A stretch of 64,000 bases of DNA. It comes from Denitromonas iodatirespirans (GTDB lineage Bacteria; Pseudomonadota; Gammaproteobacteria; Burkholderiales; Rhodocyclaceae). Shown piece by piece: positions 1-64,000 of the stretch. The stretch is taken from the NCBI RefSeq assembly GCF_018524365.1, contig NZ_JAEKFT010000006.1, forward strand, positions 124,001 to 188,000, read 5' to 3'. The notes below the pieces were generated by a model, which saw only the letters and a list, made by a program, of their open reading frames with translations, did no database searches and was not told the origin of the DNA. A program made the position numbers and the translations under genes. Within the stretch, counting starts at the first letter, position 1, and every line of letters starts with the position of its first letter.

Positions 1-648
1 CGCGCCGGTGGGCGAGCCGCCGGCCGGTTCGACCGAAACGGCCAGTTTTGCCCCTGCCTGCAACCGGCCGACCAAGGCTGCGGGCACCGGCAGCTGCGTG
101 CCCAACTGTCCCATCACCGCCACCGACACCGGCGCGCTGCCATCGGGCGGCAGCAACCACAGCTCGTAGCTCTGTTGCGGCCCGGCCTCGACTGGGCGCG
201 CCGGCGCCAGTGCCAGCCAGCGGCCGTCGTCGGACAGCGAGGCCACCACCGCCGCCCCGCCCTGGCCGCTGGCCAGGGTGGCGATCGGGCGCATGGCCGG
301 TGCGGGCGCCGACCGGTCGATCATGACGACGCCGACCCACACAGCCAACGCGGCGCTCGTCGCCAGCGCCCAGCCGCGCCACACGCCCACCCGCGCATAC
401 CAAGGTTGGCGGTAGCGGCGCAGGTCGAGGTCGCGCGCGATGCGCTGCCAGGTGGGTGGCGTCGGCGGCATGCGGAAGGCCTCGCTCGGCTGTGGCGTGA
501 ACCGGTGCTGCCAATGCTGCAGGCGCAGCGCCACGCGCGGCTCCTGGGCGCAGGCGCGCTCGAAGCGCGCGCGTGCCGGCCCGCGCAGCGTGCCGAGCAG
601 ATACTCGCCGCACAGGGCATCCAGATGAGGCGACTGACCAAGCTTCAT
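1..648 (-). CDS. Anti-sigma factor, RskA/anti-sigma-K family (3' end beyond window)
   Basis: Membrane anti-sigma factor that would sequester the ECF sigma factor encoded just upstream. The 216 codons visible give an N-terminal sigma-binding part (starts MKLGQSPHLDALCGEYLLGT), one transmembrane helix at about residues 92-111 (WALATSAALAVWVGVVMI), and a beta-rich outer domain with the SYELWLLPPDG stretch typical of the RskA C-terminal domain. The ATG overlaps the sigma-factor stop in an ATGA arrangement (645-648), so the two are translationally coupled. The reading frame is open to base 1 and the C-terminus is missing. Family assignment rests on motif and context; the signal sensed is unknown. 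Confidence 0.85.
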   Translation of the reverse strand, partial: MKLGQSPHLDALCGEYLLGTLRGPARARFERACAQEPRVALRLQHWQHRFTPQPSEAFRMPPTPPTWQRIARDLDLRRYRQPWYARVGVWRGWALATSAALAVWVGVVMIDRSAPAPAMRPIATLASGQGGAAVVASLSDDGRWLALAPARPVEAGPQQSYELWLLPPDGSAPVSVAVMGQLGTQLPVPAALVGRLQAGAKLAVSVEPAGGSPTGA

Positions 649-1217
649 GACACCCCCATGCAGCTGTCGACGCAGTGCTTGAGACTTTGCAGCCCCCGTC
701 GCACCCAGGATTTGACGGTGCCCAGCGGCGTGGCCAGATGGTCGGCCAGCTCGCCGTGGCTGAGCCCGTGCAGATAGGCCAGCACCAGCGCCTGACGCTC
801 GCGGCCCTTGAGTTCGTCGAGGCAGCCGCGTAGCCAGTGACGCATCTGCGCCTGATCGGCCTCGTCCTCGGAGGAGGCCGACCAGTCGAAGAGCCGGTCG
901 AGCGCGCCCTCGCTGTCGTCGAGCGTGCTCACCCGCGCCACGTCGGCACGGCTCACCGTGTCGATGGCGCGGTTGCGCACGATGGTCGCCATCCATGCCA
1001 CCGGCCGCGTGGCCACCGGATCGAAGCGTGTCGCGGCATGCCAGATCTTGATGAAGGCGTCGTGCAGCACTTCCTCGGCCAGCTCGCGCCGGCCGGTGAT
1101 CTTGAAGGCCACGCCCAGCAGCACCGGGGCGGTGCGCTGGTAGAGTTGCTCGAAGGCCGCGGCATCGCGCGCGGCGCTGAGGAGAATCAATCGTCGGATG
1201 TCGATGTCGTCGAGCAT
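645..1217 (-). CDS. RNA polymerase ECF sigma factor (SigK-type)
   Basis: 190-residue ECF sigma factor. Region 2 spans about residues 22-90 (FEQLYQRTAPVLLGVAFKI, ELAEEVLHDAFIKIWHAA, and the -10 binding part WMATIVRNRAIDTVSR). Region 4 is about residues 128-182, with the helix-turn-helix LSHGELADHLATPLGTVKSW. The next gene on the strand is an RskA-type anti-sigma factor overlapping by 4 bases, the usual sigma/anti-sigma pair. The start at 1217 gives the normal length for the family. Expected to be autoregulated; the regulon cannot be read from this window. Confidence 0.93.
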   Translation of the reverse strand: MLDDIDIRRLILLSAARDAAAFEQLYQRTAPVLLGVAFKITGRRELAEEVLHDAFIKIWHAATRFDPVATRPVAWMATIVRNRAIDTVSRADVARVSTLDDSEGALDRLFDWSASSEDEADQAQMRHWLRGCLDELKGRERQALVLAYLHGLSHGELADHLATPLGTVKSWVRRGLQSLKHCVDSCMGVS

Positions 1218-1262
1218 GGCCTCGTCCCGGCGCGCCCCATGCGCCGTCTACGCCCTGTACGC

Positions 1263-2402
1263 CTATCCGCCCGATCTGGATGCACGCGCGCGCAACTCGG
1301 CCGCGTCGGCATCGGCCGCCGGCGCGGCGGTCGCCTCACCCAGCGAAAACTCGCTCAGGCCGAAGGGCGGGGCGAACTGGCGCATGCCGCCGACCTCGAC
1401 GACCATGCCGCGCGCCTGGATCTGCGGATGCTGCAGGCTCTCGTGCAGGCGCAGCACGGGCGTGACACAACAATCGACGGCATCGAACACCGCCGTCCAT
1501 TCGGCCAGCGTACGGCCGCGGAAGATCGCTTCGAGCTGGGCGCGGGCATAGCGCCCCTGCTCGCCGACGCTCAAGTGATACGGCTTGAGATCGGGCCGGC
1601 CGAGAGTGTCGCAGGTCAGTTGCCAGAACTTCTCTTCGAGCGCGCCGACGGCCATGTGGCGGCCGTCCAGGGTCTCGTACACACCATAGCAGGGCACGCC
1701 GCCGGTGAGCAGGTCGTCGCCGCGCGGCCGGGTCTGGCCGTGGGCCAGCACTTCGGCCATGGGAAAGATGGCATGGGCCAGCGCGGCGTCGGTCATGGCC
1801 ACGTCCACATGCCGCCCGCGGCCGTTGGCGCGCGCATCGATGACGGCCGCCAGCAGCCCCACCAGCGGGGTCAGCGTGCCGCCGAGCAGGTCGGCGATCT
1901 GCAGGTTGCTCAGTGCTGGCGGGCCGCCGGCGCTGCCGATCTGGTCGAGCACGCCGGCGTAGCCGAGGTAGTTGATGTCATGGCCGGCGCGCTGGGCATA
2001 GGGCCCGGTCTGACCGTAGCCGCTGATGCTGCCGTAGACCAGGCGCGGGTTGCGCGCGCTGAGCGTGGCGTAGTCGAGGCCGAGTTTGGCCATCACGCCG
2101 GGGCGAAAGCCCTCGACCAGGATGTCGGCCGTATCGACCAGGCCGAGCAAGACGGCCTTGTCGGCCGGGTCCTTGAGGTCGAGCACCAGGCTTTTCTTGT
2201 TGCGGTTGACCAGCTGAAAGAAGTAGCTGGTGTCGCCATGCATGGCGCCCATGCGGCGGGCGTAGTCGCCCACGCCGGGGTCTTCGATCTTGATCACCTC
2301 GGCACCGAGGTCGGCCAGGTGCAGGGTGGCCAGCGGGCCGGGCAGCAGGCGGGTGAGGTCGAGGACGGTCATCCCGGCCAGGGGTTTATTGCGTTCGGTC
2401 AT
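1263..2402 (-). CDS. CaiB/BaiF family (class III) CoA-transferase
   Basis: 379-residue family III CoA-transferase, moving CoA between acyl groups without a free CoA intermediate. The N-terminus (GMTVLDLTRLLPGPLATLHLADLGAEVIKIED) carries the fold-defining CoA-binding start. The catalytic aspartate typical of the family is probably in VDVAMTDAALAH. I chose the ATG at 2402 because the family begins a few residues before the VLDLTRLLPGP motif; the longer frame (to 2501) reads through the end of the upstream gene. It starts 4 bases after the carbonic anhydrase stop and is the last gene of the acid uptake/activation cluster. Substrate not deducible; AMACR-like racemases belong to the same superfamily. 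Confidence 0.88.
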   Translation of the reverse strand: MTERNKPLAGMTVLDLTRLLPGPLATLHLADLGAEVIKIEDPGVGDYARRMGAMHGDTSYFFQLVNRNKKSLVLDLKDPADKAVLLGLVDTADILVEGFRPGVMAKLGLDYATLSARNPRLVYGSISGYGQTGPYAQRAGHDINYLGYAGVLDQIGSAGGPPALSNLQIADLLGGTLTPLVGLLAAVIDARANGRGRHVDVAMTDAALAHAIFPMAEVLAHGQTRPRGDDLLTGGVPCYGVYETLDGRHMAVGALEEKFWQLTCDTLGRPDLKPYHLSVGEQGRYARAQLEAIFRGRTLAEWTAVFDAVDCCVTPVLRLHESLQHPQIQARGMVVEVGGMRQFAPPFGLSEFSLGEATAAPAADADAAELRARASRSGG

Positions 2403-2406
2403 GGGC

Positions 2407-3015
2407 TCATTCCGTGGGGCGGCGCGGGCGGGAGCGCTGGACCTGGATGCGACCGGATTCCATGTCGTACACCCAGCCGTGCACCGCCAGTTTGCCGGCA
2501 TCGGCCGCGCGCGCCACGAAGGGGTAGGCGAGCAGGTGTTCGAGCTGCAGGCTGACGTTTTCTTCGACGATCAGGCGCAGGCGGGCGTCGGCATCGAGCT
2601 GCCGGCCCTCGGCGGCCAAGCGGGCATCGACCCGGTGCGCCGCCTCGCGCGCACTGTTGAGCCAGATCGGCACGTACTGGTCATGCTCGCTGGCGGCGTC
2701 GAGCGCCTGGATGCCGCCGCAACCGTAGTGGCCGCAGATGACGATGTCGGGGATGTTGAGGTGGTTGATGGAAAACTCGAGCACCGCGGAGAGATTCCAG
2801 TCGGCACCGGCGACGATGTTGGCGACGTTGCGATGGACGAAGATCTCGCCCGGGCGGGTCTGGGTGATGGTGTTGACCGGCACCCGCGAGTCCGAGCAGC
2901 CGATCCACAGCACCGTGGGGTGCTGCGCCTTCGACAGCTCGGCGAAGTAGTCGCGCTCGCGCTCGAAGACGGTGTCGACGAAGCGCTTGTTGCCTTCGAG
3001 CAGATCGCGGATCAC
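2407..3015 (-). CDS. Beta-class carbonic anhydrase
   Basis: 202-residue beta-carbonic anhydrase interconverting CO2 and bicarbonate. All zinc/catalytic residues are visible: Cys40-Asp42-Arg44 in the CSDSR motif and His96/Cys99 in HYGCGG. Length is typical of the family. It lies between a PaaK-like CoA ligase and a CaiB-type CoA-transferase in one minus-strand cluster, so it is probably co-transcribed with acid-activation genes. A role supplying or removing bicarbonate for a carboxylation or decarboxylation in the same pathway is inference. Confidence 0.95.
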   Translation of the reverse strand: MIRDLLEGNKRFVDTVFERERDYFAELSKAQHPTVLWIGCSDSRVPVNTITQTRPGEIFVHRNVANIVAGADWNLSAVLEFSINHLNIPDIVICGHYGCGGIQALDAASEHDQYVPIWLNSAREAAHRVDARLAAEGRQLDADARLRLIVEENVSLQLEHLLAYPFVARAADAGKLAVHGWVYDMESGRIQVQRSRPRRPTE

Positions 3016-3082
3016 GGCAGTCTCCTGCAGGGGTTGGAGAGGTCCTTCACGCCCCTATCCTCGGCACGGCGGGCCCGCGTGT

Positions 3083-4312
3083 CTACTCGTAGCTGCGGAT
3101 GTCGTCGATCACCTTGCCGTCGTTGGGCAGCGTGCCGGCCGCGCAGAAGGCCACTTCGCCGCGCAGCTTGGTCGTCTCGCGCAGGGAGGCGACGATCTGC
3201 TCGCGCAGCGCCGCATCGTCGGCCGCCTCGCAGCACAGCGTCATGCGATCGGTCAGGCCGGGGTTGTCGACCACCAGGCGCGCACGGGCGATCTCGGGGT
3301 GGCGCTTGACCACCGCGGCGATCTGGCCGGGGTGCACGAACATGCCCTTGACCTTGGTGGTCTGGTCGGCCCGCCCCATCCAGCCCTTGATCCGCCGGTT
3401 GGTGCGCCCGCAGGGGCTGGCGCCGGGCAGGATGGCGGAGAGGTCGCCGGTGCCGAAGCGGATCAGCGGGTAGTCCGGGTTGAAGGTGGTCACCACCACT
3501 TCGCCGACCTCGCCGTCGGCCACCGGGTCGCCGGTGCCGGGGCGCACGATCTCGACCAGCACGTCCTCGTCGATGACCAGGCCTTCGCGCGCCGGCGTCT
3601 CGTAGGCGATCAGGCCGATGTCGGCCGTGGCATAGCCCTGGTAGGCGTGGATGCCGCGCGCAGCCAGGGCGTCGCGCTGGCTCGGCGGGAAGGCTTCGCC
3701 CGACAGGAAGGCCTTGCTCAGGTTGAGCGTGATGCCGGCCTCGTCGGCCTTGTCGAGCAGGATGCGCAGGAAGGACGGCGTGCCGGTGTAGGCCACCGGC
3801 TTGAGGTCGACCATCGCTTCGAGCTGCTGCTCGGTCTGGCCGACACCGCCGGGGAACACCGTGCAGCCGATGGCATGGGCGGCGGTCTCCATGATCGAGC
3901 CGGCCGGCGTCATGTGGTAGGAGAAGGTGTTGTGCACCAGGTCGCCTTCGCGGAAGCCGGCGGCGAACAGGGCGCGGGCGACCCGCCAGTAGTTCTCGCG
4001 CGCGCCTTCCGGCTCGTACAGCGGGCCGGGCGAGGCGAACACGCGGGCGCAGGCGGCGCCCCAACCGACGGCCGAGAAGCCGCCGAAGGGCCGCGCGGCC
4101 TTCTGCAGGTCGAGCAGTTCCGACTTGCGGATCACCGGCAACGTCGCCAGCGCCTCGCGCGTGGTGATGCTGGCCGGGTCCACCCGGGCCAGCAAGCCGG
4201 CGAAGGCGGCCGTGTTGGCCTTGGCATGGGCGATCTGGCGGGGCAGGCGGGCCAGCAGATCCCGCTCGCGCTCGGCGGGATCGCGGTGCTCTCTGGCGTC
4301 GAAGAAGTTCAT
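3083..4312 (-). CDS. Phenylacetate-CoA ligase-like (PaaK family) AMP-forming enzyme
   Basis: 409-residue adenylate-forming enzyme of the PaaK type, expected to make an aryl- or acyl-CoA from acid, ATP and CoA. Visible signatures: HNTFSYHMTPAGSIMETAAHAIGCTVFPGG, the YQGYATADIGLIAYE segment (PaaK counterpart of the A5 motif), RFGTGDLSAIL (the usual TGD), and a C-terminal domain with GRADQTTKVKGMFVHPGQI. It is shorter at the N-terminus than classical PaaK (about 430-440 residues). The start ATG at 4312 has AAGGA upstream. A second, unrelated long-chain-type ligase heads the same cluster. Substrate not established. Confidence 0.88.
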   Translation of the reverse strand: MNFFDAREHRDPAERERDLLARLPRQIAHAKANTAAFAGLLARVDPASITTREALATLPVIRKSELLDLQKAARPFGGFSAVGWGAACARVFASPGPLYEPEGARENYWRVARALFAAGFREGDLVHNTFSYHMTPAGSIMETAAHAIGCTVFPGGVGQTEQQLEAMVDLKPVAYTGTPSFLRILLDKADEAGITLNLSKAFLSGEAFPPSQRDALAARGIHAYQGYATADIGLIAYETPAREGLVIDEDVLVEIVRPGTGDPVADGEVGEVVVTTFNPDYPLIRFGTGDLSAILPGASPCGRTNRRIKGWMGRADQTTKVKGMFVHPGQIAAVVKRHPEIARARLVVDNPGLTDRMTLCCEAADDAALREQIVASLRETTKLRGEVAFCAAGTLPNDGKVIDDIRSYE

Positions 4313-4402
4313 GACATTCCTTGGTTCGATCGAAACGGATCGGGTGCGCCGCTCATGCGCCCCGACCGGCCGTAGTCGCGGCTCCGGCCGCGAAGGCAGC
4401 GC

Positions 4403-5245
4403 TCAGGACAGCCAGCGCTTGCGGCGGCGGTAGTGCTTGACGTCGCGGAAGCTCTTGCGCCCTTCGCCCGACAGGCCGAGGTAGAACTCCTTGACGTCCT
4501 CGTTGGAGGCCAGGTACTTGGCCTCGCCTTCCATCACGATGCGGCCGTTTTCGAGGATGTAGCCGAAGTCGGCATAGCGCAGCGCCACCATGGTGTTCTG
4601 CTCGGCGAGCAGGAAGCTGACGCTTTCCTTCTTGTTCAGGTCCTTCACGATCTCGAAGATCTCTTCGACGATCTGCGGCGCCAGGCCCATCGAGGGCTCG
4701 TCGAGCAGCACCATCTCGGGGTTGGCCATGATGGCGCGGCCGATGGCGCACATCTGCTGCTCGCCGCCGGAGGTGTAACCGGCCTGCGAGCTGCGGCGCT
4801 CCTTGAGGCGCGGGAAGTACTGGTAGACCATGTCCAGCGAACGCTTGATGCCGGCGCTGCCGTCGCCGCGGGTGTAGGCGCCGGTGAGCAGGTTCTCTTC
4901 GATCGTCAGGTGGCCGAAGCAGTGACGGCCTTCCATCACCTGGATCACGCCGCGCTTGACCAGGTCGGCCGGCGTCATCTGGTCGATGCGCGCGCCCTTG
5001 AATTCGATGTTGCCCTTGGTCACGTCGCCGCGCTCGGCGCGCAGCAGGTTCGAGATCGATTTGAGCGTGGTGCTCTTGCCGGCGCCGTTGGCCCCGAGCA
5101 ATGCGACGATCTTGCCCTTGGGCACTTCAAGGGACACGCCCTTGAGCACCAGGATGACGTGGTCGTAGATGACCTCGACGTTGTTGACGCTGAGGTAGGG
5201 TGCGGCCTCGGTGGCCGCGGCAGTGTTCTGCATTGTCATTGTCAT
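4403..5245 (-). CDS. livF: Branched-chain/HAAT ABC transporter ATP-binding protein (LivF-type)
   Basis: Cytoplasmic ATPase of a HAAT-family importer. Walker A GANGAGKST, ABC signature YTSGGEQQM and Walker B MVLLDEPS are intact, and the order on the strand matches LivF. The C-terminal extension after the core (ENGRIVMEGEAKYLASNEDVKEFYLG, then a basic tail) makes it longer than Escherichia coli LivF; this is common in transporters linked to CoA ligases. The ATG at 5245 begins MTMTMQNTAAATEAAPYLSV; the longer frame to 5314 runs into a hairpin-rich spacer and is unlikely to be coding. Confidence 0.92.
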   Translation of the reverse strand: MTMTMQNTAAATEAAPYLSVNNVEVIYDHVILVLKGVSLEVPKGKIVALLGANGAGKSTTLKSISNLLRAERGDVTKGNIEFKGARIDQMTPADLVKRGVIQVMEGRHCFGHLTIEENLLTGAYTRGDGSAGIKRSLDMVYQYFPRLKERRSSQAGYTSGGEQQMCAIGRAIMANPEMVLLDEPSMGLAPQIVEEIFEIVKDLNKKESVSFLLAEQNTMVALRYADFGYILENGRIVMEGEAKYLASNEDVKEFYLGLSGEGRKSFRDVKHYRRRKRWLS

Positions 5246-5298
5246 GTCTCTGCCGACTTGGTGGTGTCCCCTCCTCCCCCGCAAACTTCTCAAGAGAG

Positions 5299-5380
5299 GG
5301 TCCGCCGAACACACCGCGATGCGCTCGGCGGACCTTCCCCGCTGGGGGAAGGCCGCGCACGACCGGCGAGCCGGCCGTGC
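5299..5380 (-). promoter_or_regulatory. Cluster of stem-loops between livK-type and livF-type genes
   Basis: Three consecutive inverted repeats lie in the transcribed spacer: 5299-5334 (10-bp arms GGTCCGCCGA/TCGGCGGACC), 5333-5352 (8-bp arms CCTTCCCC/GGGGAAGG) and 5357-5380 (GCACGnCCGGC arms, one mismatch, tight loop). No T-run follows, so this is not a classical terminator. Such structures after a binding-protein gene often stabilise the upstream mRNA or reduce read-through; that role is inferred. Confidence 0.5.
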
Positions 5381-5392
5381 GTGCCCGTGCGA

Positions 5393-6715
5393 TTACATCT
5401 CTTTCGAGCAATCGCGCGGGGTGATGCCTTTTTCCTTGGCGTAGGCCGCCGCGGACTCTTCGATCATGCCGCGGACCATTTCCTTGTCGGCCTCGATCCA
5501 GTCGGTGACGACGTTCCACTTGCTGCCGTCCCACTGCTGGTACTTGACCCTGCCGGAACCTTCGTGGTCCATGCAGCTGGTCTTGAGCGGCGGCAGGAAG
5601 CCGGTGGCACCCAGATCCGCCAGGCGCTTGTCGTCGAGGTCGAGGTTCTCGAAGCCCCAGCGCACTTGCTCGCCGGTCAGGGCCTTGCCCTTGCCGTACT
5701 TCTCCTGCGCCTTGCGGATCGCCTCGACGGTGATCAGGCCATGGACCACACCGCGGTTGTAGTACACGCTGCCGACACGGGACTTGTCTTCGAGGTTGCC
5801 CTTGCCCTTGGCGTAGACATGCGTCTCGATGTCCTTGATCACCGGGTAGTTGTCACCTGCCACGTTGTAGCCCGCGGCGGTGAAGCCCTTGGCGGCGCTG
5901 CCGGCCGGCACGGTGTCTTCCTCGGCACCGGACCACCACACGCCGAGCATCTTCTCGCGCGAGAAGCCAGTCTTGGCGGCGGACTTGAGCGCGGTCGGGT
6001 TCATCACGCCCCAGCCCCACAGGATCACCCAGTCAGGCTTCAACTGGCGGATCTGCAGCCATTGCGACTGCTGCTCGTTGCCCGGGTGGGCCACCGCGAT
6101 CTTGGTCAGCTCGTAGCCGTAGCGCTCGGCCATCTTCTCCAGCACGGCATGCGGCTCCTTGCCGTAGGCCGAATCGTGGTACAGCAGGGCGATCTTCTTG
6201 CCCTTGAGCTTGTCGGTACCGCCTTCCTTGCCGGCGATGTACTTGATCATGGTGGTCGCCTGCGACCAGTAGGTGGTGATCAGCGGGAAGACATAGGGAA
6301 AGACCCGGCCGTCAGCCGCATCGGTGCGACCGTAGCCCATGGTCACCAGCGGGATCTTGTCTTTGGCGACCTTGTCGAGCACCGAGTAGGTGATGCCGGT
6401 GGACAAGGGCTGGAACACCGTGTTGCCGGTCTCGCCCTTTTCCTTCAGACGCTCGTAGCACTCGACGCCGCGGGCGTTGTTGTACTCGGTTTCGCACTCT
6501 TCCCAGGCCAGCTTGACGCCGTTGATGCCGCCGTCGCGCTCGTTGATCATCTGCATGTAGTCGATCCAGCCGCCGAAAATCCCGGAACCCCCGGCAGCGT
6601 ACGGACCCACGCGATAACTCGGCAGACCGATGAACTGCTCAGCCGCGATCGCCAGGGACGAGCCCAGCAAACCCGCGACAGCAGCGCCGAGAATGACTGT
6701 CTTCTTCAGATTCAT
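5393..6715 (-). CDS. HAAT ABC transporter periplasmic substrate-binding protein (LivK-type)
   Basis: 440-residue periplasmic binding protein. It has a signal peptide at residues 1-23 (MNLKKTVILGAAVAGLLGSS, cleavage near AIAAEQ) and a type I periplasmic binding fold with GIFGGWIDYMQMINERDGGINGVKL and VEAIRKAQEKYGKGKALTGEQVRWGFENLDLDD. It is longer than E. coli LivK (about 370 residues), as in the Peripla_BP_6 proteins that accompany aromatic/acyl-CoA ligase operons. A strong Shine-Dalgarno (GAGGAG) precedes the ATG at 6715; the longer frame to 6859 overlaps the upstream permease and is rejected. The ligand is probably a carboxylic acid rather than leucine, given the neighbouring ligases (inference). 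Confidence 0.92.
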   Translation of the reverse strand: MNLKKTVILGAAVAGLLGSSLAIAAEQFIGLPSYRVGPYAAGGSGIFGGWIDYMQMINERDGGINGVKLAWEECETEYNNARGVECYERLKEKGETGNTVFQPLSTGITYSVLDKVAKDKIPLVTMGYGRTDAADGRVFPYVFPLITTYWSQATTMIKYIAGKEGGTDKLKGKKIALLYHDSAYGKEPHAVLEKMAERYGYELTKIAVAHPGNEQQSQWLQIRQLKPDWVILWGWGVMNPTALKSAAKTGFSREKMLGVWWSGAEEDTVPAGSAAKGFTAAGYNVAGDNYPVIKDIETHVYAKGKGNLEDKSRVGSVYYNRGVVHGLITVEAIRKAQEKYGKGKALTGEQVRWGFENLDLDDKRLADLGATGFLPPLKTSCMDHEGSGRVKYQQWDGSKWNVVTDWIEADKEMVRGMIEESAAAYAKEKGITPRDCSKEM

Positions 6716-6782
6716 GTGTCTATCTCCTCTCTTTTTGATGTTGCCTGGGTAGATCGACCTGGCCGGCCGACCGGATTCCAGT

Positions 6783-7850
6783 TTAGTGCGGGAACGGCCA
6801 CAGCCGCAGCTTCTCCTTGCCGATCTGCCACAGGCGCGCCAGCCCGTGCGGTTCGACAATCAGGAAGAACACGATCAGCCCGCCGAAGACGATGAGCTGA
6901 AGATTGGATACGAAACTGGCCGACACCAGATCGCCGAGCAGCACCGGCACCGTCACGTCGAGCGCGATCGGCAGCAGCACGATGAAGGCCGCCCCGAGGA
7001 AGGAACCCATGATCGAGCCGACCCCGCCGATGATGATCATGAACAGGATCTTGAACGACAGGTCGAGGTTGAAGCCCTCGGGCTCCACCGTGCCGATGTA
7101 GGTGTAGGCATACAGCGCGCCGGCCACACCGCAGTAGAACGAGGACACGGCAAAGGCGGTGAGCTTGGTGCGCATCAGGCGGATTCCGATCACCTCGGCG
7201 GCCACGTCCATGTCGCGCACCGCCATCCACATCCGGCCGGTGGTCGAGCGCACCATGTTCTTGGCCAGCAAGGCCATGACCACCACCACGAACAAGGTCA
7301 GCAGATACTTGGACACCGGTCCGTCGAAGGCGAAGCCGAGGATCTCGATCTCCTGCGCGGTGATCACGCCGGAGGATGAGTAGTTGGAAAACCACTCGAT
7401 CTTGACCAGCGCCCAGACGATGAAGAACTGCGCGGCCAAGGTGGCCACCGCCAGGTAGAAGCCCTTGATGCGCAGGCTCGGCAGGCCGAACAGCACGCCC
7501 ACCGCCGCGGCGCACAGACCGCCGAGCAGGATCGCCACCAGGAAAGGCATGCCGTCGATGCGCAGCATGAAGTTGTAGGCGCCGAAGGCCCCCACCGCCA
7601 TGAACGCCGCCGAACCGAGCGACAGCTGGCCGGCATAGCCGGTCAGGATGTTGAGGCCGATGGCGGCCAGCGAGAAGATCAGCACCGGGATCAGGATCGC
7701 CTTGAGCCAGTACTGGTCGGCGAACAGCGGCACCGCCAGGGCGAAGAACCCGATCAGCAGCAATACGCCGACACGGTCCTGCAAAATCGGGAAGATCTGC
7801 TGATCTGCCTCATAACTGGCCTTGAACTGGCCGGCTTCACGGTAAAGCAT
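6783..7850 (-). CDS. livM: HAAT ABC transporter permease (LivM-type)
   Basis: 355-residue inner-membrane permease with about ten hydrophobic segments, for example VGVLLLIGFFALAVPLF, ILIPVLIFSLAAIGLNIL and FLVAILLGGLCAAAVGVLFG. The family hallmark GLNILTGYAGQLSLGSAAFMAVGAF is present, as is the ATPase-coupling region around DMDVAAEVIGIRLMRTKL. The start at 7850 (MLYREAGQ) excludes an arginine/glycine-rich extension that comes from the GC-rich spacer 7851-7972. It sits between livH and the binding-protein gene. Confidence 0.92.
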   Translation of the reverse strand: MLYREAGQFKASYEADQQIFPILQDRVGVLLLIGFFALAVPLFADQYWLKAILIPVLIFSLAAIGLNILTGYAGQLSLGSAAFMAVGAFGAYNFMLRIDGMPFLVAILLGGLCAAAVGVLFGLPSLRIKGFYLAVATLAAQFFIVWALVKIEWFSNYSSSGVITAQEIEILGFAFDGPVSKYLLTLFVVVVMALLAKNMVRSTTGRMWMAVRDMDVAAEVIGIRLMRTKLTAFAVSSFYCGVAGALYAYTYIGTVEPEGFNLDLSFKILFMIIIGGVGSIMGSFLGAAFIVLLPIALDVTVPVLLGDLVSASFVSNLQLIVFGGLIVFFLIVEPHGLARLWQIGKEKLRLWPFPH

Positions 7851-7972
7851 GCGTTGTCTCCAATGTTGCCGCTCTCGTTGTTCGTATCCATCGCCCGGCG
7901 CCGGGGCGCCCCAAGGCGGGCGACGGCCCCCTCGGGGGGCAGCGCAGGGGCCTTGGCCCCAAGCGTGGGGGC
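7851..7972. repeat. GC-rich intra-operon spacer repeat between livH and livM
   Basis: The spacer holds GGCGGGCGACGGCCCCC and CCCCCTCGGGGGG, a sequence type I recognise as a recurrent intergenic repeat in Burkholderiales and Rhodocyclales. The inner CCCCC...GGGGG is an inverted repeat that would fold in the transcript. No gene is apparent. Recognition of the repeat type is from memory. Confidence 0.4.
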
Positions 7973-8899
7973 TCACACTCTGTCAATATGTCTTTCGCCG
8001 AACAGGCCTTCCGGACGAATCAGCAGGAAGCCCAGGGCCAGGATGTACGGGAACCACGATTCGATACCGCCGCCGACGAAGGGGCCGACATACACCTCGG
8101 CCAGCTTCTCGGAGGCGCCGATGATCAGGCCGCCGACGATGGCACCCGGCACCGAGGTGAATCCGCCGAGAATCAGCACCGGCAGCGCCTTGAGCGCGGT
8201 GAAGGTGAGCGCGAACTGCACCCCGTTGCGCGCGCCCCAGATCATCCCGGCCACCAGTGCCACGAAGCCGGCCACGGCCCACACGATGACCCAGATGTGG
8301 CGCAGCGGAATGCCGATCGACAAGGCGGCCTGGTGATCGTCGGCCACCGCTCGCAGAGCGCGACCGATGCGGGTGTATTGGAAGAACAGCGCCAGCGCCG
8401 CCACCAGGATCGCCGCCACCGTCGCCGCGAAGACATCGAAGGACGAAATCAGGATGTTGAAGTTCTCCATCATGTATTCGATGGGTTCGTCCTGAATGCC
8501 CAGATCCAGGCCGCGCACGTTGGCGCCCCAGATGCCCTGGGCGATGCCCTCGACCAGGAAGGTCAGGCCGATGGTGGCCATGAACAAGGTGATCGGCGGC
8601 TGGTTGACCAGCGGGCGCAACACCACCCGCTCGGTGGCGATGGCCAGCAACACCATGGCCCCCAGCGAGAGCACGAAAGCCAGCCAGAACACCGCCCGGC
8701 CGCCTTCTTCCAGCCCGGTCCAGCCCGGCAACACTTCCAGAAAACCGACGAAGGTCAGCGCGGCGAAGAACACCATCGCGCCCTGCGCGAAGTTGAACAC
8801 GCCCGACGCCTTGAAGATCAGCACGAAACCGAGGGCCACCAGGGCGTACAACACCCCCGAAAGCAAGCCGCCGATCAGCACTTCGAAAAAGAACTGCAT
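7973..8899 (-). CDS. livH: HAAT ABC transporter permease (LivH-type)
   Basis: 308-residue inner-membrane permease that pairs with the LivM-type protein. The N-terminal signature FEVLIGGLLSGVLYALVALGFVLIFKASGVFNFAQGAM is diagnostic of LivH, and GGFTSVPGAIVGGLIIGASEKLAEVY near the C-terminus is the second conserved block. The start at 8899 is 34 bases after the livG-type stop and has AGGAG upstream. Confidence 0.94.
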   Translation of the reverse strand: MQFFFEVLIGGLLSGVLYALVALGFVLIFKASGVFNFAQGAMVFFAALTFVGFLEVLPGWTGLEEGGRAVFWLAFVLSLGAMVLLAIATERVVLRPLVNQPPITLFMATIGLTFLVEGIAQGIWGANVRGLDLGIQDEPIEYMMENFNILISSFDVFAATVAAILVAALALFFQYTRIGRALRAVADDHQAALSIGIPLRHIWVIVWAVAGFVALVAGMIWGARNGVQFALTFTALKALPVLILGGFTSVPGAIVGGLIIGASEKLAEVYVGPFVGGGIESWFPYILALGFLLIRPEGLFGERHIDRV

Positions 8900-8933
8900 G
8901 GTTAGTCTCCTCTTATCCCTTTTCGCGGCGCGC

Positions 8934-9716
8934 TCAGTGGCTGGTGCCGAGGTAGGCGGAAATCACGTCCGGGTTGTTCTTCACCTCGTCCGGTTCGCCG
9001 TCGCCGATCTTCTTGCCGTAATCGAGCACCACCACGCGGTCGGAGATGTCCATCACCACGCCCATGTCATGCTCGATGAGCACGATGGTGGTGCCAAACT
9101 GGTCATTCACATCGAGGATGAAGCGGCACATGTCCTGCTTCTCTTCCACGTTCATGCCGGCCATGGGTTCGTCGAGCAGCAGCAGGCTCGGCTCGGCGGC
9201 CAGCGCGCGGCCCAGCTCGACCCGCTTCTGCAGGCCGTAGGGCAGGCGACCCACCGGCGTCTTGCGGATGCTCTGGATTTCGAGGAAGTCGATCACCTCC
9301 TCCACTTTGCGGCGGTGCTCGATCTCCTCCTTGCGCGCCGCCCCCCAGTGCAGGGCGTGCTGAAAGAGGTTGCATGTCATCTTCAGGTTGCGCCCGGTCA
9401 TGATGTTGTCGAGCACGCTCATGCCCTTGAACAGCGCGATGTTCTGGAAGGTGCGGGCAATGCCCTGCTTGGCCGCCTTGTGCGGCTCCATGTCGCGACG
9501 CACCTCGCCGCGGAAGGTGACCTGCCCTTCCTGCGGGTGATAGACGCCGTTGATGACGTTGAGCATCGAGCTCTTGCCGGCGCCGTTGGGGCCGATGATC
9601 GAGCGGATCTCGTGCTCGCGCACGTCGAAACTGATGTTGGTGAGCGCCTTGACCCCGCCGAAGGAGAGCGAAATGCCCTCCATCTTCAGGACGACGTCGC
9701 CGATTTCCCGTGCCAT
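8934..9716 (-). CDS. livG: HAAT ABC transporter ATP-binding protein (LivG-type)
   Basis: 260-residue ATPase, second nucleotide-binding subunit of the importer. It shows Walker A GPNGAGKSS, the LivG-type signature LPYGLQKRVELGRAL, Walker B LLLLDEPMAGMN and the C-terminal DYGKKIGDGEPDEVKNNPDVISAYLG block typical of LivG. It starts 15 bases downstream of the acyl-CoA ligase stop, so the two are almost certainly in one transcript. Confidence 0.94.
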   Translation of the reverse strand: MAREIGDVVLKMEGISLSFGGVKALTNISFDVREHEIRSIIGPNGAGKSSMLNVINGVYHPQEGQVTFRGEVRRDMEPHKAAKQGIARTFQNIALFKGMSVLDNIMTGRNLKMTCNLFQHALHWGAARKEEIEHRRKVEEVIDFLEIQSIRKTPVGRLPYGLQKRVELGRALAAEPSLLLLDEPMAGMNVEEKQDMCRFILDVNDQFGTTIVLIEHDMGVVMDISDRVVVLDYGKKIGDGEPDEVKNNPDVISAYLGTSH

Positions 9717-9731
9717 GTTGTCTCCTCGCGC

Positions 9732-11696
9732 TCAGGCGGCCGTCTTTGCGGCCTGCGGGGCGAAGGTCTTCGCCTCTTCGATCTTCAGGTCGGCAGCGAT
9801 CTTGCCCTGACGACCATCCTCGTATTTCACTTCGGTCTCGATGTGCTGCTCGGTCTTGCCCGAGTACAGCGCATCGATCAGCACCGCATAGCGTTCCGAG
9901 ACGAACTTGCGACGCACCTTGCGGGTGCGGGTCAGCTCGCCGTCGTCGGCGTCCAGCTCCTTGTGCAGGATCAGGAAGCGCTTGATCTGCGAGTCGGCCA
10001 TCATCGGGTCGGCCGCCAGTTGTGCGTTGATCTCCTCCACGCACTCCTTGATCAGCTGCATCACCATCGGCTGGGCGGCCAGATCGGTATAGCCCGAGTA
10101 GGCCAGGCCGCGGCGCTCGACATAGTTGCCCACGGCTTCGAGGTCGATGTTGATGAAGGCGGTGACGAAGTCGCGCTCGTTGCCGAAGGCCACGGCTTCC
10201 TTGACGTGCTGGAAGAACTTGAGCTTGTTCTCGATGTAGTTGGGCGCAAAGATGCTGCCGCTGTTGAGCTTGCCCACGTCCTTGGCGCGATCGATGATCT
10301 TCAGGTGGCCGTCGTCATCGAAGAAGCCGGCGTCGCCGGTGAGGAAGTAGCCGTCCTCGTTGAGCGACTCGGCGGTCGCATCCGGGCGCTTGTAGTAGGC
10401 CTTGAGCAGCATCGGGCCCTTGACCAGGATCTCGCCGTTCTCGGCCAGCTTGACCTCCACGCCCGGCGCCGGCTTGCCCACCGAATCGAGCTTGATCTGG
10501 CCGTCCGGCTGCAGGCACACATAGGCGCAGGTTTCGGTCTGGCCATAGAGCTGCTTGAGGTTGATGCCGATCGAGCGATAGAAGCGGAACAGGTCCGGCC
10601 CGATCGCCGCGCCGGCGGTGTAGGCCACGCGGATGCGCGAGAAGCCCAGCACGTTCTTGAGCGGGCCGTAGACCAGCAGGTTGCCCAGCCAGTACTGGAA
10701 GCGATCGGCGGTCGACACCGGCAGCCCGTCGAGGATCTCGGCGCCGCAGCGCTTGGCCACCTCCATGAAGTGCCCGAAGATCTTGCGCTTGATCCAGCTG
10801 GCGTCTTCCATGCGGATCAACACCGTGGTGAGCAGGTTCTCGAACACCCTCGGCGGGGCGAAATAGTAGGTGGGGCCGATCTCGCGCAGATCGGTCATCA
10901 CCGTCTCGCCCGATTCCGGGCAGTTGATGGTGAAGCCCGACACCATCGCCTGGGCATAGGAGAACAGGTGGTCGCCCACCCAGGCCATCGGCAGGTAGGA
11001 GAGGATGTCCTCGCTCTCGGTGAGCTTGTCGAACTGGCAGCCGCCCTTGGCCGACTGGATGAAGGCGTCGTGCGTCTGGCACACGCCCTTCGGCTTGCCG
11101 GTGGTGCCCGAGGTGTACAGCATCACCGACACATCGTCCGGCTGGCCCTTGCGGATCTCGCCGTCGAGGAAGTCCGGCTGCGCCTTGTCATGCGCCGTGC
11201 CCATCGCCTGCAACTCGTCCAGACCGAGCAGGAAGGTCTCGGCGTAGTGGCGCATGCCGCGCGGATCGTCGTAGATCACATGCTCGAGCAGCGGTGCCTG
11301 CTCGCGGATCTCGAGCATCTTGTCGACCTGCTCCTGATCCTCGACCACCACGAACTTGATCTCGGCATCCTGCAGCACATAGGCCATTTCCTCGGCCACC
11401 GCGTCCTGGTACATCATCACCGGGATGCCGCCCAGGCACTGGCAGGCCGCCACCGACCAGTACAAGCGCGGCCGGTTGTCGCCGATGATGCCGAGACGGT
11501 CGCCGCGCTTGAAGCCCAGCTCGGCCAGACCGCAGGCGATGGCGCGCACGTTCTGCGCCACTTCCGCCCAGCTATAGGTCTGCCAGATGCCGTATTCCTT
11601 CTCGCGCATCGCCGGCCGGTTCGGCCGCTGTTGAGCATGCTGCATCAACAGGCGCGGAAATGTGTTCAGTTCATCCTGCCCACGGGGGTCCGACAT
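9732..11696 (-). CDS. Long-chain-type acyl-CoA synthetase / AMP-dependent ligase
   Basis: 654-residue adenylate-forming CoA ligase at the head of the transporter cluster. Motifs seen: P-loop-like YTSGTTGKPKGV, YGQTETCAY, the GEILVKGPMLLKAYYK block, and YFLTGDAGFFDDDGHLKIIDR followed by KDVGKLNSGSIFAPNYIEN. Size and the FxLTGD spacing resemble bacterial long-chain fatty acyl-CoA ligases (FAA1-like) often found next to HAAT transporters. The ATG at 11696 has AGGAGGAG upstream; an in-frame TTG further upstream was rejected. It would trap the imported acid as a CoA thioester; the substrate (fatty, aromatic or dicarboxylic) cannot be fixed from sequence. Confidence 0.9.
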   Translation of the reverse strand: MSDPRGQDELNTFPRLLMQHAQQRPNRPAMREKEYGIWQTYSWAEVAQNVRAIACGLAELGFKRGDRLGIIGDNRPRLYWSVAACQCLGGIPVMMYQDAVAEEMAYVLQDAEIKFVVVEDQEQVDKMLEIREQAPLLEHVIYDDPRGMRHYAETFLLGLDELQAMGTAHDKAQPDFLDGEIRKGQPDDVSVMLYTSGTTGKPKGVCQTHDAFIQSAKGGCQFDKLTESEDILSYLPMAWVGDHLFSYAQAMVSGFTINCPESGETVMTDLREIGPTYYFAPPRVFENLLTTVLIRMEDASWIKRKIFGHFMEVAKRCGAEILDGLPVSTADRFQYWLGNLLVYGPLKNVLGFSRIRVAYTAGAAIGPDLFRFYRSIGINLKQLYGQTETCAYVCLQPDGQIKLDSVGKPAPGVEVKLAENGEILVKGPMLLKAYYKRPDATAESLNEDGYFLTGDAGFFDDDGHLKIIDRAKDVGKLNSGSIFAPNYIENKLKFFQHVKEAVAFGNERDFVTAFINIDLEAVGNYVERRGLAYSGYTDLAAQPMVMQLIKECVEEINAQLAADPMMADSQIKRFLILHKELDADDGELTRTRKVRRKFVSERYAVLIDALYSGKTEQHIETEVKYEDGRQGKIAADLKIEEAKTFAPQAAKTAA

Positions 11697-11805
11697 GCCC
11701 GTCTCCTCCTTTGGTGTCTCTTGTCTTTTTGCCGCGGCGCCGTGGTGTTGTTGGCGTCCGGGGGGCCGGGGGCCCTTTTCGAGGCTGGAGTCTCGCAGCG
11801 CATGT

Positions 11806-11848
11806 TTGCGCAACTATTTTCAGAATGTACGCAATTGTGACAATTGCG
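11806..11848. promoter_or_regulatory. Candidate operator: palindrome upstream of the ligase/transporter operon
   Basis: Perfect 19-base odd palindrome CGCAATTGTGACAATTGCG at 11830-11848, with a separate palindromic TTGCGCAA at 11806-11813. They lie in the 235-base gap between the divergent ligase operon (minus) and the BrkB-like gene (plus). A weak minus-strand -35 (TTGTCA) falls inside the palindrome. A dyad of this size at a divergent promoter is typical of a repressor site; the regulator is not identified. Confidence 0.45.
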
Positions 11849-11931
11849 CCCCGCCGTCACGACAGCTGCCACACGGCATACGCAAGCGGGTTAAAGTAGG
11901 CACTCCATCCGCCCGACCGACGACGACGCCC

Positions 11932-12927
11932 GTGACCCGCCTCACCCGTTTTCTTCGCTACGCCCTGGTGCCCTGGCGCGCCGCGCGCAAATGGGGCGAC
12001 GACCGCTGCGCCACCTATGCCGCCGCGCTCGCCTACTACTCCGCCTTCTCGCTGGCCCCGGTGCTGGTCATCGCCGTTTCGGTGGCCGGGCTGATCTTCG
12101 GCGCCGACACCGCCAGCGAGCGCATCGTCGGCGAACTCGAAGCGCTCATCGGCGCCGACGGCGCCCGCCTCATCGCCCGCCTAGTCACCGCCAGCCAGCA
12201 ATCCGGCCAGGGCGGACTCGCCGCGGCGGTCAGCACGCTCGTCACGCTGATCGGCGCCACCGGCCTGTTCGTCCAGATGGGCCACGCCTTCGAAGCCGTC
12301 TTCGGCCATCCGTCCCGGGATCGCAGCGCCTGGATGAAGCAACTCATCGGCCGGCTGCGCGGGCTCACCGTGGTCATCGGCATCGGCTTCCTGCTGATGG
12401 TCTCGCTGGTCGCCAGCGCCGCCATCCTGGCCGTGGGCGAATACGCCACGCGCGGCATCCAGGCGCTGCTGTGGCTCGCCACCGCGCTGCAGATCGGCAT
12501 CTCGCTGGCCCTGCAAAGCAGCATGATCGGCATCATCTACAAGGTATTGGTGCCCACCCGGCTGTCGACCCGCGCCCTGATGATCGGCGCCGTGCTCACC
12601 GCCGTCCTGTTCGAGGTCGGCAAATGGGCCATCGGCCTGTACCTGGGCCGCAGCAACACCGCCGCCACCTTCGGCCCGGCCGGCTCGCTCGCCATCGTGC
12701 TGCTGTGGGTGTACTACGTGTCGCTGATCCTGCTGTATGGCGCTGAGATCACCTTCCAGCTCAACCGCATCGACCATGTCGGCGACCGGCATTTCCGGCG
12801 GCAGAAGAAACAGAAAAAGGCGGCCGCACCGCGAGAGGCGCCGGAGGCGCTAGTCGAGACGCCCGCCGCCGAGGCCACCCCCGCCCTGCTCAAACCCCCC
12901 GCCACCGAAGGGGCGCCCAGCCGGTAG
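11932..12927 (+). CDS. YihY/BrkB family inner-membrane protein
   Basis: 331-residue polytopic protein of the YihY/BrkB (former RNase BN) family. Conserved N-terminal ALAYYSAFSLAPVLVIAVSVAGLIFG and C-terminal FGPAGSLAIVLLWVYYVSLILLYGAEITF are both present, with about six membrane segments between. The C-terminus is a basic then Ala/Pro/Glu-rich cytoplasmic tail (FRRQKKQKKAAAPREAPEAL). The start is taken as GTG at 11932, since the frame upstream has no plausible start near the conserved region. Function unknown in the family; transport or envelope roles have been suggested. Confidence 0.88.
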   Translation: MTRLTRFLRYALVPWRAARKWGDDRCATYAAALAYYSAFSLAPVLVIAVSVAGLIFGADTASERIVGELEALIGADGARLIARLVTASQQSGQGGLAAAVSTLVTLIGATGLFVQMGHAFEAVFGHPSRDRSAWMKQLIGRLRGLTVVIGIGFLLMVSLVASAAILAVGEYATRGIQALLWLATALQIGISLALQSSMIGIIYKVLVPTRLSTRALMIGAVLTAVLFEVGKWAIGLYLGRSNTAATFGPAGSLAIVLLWVYYVSLILLYGAEITFQLNRIDHVGDRHFRRQKKQKKAAAPREAPEALVETPAAEATPALLKPPATEGAPSR

Positions 12928-13013
12928 CCCGGTCGAGGGCCGAAGGCCCGACACCGGGATCACGGCCCACGCAACCACCGACCCCGGATGTCGCGGCGCG
13001 CGACCCGGGCTAC
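12924..13013. repeat. REP-like inverted repeat (GTAGCCCGG family)
   Basis: GTAGCCCGG at 12924-12932 is repeated inverted as CCGGGCTAC at 13005-13013, with further complementary blocks between (GGGCCGAAGGCCC, CACCGGG). The left arm starts at the stop codon of the BrkB-like gene. The same type of GTAGCCCGG...CCGGGCTACG unit recurs at 30127 and 30427, so it is a dispersed REP-like element of this genome. Confidence 0.6.
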
Positions 13014-13071
13014 GCCCCGATTCAAACCGCCGACCGGCAAAGAGCCGCCTGCATAACAAGGCGCGACGCCC

Positions 13072-13542
13072 TCAACTTCTCGGCGACTCGAAACACCGCG
13101 CCCGCGCGATCTCGTAGTCGAGACGCACATCCTTCGCACCACGCATCGCCGCGGCAAACGCAGCATCTTCCGTCGACTCAGTCGCCGAGCGCGCCATCAC
13201 AGCCTGCCGCGACGCCTGCATCGCCCGCACCAACTGCTCGCCCACCCGTGCCGCACAGCCCGACGCCGGCACCCGGGCCACCGTCTGTTCGGCCTCGGCC
13301 ATTTCGCGGATCGGGCCGGCCGCCGCCTCGCCCGGCGCCTTCAGTGCGGCATCGAGGGCGCGTGCCCAGCGCCGATCCGCGCGGTCGTACTCGGCAAAGG
13401 CCGCCTGCACCCGCGCCATGGCCTGGCGCTTGTCGTAGATGTCGTAGCCGGTCCGCCCCATGAACGCCAGCACGAAGAGCACCACGCCGATCAGCACCCA
13501 CGGTATCCGGCGTCGCTTCGGCACGCCTGCTCGATCTGTCAT
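13072..13542 (-). CDS. Membrane-anchored hypothetical protein
   Basis: 156-residue protein with a basic N-terminus (MTDRAGVPKRRR), one transmembrane helix (WVLIGVVLFVLAFMG, about residues 14-29) and an alpha-helical, Ala-rich periplasmic part with two cysteines (ASGCAARVGEQ and ARARCFES). I do not recognise a family. The start at 13542 is preferred because AGGG lies about 5 bases upstream; other in-frame ATGs are at 13545 and 13560. It is divergent from the thioredoxin-like gene. Confidence 0.6.
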   Translation of the reverse strand: MTDRAGVPKRRRIPWVLIGVVLFVLAFMGRTGYDIYDKRQAMARVQAAFAEYDRADRRWARALDAALKAPGEAAAGPIREMAEAEQTVARVPASGCAARVGEQLVRAMQASRQAVMARSATESTEDAAFAAAMRGAKDVRLDYEIARARCFESPRS

Positions 13543-13690
13543 CATTGCCCTCATGGCCATCCATTCGCCGACAGTCTGACAGCATGTCGGCCGGCGGCGG
13601 GCAAAAGGACGGTTTCCGGCGCGGTGCAAGATCGTCCGACGGCGCCCGGATGGCGCTGCGCTGCATCCCCTCGGCCCCCAGGAGACCCGC

Positions 13691-14236
13691 ATGCTTCTCG
13701 ACACCCCGATCTGCGACTTCGGCTGGCAAGCCCCCGATTTCACGCTGCCAGACCCCGACGGCATGTCCTACACCCTGTCCGAACAGCTGGGCGACAAGGG
13801 CGTGCTGATTGCCTTCATCTGCAACCACTGCCCCTATGTGCAAGCCATTGCGGACCGCCTGGCCGACGACGCCCGCACGCTGCAGGCCGAGGGCATCGGC
13901 GTGCTGGCCGTGATGTCGAACGACGCCACCCAGGTGCCGCTCGACAGCCCGGCGAACATGAAGCGCTTCGCCGCGGAACACGGCTTCAGCTTTCCCTATC
14001 TGGTCGATGCGACCCAGCAGGTCGGTCGCACCTACGGGGCGGTGTGCACGCCGGACTTCTTCGGTCTGAACAAGGACGGCGAACTGCAGTACCGCGGCCG
14101 CCTGGACGATGCCGGCCGGGGCAATCCGACCAAGCGCAACCGCGAACTGGTCGACGCCATGCGGCTGATCGCTGCCACCGGGCAAGGCCCGCGCGAGCAA
14201 ACGCCCAGCATGGGCTGTTCGATCAAGTGGCGATGA
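13691..14236 (+). CDS. Thioredoxin-like / AhpC-TSA family protein
   Basis: 181-residue thioredoxin-fold protein. The N-terminal APDFTLPDPDG block is typical of the redoxin group. The presumed redox site is CNHCPYV, a CxxC in the first alpha/beta unit, and the cis-proline region is YGAVCTPDFFGL. There is no signal peptide, so it is cytoplasmic. This matches the widespread 'thioredoxin family protein' with CxHCP(Y/F)V whose substrates are unknown; disulfide reductase or peroxiredoxin-like activity is plausible. An AGGAG-type ribosome site precedes the ATG. Confidence 0.88.
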   Translation: MLLDTPICDFGWQAPDFTLPDPDGMSYTLSEQLGDKGVLIAFICNHCPYVQAIADRLADDARTLQAEGIGVLAVMSNDATQVPLDSPANMKRFAAEHGFSFPYLVDATQQVGRTYGAVCTPDFFGLNKDGELQYRGRLDDAGRGNPTKRNRELVDAMRLIAATGQGPREQTPSMGCSIKWR

Positions 14237-14287
14237 GCCCGCCCGCGGAAGCCGCCAGGCGGCATCCGGGGGCGGTGCGGGCGCGCA

Positions 14288-15940
14288 TCACAGCTTGAAG
14301 GCGGCGAACTTCTCCATCGTGCTGCGCGACACCAGGGCCACCTGGTCCACCGTCTTGCGCGCTTCGCGCAGGGCGGCATCGGTTTCCTGGACCCGCCCGG
14401 TGATGCCCTCGGTGTTCTGCGCGATGGACGAGGTGGCGCTGCGCTGTTCGTTGATCGACAGGGCAACCTCGCTCATGCGGTTGGCCACGGCGGTGATCTT
14501 GCTGCCGATCTCCGAAATCTTGCCGCGCGCGTCTTCGGTCAGGCTGACGCTGCTCTCCACCGTCGCGACGGTCTGCTCCATGAAGCCGACGGCCTGCTGC
14601 GTTTCGTCGCGCATGCCGTCGAGCATGGTGGTGATTTCCAGCGTGGCCTTGCCGGTGCGCTCGGCCAGCTTGCGCACTTCGTCGGCCACCACGGCAAAAC
14701 CGCGCCCCTGTTCGCCGGCACGGGCCGCTTCGATGGCGGCATTGAGCGCCAGCAGATTGGTCTGGTCGGCGATCTCGCGGATCACCCCGACAATGCCGGT
14801 GATGTCGCCCGAGCGGCGGTCCAGGCCGCCGAGCACGTCGGCCAGCTCGCGCACCCGCCGGGCCGCTTCGACAGCCTGCGCGGCAATGGTGGTCACGCCC
14901 TCCGCGGTGGCCACGGTCAGCTCACCCGTGCTGTGCGCCAGCGCTTCGGCATCGTTGCTGTTGTCGGCGATATGGGAGACGCTCACCGTGATCTGCTCGA
15001 CGCTGGCGGCGTTGGCGGTGGTGATATCGGCCAACGCCTCCGAGCGATCGGAGATGTCGTTGATGCTCGCTTCAAGCTTTCGCACGCCATCGGTCAGCTT
15101 GTCCGCATCGCCGAGCAGCTGACGGAACATCCCGCCCAGGCTGTCCAGCAGCTGGTTGAAACTGGCCGCCATCTGGCCCAGTTCGTCCTTCGAATTGATC
15201 GGGAGACGAACCGTCAGGTCACCCCCGCCAGCCGACAATTCCTTCAAGCGCGCATTCAGGTTGCGCAGCGGCGTGAGCACCAGCTTGGGCATCAACAGCA
15301 GCACCGCGAGTATCGTGGCCACCACGACCGCGCTGATGACCAGCGTGCCGACATAGGCGGCATGGGCCGAGCTTTCTGCCCGCGCTTCGCTGGTCGTGGC
15401 CCCATTGACCACGATTTCGGACAACTTGTCGATCTGGTCGCGCATGCTGTCGAACTGCTTGGCGGCCTCGCCAAAGCTCAGGCTGCGCGCTTCGGCAACG
15501 GCGGCCTCGTCGCCGCTTTTGAGCAAGGTGACGATCCGGTCGCTGCTGGCCTCCCAGGCTCGCCGATCGCTTTCGTACTGTTTGAGCAGCGGGGCGGTCG
15601 CCGCAGCGGTGGCCGGCAACTGCGCGACGATGGCGGCGAACTTTCCGACACGGGTCGCGGACTGCTGTCGGTTTTCGTCGATTTGCGCCTGCCATTTGGC
15701 GTGCTGCCCATCGTTGCCGGAGCTCAGCCAGGAGCGTTCCGCCACGAGCACCTGGTAGAGATCCCGATCGGCTTCGAGCAGCACCGAAATGGCCGGCAAG
15801 TAGCGGGCACCTACTTCAATGGTGAGCGCCTCGGCGTTTCTGGCGCTGTGGATCCCGAACACGCTCAGCACGAGGGACATCGCCCCCATGAAGAGGATCG
15901 GGCCAATGATCTTCCAACGGACGGACAGGTTCGAAAGCAT
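14288..15940 (-). CDS. Methyl-accepting chemotaxis protein
   Basis: 550-residue transmembrane chemoreceptor. TM1 is at about residues 10-30 ([20 protein letters not shown]), followed by a helical periplasmic sensor of about 160 residues. TM2 is near residues 193-212 ([20 protein letters not shown]), followed by a HAMP domain. The signalling domain contains the highly conserved hairpin tip [43 protein letters not shown]. No CheR/CheB-tethering pentapeptide is seen (it ends MEKFAAFKL). It is a solitary gene with no che genes nearby. The helical sensor suggests a 4HB-type ligand domain; the ligand is unknown. Confidence 0.95.
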
Positions 15941-16316
15941 GGCGGTTGTTCTCCTGGTGGCTCATGGGCGCACGCGGTGTCTGGGCGGATCGTTCGGCGG
16001 TGACACGCCAAACGCCCTGCGCACCACGGCGTGCTTTTTTATTTGATTGCGACGCCCCCGGAAGCAACTGAAGGGGTTATCTATACCGTTCGTCGTATAT
16101 CGGTGACGCATCGGCACCCGCCTACGCCCCACCCGGACGGGCAGCGAGCGCACGTCGCCACCGCGAATCGCTTTGCCCTCATCGTCCCCGTTTACCGCCA
16201 ACCTGACAGACAGTCTTCCTGGATTCCACCGCGCGGCATCCGGGCGACGAACCTGATTCTTCACCCATGACGCGGGTCCAGCACACACGCCTTTTGAGAT
16301 GCCCCACAAACCAATA
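15941..16316. other. Intergenic region without identified feature
   Basis: 376 bases between the chemoreceptor start and the end of the small membrane-protein gene. It must hold the receptor promoter (minus strand). I looked for a sigma-28 type promoter (TAAA...GCCGATAA) and found only a CCGATAT half without a matching -35, so I make no call. No small ORF with a credible ribosome site was seen. Confidence 0.5.
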
Positions 16317-16577
16317 TCAAGGACGCCGCCGGACCACCCACAACCCCACAACCGTCATCAGCGTCACGACCGGAATGCTCACAGCAAGCCCGATCAAGAT
16401 TTCAAGGTCAGCCACATCCTCGGCATTCTGGGCACCGTATGCGTCAAGCAGATAGCTGACCCAAGGCCCGGGCAGCGCGGGAAAGATGTCGGGATAAGCA
16501 AACCATAGACGCGTCAGGGCGACGGAAGCAGCCGCTATCCACGCGAGCACGGCCAGGACCAGGAACAGGCGCTTCAC
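16317..16577 (-). CDS. Small two-helix membrane protein, candidate immunity partner of the Tlde1-like gene
   Basis: 86-residue protein with an N-terminal membrane helix (LFLVLAVLAWIAAASVALTRLW), a middle of about 30 residues predicted periplasmic, and a second helix (ILIGLAVSIPVVTLMTVVGLWVV) ending in VVRRRP. It starts with GTG, overlapping the stop of the upstream DUF2778-type gene (GTGA, 16574-16577), so the two are translationally coupled. I recognise no family. In Tlde1 (L,D-transpeptidase-like effector) loci the gene next to the toxin encodes an envelope immunity protein, so that role is inferred from position and topology only. Confidence 0.7.
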   Translation of the reverse strand: MKRLFLVLAVLAWIAAASVALTRLWFAYPDIFPALPGPWVSYLLDAYGAQNAEDVADLEILIGLAVSIPVVTLMTVVGLWVVRRRP

Positions 16578-17037
16578 GAGACCACCACCTTGCCGTATGC
16601 CTTCAAGAGAGTCCCCGGAACAGGCACCGGTACTGAGCCCCGGATGAGCGCCTGAAGATGCTGAAACCCAGACGCCGAATCGACCGTGATGCAGCCTTCA
16701 CTGATGCCAAGCGGTCCTTTCGGATGCAATCTGAACTGGCCTCTCTTCACTGCATCGCAATAGGTTTCGTCATCAATGCGACCATCGTTGGCATAGAGCG
16801 CAAACCACATCTTCCGGTCACTGAAGAGATCCCGGAACGCACCGAGCAGGCCGCCCGACTGGCGATCGAGGATGAAGTAGGTACCTGGCGGGATTGGGCC
16901 GACACCGGAATGACAGGCGAACTCCCGCCTGTTCGCATGGTCGCCACGGCGGAGAAGGCCGCAAAGGCCTGCCCCCGACAACGCAGTTCGCTCATCGGCT
17001 CTCCATTCAACGCAAATGTGCAATCGATCAACGCCAT
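16574..17037 (-). pseudogene. Tlde1-like DUF2778 (L,D-transpeptidase-type) protein, frameshifted
   Basis: Two overlapping frames together make one DUF2778 protein. The first, from ATG 17037, reads MALIDCTFALNGEPMSELRC and ends its family match at AFS. The second, read to the stop at 16574, resumes as RGDHANRREFACHSGVGPIPPGTYFILDRQSGG and continues to the active-site region RLHPKGPLGISEGCITV, which keeps the His and Cys of the family motif (H...SxGC). The break lies at about 16948-16953, in TTCTCCGCCGTGG; adding one G would restore AFSGRGDHANR. Tlde1 enzymes are T6SS effectors that attack peptidoglycan stem peptides. Either a pseudogene or a single-base sequencing error. Confidence 0.75.
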
Positions 17038-17243
17038 CGTCCTTTAAAGGCTCTTTCTGGTCACAACCCTCATTGCGCCACCACCCAGGTGCTACGGGCA
17101 TTCTGGGCGACGCACCACAACGAATCCATGGACGACATTAGCATAATTTCGAGCCATGGCCTGAAGCGCCGGTTCCAGCCTTTACTTGCAATCTCTGATT
17201 GCCTTGGACAAAATAACCAAGCGCTTGCTTGCTTAAAAATTAA

Positions 17244-19295
<2,052 letters not shown>

Positions 19296-19297
19296 GC

Positions 19298-19891
19298 ATG
19301 CCGCGACGCAAGACCGAACCGGCCGCCGAGGCCAACCGCCGCACCGAGGTGCTGCGTGCGGCGGCCCGCTTGTTTGTCGAAAAAGGCTTCGAGGCCACCA
19401 CCACGCGCGACATCGCCGAAGCCGCCGGCATGCGCTCGGGCAGCCCCTTCTACCATTTCAGGAGCAAGCTCGATCTGCTCAAGGCGGTGATCCTCGAAGG
19501 CCTGGCCGCCAGCGAGGCGCGCCAGCAGGCGGCAATTGCCGGCGTCGACGATCCGCTCGACCGCCTGCACCGGCTGGTACGCGCGCACCTGGGCAGCCTC
19601 TTCGAGCATGACACCAACGCCCCGCTGCTGATCGGCGAAACCCGCGCCCTCGACGCCGCCGCCCGGCGCCAGATCGCCGAGGCCTTCGACCGCTACCAGA
19701 TCCCCTGGCAGCAGACGCTGGACGCGCTGGTGGCGCAGGGCACCCTCACCAGCGCCGCGCCGCCGCTGCGGCTGTGGCTGTTCGGCATGCTCAACTGGAG
19801 CACCCACTGGTACCGGCCCGACGGCGCCATGACCCTGGACGCGCTGGCCGACAGCGCCGTGGCGATGCTGCTCGGGCAGGCGCCGGGCTGA
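19298..19891 (+). CDS. TetR/AcrR family transcriptional regulator
   Basis: 197-residue regulator. The N-terminal HTH covers about residues 15-60 (EVLRAAARLFVEKGFEATTTRDIAEAAGMRSGSPFYHFRSKLDLL), followed by an all-helical ligand domain (LFEHDTNAPLLIGETRALDAAARRQIAEAFDRYQIPWQ). It starts 2 bases after fadH and probably controls that gene or fatty-acid degradation genes, by analogy with acyl-CoA-responsive TetR proteins (inference). Confidence 0.93.
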   Translation: MPRRKTEPAAEANRRTEVLRAAARLFVEKGFEATTTRDIAEAAGMRSGSPFYHFRSKLDLLKAVILEGLAASEARQQAAIAGVDDPLDRLHRLVRAHLGSLFEHDTNAPLLIGETRALDAAARRQIAEAFDRYQIPWQQTLDALVAQGTLTSAAPPLRLWLFGMLNWSTHWYRPDGAMTLDALADSAVAMLLGQAPG

Positions 19892-20035
19892 AGCGCCCTC
19901 CCCCGCGATCCGGGCCAGGCTGGCCGCCGCTGCGACATGCGTCACGCCGCAGCACGCCGGCCGCGCTTCGGCTTGGGCATGGATGCGGGTTAGACTGGGA
20001 GCGTCCGAGCCCCGCCCGATGAGGAGCCGATGCCC

Positions 20036-21115
20036 ATGACACCCAAGGCGTTCACCCGCCCAGCCCATGCCACCACCTGGATGAGCCTGTTCCTGGCGCT
20101 GGTCGCCGTGCTCGCGGCCTTTCTCGCCCCACAACTCGAACATGCCTTTCGCGCCAATGCCGCCTTCAACGGCGTGATCCTCCTGGTGCTGGCGGTCGGC
20201 ATCGGGGTCAACCTGCGCCAGGTGTGGCGATTGCAGCGCGAAGTGCTGTGGATCGAAGCCTTCGAACCGCGCCGGGACGGTGGCGAAGGTGGCAACGCCG
20301 GCACCTCGCGCCCGGTGCTGCTGGCGCCGATGGCCCGCCTGCTGACCAGCCGCGACAACGGCCGCGTCCACCTCTCGCCGGCCTCGATGCGCAGCATCCT
20401 CGACAGCGTGCAGATCCGCCTCGAAGAGCAGCGCGACTTCTCCCGCTACCTGATCGGCCTGCTCATCTTCCTCGGCCTGCTCGGCACCTTCTGGGGCCTG
20501 CTGGCGACCATCCGCTCGGTGGGCGACATCATCGGCGGCATGAGCGTGGGCACCGACCCGGTGGCCATGTTCGACACCCTCAAGACCCGCCTCGACGCGC
20601 CGCTGTCGGGCATGGCGACCAGCTTCTCCACCTCGCTGTTCGGCCTCGGCGGCTCGCTGGTGGTGGGCTTCCTCGACCTGCAGTCGGGCCACGCGCAGAA
20701 CCGCTTCTACAACGAGCTGGAAGAATGGCTGTCGAGCATCACCCGCCTGCCCGCCTCCGGCCTCGGTGGCGACGAGGGCAGCGTGCCGGCCTATGTGCAG
20801 GCCCTGCTCGAGCAGACCGCCGAGTCGCTGGAGCGCATGCAGCGCTCGACCGCCGACTCCGAACGCGAGCGGCGCGCCACCGGCGAGCACCTGTCCGAGC
20901 TCAACACCCAGCTGACGCGCCTGTCCGATCTCATCTCGCGCGAGTCGCGCGACTTCACCGCGCTGGCCAGCAGCCAGGATGACCTGGCCGGGCTGGTGCG
21001 CCACCTCGCCCACCAGCCCGACGCCAACGCCCAATTCACCGAAGAGCTGCGCGCCGAGCTGCGCCTGCTCTCGCGCACCATCGCCGCGGCGCTCGACGGC
21101 CGCCGGGCCGACTGA
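20036..21115 (+). CDS. MotA/TolQ/ExbB-like proton-channel protein
   Basis: About 360-residue inner-membrane protein. It has four hydrophobic segments (TTWMSLFLALVAVLAAFLAP; GVILLVLAVGIGVNL; LIGLLIFLGLLGTFWGLLATI; MATSFSTSLFGLGGSLVVGFL). The last two, with LGLLGTFWGLLATI and SGMATSFSTSLFGLGGSL, match the channel helices of MotA/ExbB proteins. A C-terminal coiled-coil region follows (AESLERMQRSTADSERERRATGEHLSEL). GAGGAG is 9 bases before the ATG at 20036; another ATG is at 20030. The next gene encodes a MotB-like partner 3 bases downstream. This is not flagellar MotA, and no flagellar genes are near. Confidence 0.82.
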   Translation: MTPKAFTRPAHATTWMSLFLALVAVLAAFLAPQLEHAFRANAAFNGVILLVLAVGIGVNLRQVWRLQREVLWIEAFEPRRDGGEGGNAGTSRPVLLAPMARLLTSRDNGRVHLSPASMRSILDSVQIRLEEQRDFSRYLIGLLIFLGLLGTFWGLLATIRSVGDIIGGMSVGTDPVAMFDTLKTRLDAPLSGMATSFSTSLFGLGGSLVVGFLDLQSGHAQNRFYNELEEWLSSITRLPASGLGGDEGSVPAYVQALLEQTAESLERMQRSTADSERERRATGEHLSELNTQLTRLSDLISRESRDFTALASSQDDLAGLVRHLAHQPDANAQFTEELRAELRLLSRTIAAALDGRRAD

Positions 21116-21118
21116 GCC

Positions 21119-22225
21119 ATGGCCACGCTGGCCCGTCGCCGCCGCGGCATCGACTTCTGGCCCGGCTTTGTCGACGCGCTCGCCGCGTTGCTGATGGTGA
21201 TGGTCTTCGTCATCCTGATCTTCACCATCGGCCAGTTCGTGCTCACCGATGCGGTCAGCGGGCGCGACCGCGCACTGGCTCGGCTCAACGCCGAGCTGGC
21301 GCAACTGGCCGACCAACTGAGCCTGGAGACCGATGCCCGGCGCCAGACCGAGATCCGCCTCGGCGAACTGGCCGCCTCGCTCGAGCGCAGCGACGCCGCC
21401 CGCCAGGCGCTCGATGCGCGCCTGCAATCGAGCGAGACCGCACGCAGCGCTGCCGAAAGCGAAGCAGCCCGGCTGGCCGCCGATATCGCCGCCCTGCAAC
21501 GCCTCAAGGCCGAGCTCGAAGCCGAAGCCGCGCGCCTGGCCAGCGAGCTGGACACCACCGGTACCGCGCTCAAGCAAAAGACCGAACTGTCCGAACGCTC
21601 GATCGCCCAGGTCGAGCTGCTCAACCGCCAGCTCGCCGCCCTGCGCAGCCAGCTCGAACAGCTCAACGAAGCGCTCGGCGCCGCCGAGCAGGCGGCCCGC
21701 GACAAGGATCTGAAGATCGAGGAACTGGGCCAGAAGCTCAACGTGGCGCTGGCCAGCCGGGTGCAGGAGCTGGCGCGTTACCGCTCGGAATTCTTCGGCC
21801 GCCTGCGCGCGGTACTCGGCCAGCGCGAGGACGTGCAGATCGTCGGCGACCGCTTCGTGTTCGCCAGCGAGGTGTTGTTCGACAGCGCCTCGGCCGAGGT
21901 CAGCGAGGCCGGCAAGACCCAGCTCGCGCGCCTGGCCGGCGCACTCAAGGACATCGCCCGCGAGATCCCCGCCGACCTGCCCTGGGTGCTGCAGGTGGAC
22001 GGCCACACCGACCGTCGGCCGATCTCGACCGCGCGCTTCCCCTCCAACTGGGAGCTGTCGACCGCGCGTGCGCTGTCGATCGTCAAATACCTGCGCGCCC
22101 AGGGCATCGACCCGCAGCGCCTGGCCGCCACCGGCTATGGCGAATTCCACCCCATCGACCCGCGCAACACCGACGCCGCCTACGCCAAGAACCGGCGCAT
22201 CGAGCTCAAGCTGACGAGTCGCTGA
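21119..22225 (+). CDS. MotB/OmpA-like peptidoglycan-anchored partner with long coiled coil
   Basis: 368-residue protein. It has one N-terminal membrane helix (DALAALLMVMVFVILIF, about residues 19-36) carrying Asp19 in FVDALAALL, the place of the proton-binding Asp of MotB. A coiled coil rich in Ala, Glu, Leu and Arg runs through about residues 50-225. An OmpA-like domain follows at about 250-365 (FVFASEVLFDSASAEVSEAGK, VDGHTDRRPIS, NWELSTARALSIVKYL). With the upstream MotA/ExbB-like gene it forms a probable force-generating or proton-conducting complex anchored to peptidoglycan. The 3' end overlaps the convergent AraC gene by 20 bases. Confidence 0.85.
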   Translation: MATLARRRRGIDFWPGFVDALAALLMVMVFVILIFTIGQFVLTDAVSGRDRALARLNAELAQLADQLSLETDARRQTEIRLGELAASLERSDAARQALDARLQSSETARSAAESEAARLAADIAALQRLKAELEAEAARLASELDTTGTALKQKTELSERSIAQVELLNRQLAALRSQLEQLNEALGAAEQAARDKDLKIEELGQKLNVALASRVQELARYRSEFFGRLRAVLGQREDVQIVGDRFVFASEVLFDSASAEVSEAGKTQLARLAGALKDIAREIPADLPWVLQVDGHTDRRPISTARFPSNWELSTARALSIVKYLRAQGIDPQRLAATGYGEFHPIDPRNTDAAYAKNRRIELKLTSR

Positions 22226-23054
22226 GCGCCGCCTCGCCGCGCACCTGCGCCAGCCATTCGCGCGGCGCACAACCGATGCGCGCGCGGAAGGCCCGCGCCA
22301 GCGCATTCGGGCTGCCGTAGCCCACCTGGTCGGCCACCACCGCCACCGGCCGCCCCTGCTTGAGCAGGGTGCAGCTCACGTTCATGCGCCACTCGGCCAG
22401 GTAGTCGCCCGGCGTGGCGCCCACCGTGTCGCGAAAGGCCGCCGCAAAGCGCGCGCGCGACATGCCCGCCCGCTCGGCCAGCGACGCCAGCGTCCACGGC
22501 GCCTGCGGCGCGTCATGCATGGCGGCGATGGCGCGCGCCAGTTTCGGATCAGCCAGGCCGGCCAGCAGCCCGGTGGGCGCCAGGCGCCGGTCCATCAGGT
22601 AGCGCAGCAACTGGATCAGCAGCAATTCGCACAGGCGGTCGATGGCCGCCTGACGGCCGCAATGGTCGGCCAAGGCCTCAGCCACCAGCAGGTCCAGCGT
22701 CGGCCCCAGCCCCGGCACCTCGGCCAACGGGATCAGCAGCACCGGCGGCAGCGCCATGGCCAGCGGGTTGCCCGCCGAGGCCCCCAGCTCCACCTCGGCG
22801 CAGAACAGCTCGGCCGTCTCGCTCGGCGGCACCAGCAGGCGATGCGGCGCCACGCGCGGATAGAACAGCACGCTCGGCTCACTGATCTGCAGATCGTCAT
22901 GAATCGCGGCACGCGCCGTGACCGGCCCACGTTTGACCAGATGCACATAGCCATGCGGCGCGGCGAAGTGGTGATGGCCGCACAGCGGGCCGCTGTGGAA
23001 CATGCGTGCCGACAGCGAATAGTGCTGGAGCAGGCCGGCAAGTCGATCGGTCAT
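22206..23054 (-). CDS. AraC family transcriptional regulator (cupin_6 type)
   Basis: 282-residue regulator. The N-terminal cupin-like domain (SGPLCGHHHFAAPHGYVHLVKRGPV, SVLFYPRVAPHRL) is of the AraC cupin_6 type. Two C-terminal HTH motifs follow (WTLASLAERAGMSRARFAAAFRDTVGATPGDYL; PVAVVADQVGYGSPNALARAFRARIG). The ATG at 23054 is preferred, with GAGG upstream, over a TTG at 23069. It is divergent from an AhpD-like gene over a 118-base gap holding an inverted repeat, the usual layout for a regulator of its neighbour. Confidence 0.92.
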   Translation of the reverse strand: MTDRLAGLLQHYSLSARMFHSGPLCGHHHFAAPHGYVHLVKRGPVTARAAIHDDLQISEPSVLFYPRVAPHRLLVPPSETAELFCAEVELGASAGNPLAMALPPVLLIPLAEVPGLGPTLDLLVAEALADHCGRQAAIDRLCELLLIQLLRYLMDRRLAPTGLLAGLADPKLARAIAAMHDAPQAPWTLASLAERAGMSRARFAAAFRDTVGATPGDYLAEWRMNVSCTLLKQGRPVAVVADQVGYGSPNALARAFRARIGCAPREWLAQVRGEAALSDSSA

Positions 23055-23086
23055 GGGCGCCTCACTCAAGACTTTGGGTTACGAAT

Positions 23087-23115
23087 TTGATACGTAGTGT
23101 GCCATATCGTATCCA
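23087..23115. promoter_or_regulatory. Candidate operator between AraC regulator and AhpD-like gene
   Basis: Inverted repeat TTGATACG (23087-23094) and CGTATCCA (23108-23115), 13 bases apart and matching in 7 of 8 positions. It lies in an AT-richer stretch of the divergent promoter region. It is a candidate site for the adjacent AraC protein; AraC proteins more often use direct repeats, so this is tentative. Confidence 0.35.
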
Positions 23116-23172
23116 ACAAAGGCCGATCATCCGTCACGTGCATTCCCGCACCCCCAACGAACGGAGATCCTC

Positions 23173-23706
23173 ATGCCCCATATCGCCCCCCTGTCCATCG
23201 ACACCGCCGACGCCACCACCGCCGCCACGCTCAAGGCCGTCAAGGCCAAGCTCGGCATGGTGCCCAACCTGTTCGCCACCCTGGCCCATGCCCCCGCCGC
23301 GCTCAATGGCTACCTCGGCCTGTCCGAAACCCTCGGCACCGGCCGCCTGAGCGCCGCCCAGCGCGAAATCGTCGCCCTCGCCGCCGGCCAGGCCAACACC
23401 TGCCAGTACTGCCTGAGCGCCCACACCCTGATCGGCAAGGGCGCCGGGCTGTCCGAAGATGCCATCGTCGCTGCCCGCAGCGGCCGCGGCAGCAACCCGC
23501 TCAATGCCGCCATCGCCGGCTTCGCCCGTGCCCTGGTCGAGGACCGCGGCCGCGTATCCGCCGAGGCCATGGCCGGCTACCGCCAGGCCGGCCTCGACGA
23601 CAGCCTGATCCTCGAAGTGGTGGCCAACGTCGCCCTCAATGTGCTCACCAACTACACCAACCATGTCGCCGACACCGAGGTGGACTTCCCGGTGGTGGCG
23701 GTCTGA
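23173..23706 (+). CDS. Carboxymuconolactone decarboxylase / AhpD-like family protein
   Basis: 177-residue AhpD-fold protein. The redox motif CQYCLSAH (CxxC followed by His) lies in ANTCQYCLSAHTLIGKGAGLS, the signature of the peroxidase-related AhpD-like group. The surrounding pattern LSAAQREIVALAAGQ and the C-terminal NVLTNYTNHVADTEVDFP are conserved in this family. No signal peptide. A Shine-Dalgarno GGAG lies before the ATG. Probably controlled by the divergent AraC regulator. It may act with the following cytochrome P460 gene in stress defence, but no direct link is shown. Confidence 0.9.
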   Translation: MPHIAPLSIDTADATTAATLKAVKAKLGMVPNLFATLAHAPAALNGYLGLSETLGTGRLSAAQREIVALAAGQANTCQYCLSAHTLIGKGAGLSEDAIVAARSGRGSNPLNAAIAGFARALVEDRGRVSAEAMAGYRQAGLDDSLILEVVANVALNVLTNYTNHVADTEVDFPVVAV

Positions 23707-23734
23707 GCCCCCTGCTTGAAGAAGGAGACGCACA

Positions 23735-24283
23735 ATGAAACCCGCATTCTCCCGCGCGCTGCTCGCCAGCGCCCTCGCCCTGCCCCTGCTCGCCATGGCA
23801 GGCGATTTCTCGCCCTATGTGAACGGCCAGGGCCACATCAGCCGCCCCACCGAGGTGCGCGACCGCTTCGTGCATCTGGGTTCGTGGGCGGTGCTGGATG
23901 AAAAGTCGCCGGCCCGCGGCCTGCACGATGTGTACACCGAAAAGACCTCGGCCGAGCACTACCGCAAGACCGGGCAATTCCCCGACGGCGCCACCCTGGT
24001 GAAAGAAATCCGCAAGCTGGAGACCGGCGCCATGACTACCGGTGACCCGGTGGTATGGGGTTCGGACGCCGCGGTATGGTTCGTGATGGTCAAGGACGCC
24101 AAAGGCCGCTTCTCCGGCAACCCGCTGTGGGCCGACGGCTGGGGCTGGGCCTTATTCAAGGCCGACGCCCCCGCCACCAACGCCGCCGTCAGCTACGAGG
24201 CGGACTGCAAGGGCTGCCATGTACCGGCGGCCAAGACCGACCGGGTCTTCATCCAGGGCTATCCGACCCTGACGGCCCGCTGA
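23735..24283 (+). CDS. Cytochrome P460 family periplasmic c-type haem protein
   Basis: 182-residue exported protein. Signal peptide at residues 1-22 (RALLASALALPLLAMAGD). The mature part matches the cytochrome P460 family (VRDRFVHLGSWAVLDEKSPARGLHDVYTEK; FPDGATLVKEIRKLETG; GWGWALFKAD). A C-terminal haem c site CKGCH is in YEADCKGCHVPAAKTD. P460 proteins oxidise hydroxylamine or bind NO in ammonia oxidisers; homologues in other bacteria are thought to act in nitrogen-oxide detoxification. It follows the AhpD-like gene by 28 bases with AGAAGGAGA as ribosome site. Confidence 0.88.
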   Translation: MKPAFSRALLASALALPLLAMAGDFSPYVNGQGHISRPTEVRDRFVHLGSWAVLDEKSPARGLHDVYTEKTSAEHYRKTGQFPDGATLVKEIRKLETGAMTTGDPVVWGSDAAVWFVMVKDAKGRFSGNPLWADGWGWALFKADAPATNAAVSYEADCKGCHVPAAKTDRVFIQGYPTLTAR

Positions 24284-24350
24284 CTTGCCCTCGGCCGCCG
24301 TGTCGCGCAGGATGCAGTGCTCGATCCTGCGCGACACCCCGCCCGCCCCG

Positions 24351-24950
24351 ATGACGTCGCTTGACGCCTTTCTCACCGAGGTCCGCCGCTGCAACCGCTG
24401 TGCGGCGCACTTGCCGCACGGCGTGCGCCCGGTGTTCCAGTTCGACCCGCGTGCACGCATCCTGATCGCCGGCCAGGCGCCGGGGGCGCGGGTGCATGCG
24501 TCGGGCGTGCCCTTCGACGACGCCAGCGGCGAGCGCCTGCGCGCCTGGCTCGGCATCGACCGAGACACCTTCTACGACGCCACGCGCATCGCCATCCTGC
24601 CGATGGGTTTCTGTTACCCCGGCACCGGCAAGCGCGGCGATCTGCCGCCCCGCCCCGAATGCGCTGCCGCCTGGCGCGATGCCTTCATGCAACGCTTCGA
24701 GCGCCTGTCGCTGACGATCGTGCTGGGCGGCTATGCCATGGACTACCACCTCGGCACCGGCAAGACGCCGCTCACCCGCGTGGTCGAGCACTGGCGCGAA
24801 CACTGGCCGCATGCCCTGCCGCTGCCGCATCCCAGCCCGCGCAACAACCGCTGGCTGGTGCGCAACCCCTGGTTCGAACAAGACGTGCTGCCCATGCTGC
24901 AAGCACGCGTCCAAGCCGTCCTCACCGCCAACCCCAAGGAAACCCCATGA
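24351..24950 (+). CDS. Uracil-DNA glycosylase superfamily protein
   Basis: 199-residue protein of the UDG superfamily. Characteristic blocks: an N-terminal CNRCAAHLP, LIAGQAPGARVHASGVPFDD (the catalytic-loop type GQAPG) and the C-terminal HPSPRNNRW (HPSP-N motif). It is smaller than family 4 UDGs and has only one CxxC in the N-terminal region rather than the four cysteines of the Fe-S UDGs, so DNA glycosylase activity is uncertain. The start at 24351 puts the CxxC near the N-terminus; the longer frame from 24285 lacks conserved sequence. The stop overlaps the next start (ATGA). Confidence 0.85.
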   Translation: MTSLDAFLTEVRRCNRCAAHLPHGVRPVFQFDPRARILIAGQAPGARVHASGVPFDDASGERLRAWLGIDRDTFYDATRIAILPMGFCYPGTGKRGDLPPRPECAAAWRDAFMQRFERLSLTIVLGGYAMDYHLGTGKTPLTRVVEHWREHWPHALPLPHPSPRNNRWLVRNPWFEQDVLPMLQARVQAVLTANPKETP

Positions 24951-25333
24951 CCGACGACACTGCCGCCATCACCGAACTGCTGCACAAGTACTACGACGCC
25001 CTGGTGCGCTGCGACACCGCGCTGCTGGCCGAGGTCTTTCACCCCGAGGCGCACTACTTCACCGCCAGCGACGGCAAGCTGCTGCACCTCGACATGCCCA
25101 CCTATTTCCCTATCGTCGCCGGGCGCACCTCGCCCGAGAGCACCGGCGAGGCCTGCAGCTACAGCATCGACAGCATCGAATTCGCCGGCCCGGTCACCGC
25201 GCTGGCGCGCATGCGCAGCACCATGATGCACAAGCATTTCGACGATCTGCTCAGCCTGATCCGCCTCGACGGCCAGTGGCGCATCATCGCCAAGGTGTTC
25301 CATTTCGATCCGGTGGCTGACAGCGTGCCCTGA
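24947..25333 (+). CDS. NTF2-like (SnoaL/lumazine-binding type) protein
   Basis: 128-residue cone-shaped NTF2-like protein: ITELLHKYYDALVRCDTALLAEVFHPEAHY at the N-terminus and SLIRLDGQWRIIAKVFHFDP at the C-terminus are the typical first helix and last strand. It is translationally coupled to the UDG-family gene by an ATGA overlap (24947-24950). Members of this group are isomerase-, dehydratase- or binding-type proteins; the substrate cannot be assigned. Confidence 0.85.
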   Translation: MTDDTAAITELLHKYYDALVRCDTALLAEVFHPEAHYFTASDGKLLHLDMPTYFPIVAGRTSPESTGEACSYSIDSIEFAGPVTALARMRSTMMHKHFDDLLSLIRLDGQWRIIAKVFHFDPVADSVP

Positions 25334-25346
25334 GCTCGGGTGGGGT

Positions 25347-25736
25347 CTACTCCCGCTCGCCGTCCCAGCGAATCGTCACCTCGCGCCGCCCCCAGGCGCG
25401 GGCTTTCTTGACGTTGTCGCCCATGTAGATGTCGATCTTCTGCGTCCAGCGCGGGTGCATCTTGTCGAGCACCACGTATTCCCCGTCGAGCCCCTCGATG
25501 GTGACCTCGGCGCCCTGCACCAGGCCGAGTTCGAGCAGATCGCGCGACACGGCGATGACTTTCATGCCGGGCGCGAGGGTGTCGCCCCAGGCGGCGAGGT
25601 CGGGCGTGTCGTCGGTCTCGCCGGGCGAGGAGGTGTAGGCGGTGGCCGTCACGGTCATGCTTTGGCGCTCATCGCCGCAGGCGGTGAGCAGTAGTGGCAA
25701 CAGCAGCAGGAAATAGCGTCGCAAACGGGCGGTCAT
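25347..25736 (-). CDS. 3D (Asp-Asp-Asp) domain lipoprotein
   Basis: 129-residue predicted lipoprotein: signal sequence LRRYFLLLLPLLLTAC with a lipobox LLTAC. The 3D/RlpA-like double-psi barrel follows, with VTATAYTSSPGETD, LAPGMKVIAVSRDLL and EYVVLDKMHPRWTQKIDIYMGDN. The final WGRREVTIRW strand is typical of the group. 3D-domain proteins are lytic-transglycosylase-like envelope proteins (MltA/RlpA relatives). The start at 25736 gives a proper signal peptide; the longer frame does not. Confidence 0.85.
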   Translation of the reverse strand: MTARLRRYFLLLLPLLLTACGDERQSMTVTATAYTSSPGETDDTPDLAAWGDTLAPGMKVIAVSRDLLELGLVQGAEVTIEGLDGEYVVLDKMHPRWTQKIDIYMGDNVKKARAWGRREVTIRWDGERE

Positions 25737-25776
25737 GGGCAGGTGCGCCGCGCATCGGGCGCGACGCAACCACACC

Positions 25777-26048
25777 CTAGGGTCTGTTGACAATCATTCG
25801 GGGGATCGCGTTGTGTCCAAATGGCTTCGCGACAAGGCGCAGGAGGCAGCCAAGGGTGGCCCCCTTGGCAACGAGTGCAACGCAGTGGCGAAGCCATTTG
25901 GACACAACCCTGCGGGCGCGGGCCTGTTTGGCCGCATGGCGGCGTTGCGCCTCCTTGGCTGGGGGCCACCCAGACTGCGTCGGCGCGCCTTGCCCTGCGA
26001 CCAAACAGGCCCGCGCGCGACCCCCGAATGATTGTCAACAGACCCTAG
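25777..26048. mobile_element. MITE-like element with long terminal inverted repeats and internal hairpins
   Basis: Non-coding element with perfect 24-bp terminal inverted repeats, beginning GGTCTGTTGACAATCATTCG at 25781 and mirrored to end at 26044. It is flanked on both sides by CTAG (25777-25780, 26045-26048), which looks like a 4-bp target duplication. Inside are two more perfect inverted repeats: 21 bp (25810-25830 with 25888-25908, core TGTCCAAATGGCTTCGC) and 16 bp (25916-25931 with 26001-26016, core GGGCCTGTTTGG). No open reading frame has a credible start. It has the form of a miniature inverted-repeat element; CTAG-type 4-bp duplications are typical of some IS5-family transposases (inference). 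Confidence 0.75.
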
Positions 26049-26087
26049 CGCAGCACAGCGCCGCCCGCCAAGACCCGCCGGCAATCC

Positions 26088-27725
26088 TCAGTCGGGATGG
26101 AAGTTCAGCAGGCGCCGCTTGTTGGGGATGCGCACATAGCGGCCGCTCATCTCGATCAGCCCGGCCTCGCTCAATTGCTGGAAGGTGCGCGACAAAGTCG
26201 GCGGGGTGAGGTTGAGGTAGGAGGCGATGACCTGCTTTTGCGCCGGCAGCACGGCTTCGAGCACGCCGGCGGCGTTGATGCGGGCATGCTGCAGCAGATG
26301 GTCGATGACGCGTTCCATGCCGGTCTGCAAGGCATAGGCTTCGAGATCCCAGGCCACGTCCTGGTAGCGCTTGCCGAAATGCGCCACCAGCGCCCGCGAG
26401 AACGGCAGGCTGCGCGTCAGCAAGTCCTGCAGCGGGGCCAGCGGAATGAGCAGCAGCACGGTGGCCGCCAGGCTTTGCGCCAGCACGGTGTGGTTCACGC
26501 CGGTCAAGGCGTCGATTTCGCCGAACACCTGCATCGGCCCGGCAAAGCCCATCACCTTTTCCGCGCCGCGGGCATTCGACACCGCCAGCTTCACCTGGCC
26601 ACTGATCACCAGGTACACGCCAAGCGGCGCATCCAGCTTGTGGAACACCACCTTGCCGCGGGGCACGCGGATCAGGCGCGCGGCGGCGTCGAGCTGATCG
26701 AGCTCCTCTTTTGGCAGATCGTGGAACAGCGCATGGCGCGACAGCACCGAGCCGACGACCGCCGGCTGCTCGACCGGCACCACCTCGCGCCCCGCGATCG
26801 GCGCCGCCTCGGGGCGCAACAACACCAGCAGCACCGTCTGCCCGTGCAGCGCCAGATGCGTCACCCGGGCGCGCACGCTCTGTTCCTTGCCCTCGGCGTC
26901 GCGACAGCGCAACGGCCCCTCGAAGCGCCCGGCCATCAACACTTCGCCGACCAGCACCGGGAAGCGCGCCACCTCGTCGGCACTGAGCTGATCGGCCAGG
27001 GCATGACGGCACAGGATGTCCGCCGGCTGGCCGAAGAAGTCCGCAGCCGCCGCGTTGGCATGCAGAATCGTGGCCGGCATCAGGGCCGCATCGAGCGACA
27101 CGATCAGCGCCGGCACCTCGCCATGGGTGCACAGATCGACCACGCCGGCCTCGCTGGCCAGCAAGGCCGCGCTGTGGCGCGCCACCACGGCCGAAAAATC
27201 CGGCTCGGCATCGGCCAGCTGCGACGCCGCCAGGGCCTGGGCGCGCGCCTCCCAACTGCCGAACGCATCGCCCGCGCCGACCGCCCCCGGCGCCCCGCCC
27301 GGCGAGGTGGCGGCCATGGCGGCTCGCAGCGAACGGGCAATCACCTGGTCTTCACCCTGGATGTGGTCGATCAGCCAGTCGCCCAGAAACATCAGCAGGC
27401 GCTGGCCATCGAGCACCCCGTCCTCGCCCAGCGCCTCGACCATGTCGCCCACCTGCGCCAGGAAACGCGCATGGCCTTCGTGATGGGCATCGGTCTGTCG
27501 CGCCTCCAGCCCGCACAAGGCCATCAAGGCCTCTTCGGTACTGAAGTGCACCTGCGCGTAATCGGTCAGATAGCCGAGCAGCAGGCGCACCTCGTCCGCC
27601 GACAGCTCGGGCGCCTGGGCCAGCTTGGCCGCCGTGGCATTGACCAGCTCGACCAGCCCGCGATGCTGCTGGTCGACCACGTCGATGTCGGTTTTCAGGG
27701 AATCGTTCCAGGCCACAATCTGCAT
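26088..27725 (-). CDS. Bacteriohemerythrin-PAS-CRP/FNR fusion transcriptional regulator
   Basis: 545-residue fusion. Residues 1-130 are a bacteriohemerythrin with all seven di-iron ligands visible (His21, His60, Glu64, His81, His85, His121, Asp126; motifs DQQHRGL, HFSTEE, HHEGH, HIQGED). About residues 195-315 form a PAS-like domain (MPATILHANAAAADFFGQPADIL). About 325-445 are a cyclic-nucleotide-binding-type CRP domain (FHDLPKEELDQLDAAARLIRVPRGKVVF). About 465-540 are the CRP/FNR HTH (QKQVIASYLNLTPPTLSRTFQQL) with PPTLSR as recognition helix. Oxygen or NO binding at the di-iron site probably controls DNA binding. A perfect TTGAT-N4-ATCAA box lies 75-88 bases upstream of the start. The fusion is unusual. 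Confidence 0.9.
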   Translation of the reverse strand: MQIVAWNDSLKTDIDVVDQQHRGLVELVNATAAKLAQAPELSADEVRLLLGYLTDYAQVHFSTEEALMALCGLEARQTDAHHEGHARFLAQVGDMVEALGEDGVLDGQRLLMFLGDWLIDHIQGEDQVIARSLRAAMAATSPGGAPGAVGAGDAFGSWEARAQALAASQLADAEPDFSAVVARHSAALLASEAGVVDLCTHGEVPALIVSLDAALMPATILHANAAAADFFGQPADILCRHALADQLSADEVARFPVLVGEVLMAGRFEGPLRCRDAEGKEQSVRARVTHLALHGQTVLLVLLRPEAAPIAGREVVPVEQPAVVGSVLSRHALFHDLPKEELDQLDAAARLIRVPRGKVVFHKLDAPLGVYLVISGQVKLAVSNARGAEKVMGFAGPMQVFGEIDALTGVNHTVLAQSLAATVLLLIPLAPLQDLLTRSLPFSRALVAHFGKRYQDVAWDLEAYALQTGMERVIDHLLQHARINAAGVLEAVLPAQKQVIASYLNLTPPTLSRTFQQLSEAGLIEMSGRYVRIPNKRRLLNFHPD

Positions 27726-27799
27726 GTTTCGCTACCTCGGACGCCACCGGTGGCGCTGCGCATCAGCCCTCGATTGTCCGGAACGGCTCCGCAGGCGTG

Positions 27800-27813
27800 T
27801 TGATGGAAATCAA
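27800..27813. promoter_or_regulatory. FNR/DNR-type box TTGATGGAAATCAA
   Basis: Exact match to the FNR/ANR/DNR consensus TTGAT-N4-ATCAA in the 203-base divergent region between the hemerythrin-CRP regulator (start 27725) and the lysozyme-like gene (start 27929). The position suits autoregulation or control of either gene by an FNR-type protein. Confidence 0.7.
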
Positions 27814-27928
27814 TTGCCCCCGCGCAAAGCCCGTCGCCACAGGCGTTTTTCCTTTCAAAACGGCAAGGCCGACTCGCCGGCGAGCGCCGTCTACACTGAG
27901 GCCTATACACCGGCTGCGAGGAGACGCC

Positions 27929-29074
27929 ATGACGCTCGGATTGAAGTACGACAACGACTACCTGGTCGGCGGCCCCAAGCGCGCCTGGGTCACCCCCAAC
28001 TTCCGCCTCGCCGAATACACCCGCGCCGACGGCAGCGTCCGCATCCATCGCGAACTGGTCGGCGCCGTCCAGCAGCTGCGCCACGCGCTGGGGCGCAGCG
28101 TCGACATCGCCTCGCTGGCACCCGCCGACGGTCTGGGCCAGGGGTTGGACGGCCGCTTCGTGTGGGTCGAGGCCGGCGATCCGGCCACGGTGGCCAACGC
28201 AGCCGAGCGCCTGGCCCGCGAGGGCAGCTTCGCGCGCATCGAGGCCCACGGCCCGCGCGTCTATCTCGAAATGCCCGACCCGGACCACCTGCCGCCGCTG
28301 CCGGCCGAAAACGCGCTGGCGCGCGCCATCGAAGTCACCGCCGCCTTCGAAACCTCGGGCGACCCCTATCTGCAGGTGACCGGCAATTTCGACGGCGCGG
28401 GGCTCTCGTTCGGGCCGATCCAGGTGAATTTCGGCACCGGCACGCTGCAGGAGATGTTCCGCCGTTTCGAAGCGCGCGACGCCGCCGCACTGCGCCGCGC
28501 CTTCGGCCCGCGCTGGCCGGCCTGGCAGGCCGTGATGGCCCTGCCCTCGCGCCGCAAGCAGGTCGAATGGGCCGACGAACTCAGCCGTGGGCGCAACAAA
28601 GCCGACTTCGAACCGGCCTGGAAGGCAGCGCTGCAGGCGGTCGGCAACACACCGGCCTTCCGCGACGAAACCCTGCGCTACGCCTACGATGTGTATGGCC
28701 GCAAGCTCATCGCCGCGCTGTCATGGCTCGACGGCGTCTGCCCGATCCCCATCCAAAATTTCCGCTGCCTGGCCGCGCTCTACGACCTGTGCGTGCAGCA
28801 GGGCAGCCTCAACAAGGCGCATGACGCCATCCGCCGACGCATCGCGGACGAATCGCCCGACGACGAATTCCACCTCACCCGCATCGCCGTCGAAGAGCGC
28901 GGCCGCAAGGCCAACGCGCAGTGGCGCGCCGACTGCATCAGCCGCCGCCTGTGCATCCTCGAACGCGAACCGGTCGCAGTCAGCGAAGCCGGCCAGCGCG
29001 CCCAGCGCGACAACCCCAACCTCTACCTGCTGCGCAACGCGCCGGTGCGGCAGATGGAACGGTATTTGTTGTGA
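27929..29074 (+). CDS. Lysozyme-like fold protein, putative peptidoglycan hydrolase
   Basis: 381-residue protein with two parts. Residues 1-115 (WVTPNFRLAEYTRADGSVRIHRELVGAVQQLRHALGRSV, DGRFVWVEAGDP, RVYLEMPDPDHLPP) resemble an M15-type D-Ala-D-Ala peptidase-like module. The second part begins ALARAIEVTAAFETSGDPYLQVTGNFDGAGLSFGPIQVNFGTGTLQ, with a Glu in FETS and GLSFGPIQ that look like the active region of lysozyme/chitosanase-like enzymes. There is no signal peptide. The start at 27929 has GAGGAGA upstream. Family assignment is by pattern only. It is divergent from the hemerythrin-CRP regulator. Confidence 0.7.
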   Translation: MTLGLKYDNDYLVGGPKRAWVTPNFRLAEYTRADGSVRIHRELVGAVQQLRHALGRSVDIASLAPADGLGQGLDGRFVWVEAGDPATVANAAERLAREGSFARIEAHGPRVYLEMPDPDHLPPLPAENALARAIEVTAAFETSGDPYLQVTGNFDGAGLSFGPIQVNFGTGTLQEMFRRFEARDAAALRRAFGPRWPAWQAVMALPSRRKQVEWADELSRGRNKADFEPAWKAALQAVGNTPAFRDETLRYAYDVYGRKLIAALSWLDGVCPIPIQNFRCLAALYDLCVQQGSLNKAHDAIRRRIADESPDDEFHLTRIAVEERGRKANAQWRADCISRRLCILEREPVAVSEAGQRAQRDNPNLYLLRNAPVRQMERYLL

Positions 29075-29133
29075 GCGGGGCGATGCGCGCGGACCGAAAA
29101 TGACATTCGAATCCATGCTGCGCTCCGGCGCTC

Positions 29134-29607
29134 ATGGCATTGCCGACTCGCCTCCTGCCCCTGCTGCTCGCCGGCTGCACCCACCTCGCGCCGCCAGCCC
29201 AGATCGCCCCCGACGACCTGAAGGCCGCCCTGGCCTACGGCCAACGGATCGACCTCGACGCGCGCGATCCGGCCATTGAGAAGAACCTCAGCCTGCGTCT
29301 CTACGCCGTGCCACAAGTCGGCGGCGACTGCTTCGTCGAGACCCATGGCGTGTGCGCCAACACCTATTACCTGAGCGTTTCGACCTTTGATGAATATCCG
29401 CTCGCCAACGTCTTCCGCCTGACGCACGAGGGCGAAGTCCGCGATGTCCGCTGGCGGGAAGACGCCACGGTGGATCAGGCTACGATCGACGTGACGATGG
29501 ATCGCTACACCGCCGCGGCACGCAAGAACAATCCCGCCTTGCCCGATATCCGCCACGGGCTGGTGCTGACGGTCACGCCGACGGCGCTGATCGAAACCGT
29601 CCGGTAG
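29134..29607 (+). CDS. Putative lipoprotein of unknown function
   Basis: 157-residue protein with a short lipoprotein signal (MALPTRLLPLLLAGC, lipobox LLAGC). The mature part contains two further cysteines that could pair (GGDCFVETHGVCANTYYLS) and an aromatic-rich beta pattern (EYPLANVFRLTHEGEVRDVRWREDA). I do not recognise the family. It is 59 bases after the lysozyme-like gene on the same strand and may be co-transcribed with it. Confidence 0.7.
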   Translation: MALPTRLLPLLLAGCTHLAPPAQIAPDDLKAALAYGQRIDLDARDPAIEKNLSLRLYAVPQVGGDCFVETHGVCANTYYLSVSTFDEYPLANVFRLTHEGEVRDVRWREDATVDQATIDVTMDRYTAAARKNNPALPDIRHGLVLTVTPTALIETVR

Positions 29608-29645
29608 CCGCCCACCCTGGCCGGACGGGCGGCCACCGGCGAACG

Positions 29646-29996
29646 TCACTTGGCGCCATCCGACCCGCGACGCTCGCGGGTCGCCTCCTCGCGCCGATCG
29701 CGCCGGGTCTCGGTCTTCATCACCTTGCCGGTCATCGGATCGACGCTCAGTTCGACGCGCCGGCCGTCGGCATCGCTGGCTTTGACCTCGTAGCGATTGC
29801 GTTCGCGTTCGATGGCGTTGATGTTGCGGTAGCCCGCGGCGGTGAGCGCGTCGTGGATCTGGGGCATGCTCAGACCGTCGTCCTGGCGCACGGCGGGCGC
29901 TGCGTCGCTCTGGGCAAACACGGGAGCCACGGCGGCGGCACCGGCCAGCAGGCCGCCACCGAGGGCGAGGGTCAGAATCAAAGTGCGGGTTTTCAT
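29646..29996 (-). CDS. Periplasmic PepSY-domain protein
   Basis: 116-residue exported protein with a signal peptide (TLILTLALGGGLLAGAAAVAPVFAQS, cleavage after FAQ). One PepSY domain follows (LSMPQIHDALTAAGYRNINAIERERNRYEVKASDADGRRVELSVDPMTGKVM), then a highly charged tail (RRDRREEATRERRGSDGAK). Small PepSY proteins are common in Betaproteobacteria, often as targets of two-component systems; the function is unknown. The gene is solitary and convergent to the lipoprotein gene. Confidence 0.88.
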   Translation of the reverse strand: MKTRTLILTLALGGGLLAGAAAVAPVFAQSDAAPAVRQDDGLSMPQIHDALTAAGYRNINAIERERNRYEVKASDADGRRVELSVDPMTGKVMKTETRRDRREEATRERRGSDGAK

Positions 29997-30074
29997 GGCG
30001 CATCTCCTGTGAAGGTTTGTCGCGATCGCCGTTGCGACCGTGAGGTCATTCTTGCGTCCGCGCGCTGAACCCGC

Positions 30075-30226
30075 GCTGAACCGGGCGTTAACGCTTCGTT
30101 CACCCTGCCGGCTGCCGTCATCACGGATTCGTAGCCCGGATGCAGCGAAGCGGAATCCGGGGACAGTGGTCGATCAACCGACGAATCCCGGAGGCGGCCC
30201 TACGGGCCTTGTCCGGGCTACGCTTG
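30075..30226. repeat. 152-bp direct repeat, copy 1 (contains REP-like GTAGCCCGG unit)
   Basis: Begins GCTGAACCGGGCGTTA and ends CCGGGCTACGCTTG. The inner unit GTAGCCCGGATGCAGCG...CCGGGCTACG is a REP-like inverted repeat. An almost identical copy lies exactly 300 bases further (30375-30526), with four base differences seen. The two copies flank a second REP-like unit and a gene remnant. Confidence 0.85.
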
Positions 30227-30286
30227 CTGTGGCACCTGAAGGACGGCCCGGTGCGCTTCAACGACCTCGCCCGCCAGCTCGCGTAG
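30224..30286 (+). pseudogene. Remnant of an HxlR-type transcriptional regulator
   Basis: Twenty codons followed by TAG, reading LLWHLKDGPVRFNDLARQLA. This matches the winged-helix core of HxlR regulators (pattern I..L.dGpvRFneL...). It starts where the repeat copy 1 ends and stops where the next REP-like unit (GTAGGACGG) begins, so it is a gene fragment trapped between repeats. It is too short to be functional. Confidence 0.55.
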
Positions 30287-30370
30287 GACGGAAAAGCGAG
30301 GCGCCTTCCGCCGCATGCAGTGATTGGAGCGGAGGCCTTCGGCGGATGACGCTTCGCTGATCCGCCCTAC
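30283..30370. repeat. REP-like unit GTAGGRCGGA...TCCGCCCTAC
   Basis: GTAGGACGGAAAAGCGAGGCG at the left and GCTTCGCTGATCCGCCCTAC at the right form an imperfect inverted repeat, with CTTCCGCC/GGCGGATG blocks inside. It is a second REP-like family, different from the GTAGCCCGG units that flank it. Confidence 0.55.
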
Positions 30371-30374
30371 ATTG

Positions 30375-30526
30375 GCTGAACCGGGCGTTAGCGCTTCGTT
30401 CACCCTGCCGGCTGCCGGCATCACAGATTCGTAGCCCGGATGCAGCGAAGCGGAATCCGGGGACAGTGGTCGATCAACCGACGAATCCCGGAGGCGGCCC
30501 TGCGGGCCTTGTCCGGGCTACGCTTG
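30375..30526. repeat. 152-bp direct repeat, copy 2
   Basis: Near-identical to 30075-30226, with four differences visible. It ends 57 bases before the dgkA stop codon. With copy 1 it makes a 300-base-period duplication that could recombine and delete the sequence between. Confidence 0.85.
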
Positions 30527-30583
30527 ATCAGCGCTCCAACCAAGCAGTCCATCTGTCATGTCATCCAGCGAAGAGCCCCTGCC

Positions 30584-30952
30584 TCACCGGACCAGGATCA
30601 GCCCCCACACCACTACGCCGTTGACCAGCGCGACGAACACCGCGGCGCTTCCAATGTCCTTGGCGCGCTTGGCGAGCTGGTGGCTGTCGAGCGAGACGCG
30701 GTCGACAGTGGCTTCGACCGCCGAGTTGAGCAGCTCGACGATGAGGATCAGCAGCACGCTGCCGATCATCAGGGCGCGCTCCAGGGCGCTGACCTCGAAC
30801 CACAGCGCCAGCGGGATCAGCACGGCGGCGAGCAGCACTTCCTGGCGAAAGGCGTCTTCGACACGGAAGGCGGTCGCCAGGCCATTCATCGAGTAACCGA
30901 AAGCGTTGATCAGGCGGCGCAGGCCGGTCTTACCCTTGAACGGGCTTTCCAT
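30584..30952 (-). CDS. dgkA: Diacylglycerol kinase
   Basis: 122-residue integral membrane kinase phosphorylating diacylglycerol to phosphatidic acid. The DgkA pattern is clear: GLRRLINAFGYSMNGLATAFRVEDAFRQEV, three membrane helices, and the catalytic block IVELLNSAVEATVDRVSLDSHQLAKRAKDIGSAAV. It overlaps the end of the glycosyltransferase gene by 23 bases and is the last gene of a phosphoesterase-glycosyltransferase-dgkA cluster, all of which could act on diacylglycerol. Confidence 0.96.
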   Translation of the reverse strand: MESPFKGKTGLRRLINAFGYSMNGLATAFRVEDAFRQEVLLAAVLIPLALWFEVSALERALMIGSVLLILIVELLNSAVEATVDRVSLDSHQLAKRAKDIGSAAVFVALVNGVVVWGLILVR

Positions 30953-32129
30953 TCAGATCTCCGGAGACGGCGCGCACGCCGGGGACGGCAAGCTGCCGGT
31001 AGAGGGTGGCGAGGCGCTCGGCCATGGCGGCGTCGGACCACTCGGCGGCATGGGCGCGCGCCGCCTCGGCCAAGGTGGTCTCGCGCGCCGGATCGGCGAG
31101 CAGGTCGACGAGGGCCTCGGCAAAGGCGCCGGGCTCGGCCGGCGGGGTGCGTGCCGCCGGGCAGCCGGCGACCACGTCGCGCACGCCCATCTCGGCCAGG
31201 CACACCACCGGCACGCCGGCGGCCATGGCTTCGAGCAGCACCAGGCCCTGGGTTTCGGTTTTGGAGGCGAAGACGAAGGCGTCGGCCGCGGCATAGCAGT
31301 CGGGCAGTTCGTCTTCGCGCGACAGGTAGCCGACGAAGCCGACGCAATCGCTCAGGCCACGGCGTTCGACCGCCGCGCGCAGCGGCGCATTGGCCGGGCC
31401 ATCGCCGGCCAGCAGCAGCTGCACCGGGCTTTGCCGCTGGCGCGCTTGTTCGGCCACGTCGAGCAGAAAGTGCAGGTTCTTCTCAAAGGCCAGGCGTCCG
31501 ACGTAGAGCGCCAGCGGCCGCACGGGGTCGAGGCCGTGGCGGGCGCGGAAACGGGCACCGTCGCCGTTCGCGTAGTGCGCCACCGGGATGCCGGTCGGCA
31601 GGATATGGATCGGCGTGCGCACACCGTAGTCGCGCAGGCGTGCGGCCATGGCGGAGGACGGGGCGATCACCGCGTCCACCGCATTGCACTGCCGGCATGA
31701 CAGCTGCCGCGCCAGCGCCCGCAGCCCGGCCTTGGGCAGCCATGGCGCGTAGTGGTGCAGGTAGTCTTCGAACAGGGTGTGGTAGGTCACCACCGTGGGC
31801 AGGCCGTGGCGCCGGCGCAGGCGGGTGCCCAGGTAGTGCGCCAGGAAGGGCGTCTGGATGTGGATGGCGTCGTAGTCGCCCGGCGGCAGGCGGTCCACCA
31901 CCCGGCAGGCCTCGCGCCAGCGCATGAGGCGGTCTTCCGGATCGCCCGGCACCGGGCGGCCCTGTATGCGCAGGATATCGACCTCGTCGACCGGCTCGCC
32001 GCCATAAGCCGGCGCCAGCAACTCGGTGGCGATGCCCTGCGCCGGCAATTGCCGGCGGAAGGTTTCGATCGACGTGGACACCCCGTTGATGCGCGGGAAG
32101 TACACATCGCTGAGCATCAGGACACGCAC
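30930..32129 (-). CDS. GT4-family glycosyltransferase (Agt/MgtA-like)
   Basis: 399-residue GT-B glycosyltransferase. The N-terminal domain has VLMLSDVYFPRINGVSTSIETFRRQL and VVTYHTLFEDYLHHYAP. The C-terminal nucleotide-sugar domain has LYVGRLAFEKNLHFLLD and the E-x7-E motif region KTETQGLVLLEAMAAGVPVV. The start is taken as GTG at 32129 (VRVLMLSD), overlapping the upstream phosphoesterase by 13 bases; the ATG frame to 32315 lies inside that gene. The acceptor could be diacylglycerol, by analogy with PlcP-Agt loci, or mannosyl/phosphatidyl-inositol-like lipids. Confidence 0.88.
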   Translation of the reverse strand: MRVLMLSDVYFPRINGVSTSIETFRRQLPAQGIATELLAPAYGGEPVDEVDILRIQGRPVPGDPEDRLMRWREACRVVDRLPPGDYDAIHIQTPFLAHYLGTRLRRRHGLPTVVTYHTLFEDYLHHYAPWLPKAGLRALARQLSCRQCNAVDAVIAPSSAMAARLRDYGVRTPIHILPTGIPVAHYANGDGARFRARHGLDPVRPLALYVGRLAFEKNLHFLLDVAEQARQRQSPVQLLLAGDGPANAPLRAAVERRGLSDCVGFVGYLSREDELPDCYAAADAFVFASKTETQGLVLLEAMAAGVPVVCLAEMGVRDVVAGCPAARTPPAEPGAFAEALVDLLADPARETTLAEAARAHAAEWSDAAMAERLATLYRQLAVPGVRAVSGDLNGKPVQG

Positions 32130-32908
32130 GCGGAGTCCTCTTCCGGGGCCGGCGCTTCGAGCGCCGGGCGGCCCATGCCGGGCTGCCAGCGCACCACATG
32201 CAGGGTGCCGGCGGCGTCCTCGACCAGCCCCGAGCAGGAGTCGACCCAGTCGCCGCAGTTGGCGTACAGCACGCCGTCGCAGTCCTTGAGCGTCGGCCAG
32301 TGGATGTGGCCGCACACCACGCCGTCGAGCCCACGGTCGCGTACATGGTGAACCACCGAGTCCTCGAAATCGAAGACGAAGTCGATGGCCTTCTTGACCT
32401 TCTGCTTGGCGTAGCCGGCCAGCGACCAGTAGCCGCTGATGCCCAGCAGGCGCCGCACGCGCGACAGCCAGATGTTGAGGCGCACCAGCGTGTTGTAGGC
32501 GATGTCGCCGAGCACCGCGACCCAGCGGTGATGGCGCGTCACCTGGTCGAAAGCATCGCCATGGACGATCAGCAGACGGCGGCCGTCGGCGGTGGTGTGG
32601 ACATCCTCCTCGCGCAGCTGGATGCCGCCGAAGTCGGTGCCGCAGTAGTCGCGCAGGGCTTCGTCATGGTTGCCGGGGATGAACACCACCTGGGTGCCGT
32701 GCCGCGCCAGGCGCAACAGCTTCTGCACCACGGTGTTCTGCTCGGCCGACCAGTGGATGCCGCGCGACATCGCCCAGAAATCGATGATGTCGCCGACCAG
32801 GTAAAGCTTGTCGCAGGGGTGGTGGCGCAGGAAGTCGAGCAGCCGGTCGGCCTGGCAGGCCCGCGTGCCCAGGTGAATATCGGAGAGGAAGACGGTTTTC
32901 CAGCGCAT
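32117..32908 (-). CDS. Calcineurin-like metallophosphoesterase (PlcP/LpxH-like)
   Basis: 263-residue metallophosphoesterase. Metal-binding motifs: FLSDIHLGT, LVGDIIDFW, GNHDE, VHGDAFD and GHIHWP, ending NCGDWVDSCSGLVED. It is usually annotated as UDP-2,3-diacylglucosamine diphosphatase, but the FLRHHPCDKLYLVGDIIDFW, FVFDFEDSVVHH and NCGDWVDSC blocks resemble the PlcP phospholipase C group. Its neighbours (a glycosyltransferase and DgkA) fit PlcP, which releases diacylglycerol from phospholipids. The start at 32908 (MRWKTVFLSD) excludes an unlikely N-terminal extension. Confidence 0.85.
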   Translation of the reverse strand: MRWKTVFLSDIHLGTRACQADRLLDFLRHHPCDKLYLVGDIIDFWAMSRGIHWSAEQNTVVQKLLRLARHGTQVVFIPGNHDEALRDYCGTDFGGIQLREEDVHTTADGRRLLIVHGDAFDQVTRHHRWVAVLGDIAYNTLVRLNIWLSRVRRLLGISGYWSLAGYAKQKVKKAIDFVFDFEDSVVHHVRDRGLDGVVCGHIHWPTLKDCDGVLYANCGDWVDSCSGLVEDAAGTLHVVRWQPGMGRPALEAPAPEEDSACVS

Positions 32909-33151
32909 TGCGGCGCAGTGTGGGTCGGCGGCGTGTCTGCCGTGTGACGAACAGGCTACGGCCATGTGACACGCTGCCCCTGCAAGCATCGGACCCGCGA
33001 AACCGCCGAGCGCGCCGGTGCCTCGTGGCCCGGTGTGGTTCGTGGCCCTCCGACCGATACGCAGTGACTATGGCATTCATGAAATCAATTCGATAGAAAC
33101 ATGAGCCATTCGCAACTAAGGTGATTAGCGAGAGTTCCCATCCCGGGTTGA

Positions 33152-35383
<2,232 letters not shown>

Positions 35384-35497
35384 GGCCTGCCACTTCGTTC
35401 CGCAGCTGCGCGCAACGAAGCGGTCATTGCCTCGACGACGGGCCGCCCGGCGGGCGGCTCAGCCGCCGACCGCCGCGCGAATCGGCCGTCCGTTGAA

Positions 35498-35785
35498 TCA
35501 GAGCGCCTTGAAATAGCTGCTGCTCGGATCGCATGCCAAATGGGATGCGATATGACTCCAGCCCCCCGATGACACGACCCCCTCGATATGCGCCTTGTGG
35601 GCACTTTCAGACTGCCAGGTTTCCACCAGGGTGAAGACGCACGGATTGGCGGTGTCATTGAAGACATCCACCGCGATACAACCGTCAACCTTCGGCAGCT
35701 CCGTCTTTACGCTCTGGAGGATGTCGGTGAATGCCGCCAGTTTCTCGGGCTTTGCAGTAAAGGTGATGATGACATTCGTGGTCAT
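35498..35785 (-). CDS. Antibiotic biosynthesis monooxygenase (ABM) / putative quinol monooxygenase
   Basis: 95-residue ferredoxin-like dimeric ABM-domain protein: VIITFTAKPEKLAAFTDILQSVKTELPKVDGCIAVDVFNDTANPCVFTLVETWQSESAHKAHI is the full pattern (strand-helix, then ETW-S..AH..H). Many homologues are quinol or heme-linked monooxygenases, but activity cannot be predicted. It is convergent to katG. Confidence 0.88.
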   Translation of the reverse strand: MTTNVIITFTAKPEKLAAFTDILQSVKTELPKVDGCIAVDVFNDTANPCVFTLVETWQSESAHKAHIEGVVSSGGWSHIASHLACDPSSSYFKAL

Positions 35786-36018
35786 GAAGAGTCCTTGTTT
35801 TATTCATTACGGGACGAAATGTCCGTCACAGGATACCAATCGCATACGCAAACTGGCAGGGCCGACCCTATCACATCGACTGCGGCGAAGGGTCAGGCCC
35901 TAGGAGGAGACCAGTGCTGGCCCATGGTGACGAGCAGCGTGACGGGGTTCGCCGCCCCTGAGGGCGAGCGCTCCGTCATTGCGCCCGGCATCCACCGAAC
36001 GCGCCCGGCCGGTCAGCC

Positions 36019-37737
36019 CTAGCCTCGCCGCTTGCGTGCGAACCGCGCCGCGTCCTCGATGATCAGCATCTGGGCCTGCGCCGCCGTCACCGGCCGCGAG
36101 TACAGGTAGCCCTGCGCGTATTCCACGCCGAGCTCGCGCAGCAGCGCTTCCTGCTCGGGCAGCTCCACGCCTTCGCAGACCACCGGGCGGCCGAGCTTTT
36201 GCGCCAGGTTGACGATGGTTTCGACGAAGCTGCGGTCTTCGCTGCGTTCGTGCATGTGCATGACGAAGGAGCGGTCGACCTTGAGCACGTCGATGGGCAA
36301 GCGGTGCAGGTAGGAGAGCGAGGAGTAGCCGGTGCCGAAGTCGTCGAGCATCAGCTTGAGCCGGGTGCGCTTGAGGGTTTCGAGCAGTTCGATGGCGCGC
36401 TCGGCATCTTCCATCATGGCGCTCTCGGTGATCTCGAGCTTGAGGTGGCGGGCCGACAGGCCGGTCTGGCGCAGGGTGCGGCGGATCTCGGGGAGGATGT
36501 CGGGGTGCAGCAGCTGGCGGGCCGAGAGGTTGACGCTGACGGTGAGTGCCGGACGCCGCGGAAAGGCCAGCTGCCAGGCGCGCATCTGCGCGCAGGCCTG
36601 GTGCAGCATCCAGCGGCCGATGTGCACGATCAGGCCGCTTTCTTCGGCCAGCGGGATGAAATCGGCCGGCGAGATCAGGCCGCGTTCGGGGTGGTTCCAG
36701 CGCACCAAGGCTTCGAAGCCGATCAGGCGCCGGTCGGCCACGCGGACGATGGGCTGGTAGTAGGCCTCGAACTGGTCACGTTCGAGCGCCCGGCGCAAAT
36801 CGAGTTCGAGGTCCAACCGCCGCAGCGCAGTCTCGTGCATGCCGCGGTCGAACAAAACGTAGCCGCCGCCGCCCTGGCCCTTGGCCCGGCCCATGGCCAT
36901 GTTGGCGTCGCGCAGCATGATGTCGGCCTCGGCATAGGGCTCGCCGGACAGCGTGATGCCGCTCGACAGGCTGGAGAACACTTCGTGCTCGTGCAGGCGG
37001 AAGGGCACGACCAGGTGGTCCTGCAGGCGCTTGATGACGCGCACCGGCGAGGTGGCGTCGCGGATGTCTTCGAGCAGGATGCCGAATTCGTCGCCACCGA
37101 GGCGGGCCACCATGTCGGTGGGCCGGGTGGTGCGGCGCAGCAGGTTGGCCACTTCGATCAGCAGCAGGTCGCCGATGCGGTTGCCGAGGCTGTGGTTGAT
37201 GACGCTGAAGCGATCGACGCCGCAGTGGATGACGGCAAAGCTCAAGTCCTTGCGCCGCGCGGCGCGCTGCATGGCATGGCTGACGCGGTCGAGAAACAGG
37301 CCGCGGTTGGGCAGGCCGGTGAGCCCGTCGACGAAGACTTCGGGCAGGCGCGCCTCGTGGTGCGAGAGGTGGATGCCGGTTTCGTGCGCGGCGGCATAGA
37401 ACAAGCCCTGGTCGGGGTCGTGGCTGACGCTCCAGGCGAGGCCGACATAGTGCCCGTCGGCCTTGCGGCAGCGGCAGGAGAAGCGCACCGTCGTCAGCAC
37501 ATCGCCGATGGTGGCGAGACGGTCGGTGACGTCAACGCGGTCGAGCGGATGCAGCAGGTCGGGGAAGCGGCGCCACCGCAGGGTGTCTTGCCCCATGCCC
37601 AGCACGTCGCGCCACGACTCGCTCATCATCTGGATGATCCAGTCGTCGTCGAGGATCATCAGCAAGGCGCCGGGGAGCCGGAAGAAGGCGCTCTCGGCGG
37701 GCAGGGCCTGTGGCGGCTTACGGTAGATCTGCATCAT
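36019..37737 (-). CDS. PAS-GGDEF-EAL c-di-GMP signalling protein
   Basis: 572-residue cytoplasmic protein. A PAS-like domain lies at about residues 20-130 (GALLMILDDDWIIQMMSESWRDVLG). The GGDEF domain is at about 150-310 with an intact RLGGDEFG. The EAL domain is at about 325-560, with FEALVRWNHPERG, NLSARQL, EITESAMM, DDFGTGYSSLSYL and CEGVELPEQ, so phosphodiesterase activity is likely. It is downstream of a FIST sensor and a histidine kinase on the same strand, with a gap of 59 bases. The start is taken at 37737 (MMQIYRKP). Confidence 0.93.
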   Translation of the reverse strand: MMQIYRKPPQALPAESAFFRLPGALLMILDDDWIIQMMSESWRDVLGMGQDTLRWRRFPDLLHPLDRVDVTDRLATIGDVLTTVRFSCRCRKADGHYVGLAWSVSHDPDQGLFYAAAHETGIHLSHHEARLPEVFVDGLTGLPNRGLFLDRVSHAMQRAARRKDLSFAVIHCGVDRFSVINHSLGNRIGDLLLIEVANLLRRTTRPTDMVARLGGDEFGILLEDIRDATSPVRVIKRLQDHLVVPFRLHEHEVFSSLSSGITLSGEPYAEADIMLRDANMAMGRAKGQGGGGYVLFDRGMHETALRRLDLELDLRRALERDQFEAYYQPIVRVADRRLIGFEALVRWNHPERGLISPADFIPLAEESGLIVHIGRWMLHQACAQMRAWQLAFPRRPALTVSVNLSARQLLHPDILPEIRRTLRQTGLSARHLKLEITESAMMEDAERAIELLETLKRTRLKLMLDDFGTGYSSLSYLHRLPIDVLKVDRSFVMHMHERSEDRSFVETIVNLAQKLGRPVVCEGVELPEQEALLRELGVEYAQGYLYSRPVTAAQAQMLIIEDAARFARKRRG

Positions 37738-37796
37738 GGAAGGCGAGCCTCGGGGGCCTTGAAAGAGAGGGGCGCGCGACGGTGGGCAGCAAGGCG

Positions 37797-38972
37797 TCAG
37801 CTCTGCGCATCGACCGGGTCGGGCAGCTTGGCAGTCTGCGAGCCGCCGGCCGGTGTCGGCGATGCGCTCTGGCGCACGGGCAGGCAGATGCGGAAGCTCG
37901 TCCCGACGCCGAGTTGGCTGTCGACCTCGATCCGGCCGCCGTGGCGATTGACGATGCCGTAGGAGACTGACAACCCCAGCCCGGTGCCCTGTCCCACCGC
38001 CTTGGTGGTGAAGAAGGGATCGAAGATCTTCTTGAGATGCTCGGGCGCGATGCCGCGGCCGGTGTCGGCCACCGCGATCCATACCCAGTCGCCCTCGACG
38101 CCGGAGGACAGCGTGATGGTGCCGTGGCCGTCGATGGCCTGAGCGGCATTGACCAGCAGGTTCATGAACACCTGGTTGATCTGCGACGGCAGGCATTCCA
38201 CCTCGGGCAGCGTGCCGAATTCCCGGACGATCTGCGCCTTGTACTTGATCTCGTTCCACACCACGTTGAGCGTGCTTTCGAGCCCCTGGTGCAGATCGGC
38301 CAGCTGCCAGCCACCGTCGCCCATGCGCGAGAAGTCGCGCATGTCCTGCACGATGCGGCGCACGCGCGCGGTGCCGTCGATCGATTCGTCGATCAGCGTG
38401 CCGATGTCCTCGCGCAGGAAGTCGATGTCGACGGCTTGGCGGATGGCGTCGATGTCGGCCCGCGCGTCGGGCGCCTGCGGCGCCTGCTCGTAGGCCGCCA
38501 GCAGGCGCAGCAGGCCGGCGGCGTAGTTCTTGAGTGTCGACAGATTGGAATTGACGAAGCCGATGGGGTTGTTGATTTCATGTGCCACGCCGGCGGCCAG
38601 CTGCCCGATGGAGGCCAGTTTTTCGGATTGCAGCAGTTGGTTCTGAGCGCTTTCGAGCTTCTGGATGAGGGCCCGCTGCGCTTCCTGCGCGCGGCGCCGC
38701 TCGTCGATCTCCTCGGCCATGCGAGCCCGCGCGGCGGCCAGGTTCTGGTTGATCTTCTTGTTTTCGAGCAGCGCGGTTTCGAGCTCGACGGTGCGCTCGC
38801 GCACCTGGTTCTCGAGCATCACGGTGGTCTGGAAGCGGCCGTAGTCGGAGCGCTGCGCATCGGCCTCGCGCTCGATGCGGTTCATCAGCACACGGATGAT
38901 CTTCTGCTGGCGCGCGATCTCCTGCCGCAGGCTGTGCTCGTCGGCCGAGGCAGGCGGCGTTTGCTCAGGCAT
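37797..38972 (-). CDS. Sensor histidine kinase (soluble, FIST-associated)
   Basis: 391-residue kinase without membrane helices. The N-terminal half is a long coiled coil (about residues 15-115). The HisKA-type phosphoacceptor is His131 in [17 protein letters not shown]. The ATPase domain has [15 protein letters not shown] (N box), [10 protein letters not shown] (G1), [19 protein letters not shown] (F and G2) and [13 protein letters not shown]. With no sensor domain of its own, it most likely receives its signal from the FIST protein, whose gene overlaps its start by 8 bases. Confidence 0.93.
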
Positions 38973-40134
38973 CGCCGGTCTCCAGCGAGCGCCCGATGGC
39001 GATGCCGGTCAGCGTCTGGTTGATGTGCACCCCGCCGTACTGCTCGCCATAGGTGCTGAAACCGATGGTGTTGTTGCGTATCAGCAGCTCGGCCACGGCA
39101 TCGCGCTGCTGGCGCGCCTCCATCTCCAGGTGGCGCAGGATGCAGTCGCAGCTGAAGATGAACTCGGGCGGGCCGATCACCTCGCGGATGCGCGCCAGGG
39201 TGGTGTCGAGATCGTCCACGATGTCCTGCCCGCGCGCCACGCGCAGCACCAGCCCTTCCTCGATGGCGCAGTAGAAGGTGAGGCTGCCATCGGCGTTGAC
39301 CTTCTGGATCGAGCGCACATAGTCGGTGCCGTCGATCAGCACCACGATGGGGTGCGCGGCGAACTGATCCGGCCCCAGGCCTTCTGCCGTGGTGCCGACC
39401 AGCCGGGCGTACTCCTCGGCGGCCGGCAGGCCGTTGATTTCATACACGATGCGCCGGTCGGCGTCGGCCTCGGTCACCACCAGACGCTCCTCTTCGGTGA
39501 CGAAATGCTGCGTCTTGAAGGCCATGAACGGCAGCTCGGTATTGACCAGCGCGAGCACCGCGCAATCGGTGTGGAAGGCGCCGTCATGATAGATCCAGGT
39601 GCGGCTGAACTTGAGATCGTCGCCGGCCGAGCCACCGACGATGGAGATGCTGCCCAGCGCCGACTGCAGGGTGTGCGCCACCGACTCCTCGCGGATCGAC
39701 AAGCCGTCGATCAGCAGCATGCCGAAGGTGTTGGCCCCCGACGCCGCGGGCCGCTGCGCCTTGAGCTGGCCCAGCAAGTCGGTGGCAAAGTCCTGCCCGT
39801 CGGCGATGTGGAACTGCTGCAGCGCATCGACACGGCCGACGACAGCGCTGCAGGCGGCGGCCGAAAAGCTCACCCCCGACAGGCTGTGCCGGCAATAGCC
39901 GGCCGGCCCGATCTCGCCCGCGGTGGTGCAACCGATCACCGGGATGCCGGCGAACAGGCGCGCCATCTCGTCGGCCAGCGCATCGAGGTCATACAGGCTG
40001 GAGCAGAAAAACGCCACCAGCGCGGCGTCGTCCTGCGCCACCGCGGCATGGAACTCCTGCGCGGCCAGGCGGGCATCCTGCGCCAGCGAGTGACCGAGTC
40101 GAATCGCGGATTGGCGTGGCATTAACGTACGCAT
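38965..40134 (-). CDS. FIST-domain sensor, probable NosP-type nitric-oxide sensor
   Basis: 389-residue FIST_N plus FIST_C protein. Blocks seen: VAFFCSSLYDLDALADEMARLFAGIPVIGCTTAGEIGPAGY, SLGSISIVGGSAGDDLKFSRTWIYHDG-type sequence (LGSISIVGGSAGDDLKF), AAEEYARLVG, and C-terminal PPEFIFSCDCILRHLEME with GFSTYGEQYGGVHINQTLTGI. FIST proteins of the NosP group bind haem and NO and control histidine kinases and c-di-GMP enzymes encoded beside them, exactly the layout here. No signal peptide. I did not verify the haem ligand, so the NosP label is a family inference. Confidence 0.85.
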   Translation of the reverse strand: MRTLMPRQSAIRLGHSLAQDARLAAQEFHAAVAQDDAALVAFFCSSLYDLDALADEMARLFAGIPVIGCTTAGEIGPAGYCRHSLSGVSFSAAACSAVVGRVDALQQFHIADGQDFATDLLGQLKAQRPAASGANTFGMLLIDGLSIREESVAHTLQSALGSISIVGGSAGDDLKFSRTWIYHDGAFHTDCAVLALVNTELPFMAFKTQHFVTEEERLVVTEADADRRIVYEINGLPAAEEYARLVGTTAEGLGPDQFAAHPIVVLIDGTDYVRSIQKVNADGSLTFYCAIEEGLVLRVARGQDIVDDLDTTLARIREVIGPPEFIFSCDCILRHLEMEARQQRDAVAELLIRNNTIGFSTYGEQYGGVHINQTLTGIAIGRSLETGDA

Positions 40135-40280
40135 CCTATTGAAAAAATTGACAAAACCGCTTCCACCTCAGCACCGGGTCAGGTCAGGCACACGCTGATT
40201 CAGCGCTCTCGTCCTCCATCAACGGCCGGACGCGGCGAATTCTGAAGCGCAGATCGTGCGCCCTGCCCTCGCCCCGGCCG

Positions 40281-40904
40281 TCAGCGCACCGGGTCGAGCT
40301 GGTCGGCGAAGCCATGGTTGACGTCACGATGGCCGGCTTCGTCGGCCCGTACGGCGACGATCACATCCGACAACCGCGCGTCGGGCGCCAGATGCCAGTA
40401 GTCGATGGCGATCTGCGGTGCCGGCACATTGGGCTGGCGCCCGGCGTCGACATCGGCCAGATAGGCGGTGTAGCTGATCACCGCCTCCTCTTCGAAGTAG
40501 CCGACCATGCGGTGAGCCGTGCGCGGCGAGATCAGGTAGAGCAGAAAGAAGGCGTTGTAGAACACCCCCTGCGCCAGGATGATCAGCCCGCGCTCGAGCG
40601 CGTTGGGCTGGGCGATCTCGATGAAGGTGAACAAGTGCATGCGCTCGTTTTCGGCCTCGTCCATCAAGGTGCGGATCCAGCCGTGGTCGTCGGACATGTA
40701 GCGCAGCGCCTTCAGATGCTGCAGCGTCGCGCCGACCATGCCGGGCACCCCAGCCACGGTTTCGAGCACCACCGCCCGATGCCCGTAGCGCCGGGCGAAG
40801 AAGGTGTCGGCAAAAAAGCGCAGCACGGTGGTGAGACCGCGCGCAATGCGATCCGACAGCCCATTGACCGGGTGCGCGTAGTCAAGATTGGTGGGGGCGT
40901 TCAT
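40281..40904 (-). CDS. aox: Alternative oxidase (cyanide-insensitive ubiquinol oxidase)
   Basis: 207-residue non-haem di-iron ubiquinol oxidase, reducing oxygen to water without proton pumping. All four AOX iron-binding blocks are present: VLETVAGVPGMV, MDEAENERMHLFTF, YFEEEAVISYT and VRADEAGHRDVNH. Size and lack of a mitochondrial-type N-terminal extension fit bacterial AOX. The start is taken at 40904 with GAGGTG upstream; the longer frame to 41030 overlaps the promoter region. It is next to the FIST/kinase/c-di-GMP operon. An NsrR-like site lies 100-118 bases upstream. AOX is rare in bacteria and would keep respiration going when NO or cyanide blocks haem-copper oxidases. Confidence 0.93.
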   Translation of the reverse strand: MNAPTNLDYAHPVNGLSDRIARGLTTVLRFFADTFFARRYGHRAVVLETVAGVPGMVGATLQHLKALRYMSDDHGWIRTLMDEAENERMHLFTFIEIAQPNALERGLIILAQGVFYNAFFLLYLISPRTAHRMVGYFEEEAVISYTAYLADVDAGRQPNVPAPQIAIDYWHLAPDARLSDVIVAVRADEAGHRDVNHGFADQLDPVR

Positions 40905-41003
40905 GGCCGGCACCTCGGCTCGCCCCGGGGCATCCGTCCAAACACCAGATTCCGGTTCATCATCGTCTTCTCCATTCAGGGGTCGTCGGCTGTTCGATGC
41001 GTC

Positions 41004-41022
41004 GATGCGCGATAAATTCATC
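41004..41022. promoter_or_regulatory. NsrR-like inverted repeat upstream of alternative oxidase
   Basis: GATGCGCGATAAATTCATC keeps the GATG-N11-CATC outer arms of the E. coli-type NsrR site (AGATGCATTT..AAATACATCT) and agrees with it in 13 of 19 positions by my count. It lies between aox (minus) and the 134-residue protein gene (plus). NsrR control of aox is known in Vibrio. Tentative. Confidence 0.4.
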
Positions 41023-41100
41023 GCCCGCACCCCCGGTCAGCTCAAGGAATCGCCCCGAGCTCTGGCATACCCTGCCTCTTTTGCCGGAACGAGCCCCGCC

Positions 41101-41505
41101 ATGGAACTGACGCATTTCAACGATTTTCTGACCGTCGCCGCACAGCAGACCGAGCCGCAGCACCTGCTATTCGTCTTCGCCACGGCGGCCTTGCCCGCCG
41201 AGCACACCGACGAGGAGGCGCGACGCTTTGCCGAGGGTCAGGGCGGCACGCTGACACCAGTGATGTATGTGGACAAGGCGCAGCCGGAGGTGGCCGATTT
41301 CGACAGCCTGGTGGCCGAGTCGAAGCACACCGGGCGTGACTGGCAGATCGTGTTCGTGGCAGCGCTGGACGGCCACCGGGGCCAGCCGCTGGGCAGCGAG
41401 GCCGCGCAGCCGGCGCTGGAGTTGATGGTGAAGCACATCGAGAACGGCCAGATCGAGCGCTTTCTGGCCTTCGACAAAACCGGTCGGCCGGTGCGCTTCG
41501 TCTGA
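41101..41505 (+). CDS. Conserved hypothetical protein (often labelled 'ribonucleotide reductase subunit alpha')
   Basis: 134-residue conserved protein (LTHFNDFLTVAAQQTEPQHLLFVFATAALPAEHTDEEARRF, then TPVMYVDKAQPEVADFDSLVAESKHTGRDWQIVFVAAL and ending FLAFDKTGRPVRFV). I recognise this family; homologues are often labelled ribonucleotide reductase subunit alpha, but nothing here resembles that enzyme. Function unknown. Its stop codon TGA coincides with the left target duplication of the MITE-like element that follows. Confidence 0.85.
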   Translation: MELTHFNDFLTVAAQQTEPQHLLFVFATAALPAEHTDEEARRFAEGQGGTLTPVMYVDKAQPEVADFDSLVAESKHTGRDWQIVFVAALDGHRGQPLGSEAAQPALELMVKHIENGQIERFLAFDKTGRPVRFV

Positions 41506-41663
41506 GAACTTGTGATGAAATCGTAGCGAGCAGGGCCGAGTGCAAGGCCGCATTTGGCAACTACGCGAGCGAACCACGAGACATATCAAATAGATAGGCG
41601 AGGAGTGAGCGAGTGAGCAACGCAGCAATCGGCACGCGCAGTAGATTTATTCACAAGTTCTGA
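41503..41663. mobile_element. Second MITE-like element with TGA target duplication
   Basis: 155-bp element (41506-41660) with terminal inverted repeats GAACTTGTGA (41506-41515) and TCACAAGTTC (41651-41660), perfect over 10 bp and imperfectly extended inward (TGAAAT against ATTTAT). It is flanked by TGA at 41503-41505 and 41661-41663. No credible coding sequence inside. The left TGA is the stop codon of the upstream gene, so insertion left that protein intact. The repeats differ from those of the element at 25777. Confidence 0.65.
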
Positions 41664-41691
41664 GCGCACCGTGCCGCCGGCGTCGCCGCGC

Positions 41692-42909
41692 TCAGCTCGC
41701 CGCCGTGCGCCGCCCCACGCCGAGCGCGGCGTACACCGACACCATCAGCACCACCGCCGCGCCGGCCAGGGTGGTGGCGTACCAGCCCTGGTCCATGAAG
41801 GCGCCGAAGATCATCGGCGAGATGGCAAAGCCCACGTCGAGCCCCGAATACACCGTGCCATACACCCGGCCGGTGGCGCCCTTGGGCGTGGCGCGCTTGA
41901 TCATCATGTCGCGGCTGGGCCCGCCGATGCCCACCGCAAAGCCGGTGGCCGCCAGCGCCGCCATGGTGCCGACACCGCCCAGCCAGCCGGTGGCGCACAC
42001 CAGCAGCAGCACCGCGCCGCCGGTCATCGCCAGGGCCACCACGCGGTCGCTGTGGCGGGTGTGGCTGGCCACGAAGCCGCCCACCAGCATGCCCAGCGCC
42101 CCGCACAGCATGTAGGCGCTGATGGTCAGCGTGGCCGCCTCGACGCTGACGCTGTACAGCACCTTGAGGATCGATGGCGCAAAGCTCTGCACCACCGCCA
42201 GCGTCATGGTCGACAACAGAAAGAAGGCGAAGCACCACCAGATCACCGGCAGCTTGAGAAAATCCAGGTCCGAGCCCTTCGGCGCGTCGGGATGGCGCAC
42301 CACCACCTCGGTGCGCAGCTTGTCGCGCTGCCAGAACAACACCGCCAGCACCGTGGCGTACAGCCCGGCCGCCGCCAGGTAGGCGGTGCGCCAGTCGGTC
42401 GCGGTGGAGATGCCGACCAGGAAGGCCGGCGCCAGCGCCCAGCCCAGATTGCCAGTCAGCCCGTGGGCGCTGAAGGCATGCCCCAGCCGCGAGGTCGATA
42501 CCCGCTGGTTGAGGATGGTGAAATCGACCGGGTGAAAGGGCGCATTGCCCAGCCCCGCCAACGCCGCCACCACCATCAGGCCGGCATAGCCGGTGGCCTG
42601 GCTGGCCACCAACGCGGCGAGGAGGAACAAGCCGATCGCCGCGAACAGCACCGGCCGGGCCCCGAAGCGGTCGACCACGAAGCCGGCCATCGCCTGCCCG
42701 CTGCCGGAGACCACGAAGAACAGGCTCATCAACAGGCCGACATCGGAAAAGCTGAGGCCGAACTCACGGATGAAAATGGGGAACAGCGGCGCCAGCAACA
42801 GGTGCGAGAAGTGCGAGGTGCCGTGCGCCAGGCCCACCAGGCCAATGACTGCGGCATCCTGCCTGAGCGTGGGCAGCGGCGGGGTGGCGGCAAGCGTTGT
42901 GGTCGTCAT
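41692..42909 (-). CDS. MFS transporter
   Basis: 405-residue 12-helix major facilitator. N-terminal half: VIGLVGLAHGTSHFSHLLLAPLFPIFIREFGLSFSDVGLLMSLFF, AMAGFVVDRFGARPVLFAAIGLF (the loop 2-3 DRFGARP motif). C-terminal half: AYMLCGALGMLVGGFVASHTRHSDR and GFAVGIGGPSRDMMIKRATPKGATGRVYG. The FHPVDFTILNQRV segment resembles the fosmidomycin-resistance-type group, but the substrate is not identified. The start at 42909 is preferred; it is divergent from an AraC regulator. Confidence 0.9.
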   Translation of the reverse strand: MTTTTLAATPPLPTLRQDAAVIGLVGLAHGTSHFSHLLLAPLFPIFIREFGLSFSDVGLLMSLFFVVSGSGQAMAGFVVDRFGARPVLFAAIGLFLLAALVASQATGYAGLMVVAALAGLGNAPFHPVDFTILNQRVSTSRLGHAFSAHGLTGNLGWALAPAFLVGISTATDWRTAYLAAAGLYATVLAVLFWQRDKLRTEVVVRHPDAPKGSDLDFLKLPVIWWCFAFFLLSTMTLAVVQSFAPSILKVLYSVSVEAATLTISAYMLCGALGMLVGGFVASHTRHSDRVVALAMTGGAVLLLVCATGWLGGVGTMAALAATGFAVGIGGPSRDMMIKRATPKGATGRVYGTVYSGLDVGFAISPMIFGAFMDQGWYATTLAGAAVVLMVSVYAALGVGRRTAAS

Positions 42910-43009
42910 GCCGATGATGGTACGTTTTGCCCACCGCCGCCTGTTGGCGACAATCTGACAAGATTCATCGAATATCCGCCAATTCGACCGACGTCCGCCG
43001 CGTGCCCCC

Positions 43010-43861
43010 ATGAACCGCCGCAGCCCCCGCCAGGCCATCCCGGTCGGCGATACCGATCCCTACGCGCCGACCCCCGCACGGCCGGTGCGCGCCCGCGCCC
43101 GTGCGCTGGGCAACGACGTGCAGTTCGAACCGCACCACCATCCGTGGGGCCAGCTGGCCTATTGCGCCCGTGGCCTGCTGCAGGTGACGGTGTCGGCGCC
43201 GCCGCTCGGCGCGGCCCAGGCGCGGCGCTGCAACCTCACCGCCATCGTCCCGCCGTCGCGCGCCATGTGGGTGCCGCCGGGCGCCTCGCATGTGGTCACG
43301 ATCCTCGAGAACGCGCAGCTGTACACCCTGTATATCGACCCCTCGGTGGTGCCGCCGCACTGGCAACGGCCGCGGGTCTTGATGGTCTCGCCCCTGATGC
43401 GCGAGCTGGTGCTGACGCTGGCGCTGGCCACCCATGCGGATTCGGCCGACTGCCAACAGGCACTCGACACCTTGCTGTTGGCCGAGATGACCGCGGCCGC
43501 CACCCAGTCGCTGGCGGTGCCGATGCCTGATCCGCGCCACGGCGACCGCCGGCTGCGCGCGCTGTGCGAGACGATGATGCGCACCCCCAGCCAGCACACC
43601 ACGCTGGCCGACTGGGCCCGCCACAGCGGCGCCAGCGAACGCACCCTGGCCCGCTTGTTCCGCGAGGAGCTCGGCACCAGCTTCCGGCACTGGCGCCAGC
43701 TGGTAGTGCTGGCCCATGCCCTGCCCCTGCTGAATCGCGGCACGCCGGTAAGCGCGGTCGCCGCGGCCTGCGGCTACACCAGCGACAGCGCCTTCACCGC
43801 CATGTTCAAGGCCGCCATGGGCCAGCCGCCGACACGCCTGCACCCGACCGCGCAGCGCTGA
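43010..43861 (+). CDS. AraC family transcriptional regulator (cupin sensor)
   Basis: 283-residue regulator. The N-terminal cupin domain (VQFEPHHHPWGQLAYCARGLLQVTV, VPPSRAMWVPPGASHVV) is of the AraC cupin type. The C-terminal HTH has LADWARHSGASERTLARLFREELGTSFRHWRQ and AVAAACGYTSDSAFTAMFKAAMGQPPTRL. It is divergent from the MFS transporter gene (100-base gap) and most likely regulates it. Start ATG at 43010. Confidence 0.93.
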   Translation: MNRRSPRQAIPVGDTDPYAPTPARPVRARARALGNDVQFEPHHHPWGQLAYCARGLLQVTVSAPPLGAAQARRCNLTAIVPPSRAMWVPPGASHVVTILENAQLYTLYIDPSVVPPHWQRPRVLMVSPLMRELVLTLALATHADSADCQQALDTLLLAEMTAAATQSLAVPMPDPRHGDRRLRALCETMMRTPSQHTTLADWARHSGASERTLARLFREELGTSFRHWRQLVVLAHALPLLNRGTPVSAVAAACGYTSDSAFTAMFKAAMGQPPTRLHPTAQR

Positions 43862-44051
43862 AGGGCGACCGGCGCCACACCTCGACACACGCTGAACTTC
43901 AAGCCCAGCGGGCAATTTGCCGATACCATGCACTGACCGGCACGTACGCCAGCGTGCCACTCATCGCCAGGAGTCCGTTGTCGATGTGCCCCGCCCATCT
44001 GCCGATCGCTCTGCCGATCCCCGGCCGCGCCGCCGCCGGACCCGGCACGCC

Positions 44052-46820
44052 ATGGCGAAAAGCGCTCCCCACCCCATGAGCCAGGAATTCTCCCGCCACC
44101 GGCTGACGCGCCTGCTGTGGTCGCTGGTCCTGCTCGGCCTGTTCACCAGCGGCGGCATGACCAGCTACGTGGCCTGGCGTCTGGCCGGGATCGAAACGCG
44201 CAACACCGAGAACCACCTCACGCAGCAGACGATGCAGCTGAGCCTGGAGCAGTTCCGGCGCCTCGCCAGCGAGTCCAACAGCCTCACCGACGCCCTTCTG
44301 CGCCCGCCAGGCACCGAGCTCCCGTCATCGGAGAATGCGCCGCTGGCGGCGCTGGATGCCGCCGTTCGCGCGGCACGCCAACATGGCGACGACAGGCTGC
44401 CGCTCGACGCACTGAGCGAGCAGGTAGCCCAGATGAAAACGCTGTGGGCACAGGCCGTGCAGTGGCGCGCCGCCTACCCGCCGGTGGCGCAAGAGGCCAT
44501 CGGCCGCGACGGGGCACAGGCCCGTGCCACGCTGCTGGCCGACGCCGCTCGGCTGACGGCCAGCGGCCAGCAGCTGCTCGACGCCCTGGGCGTCGTCGCC
44601 GCCGAGCAGATTGCCGCCGGGCACCGCCAGTCCGACGCGGCGCTGGACAACGCGCTGACCCGCCTGGCGCTCCTGGCCGGCACCGTGGCGCTCGCCTTTC
44701 TGGGGCTGGGCGTGCTGATCTCCACACACATCCGCCGCCAGTTCGTCAGGCTCGCCGATCTGCAGCAGGACAATGCCCTGCTGCTCAATTCGGCCGGCGA
44801 CGGCGTGATCGGCCTGACCGCCGAGGGCCGCCTGCGTTTCATCAACCCGGCCGCCGCCCAGATGCTGGGCGTGCCGGCCGGTCAGATGGTCGGCCAGCCG
44901 GTCTCGGCCGTGTGGCAGCCGGCCGACGACGACGCCACGCCGGTCGCCGAGCTGGGTCGCTCGACCGAGCGCATCGTCAACCGCCATTGCCGGCTCAAAC
45001 GTCGCGGCGGCACGCCGCTCATCGTCGATTATTCGGCACTGCCGATGTTCCACGAGGGCCGCCATGCCGGCGCCGTGCTGACCTTCCGCGACATCAGCGA
45101 AGCGGAGGCCACCAAGGCGGCGCTGCTCGAATCGGAACAGAAATTCCGCGACCTCTCGGAAAAGTCCCTGGTCGGCATCTACATCATCCAGAAGGGTTAT
45201 TTCACCTACGTCAATCCGCACTTCGCCAACATCTTCGGCTATACCCGTGAAGAGATCGAAGGGCGGCTCGGGCCGCAAGACCTGGCCCACCCCGACGACT
45301 TCGAGCAAGTCCAGCGCAACATCGACAAACGCCTGCGCGGCGATGTCCACAGCATCGACTACCGGATCCGCTGCCGACGCAAGGACGGCACGCTCATCCA
45401 TGTCGAGCTGCTCGGCTCGGCCACCCAGTACGGTGGCGAGCCGGCGATCATCGGCACCTTGGTCGATATCACCGAGCGCACGCGCGCCGAAACCCGGGTG
45501 CAGTACCAGGCCTTCCACGATTCGCTCACCGACCTGCCCAATCGCCTGCTCTGCCATGACCGCCTGGAGCAGGCGCTGAAGACGGCGCGCCGCTTGCACC
45601 AACGCGTGGCGGTGCTCTTCCTCGACCTGGACCGCTTCAAGCATGTGAACGACAGCCTCGGCCATCCGGTCGGCGACGCACTGCTGGTGGCCGTTGCCGG
45701 GCGCCTGCTGCATGCCGTGCGGCAAAGCGACACGGTGGCCCGGCTCGGCGGCGACGAGTTCATCCTGGTGCTGGAAGCCATCGACGATCACCACACGCCG
45801 GCGGCCATCGCGCAGAAGATCCAGCATGCGCTGAGCGAACCGATCCAGCTCGACGATCAGGAGCTGATCGTCACCACCAGCATCGGCATCAGCCTCTTTC
45901 CCGACGACGGCGAGGATGCGCAGACCCTCATCAAGAACGCCGACGCCGCGATGTACCAGGCCAAGCGCGGCGGGCGGTCCACCTACGCCTTCTATTCGCC
46001 GGAGCTGACGCTGACCTCGACCAACTGGCTCAGCCTCGAATCGGCGCTGCGCCGCGCCGTGCCGCGGGGCGAGCTGTATCTCGACTACCAGCCGCAGTTC
46101 GACCTCAACGACGCGCGCCTGATCGGTGCCGAGGCGCTGCTGCGCTGGCGGCATCCGGAGCGCGGGCTGATTCCGCCGGCCGAGTTCATCCCGCTGGCCG
46201 AGGAGACCGGCCTGATCCTCGAGATCGGCGAATGGGTGCTCAACGAGGCCTGCCGCCAACTGGCCGAATGGCGCGACCGCGGCCTCACGCCGCCGCGCCT
46301 GGCGGTCAACCTGTCACGCGTCCAGCTGGCCCGCAGCGACCTGCTGGGCACCGTGACGGCGGCCCTCGGCGCGCACCGCATTGAGCCCCACCAGCTGGAA
46401 CTGGAGATCACCGAACACTGCATCATGGAACACGCCGAGGCCAGCACCCGGGTGCTGCATGCGCTGCGCGAGCGCGGCATCCGCGTGGCCATCGACGACT
46501 TCGGCACCGGCTACTCCTCGCTGGCCTGTCTCAAGCAGCTGCCCATCGACTGCCTGAAGATCGACCGCTCGTTCATCGCCGACATCCCGCAGGACACCAG
46601 CAACCAGGCCATCGTCAAGGCCATCATCGCCCTGGGCCAGCTGATGCAGCTGGACATCGTGGCCGAAGGCGTCGAGCGCGACGAGCAGCGCCACTTCTTG
46701 CGCGACAACGGCTGCCACAGCGCACAGGGCTATCTGCTCGGCCACCCGGTGGCACCGGCCACGCTGGAAGCGATGTTCGCCGCCGGCAGCCCGGCGACGA
46801 GCCCCGCCAAGCGCTCCTGA
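44052..46820 (+). CDS. Membrane PAS-PAS-GGDEF-EAL c-di-GMP signalling protein
   Basis: 922-residue protein. TM1 (LLWSLVLLGLFTSGGMTSYVAWRL) and TM2 (LLAGTVALAFLGLGVLISTHI) bracket a helical periplasmic sensor of about 165 residues. Two PAS domains follow (NSAGDGVIGLTAEGRLRFINPAAAQML; IYIIQKGYFTYVNPHFANIFGY, the second with a PAC). The GGDEF domain has FHDSLTDLPNRLLCHDRL and RLGGDEFI. The EAL domain has GAEALLRWRHPERGL, EITEHCIMEHAE, DDFGTGYSSLACLKQLP and VAEGVERDEQ. Both catalytic motifs look intact. The start is taken at 44052; an alternative ATG is at 44076. No partner gene is evident. Confidence 0.93.
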   Translation: MAKSAPHPMSQEFSRHRLTRLLWSLVLLGLFTSGGMTSYVAWRLAGIETRNTENHLTQQTMQLSLEQFRRLASESNSLTDALLRPPGTELPSSENAPLAALDAAVRAARQHGDDRLPLDALSEQVAQMKTLWAQAVQWRAAYPPVAQEAIGRDGAQARATLLADAARLTASGQQLLDALGVVAAEQIAAGHRQSDAALDNALTRLALLAGTVALAFLGLGVLISTHIRRQFVRLADLQQDNALLLNSAGDGVIGLTAEGRLRFINPAAAQMLGVPAGQMVGQPVSAVWQPADDDATPVAELGRSTERIVNRHCRLKRRGGTPLIVDYSALPMFHEGRHAGAVLTFRDISEAEATKAALLESEQKFRDLSEKSLVGIYIIQKGYFTYVNPHFANIFGYTREEIEGRLGPQDLAHPDDFEQVQRNIDKRLRGDVHSIDYRIRCRRKDGTLIHVELLGSATQYGGEPAIIGTLVDITERTRAETRVQYQAFHDSLTDLPNRLLCHDRLEQALKTARRLHQRVAVLFLDLDRFKHVNDSLGHPVGDALLVAVAGRLLHAVRQSDTVARLGGDEFILVLEAIDDHHTPAAIAQKIQHALSEPIQLDDQELIVTTSIGISLFPDDGEDAQTLIKNADAAMYQAKRGGRSTYAFYSPELTLTSTNWLSLESALRRAVPRGELYLDYQPQFDLNDARLIGAEALLRWRHPERGLIPPAEFIPLAEETGLILEIGEWVLNEACRQLAEWRDRGLTPPRLAVNLSRVQLARSDLLGTVTAALGAHRIEPHQLELEITEHCIMEHAEASTRVLHALRERGIRVAIDDFGTGYSSLACLKQLPIDCLKIDRSFIADIPQDTSNQAIVKAIIALGQLMQLDIVAEGVERDEQRHFLRDNGCHSAQGYLLGHPVAPATLEAMFAAGSPATSPAKRS

Positions 46821-46923
46821 TCCGCCTCAGTCGAGCGCGCCGGCCAGCGTCGCGCCCGACAGCGGGTTTCCTTTTTTTGGAAACGACACGCATGCCCGCG
46901 GTGTCCACTTCAACTCCGACACC

Positions 46924-47517
46924 ATGAACAAGGACATGACAATGACGACGATCGCCATGGTTTTCTATAGTGGCTACGAGCACACCGCAAAGCTGGCCGA
47001 GGCCGTCGAAGCGGGCGCCGCCTCGGTCTCCGGCGCCACGGTCCACGTGCTGCGCCTCAGCGACGACGGCGAGCTGCCCGACGGCGGGCTCGACAAGATC
47101 GCCGCCGCCGATGCCGTCATCTACGGCACGCCCACCTACATGGGCGGACCGGCCTGGCAGTTCAAGAAATTTGCCGACGCCTCCTCCAAGCAATGGTTTT
47201 CGATGGACTGGAAGGACAAGGTGGCCGCCGGCTTCACCAACTCGGCCTCGCTCAACGGCGACAAGTTCTCCACCATCCAGTACCTGTGGACCTTGTCGCA
47301 GCAGCACGGGCAGATCTGGGTCGGCACCGGCCTGCTGCCGGCCAACAAGAAGGCCGACGGGCCGGACTCGGTGAACTGGACCGCCGGCTTCGGCGGCTTG
47401 ATGTCGATCTCCCCCGCCGATGCCTCGCCCGAGGAGGCGCCGCGCCAGGGCGACCTCGACACCGCTCGCCACTTCGGTCGCCGGGTGGTGGAGATCACCG
47501 CGCGTCTCAAAGGCTGA
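46924..47517 (+). CDS. Flavodoxin-like NAD(P)H:quinone oxidoreductase (WrbA-related)
   Basis: 197-residue flavodoxin-fold protein. The FMN phosphate loop is VFYSGYEHTAKLAEAVEAGA; the second loop is AVIYGTPTYMGGPAWQFKKFADAS; the third is AAGFTNSASLNGDKFSTIQYLWTLSQQHGQIWVG. This is the WrbA/flavodoxin_2 type used for quinone reduction. The ATG at 46924 or 46942 could be the start; AAGGA lies before the second. It stands alone. Confidence 0.88.
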   Translation: MNKDMTMTTIAMVFYSGYEHTAKLAEAVEAGAASVSGATVHVLRLSDDGELPDGGLDKIAAADAVIYGTPTYMGGPAWQFKKFADASSKQWFSMDWKDKVAAGFTNSASLNGDKFSTIQYLWTLSQQHGQIWVGTGLLPANKKADGPDSVNWTAGFGGLMSISPADASPEEAPRQGDLDTARHFGRRVVEITARLKG

Positions 47518-47597
47518 GCCCGCCGCCCACGGTGGTGGGATCGCTGCGCCGGCACACTTGTCTGACCAGAGACGGAACCGCCCGGGGAGCCAAAGCG

Positions 47598-48239
47598 ATG
47601 TTCTTCACAGACCGGATCGACGCCGCGCACCAGCTGGCCGCGGCGCTGGACACCTACCGCGACGCGCACCCGCTGGTGCTGGCGATTCCGCGCGGCGCGG
47701 TGCCGATGGGCGCCGCGCTGGCCGAGGCCTTGCACGGCGACCTGGACGTGGTGCTGGTGCACAAGCTGTGCGCGCAGTGGAGTCCCGAATACGCCATCGG
47801 CGCCATCGACGAGCACGGCTGGTTCTTCGTGCGCGATGCGGCCGCGGACGACGCGGCATGGATCGAATCGGAAAAGCGGCGCCAACTCGCCACGCTGCAC
47901 GCGCGTCGCGCGCTTTACTCGCCGGGGCGGGCGCCGCTCGACGCGCGCGGACGCACCGCCATCGTCGTCGATGACGGCCTGGCCACCGGCGCCACCATGA
48001 TCGCCGCGCTGCACGCGGTGCGCGCCCAGGCACCGGCCCGCCTGATCTGCGCCGTGCCGGTCGCCGCGCCCGAGAGCCTGGCGCGCATCGAGGCCGATGC
48101 CGACGCGGTGGTGTGCCTGCATGCGCCGCCAGGCTTCCAGGCGGTGGGCCAGTTCTACCAGCAGTTCGGTCAGGTGGAGGACGACGAGGTGGTCGACTGT
48201 CTGGCGCGCTTTCGTGCCGACCGCGACACGGCCTCATAG
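47598..48239 (+). CDS. Phosphoribosyltransferase-fold protein
   Basis: 213-residue type I PRTase-like protein. The PRPP-binding loop IVVDDGLATGATMIAAL is the clear signature, preceded by LVLAIPRGAVPMGAALAEALHGDLDVVLVHKL and YAIGAIDEHGWFF. It matches the stand-alone 'phosphoribosyltransferase' often encoded near stress or dienelactone-hydrolase genes; the base or protein acceptor is not known. The ATG at 47598 starts MFFTDRIDAAHQLAAAL; upstream in-frame sequence is not conserved-looking. Confidence 0.88.
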   Translation: MFFTDRIDAAHQLAAALDTYRDAHPLVLAIPRGAVPMGAALAEALHGDLDVVLVHKLCAQWSPEYAIGAIDEHGWFFVRDAAADDAAWIESEKRRQLATLHARRALYSPGRAPLDARGRTAIVVDDGLATGATMIAALHAVRAQAPARLICAVPVAAPESLARIEADADAVVCLHAPPGFQAVGQFYQQFGQVEDDEVVDCLARFRADRDTAS

Positions 48240-48251
48240 GCCGGGAGTCGC

Positions 48252-49493
48252 TCAGTCCTTCTTGTCGGCCAGCGCCTTGGCCATGCCGAGCTCGACCGAC
48301 ACCGGCGAGGTGGTCGGCAGATTGACGAAATGCACATGCTCGGCGTCGGGCACGGCGGCGCGCCGCGTGATCCGCCAGCGCACATAGCCGGCAAACGGCG
48401 CGGCCACGACCGCCACATACAGGAACAAGCCCTGCACGCCGCCCCACTGCATGACCGCGGCCGCCAGCGCCGGGCCGATCACCGCGCCCACGCCCCACAC
48501 CATCAGCAGGCTGCTGACCATCGGCACCATCTGCTCGGGGCGCGCATGGTCGCCGGCATGCGCGACACAAATGGCATAGATCGACAGCGCCGCACCGCCG
48601 AGCAGGAACAGCAGCGGCATCAGCACCCACACGTGCGGCGCACCGAGCGCCCACAGCACCAGCGCGACGACGGCGACGACGACGTTCAGAGCGGCGATCA
48701 TCCGGCGCCGGTCTCCACGGTCCGACCAGCGGCCCAGCGGCCACTGCAGCACCAGGCTACCGAGTTGCAGCACCGGAAACAGCCACACGATGTGGGCCAG
48801 CCCCAGCCCGATCCCCTCGCCATACACCGGAGCCAGCGACAGCAGCGGCGCGTTGATCAGGCCTACCGTCAGGCAGCCGACCAAGGCCACCGGCGCCAGC
48901 CGGTACAGCTCGCGCACGCCGAGGGTGCTGAAGGCGGACACCGTCGGGCTGGCGGCTCGTGTCGTGGTCACCGGCAAGAGCGACAGCGAACACAGCGCGC
49001 TGACCAGCATGAAGGCCCACGGGCCGGCCAGCTCCATCGCCCCCAGGAACAGCGGCGCGACCACCAGCGAGGCCTTGGAGCACACGGTGTAGAAACCGAG
49101 CACCCGGCCGCGCAGCAGCTGCGGGGTGCGGTCGGCGATCCAGCTCTCGGCCACCGTGAACAAGCCGGCGAAACAGGCCCCGCCGACCAGTCGCAGCCCG
49201 ATCCAGGCCAGCGGTTCGCGGAAGGCGGCAAAGGCCAGCACCACCGCCGCCAGCGTCGCCGCCAGCGCGGCAAAGGCCCGCACATGGCCGACGGCGGCGA
49301 TGAAGCGGCCGATGACGGCACAGCCGAGCAGGAAGCCCGCCCCATGCGCCGCCGCCACCCACCCGATCATCTGCACCGAGAACTGCTCGGCCGACATGCG
49401 CAGCGGCAGCAACACCAGCAACAGCCCACTGGCGGCTTGCAGCAAGGTCACGCCGACGATGACCGCGGTGACGGTGAGATAGGGATTCAGCAT
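48252..49493 (-). CDS. MFS transporter
   Basis: 413-residue major facilitator with 12 predicted helices: TVTAVIVGVTLLQAASGLLLVLLPL, GFLLGCAVIGRFIAAVGHVRAFAAL, AGLFTVAESWIADRTPQLLRGRVLGFYTVCSKA, and C-terminal QWPLGRWSDRGDRRRMIAAL and IYAICVAHAGDHARPEQMV. The VAESWIADR and CVAHAGD patterns recall the YcaD/MFS_1 group; the substrate is unknown. The start is taken at 49493 (MLNPYLTV). The gene is convergent to the phosphoribosyltransferase. Confidence 0.9.
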   Translation of the reverse strand: MLNPYLTVTAVIVGVTLLQAASGLLLVLLPLRMSAEQFSVQMIGWVAAAHGAGFLLGCAVIGRFIAAVGHVRAFAALAATLAAVVLAFAAFREPLAWIGLRLVGGACFAGLFTVAESWIADRTPQLLRGRVLGFYTVCSKASLVVAPLFLGAMELAGPWAFMLVSALCSLSLLPVTTTRAASPTVSAFSTLGVRELYRLAPVALVGCLTVGLINAPLLSLAPVYGEGIGLGLAHIVWLFPVLQLGSLVLQWPLGRWSDRGDRRRMIAALNVVVAVVALVLWALGAPHVWVLMPLLFLLGGAALSIYAICVAHAGDHARPEQMVPMVSSLLMVWGVGAVIGPALAAAVMQWGGVQGLFLYVAVVAAPFAGYVRWRITRRAAVPDAEHVHFVNLPTTSPVSVELGMAKALADKKD

Positions 49494-49554
49494 CGCCTGC
49501 CAGCTTACCCCCGGTCGCCGGCCTTGGGCGACCCGCCACGCGCTCTCGGCGCGC

Positions 49555-49582
49555 AAAAAAAACCGAGGCATATCGCCTCGGC
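49555..49582 (-). terminator. Rho-independent terminator
   Basis: On the minus strand: stem CCGAGGC, loop GATAT, stem GCCTCGG, then eight T residues (arms 49563-49581, A-run 49555-49562 on the plus strand). It lies downstream of the 66-residue protein gene (49692-49892) and would end that transcript before the MFS gene. Confidence 0.8.
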
Positions 49583-49691
49583 ATGAGAAGCCGTCACAAG
49601 GACGGCCAGGGGGCAAACGGTCGGCCTGGAAACGGCCGCGGGCGACATCGCGCGCTTGGCCGTGGGCCCAAGCGCGCATCCCCCGTGTCGG

Positions 49692-49892
49692 TCAGTGCAG
49701 CTTGATGGGCTGGTGGCGGGTCAGGATCTCGTTCACCTCGCGCTCGGTCGCCTCCGGTGTGATCACCTTGAGCGAGATCTGCGCGGTATCCATGAACAGC
49801 TGCTCACGCGGAATACCGACGGACAACAAATCGTCCATCGCGTTCCGCATGGCGTCTTCGGTACGAAAATCGCCTGTGATGGTTTTTCTCAT
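49692..49892 (-). CDS. Small conserved hypothetical protein
   Basis: 66-residue acidic protein (MRKTITGDFRTEDAMRNAMD, then LLSVGIPREQLFMDTAQISLKVITPEATEREVNEILTRHQPIKLH). The beta-alpha-beta pattern (DDLLSVGIPREQLFMD followed by ISLKVITPEATEREVNEIL) looks like a small ACT-like or general-stress DUF fold with one missing half. The start at 49892 has GGGAG upstream; the longer frame runs into the spacer after icmF. A good terminator follows. Function unknown. Confidence 0.8.
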   Translation of the reverse strand: MRKTITGDFRTEDAMRNAMDDLLSVGIPREQLFMDTAQISLKVITPEATEREVNEILTRHQPIKLH

Positions 49893-50016
49893 CGTGGTCT
49901 CCCGGTCAGTTGAAGGACGGAATCCCACGGCCGGACAAAGCCTGCCTGCCCGGCCGCTTATCGGGTTGACCACGGCCGGCCGGGAAGATTTCGACAAATT
50001 TCCCGGCCGGCGCCGA

Positions 50017-53000
50017 TTACATGCTGCGCCGGTACTGTCCGCCCACCTCGTACAGCGTGTGGGTGATCTGGCCGAGCGAGCAGTGGCGCACTGCATCGAC
50101 CAGCACCTCGAACACGTTGCCGTTCTCGATCACGGTCTGGCGCAGCTTGGCCAGCCATTTGTCGGACTCGCCCTTGTTGCGGGCCTGGAAGTCGGCCAGG
50201 CGCTTGAGTTGACTCTGCTTTTCTTCCTCGGTCGAGCGGGCCAGTTCGATCTCCTGCTGGGCCGAACCTTTCGGGTTGAGGAAGGTGTTCACGCCGATGA
50301 TCGGGTAGGAGCCGTCATGCTTCTTGTGCTCGTAGTAGAGCGACTCCTCCTGGATCTTGCCGCGCTGGTAGCCGGTCTCCATGGCGCCGAGCACGCCGCC
50401 GCGCTCGGAGATGGCTTCGAACTCGCGCAGCACCGCTTCTTCGACCAGATCGGTGAGTTCGTCGATGATGAAGGCGCCCTGGTTGGGGTTCTCGTTGTTG
50501 GCCAGGCCCCACTCGCGGTTGATGATCAGCTGGATGGCCATGGCGCGGCGCACGGACTCCTCGGTCGGCGTGGTGATCGCTTCGTCGTAGGCGTTGGTGT
50601 GCAGCGAGTTGCAGTTGTCGTAGATGGCGATCAGCGCCTGCAGCGTGGTGCGGATGTCGTTGAAGTCCATCTCCTGCGCGTGCAGCGAGCGGCCGGAGGT
50701 CTGGATGTGGTACTTGAGCTTCTGGCTGCGCTCGTTGGCGCCGTACTTGTTCTTCATCGCCACCGCCCAGATACGGCGGGCGACGCGGCCGATCACGGTG
50801 TATTCCGGGTCCATGCCGTTGCTGAAGAAGAAGCTCAGGTTGGGCGCGAAGTCGTCGATGTGCATGCCGCGCGCGAGATAGCTTTCCACGTAGGTGAAGC
50901 CGTTCGACAGCGTGAAGGCGAGCTGGCTGATCGGGTTCGCGCCGGCTTCGGCAATGTGATAGCCGGAGATCGACACCGAGTAGAAGTTCTGCACCTTGTG
51001 GTGCACGAAGTATTCCTGGATGTCGCCCATCATCTTGAGCGCGAATTCGGTGCTAAAGATGCAGGTGTTCTGGCCCTGGTCTTCCTTCAGGATGTCGGCC
51101 TGCACCGTGCCGCGCACGGTCGACAGCGTCCAGGCCTTGATCTTGGCGTACTCGTCCTCGGTCGGCTCGCGGCCGTTGTCGGCCTTGAACTTGGCCATCT
51201 GCTGGTCGATGGCGGTGTTGAAGTAGAAAGCCAGGATGAAGGGCGCCGGGCCGTTGATGGTCATCGACACCGAAGTGGTCGGCGCGCACAGGTCGAAGCC
51301 GTCGTAGAGCACCTTCATGTCGTCGAGCGTGGCGATCGACACACCCGAGTTGCCGATCTTGCCGTAGATGTCCGGGCGCGGGTCGGGGTCGCAGCCATAC
51401 AGCGTGACCGAGTCGAAGGCGGTCGACAGGCGGTGCGCCGGCATGCCTTCGGAGACGCGCTTGAAGCGGCGGTTGGTGCGGAAGGCGTCACCCTCGCCGG
51501 CGAACATGCGCGTCGGGTCCTCGCCCTCGCGCTTGAAGGCGAACACGCCGGCGGTGTAGGGGAAGGAGCCGGGGACGTTTTCCTTCATCAGGAAGCGCAG
51601 CGTCTCGCCGTCATCCTCGAAGTTGGGCAGCGACACCTTGCGGATCTTGCTGCCCGACAGCGACTTGCGGGTGAGCTGGGTGCGGATCTCCTTGTCGCGG
51701 ATCTTCACCACGTATTCATCTTCGGCGTAGAGCGCCTTCTCGGTCGGCCACTGCTCGAGCAGTTTGCGCGCCGCCGGGGTCAGCTCGCCGTCCTTCCAGT
51801 TGATCAGCTCGTCGAAGTGGGTGGCCGGCTTGCCGCACTGCTCGAACAGCGCCTTGGCGGTCTTCAGCGACTGGCGCTCGCGCGCCACGCGCACCTGCTG
51901 GCCGGTGTGCTTGTGGTAGTCGCGCACGGTCTCGGCGATCTCGGCGAGATAACGGGTGCGCTCGGCCGGCACGATGGCGCGGCCCTTGGACGAGGACTTG
52001 ACGCTCACCTTGGGCAGCTTGCCCGACTTGGTTTTCAGGCCCGCCTCGATCAGGCTCGGCAGAATCGCCTGATACAGCGCGGTCACGCCGTCGTCGTTGA
52101 AGCGCGCGGCCATGGTGCCGAACACCGGCATCTCCTCGGTCGGCGTGCCGAAGGCCTCGCGGTTGCGTTGGTACTGCTTGCGCACGTCACGCAGCGCATC
52201 CTCGGCGCCCTTGCGGTCGAATTTGTTGATGGCCACGAAGTCGGCGAAGTCGAGCATGTCGATCTTCTCCAGCTGGCTGGCCGCGCCGAACTCGGGGGTC
52301 ATCACATACAGCGACTTGTCCACAAACGGCACGATCGCCGCGTCGCCCTGGCCGATGCCGGAGGTCTCCACCACCACCAGGTCGAAGCCCGCCAGCTTGC
52401 AGGCGGCGATCACCTCGGGCAGCGCGGCCGACACTTCGGCGCCGGTGTCGCGGGTGGCCAGCGAGCGCATGAAGATGTTCTCGTGCTCGATGGCGTTCAT
52501 GCGGATGCGGTCGCCCAGGAGCGCGCCGCCGGTGCGCTTGCGCGAGGGGTCGATGGAGATCACCGCCAGCTTGAGGCGGTCATCCTGGTCGAGGCGGAAG
52601 CGGCGCACCAGCTCGTCGGTGAGCGAGCTCTTGCCCGCGCCGCCGGTACCGGTGATGCCCAGGGTCGGCACCGTCAGCTTGGCCGCGGCGTCGATCAGCG
52701 CCTTCTTGGTGGCGGCGTCGTAGGCGCCGTTTTCCAGCGCGGTGATGGCGCGCGAGAGGCTACGCAACTGAGCCCGCCGGTCGCCGCCCTTGAGCTGCTT
52801 GAGCAGGTCCTTGGCTGCCGGCGCCATCGGTGCCAGGTCGTAGTCGGAGGTTTTGACCACGTCGTTGATCATGCCCTGCAGGCCGATGGTGGCACCGTCT
52901 TCGGGTGAGTAGATGCGGGTCACGCCGTACTCGTGCAGATCCTTGATCTCGGAGGGCACGATCACCCCGCCGCCGCCGCCGAAAACCTTGATATTCTCGC

Positions 53001-53292
53001 CACCATTGGCCTTGAGCAGGTCGATCATGTATTTGAAGAATTCGACATGCCCGCCCTGGTAGGAGGTGATGGCGATACCCTGCACATCCTCCTGCAACGC
53101 GGCATTGACGATCTCGCCGACCGAGCGGTTGTGGCCCAGGTGGATGACCTCTGCGCCCGAGGACTGCAGGATGCGCCGCATGATGTTGATCGACGCGTCA
53201 TGCCCGTCGAACAAGGCGGCGGCGGTCACGAAGCGCACCTTGTTCTTCGGTTTGTAGGGCTGCAGCTTCTTGGCCACGCTGAGGTCCGTCAT
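50017..53292 (-). CDS. icmF: Fused isobutyryl-CoA mutase IcmF
   Basis: 1091-residue B12-dependent acyl-CoA mutase with its own GTPase chaperone. The N-terminal B12 domain (about 15-150) holds [17 protein letters not shown], with His31 as cobalt ligand. The middle G-domain has P-loop GTGGAGKS (215-222), [12 protein letters not shown] and INKFDRK. The C-terminal mutase barrel has [30 protein letters not shown] and [17 protein letters not shown]. It interconverts isobutyryl- and n-butyryl-CoA; some members use pivalyl- or isovaleryl-CoA. The start at 53292 has GGAGAG upstream. An AraC-type regulator is divergent, and a VOC epimerase-like gene and PCC genes lie nearby. Confidence 0.96.
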
Positions 53293-53432
53293 GTGTCTCT
53301 CCCGGTTAGGCGTTATCTTCCACATGGTAGAAGCCTGCACCGGCCTTCGCCATTGCCCCCGATGACGCATATCGTGCAAAATCGGCCAACTTCCTCTGTC
53401 GCTTTGCGCCAGAGGTCATTCGGGAGGTCCTC

Positions 53433-54545
53433 ATGCCCCGACATGCAAACTCCGCCGCCCCGACCCCGCCTGGCGTCGGCCGGCCGCGCCGCCCACGCGC
53501 CACGGTGGCGCATGGTTTCGTCACCGGCATGCTCGCCGGCCTCGAACGCCTCGGCCGCGACCCGGCCCCGCTGCTGACGGCGGCCGGCATCGACCTGTCC
53601 GACCCCGCGCAGCGGATTCCGGTGGACCGCTATGCCGCGCTCTACAACCGCATCATCGCCGCGCTGGGCGACGAGGGTTTCGGCCTGTTCTCGCAGCCGA
53701 TGCGCCCCGGCAGCTTCGAGTTCCTGTGCCGCGGCATGCTCGGCGCGCCCACCCTGGCCGAGGCGCTGGAGCGCGCCGGCCGTTTCCTGCGCCTGGTACT
53801 GCCCGACCTGCAGGTGACGGTGCGCCGTCAGGGCGACACGGCACATCTGCAGATCGCCGAAACCCGCCCGCTCGGCCCGCGCGACGATCCCGCCCGCGTC
53901 TTCGCCTTCGAATGGCTGCTGCGCCTGCTGCACAGCGTGGCCTGCTGGCTGGTCGGCCGCGGCCTGGCGCTGGAGGCGGTGAGCTTTCCCTACGCCCGCC
54001 CGCCGCATGCCGACGACTATGCGCTGGTGTATACCGAGCACTCGGCCTTCGAGGCGCCACGCCTGGATGCGCGCCTGCGCGCCAATCTGCTCGACCTGCC
54101 GATCCGCCGCGACGAGGCCGCGCTGGCCGCCTTTCTCGACGGCGCGCCGGGCAAGATCAGCATGCTCTACCGGCGCGACCGCGAGCTGGTGTTCCGCGTG
54201 CGCGACCTGCTGCGCGACGCCCTGCCCGCCGCGCTCACCGTCACCGAGGCGGCCGACCGCCTGCACATGTCGCCGCGCACCCTGCACCGCCGGCTGGAGG
54301 AAGAGGGCTCGGGCTTTCGCATGATCAAGGACGCCTTTCGCCGCGACATCGCCCTGTCGCGCCTGACCAAGACCCGCCACAGCGTCGCGCGCATCGCCGC
54401 CGACCTGGGCTATGCCGACACCTCGGCCTTCTACCGCGCCTTTGTCGCCTGGACCGGCCAGGCGCCCGACCGCTTTCGCCGCCAGGTGCAGGCCAGCGCG
54501 GAGGGCGGCACAACGCCCTTTCCGCCCGAGCCAGGCGCGCACTAG
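53433..54545 (+). CDS. AraC family transcriptional regulator (OruR/ArgR-like sensor)
   Basis: 370-residue regulator. The long N-terminal arabinose-binding-like domain runs from about residue 25 to 215 (AHGFVTGMLAGLERLGRDPAPLLTAAGIDLSDPAQRIPVDRYAALYNRI; LRPGS-type FEFLCRGMLGAPTLAEALERAGRFLRL). The HTH pair is at the C-terminus (TVTEAADRLHMSPRTLHRRLEEEGSGFRMIKD; VARIAADLGYADTSAFYRAFVAWTGQAPDRFRR). It is divergent from icmF across 140 bases, so it is a good candidate for icmF control by an acyl-CoA-related ligand (inference). Confidence 0.92.
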   Translation: MPRHANSAAPTPPGVGRPRRPRATVAHGFVTGMLAGLERLGRDPAPLLTAAGIDLSDPAQRIPVDRYAALYNRIIAALGDEGFGLFSQPMRPGSFEFLCRGMLGAPTLAEALERAGRFLRLVLPDLQVTVRRQGDTAHLQIAETRPLGPRDDPARVFAFEWLLRLLHSVACWLVGRGLALEAVSFPYARPPHADDYALVYTEHSAFEAPRLDARLRANLLDLPIRRDEAALAAFLDGAPGKISMLYRRDRELVFRVRDLLRDALPAALTVTEAADRLHMSPRTLHRRLEEEGSGFRMIKDAFRRDIALSRLTKTRHSVARIAADLGYADTSAFYRAFVAWTGQAPDRFRRQVQASAEGGTTPFPPEPGAH

Positions 54546-54689
54546 AATGGTGCTCCCGCCCACCGCCGTGTTGCGACTGCACCAGGCGCCAGGCCCCGCC
54601 GGCCAAGGCGCATGCGCGCGGCCAGCCCTGCCGCCAGCGGCCCGCGCCGTCGTCCGATTCACCCGCCCCGAGCCCGAGACACGCCCCTG

Positions 54690-56741
54690 ATGCCGCGCAA
54701 TCCCTTCGCCGCTCCGACCCCGCCGCAGCGTTCGAGCGAATCGCCCGAGCAGCTGCGCCGCTACGACCTGCTGCTGGCCGGGCTCGACCTGCTCGACCAG
54801 GCCATCGCGGTGTTCGACGCCACGCCCAAGCTGGTGACCTGGAACAAGGCGATGGTGCGCCTGCTCGACTTCCCTGAGTCCTTCGTGCGCGTGGGCACGC
54901 CCTTCGAGGCCTTCGTGCGCTTCAATGCCGAGCGCGGCGAATACGGCGAGGGCAACATCGAAAAGCAGGTGGCCGAGCGCATGGCCTCGGTGCGTGCCTT
55001 CCAGCCGCACTACGCCGAACGCGTGCGCCCAAACGGCAAGGTGCTGGCGATCCGCGGCGTGCCGATCCCCAACCTGGGCTTCGTCTCGCTGTGGACCGAC
55101 ATCACCGAGCAGCGCCGCTACGAGACGCTGATCCAGCAGCAGAACGTGCTGCTCGAAGCGCGCGTGCGCGAGCGCACCGCCGAGTTGCTGTCGGCCAAGA
55201 CCGAGATCGACCAGATCGCCCAGGCGCTGGGGCGCAGCGAAGCCCGGCTGCAGATGATCATCGACTCGATCCCGGCGCTGATCGCCTATGTCGACCGCCA
55301 GCGCAACTACCAGTTTGCCAACAAGGGCTACGCCGAGTGGTTCGGGCTGACCAAGGAGAACATCGTCGGCCGCTCGATCCGTTCAGTGTTCGGCGACGAG
55401 GCCTATGCCCAGATCACCGGTTACCTCGACACCGCCTCGGCCGGCGAGCGGGTCACCTACGAGTACGCGCGCAAGACCGACAAGGGGCGCACCGTGTACG
55501 CGCGCAGCGTGGTGGTGCCGGAATTCGGCGAGGGCGGCACGGTGGTCGGCTTCTTCGTGCTGTCGATCGACATCACCGAGCAGCGCGCCAGCGAAGCGGC
55601 GCTGGTGCAGGCGCAGAAGATGGAGGCCGTCGGCCAGCTCACCGGCGGCCTGGCGCATGACTTCAACAACCTGCTGACCATCATCATGGGCAACCTCGAA
55701 GCGGCGCGCGAGCGCTGCGACCCGGCGCTGGCGACCGATTATCTCAACCCCGCCCTGCATGCCGCCCAGCGCGGCGCCGAGCTGATCCGCCGGCTGCTCA
55801 CCTTCTCGCGCCGGCAGACGCTGGAGCCCTGCGCGGTCGAAGTCGGCCAGCTGGTGCACAACATGACGCAGCTGCTGAGCCGCTCGCTGACCGAGTCGGT
55901 GCGCATCCAGACCCATCTGCCCGAGGCCCCGCTGTACGCCATGGCCGACCCGCACCAGCTCGAAAGCGCTCTGCTCAACCTGGCGATCAACGCGCGCGAC
56001 GCCATGCCCGGCGGCGGCGCGCTGACCATCCGCGTGCACGAGCGGCACATTCCCTCTAGCCTGGCGATGTTGATCGAGCTGCCGGTGGGCGACTATGTGC
56101 AGATCGATGTCGAGGACACCGGCAGCGGCATTGCCCCCGAATTGCTGCCGCGGGTGTTCGAGCCCTTCGTCACCACCAAGCCCTTCGGCCGCGGCTCGGG
56201 CCTTGGCCTGTCGATGGTGTATGGCTTCGTGCGCCAGTCCGGCGGCAACATCCGGGTACGCAGCACGCTCGGCAAGGGCTCCACCGTCACCTTCGTGCTG
56301 CCGCGCACCGAAGCGCCGGCGCCGGTCGCCGACGAGGTGCGCGAAAAGGCCGCCGACACCGCCACGCCGCGCCCGGCGGTACTGCTGGTCGAGGACGAAC
56401 CGGAGGTGCGCAAGATCATCCGCATGCAGCTCACCGAGCTGGGCTACCCGGTGCTCGAAACCGACAACGGCGAAGCCGCGTGCGAGATGCTGCAACACAT
56501 TCCCGACATCGGCCTGCTGGTTTCCGACACCGTCATGCCCGGCGCCATCGGCGGCAAGGAGCTGGTGCAGTTCGCCCGCGACACCCGCCCCGACCTGCCG
56601 GTGCTGCTGATCACCGGCTACGCCAGCGGCAATGCCATCAACGAAGTCCAGGAACTCGACGTGCCGGTGTTGCGCAAGCCCTTCGACCGCCAGCTGCTCG
56701 ACCGCACCCTGACTCAACTCCTTCAGGACACCGACGCATGA
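54690..56741 (+). CDS. Hybrid sensor histidine kinase (PAS-PAS-HisKA-HATPase-REC)
   Basis: 683-residue cytoplasmic hybrid kinase. PAS_7-type N-terminal domain (LLDQAIAVFDATPKLVTWNKAMVRLL, about 30-145), then a coiled coil, then PAS2 (ALIAYVDRQRNYQFANKGYAEWFGLTKENIVG, about 185-310). The phosphoacceptor His is in GGLAHDFNNLLTIIMGN. The ATPase domain has LLNLAINARDAMPGGG and FVTTKPFGRGSGLGLSMVYGFVRQSGG. The C-terminal receiver has VLLVEDEPEVRKIIRMQL and an Asp in LLVSDTVMPGA. No HPt domain. The stop overlaps the next gene's start (ATGA), so it pairs with the OmpR-type regulator. Confidence 0.93.
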   Translation: MPRNPFAAPTPPQRSSESPEQLRRYDLLLAGLDLLDQAIAVFDATPKLVTWNKAMVRLLDFPESFVRVGTPFEAFVRFNAERGEYGEGNIEKQVAERMASVRAFQPHYAERVRPNGKVLAIRGVPIPNLGFVSLWTDITEQRRYETLIQQQNVLLEARVRERTAELLSAKTEIDQIAQALGRSEARLQMIIDSIPALIAYVDRQRNYQFANKGYAEWFGLTKENIVGRSIRSVFGDEAYAQITGYLDTASAGERVTYEYARKTDKGRTVYARSVVVPEFGEGGTVVGFFVLSIDITEQRASEAALVQAQKMEAVGQLTGGLAHDFNNLLTIIMGNLEAARERCDPALATDYLNPALHAAQRGAELIRRLLTFSRRQTLEPCAVEVGQLVHNMTQLLSRSLTESVRIQTHLPEAPLYAMADPHQLESALLNLAINARDAMPGGGALTIRVHERHIPSSLAMLIELPVGDYVQIDVEDTGSGIAPELLPRVFEPFVTTKPFGRGSGLGLSMVYGFVRQSGGNIRVRSTLGKGSTVTFVLPRTEAPAPVADEVREKAADTATPRPAVLLVEDEPEVRKIIRMQLTELGYPVLETDNGEAACEMLQHIPDIGLLVSDTVMPGAIGGKELVQFARDTRPDLPVLLITGYASGNAINEVQELDVPVLRKPFDRQLLDRTLTQLLQDTDA

Positions 56742-57460
56742 CCCATGACGCGACCCACCCCCGCATCCTGGTGCTCGAAGACGAGGCGGAGATCGCACGG
56801 CTGATCTGCAACGCACTCGACGTCTACGGCTTTCGTTGCGAGCACCACCAGACCGGCCGGCGCTTCCTGCAGGTGGCGCGCCAGAGCCCGCCCGAACTGG
56901 CCATCGTCGACCTCGGCCTGCCCGACATGGACGGCATGCAGGTGATCCGCGAACTGCAAGAGCACTCGCCCTGCGCGGTGCTCATCCTCACCGGCCGCAA
57001 CGACGTCACCGACCGCGTGCTGGGCCTGGAGCTGGGCGCCGACGACTACCTCGTCAAGCCTTTCGAGCCGCGCGAACTGGTCGCCCGGGTGCGCTCCATC
57101 CTGCGCCGCTACCTGCGCAGCGCCGAGTCCGCCGACACCCCGGCCGCACCGGGCACGGCGGTCTTCTCCGGCTGGCGCTTCGACCTGGGCCGCCACATGC
57201 TGGTCACCCCCGACGGGCGCGAAGTATCGGTGTCGGCCACCGAGGCGAGCATGCTCACCGCCCTGCTCAAAAGCCCCAACCGCATCCTCACACGCGAGCA
57301 ACTGATCGGCGAGCGCGACATCGACCCCTTCGATCGCAGCGTGGATGTGCGCATCTCGCGCCTGCGCCGCAAACTCGAGGACGACCCGCAGAACCCCGCG
57401 CTGATCAAGACCGTGTATGGCGCCGGCTACCTGTTCTGCAGCAGCGTCAGCTGGGAATGA
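56738..57460 (+). CDS. OmpR/PhoB-family response regulator
   Basis: 240-residue regulator. The receiver has ILVLEDEAEIARLICNAL, the phosphoacceptor Asp in AIVDLGLPDMDG and Lys in DDYLVKPFEPRELVARVRS. The C-terminal winged helix has SATEASMLTALLKSPNRILTREQLI and SVDVRISRLRRKLEDDPQNPALIKTVYGAGYLF. It overlaps the hybrid kinase gene by 4 bases and is its likely partner. Since that kinase also has its own receiver, the phosphate route is not obvious. Confidence 0.95.
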   Translation: MTHDATHPRILVLEDEAEIARLICNALDVYGFRCEHHQTGRRFLQVARQSPPELAIVDLGLPDMDGMQVIRELQEHSPCAVLILTGRNDVTDRVLGLELGADDYLVKPFEPRELVARVRSILRRYLRSAESADTPAAPGTAVFSGWRFDLGRHMLVTPDGREVSVSATEASMLTALLKSPNRILTREQLIGERDIDPFDRSVDVRISRLRRKLEDDPQNPALIKTVYGAGYLFCSSVSWE

Positions 57461-57493
57461 CCCCGCCGCCCTCGACACGGCACGCCCTTCTCT

Positions 57494-57516
57494 CCATAAT
57501 TATGGATTATTAATCC
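57494..57516. promoter_or_regulatory. Two overlapping palindromes upstream of the VOC gene
   Basis: CCATAATTATGG (57494-57505) is a perfect 12-bp palindrome. It shares its last two bases with GGATTATTAATCC (57504-57516), a perfect odd 13-bp palindrome. They lie 13 bases before the VOC gene start, with the GGAG ribosome site between. AT-rich dyads in a GC-rich genome suggest a repressor site. Confidence 0.4.
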
Positions 57517-57528
57517 ACGGAGACTCCC

Positions 57529-58005
57529 ATGACGCAACGCCCGTTCAAGGTCCTCGGCATCCAGCAAATCGCCATCGGCGGCCCGAGCAAGGACCGCCTG
57601 AAAACCCTGTGGGTCGACATGCTCGGCCTTGAAGTGACCGGCAACTTCGTCTCCGAGCGCGAGAACGTCGACGAAGACATCTGCGCCATCGGCAGCGGCC
57701 CGTTCAAGGTCGAGGTCGACCTCATGCAGCCGCTCGACGCGGACAAGAAACCGGCGGTGCATGCCACCCCGCTCAATCACATCGGCCTGTGGATCGACGA
57801 CCTGCCGACCGCGGTCGACTGGCTCACCGCCCAGGGCGTGCGCTTCGCCCCCGGCGGCATCCGCAAGGGCGCGGCGGGTTTCGACATCACCTTCATGCAC
57901 CCCAAGGCCAACGACGAGTTCCCGATCGCCGGCGAAGGCGTGCTGATCGAACTGGTGCAGGCGCCGCCCGAGGTGGTGGCGGCCTTCGCCAAGCTGGCGG
58001 GCTGA
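57529..58005 (+). CDS. VOC family protein, methylmalonyl-CoA epimerase-like
   Basis: 158-residue glyoxalase/VOC protein. Start motif [27 protein letters not shown]; second half [24 protein letters not shown]; end [29 protein letters not shown], which resembles the HPK...GVLIEL ending of methylmalonyl-CoA epimerases. Its position between icmF and the propionyl-CoA carboxylase genes supports a methylmalonyl- or related acyl-CoA epimerase role. Other VOC activities cannot be excluded. A strong hairpin follows the gene. Confidence 0.8.
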
Positions 58006-58020
58006 ACCGGCAACGCGCAA

Positions 58021-58051
58021 GACAAAGGGCGCTCGACGAGCGCCCTTTGTC
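58021..58051. terminator. Strong hairpin between convergent VOC and metallopeptidase genes
   Basis: Perfect 14-bp stem GACAAAGGGCGCTC / GAGCGCCCTTTGTC around a GAC loop. It is placed after the VOC stop and before the end of the convergent metallopeptidase gene. There is no T-run of four or more after it on either strand, so it may act as a bidirectional factor-dependent stop or mRNA 3' stabiliser. Confidence 0.6.
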
Positions 58052-58099
58052 GATTCACCGTGCGCGGTGGCCACGGACAGCATGCCGGGAGATGCCGTC

Positions 58100-58966
58100 T
58101 CAGAGGGCCTTGGCGGCGAAGGTATCGCAGCTTTTCAGCGCGCCGGTCTCGAGCCCGCGCTTGAACCAGCGCACCCGCTGCGCCGAAGAGCCATGGGTGA
58201 AGCTGTCGGGCACGGCATAGCCCTGCGCCTGCTGTTGCAGACGGTCGTCGCCGATGGCGGCGGCGGCGCCGAGCGCTTCGTCGACATCGCCGGCTTCGAG
58301 CACTTGCCGGGCGCGGTCGGCATGATGGGCCCACACGCCGGAAAAGCAGTCGGCCTGCAGTTCGAGCCGCACCGACAAGGCATTGCCTTCGGCCTCGCTC
58401 ACCCGCTGGCGCATGGTCTGTACCTTGTCGGAAATGCCGAGCAGGTTCTGGACATGATGGCCGACCTCGTGGGCGATCACGTAGGCCTGGGCGAAATCGC
58501 CCGGTGCGCGGAAACGGGTGCGCAATTCGTCGTAGAAAGCCAGGTCGATGTAGACCGTCCGGTCGCCGGGGCAGTAGAACGGCCCCATCGCCGCCTGCCC
58601 CATGCCGCAGGCGGTGCGCGTTGCGCCGGTGAACAGCACCAGCTTGGGCTCGACATAGCGCCCGCCGCCCTGCTGGAAGAGGGCATGCCAGGTATCCTCG
58701 GTATCGGCCAGCACCATCGACACGAAGCGCGCCTCGGCATCGTTGCCGGGCGGCACCCGTGCCGGGGCCTCGGTCGCCACCGGTGCGCCGGTCAGCGCCG
58801 AGTTGAGCACCAGGCTCGGATCGACGCCGAAATACATGGCCACCAGCGCCAGCACGATGGTGCCGATGCCGATCTTGCCGCGCCCCATCCGGATGCCGCT
58901 GCGTCCGCCGCCGGCACCGCGGCGGTCTTCCACATTGTCACTCTGCCGCCCGTTGTCGAAGCGCAT
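58100..58966 (-). CDS. Neutral zinc metallopeptidase (YpfJ family)
   Basis: 288-residue membrane-anchored protease-like protein. One N-terminal helix (GTIVLALVAMYFGVDPSLVL) is followed by a metallopeptidase domain: CGMGQAAMGPFYCPGDRTVYIDLAFYDEL, then the zinc motif VIAHEVGHHVQNLLGI (HExxH) and SVRLELQADCFSGVWAHHA with the third ligand region. The two Cys in CGMGQAAMGPFYC are conserved in the YpfJ group. Substrate unknown. The start at 58966 gives MRFDNGRQSDNVEDRRG, typical of the family. Confidence 0.93.
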   Translation of the reverse strand: MRFDNGRQSDNVEDRRGAGGGRSGIRMGRGKIGIGTIVLALVAMYFGVDPSLVLNSALTGAPVATEAPARVPPGNDAEARFVSMVLADTEDTWHALFQQGGGRYVEPKLVLFTGATRTACGMGQAAMGPFYCPGDRTVYIDLAFYDELRTRFRAPGDFAQAYVIAHEVGHHVQNLLGISDKVQTMRQRVSEAEGNALSVRLELQADCFSGVWAHHADRARQVLEAGDVDEALGAAAAIGDDRLQQQAQGYAVPDSFTHGSSAQRVRWFKRGLETGALKSCDTFAAKAL

Positions 58967-59075
58967 GGCTCACCTCCTGCGATTGTCCGCATCCGCGGGA
59001 ATCCGGATTGTGGCACACCCCCTCCGCCAGATCCGGCATCGATCCGCCTGCCGCCGGCCGCTGTTGCATCAATTG

Positions 59076-59105
59076 ACGAAAAAGCCCGCCACCAGGGCGG
59101 GCTTT
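59076..59105 (-). terminator. Rho-independent terminator after the KamA-like gene
   Basis: On the minus strand: AAAGCCCGCC, loop CTGGT, GGCGGGCTTT, then TTCGTC. Arms are at 59081-59090 and 59096-59105 on the plus strand. It lies 23 bases downstream of the aminomutase stop. Confidence 0.75.
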
Positions 59106-59127
59106 CGGGACTGGAACGGCGTGCCGC

Positions 59128-60525
59128 TCAGGCCTGGATGGCGTCGAGGCGATCGTGACGGATGGCCTCGTATTCGTCTTCGAAGAAGAACTTGGCTTCG
59201 CCGAAGGCGGGCTCCAGGTGGTGCAGCCAGGTCGCCTCGGGGTTGTACTTGGCGAAGAAGGGGCGCTGGATCCAGTCCGGATTGCGGCCCTGGATGAAGC
59301 GCAGCACGAAGACCTTTTCGCCATTGATTTCGGTCACGCCCTGGACTTCGACCTTGCCGGGGCTGGCCGACATGGACGGGCCGCGGGCCGTGCGCGCCAG
59401 ACCCGAGACCTGCTGGATGGCCTCGCGGTAGATCTGCCAGGCGCGCTCGAGCGGCACTTCGAAGTAGCCCCGGGCGCCGGTGTCGCGCTCGACGAACATG
59501 TAATACGGCACGATGCCGAGCTTGACCTGCATCTTCCACATCTTGGCCCACACGTCCGGGTCGTCGTTGATATGGGCGATCAGCGGGCCCTGGGCGCGGA
59601 TCACCGCCCCGGTGCTGCGGATGGCGCGGATCGCCGCACGCGCGGCTTCGGTATCCAGCTCCTTCCAGTGGTTGTAGTGCGCCATCACCGCCACATGCTT
59701 GCCCGCCTGCACCATGCGCGTCAGCAGGTCGATGAGCTCGCCGGCGTCTTCGGCGCCGAGGAAGCGGTGCGGCCAGAAGGTCAGCGCCTTGGTGCCGATG
59801 CGGATGGTCTGGATATGGGCGAACTCGGGTTCGAGCAGCGGCTCCAGGTAGGCCTTGAGGTGATGGGTCTTCATCACCATCGGATCGCCGCCGGTGAACA
59901 GCAGGTCGGTGACCTCGGTGTGCGACTGGAGGTAGTTGTGTAGCGTGCTGGCCTCGGAGGCGGCGATGCGCAGCTCCTTGTCGCCGACGAACTGTGCCCA
60001 GCGGAAACAGAAGGTGCAGTAGCTGTGGCAGGTCTGCCCCTGGCTGGGGAAGAACAGCACGGTCTCGCGGTACTTGTGCTGGATGCCGTCGAGGCGGTTG
60101 CCCTCGTCGTCGAGCGGCATGTTCATTTCCATCTGATCGGCCGGGTGCGGGTTGAGCGCCAGCCGGATCTCGTTGACCGCGGCATTCAGCGTCGCCTTGT
60201 CGGCGCCCTCTTCGAGCAGCTTGGCGATGGTGTCGAAATGCTCGGGCGAGAGCATGCCGCGCTGCGGAAAGGTGAGCTGGAAGATCGGGTCGGCCGGGAT
60301 GTTGTTCCAGTCGATCAACTCGTCGATCACGTACTGGTTCACCCGAAAGGGCAGTACCGAAGACACCACTTTCATCTCGAAGCGCATCGCTTCGGACAGT
60401 TTCTGCAAGGGTTCGATCTTGTCCAGATCGCGCTGTGTATAGACCTTGAAGGGCACCATTTCGTAACCTCCATCGACAGCATGCAGGGGCCACTGGTTCA
60501 CTACGGTTTCGGCATGTTGAGCCAT
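59128..60525 (-). CDS. kamA: KamA-family radical SAM enzyme (lysine 2,3-aminomutase-like)
   Basis: 465-residue radical SAM protein. The 4Fe-4S cluster motif is Cys166-x3-Cys170-x2-Cys173 in TCHSYCTFCFRW, and the SAM-binding region is TDLLFTGGDPMVMK. The C-terminal domain has VEVQGVTEINGEKVFVLRFIQGRNPDWIQRPFFAKYNPEATWLHHL. Classical lysine 2,3-aminomutase carries its PLP lysine in PGGGGK; here the matching segment appears to be SASPGKV, without the glycine run, so the PLP site is variant. Substrate (lysine or another amino acid) uncertain. CAAGGAGA ribosome site before the ATG at 60525. Confidence 0.85.
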   Translation of the reverse strand: MAQHAETVVNQWPLHAVDGGYEMVPFKVYTQRDLDKIEPLQKLSEAMRFEMKVVSSVLPFRVNQYVIDELIDWNNIPADPIFQLTFPQRGMLSPEHFDTIAKLLEEGADKATLNAAVNEIRLALNPHPADQMEMNMPLDDEGNRLDGIQHKYRETVLFFPSQGQTCHSYCTFCFRWAQFVGDKELRIAASEASTLHNYLQSHTEVTDLLFTGGDPMVMKTHHLKAYLEPLLEPEFAHIQTIRIGTKALTFWPHRFLGAEDAGELIDLLTRMVQAGKHVAVMAHYNHWKELDTEAARAAIRAIRSTGAVIRAQGPLIAHINDDPDVWAKMWKMQVKLGIVPYYMFVERDTGARGYFEVPLERAWQIYREAIQQVSGLARTARGPSMSASPGKVEVQGVTEINGEKVFVLRFIQGRNPDWIQRPFFAKYNPEATWLHHLEPAFGEAKFFFEDEYEAIRHDRLDAIQA

Positions 60526-60845
60526 TGATGGTCTCCTTGAATAGAGCCGCTCGTCTTTCGACGCGCACAGCGGCAGTCCGGCGATGAGGAGCGCCAAGGA
60601 CGTATTGCCAGAACAGCGGGGCGGCGGCTTGACTTGGTTCCGGCGCGTTGGGGTGGCGCCTACCGCAGCCAACAGAATGCGTCGTGGACGTTCTCCACGC
60701 GCATGGATCAGGTTAAGTGTTGAACATGAACGCCCGAATACTATTGCACAAAACATTTTTGCGCAAATCGGCCGCGCCTGGGCTTGTTTCAATTTACGAC
60801 AGGCACATGGCGACGGCGGTTCCACAGCGGAGTGCGAACCGGCAG
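60526..60845. promoter_or_regulatory. Upstream region of kamA with TTGCRCAA sites and candidate promoter
   Basis: Gene-free region. TTGCACAA (60744-60751) and TTGCGCAA (60759-60766) lie 15 bases apart centre to centre. On the minus strand, TTGCGC followed after 17 bases by TAGTAT makes a plausible -35/-10 pair overlapping both sites, reading toward kamA. The rest of the stretch shows nothing I can name. Confidence 0.35.
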
Positions 60846-60873
60846 AAAAAAGGGGCTCACTTGCGTGAGCCCC
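60846..60873 (-). terminator. Rho-independent terminator of the pcc operon
   Basis: On the minus strand: GGGGCTCAC, loop GCAA, GTGAGCCCC, then six T residues. Stem arms are at 60852-60860 and 60865-60873 on the plus strand, and the A-run at 60846-60851. It lies 68 bases after the carboxylase alpha-subunit stop. Confidence 0.85.
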
Positions 60874-60940
60874 GATGCGCCGACAGGCGCTCGCCAGCAG
60901 GTGTGGCGAGCCTCCCTCCCTATCGATTCGCGAAACCGGC

Positions 60941-62926
<1,986 letters not shown>

Positions 62927-62999
62927 ATGTCGATTTCCTCCGGCGCTACGGGCGGCGGGGCCGCCGCGCATCACCCATTCACCAATCACGAATCACCGA

Positions 63000-64000
<1,001 letters not shown>

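Follow-up and report, generated by a model that had tools for sequence, protein, structure and literature searches.

The window analysed here is a 64,000-nucleotide stretch of the genome of Denitromonas iodatirespirans. Its minus strand carries, at 26088..27725, a gene for a 545-residue regulator (ATG at 27725, stop codon at 26088–26090) in which a bacteriohemerythrin domain (Hr), a PAS domain and a CRP/FNR-type regulator follow one another in a single polypeptide. A 568-residue open reading frame mirrors the gene on the plus strand (26097–27803) and was rejected, since the domain matches and the homologues belong to the minus-strand reading. A frameshift or assembly fusion was likewise rejected because the frame is open in all 18 aligned genes, which come from 17 genomes, including four single-contig assemblies.

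Domain architecture of the regulator

Pfam matched the window protein with Hemerythrin at residues 13–130 (PF01814; 45.5 bits against a cut-off of 25.3), cNMP_binding at 353–438 (49.7 against 27.5) and HTH_Crp_2 at 471–540 (50.5 against 27). The last two place the protein in the CRP/FNR superfamily, and both were matched at E≤0.01 in 18/18 aligned fusions. The NCBIfam bacteriohemerythrin model NF033749 matched the N terminus with a score of 85.2, just over its cut-off of 84, so that automatic naming may hide the regulator half. In the full-length structure model (18 sequences; mean pLDDT 82.5, pTM 0.79) a four-helix bundle is followed by a low-confidence linker (residues 141–172), a helix, the PAS domain, a second linker (residues 307–323) and a CRP fold with a long C-helix and a winged helix. 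The order of hemerythrin, PAS and CRP/FNR parts proposed by the sequence-only reading is thus borne out by Pfam, NCBIfam, the structure model and the 18 aligned members.

The bacteriohemerythrin domain (residues 1–140; 27306..27725, minus strand) has the expected fold: NF033749 and PF01814 score over their cut-offs and the model contains four helices, at residues 15–37, 43–71, 75–98 and 107–140. Its seven iron ligands (H21, H60, E64, H81, H85, H121 and D126) follow the HxxxE, HxxxH, HxxxxD order of O2-binding-type bacteriohemerythrins and line up with those of DcrH-Hr. Each ligand is identical in 18/18 aligned members, including the most distant, which are 39–42% identical to the window protein. 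By its ligand set the fusion therefore has an intact O2-binding-type bacteriohemerythrin domain with a predicted di-iron site. The earlier claim of an intact seven-ligand hemerythrin holds, and no degenerate copy occurs among the 18 aligned members.

The linker leads into a helix (residues 177–200; 27126..27197, minus strand; from the model) that runs up to the PAS domain and that we read as a signalling helix; two relatives (L047 and L048) carry a ERTAELNASEERF-type stretch at this position. The PAS domain (residues 203–304; 26814..27119, minus strand) scores below the Pfam cut-off in the window copy (PAS_4, 17.7 against 23.1). We nevertheless assign the segment to the PAS fold because PAS_4 is matched at E≤0.01 in 16/18 aligned members, PAS_9 exceeds its cut-off in three (L047, L048 and L013; E=3.8e-13 in L047), and the segment, modelled alone with a mean pLDDT of 83.7, matches PAS structures (3mjq, E=1.1e-6). 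Across the 18 aligned members, the PAS domain contains no invariant His or Cys, His290 being present in 16/18 and Cys274 in 14/18.

The regulator half comprises a CRP-type beta-roll sensory domain (residues 324–438; 26412..26756; Pfam, structure comparison and alignment), a long CRP C-helix (residues 440–466; 26328..26408; model and alignment to 3dkw) and a winged helix-turn-helix (residues 469–545; 26091..26321; Pfam and model) with its recognition helix at residues 508–520, all on the minus strand. Foldseek matches of the CRP fold model include GlxR, mycobacterial CRP, FNR and DNR. The modelled CRP part lies nearer to ligand-bound CRPs than to apo DNR, which we do not take as evidence of its state.

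Classical sensor sites of the superfamily are missing from the window protein. FNR-type cysteines for a 4Fe-4S cluster are absent, residues 324–545 containing no Cys at all; the CRP parts of the other aligned members have between 0 and 4. One copy (L040, from G140) stands apart with four, the others having 0–3. The Arg-Ser pair that forms the cAMP-pocket motif of CRP is found in residues 400–420 of neither the window protein nor 15 other members, and the near-copies L043 and L044 have an Arg-Ser at 417–418, past the invariant Ala416. In DNR, His139 is assigned a role as heme ligand (PMC8510549). Its equivalent in the window protein, within an ungapped stretch of the alignment to 3dkw, is Gln455. 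A His occupies this position in 12/18 fusions (lost in 6/18) against 63/67 non-fused relatives (lost in 4/67), the latter being matched CRP segments of more than 150 residues taken from 70 candidate loci that were picked by similarity, with four identical pairs among them. With no Cys in its CRP part, no Arg-Ser at 400–420 and Gln at 455, the window protein has the hemerythrin domain as its only recognisable cofactor site. Relatives may hold a second cofactor, given the heme-position His in 12/18, the 0–4 Cys of their CRP parts and PAS His290 in 16/18.

DNR and FNR share a recognition-helix motif, Glu-x-x-Ser-Arg, whose Glu contacts the half-site in FNR and CRP. The window protein departs from it, with Pro at position 509, though S512 and R513 stay. 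Position 509 is Glu in 67/67 non-fused relatives examined and, among the 18 fusions, Pro in 12, Ala in three, Ser in one and Glu in two; all 85 CRP parts retain S512 and R513. The PPTLSR noted earlier from the sequence is correctly read, and the altered helix proves to be a lineage-wide change (16/18 fusions against 0/67 non-fused relatives). Since the Glu that is lost makes the half-site contact in FNR and CRP, the DNA code of the fusions is likely to have been changed or loosened.

Distribution, ancestry and gene neighbourhood

A first sample of 61 genomes, including that of the window, contained the fusion in seven, all of the same genus: the genome itself, five with matches at 75–76% over the whole length, and G002, in which two matched stretches lie within one 624-codon frame. 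Three of nine other same-genus genomes searched lack it (two of these three are 86% complete), so the fusion is dispensable. A wider sample of the family yielded it in 18/297 genomes and 5/68 genera (E≤1e-48), with two copies in G083 and a copy split over two contigs in G247. Named records with the fusion are Denitromonas halophila, D. ohlonensis, Pseudothauera nasutitermitis, P. rhizosphaerae and P. lacus; further records are a Zoogloeaceae isolate and Azoarcus, Thauera, Rhodocyclaceae and other metagenome-assembled genomes. Scanning named records with two peptide patterns gave 29 loci: 13 with the fusion at full length, two that belong to a single split copy and 14 that match one part only. 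Beyond the family, profile A2 found full-length matches at E≤1e-55 in 2/399 genomes of the order sample (the window's own and G083) and 1/369 of the class sample (the window's own), where scoring was confined to the top three candidates of each genome and other domain orders would escape. Plasmid-borne spread was sought by tblastn, with zero matches at E≤1e-20 among 72,556 plasmid records. On these sequence matches the Hr–PAS–CRP fusion is a real but sparse family. The protein with the three-part order claimed earlier is thus no one-off: it belongs to a conserved family whose members, as described below, fall into one tree group.

The 85 CRP parts were placed in a maximum-likelihood tree, rooted at the midpoint and containing no characterised DNR. 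The 18 fusions form a single group there (100/99), next to L067, a DNR-like protein encoded by the metagenome-assembled genome STA_53. STA_53 also has two fusions, both of which retain the most typical PAS domain and the recognition Glu. DNR (3dkw) is the best PDB sequence match both of the fusion and of a regulator encoded elsewhere in the same genome as the window (L002, E=1.1e-35), to which the CRP part of the window protein is 40% identical. None of the NCBIfam DNR models matched L002, and 'DNR-like' is used here as a label taken from the PDB match. The tree is consistent with a single origin, and the simplest story would be that an Hr–helix–PAS front end was joined once to a DNR-like regulator. 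Hemerythrin front ends occur in the same bacterial family on other outputs as well, namely a histidine kinase (L156), a GGDEF enzyme (L157) and a PAS-kinase (L158).

Gene order offers a further view of this relationship. The window's own genome (L147/L148) and the L067 locus (JAQTNA010000013.1, 10082–14019) share the order FNR, DNR-like protein, a frame with no Pfam match and an HHE hemerythrin. In the L063 locus (11692–13648) the fusion occupies the DNR-like slot, directly before the same Pfam-less frame and HHE hemerythrin gene, and the 21.6 kb of this locus yielded no DNR-like gene alongside it. In L057 some 7.4 kb separate the same two genes from the fusion; the pair is thus common to L057, L063 and L067. 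The Pfam-less frame of this cluster spans 431–512 residues and, judged by eye, has the look of a membrane-bound protein.

No widely common neighbour was found across the fusion loci with mechanical ORF calls. The five Denitromonas loci have syntenic neighbours; L056, L059 and L065 have a common upstream stretch, which in L056 includes an ABC-type binding protein and a DAO-family oxidoreductase; and L061 and L064 have some frames in common. Proteins that we read as GGDEF/EAL-type are encoded within 10 kb of the fusion in L056, L059, L065 and L066, and at 36–38 kb of the window. The copy in G002 (L013) is preceded by a radical-SAM/SPASM gene, in our reading pqqE.

Several other features surround the gene in the window. 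A divergent gene for 381 residues (27929–29071) adjoins the regulator; it is kept in the window and in L052–L055 and has no Pfam match at E≤0.001. A cytochrome P460 family gene lies at 23735–24280, near a carboxymuconolactone-decarboxylase-family gene (23173–23703) and an AraC-type regulator (22209–23069). Just past the 3′ end of the regulator gene is a MITE-like element of 272 bp (25777–26048), bounded by perfect terminal inverted repeats of 28 bp and with palindromes in its interior. It has 18 matching pieces in the genome, and four places, itself included, cover 232–272 of its bases at 79–100% identity.

An FNR/DNR-type box upstream of the gene

The region upstream of the gene (27726–27928) contains a perfect FNR/DNR-type palindrome, TTGATTTCCATCAA, at 27800..27813 on the minus strand, 75–88 bp upstream of the ATG. 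A −10-like hexamer, GACAAT (27773..27778, minus strand), follows 21 nt downstream of the palindrome, at class II spacing. A perfect TTGA[TC]N4[AG]TCAA occurs in 15 of the 21 loci with upstream sequence (seven from Denitromonas), starting 85–139 bp before the ATG, whereas dinucleotide shuffles of the same 160-bp upstream stretches gave a mean of 0.026 loci with a box and a maximum of two in 500. The six loci that lack it are L060, L062, L063, L064 and the near-copies L043 and L044. When the match to TATAAT was scored at offsets of 5–44 nt after the box, 21 and 22 nt were best (means of 2.40 and 2.93 of 6; next best 1.53), which puts the centre of the box near −41.5, as in class II promoters. 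Because the upstream neighbours of Denitromonas and of the other loci differ, the box goes with the fusion gene.

FNR recognises this same type of palindrome, and the genome encodes an FNR (L006, over the NCBIfam cut-off). DNR of denitrifying Pseudomonas is described as binding a motif that resembles the FNR box TTGATnnnnATCAA (PMC1274295). Judged by sequence, the FNR and the DNR-like protein of this genome are equally good candidates to bind the 27800–27813 box, beside the fusion itself.

The genome holds 32 such boxes, against two for a reversed control. Ten recognisable-looking frames beside these boxes were picked for an NCBIfam scan. Seven scored over cut-off, as NirJ, NosZ, CcoN, HemN, UbiU, a NiFe-hydrogenase small subunit and NapF; one was a superoxide dismutase match under cut-off (311.5 against 348); and two, L148 among them, had no NCBIfam match at E≤1e-30. 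The gene at L148 1052–1501, itself beside an FNR/DNR-type box, belongs to the hemerythrin family (PF01814, E=4.1e-24). For a stand-alone bacteriohemerythrin of the same genome (L005), a box likewise lies 57 bp from where its frame starts (L081). Elsewhere, two boxes (L085/L086, G000:C2:291186-291285) have their starts separated by 86 bp and lie some 13 kb away from that of the hydrogenase small-subunit gene (L084). In Accumulibacter, active FNR goes with a rise of gene clusters in which a hemerythrin gene is listed alongside cco, hemN, nar, nos and uspA (PMC6446978).

The box is present in 11/12 members with Pro at position 509 and in 1/6 others (hand count; Fisher p=0.004; the rows are related). 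This association hints at binding of the fusion to its own promoter, and weakly so because the rows are related. Both Glu-bearing copies are without a box, which disfavours a simple version of self-regulation.

Candidate mechanism and place among hemerythrin and gas-sensing regulators

Hemerythrin domains joined to other outputs are well represented among bacterial proteins. DcrH is a chemotaxis receptor with a C-terminal hemerythrin, and its hemerythrin domain is the closest PDB sequence match to that of the fusion (2avk, E=1.8e-8). The proteins L156, L157 and L158, which were found with the Hr–PAS part of L048, have the same kind of front end, but their output is a histidine kinase or GGDEF domain where the fusion has CRP/FNR. 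In VcBhr-DGC and Bhr-HD-GYP, hemerythrin is described as controlling the output of a c-di-GMP enzyme (PMC8846402). The fusion would resemble them in using hemerythrin as the sensor of an output domain, and differs in that its output is a transcription factor rather than an enzyme and a PAS domain lies between. Two further proteins combine a hemerythrin-type domain with PAS in accounts that describe no CRP/FNR part: Bhr-66 of Methylomonas denitrificans (PMC12607906) and the YtfE-like Ddes_1165 of Desulfovibrio (PMC5701242). Long O2-binding hemerythrins came in 56 architectures in a 2016 survey, those with MCP and GGDEF parts being the most frequent (PMC4919030); the terms 'crp', 'cnmp', 'pas' and 'hth' are absent from the text of this survey, whose full architecture list is a figure. 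In searches of an open-access paper library, which leave that figure aside, we found no hemerythrin protein with a CRP/FNR output, and the earlier impression that the three-part order had no described example stands. Kinase, GGDEF, HD-GYP and chemotaxis outputs of hemerythrins are already known; the transcription-factor output would be new.

Among CRP/FNR proteins the fusion resembles DNR and L002, its CRP part sharing a tree group with L002 and finding its best PDB match in DNR. It differs from them by the added hemerythrin and PAS domains, by the loss of the recognition Glu in 16/18 members and, in the window protein, by the missing heme His. With the FNR of its own genome (L006) it shares superfamily and palindrome type, but the CRP part of the window protein is free of Cys.

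On balance, we think that the fusion is probably a one-component regulator, induced by FNR or DNR, whose hemerythrin site senses O2 or else NO or redox state, and we hold this reading with modest confidence. Low O2, through FNR, or NO, perhaps through the DNR-like protein, would induce the fusion gene from the box near −41.5, with self-control possible. The protein would dimerise through its CRP C-helix. Its hemerythrin site, diferrous while O2 is low, would act as the sensor: upon a shift of conditions, O2 most likely, or possibly NO or plain redox chemistry, would oxidise or ligate it. A shift in the hemerythrin bundle could then be relayed along the helix and the PAS domain to the CRP core, and the change in the core would alter DNA binding at target sites of the fusion's own, which are probably altered. 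The low-oxygen and denitrification gene programme would in this way receive feedback on O2 or NO from the fusion. A sensory role is supported by the kinase, GGDEF enzyme and PAS-kinase that take their input from hemerythrin front ends within the same bacterial family.

A different signal would change this picture. If the fusion were an NO sensor for denitrification, its hemerythrin would bind NO, alone or with a heme in the CRP part as in DNR, to give a second, hemerythrin-assisted DNR. In favour of this, DNR is the solved structure nearest to the CRP part, the tree places that part with DNR-like proteins, denitrification genes are part of the box and genome context, a His sits at the DNR heme position in 12/18 fusions, and in L063 the fusion lies in the DNR-like slot. 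Yet the window protein has Gln455 at that position, the loss of the recognition Glu in 16/18 argues against a plain second DNR acting at identical sites, and the intact hemerythrin ligands cannot tell O2 from NO; we regard this reading as rather unlikely. Somewhat less likely again is a redox or iron sensor, in which the hemerythrin would report its ferrous or ferric state, or iron supply, without an O2 adduct. The Bhr-HD-GYP of Ferrovum is described as a precedent (PMC8846402), and the ligand set reads the same for an O2 adduct and for outer redox chemistry.

Other explanations would deny the hemerythrin its sensory role or the protein its full function. The hemerythrin could be a local O2 store or shield while the CRP/PAS part senses something else: stand-alone bacteriohemerythrins are described as binding and scavenging O2 (PMC12607906), and the genome itself has one under the same type of box. 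We consider this improbable, as here the domain is part of a single polypeptide with a relay-type helix and PAS, the window protein offers no second cofactor site that we can recognise, and the PAS domain is without invariant His or Cys. Finally, the gene could belong to the FNR regulon by its box and encode a decaying, weakly active copy, as the sparse distribution (18/297) and the changed recognition helix might suggest. Against decay stand the open frame in 18 aligned genes and the hemerythrin ligands, S512 and R513 kept in 18/18, which leave it scarcely credible.

To our knowledge, the bacterial transcription factors that sense gases directly use Fe-S clusters, heme or mononuclear iron. 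That related bacteria conserve the Hr–CRP fusion points to a transcription factor with non-heme iron as its means of reading O2 or NO. Whether the whole account holds is, in our estimate, a little short of an even chance: the fusion would be the first known transcription factor to read O2 (or NO) by a non-heme di-iron hemerythrin, with a single DNR-like origin, induction from an FNR-type box, loss of the Glu as a departure from the parental DNA code, and a place as a feedback or feed-forward layer. If so, a conserved Hr–CRP fusion would add di-iron O2 chemistry to the gas-sensing transcription factors, in bacteria equipped with denitrification genes. Such a fusion would also provide a simple DNA-binding read-out for asking how hemerythrin signals, and a way to ask how a fused sensor lets an old sensor site and DNA code drift.
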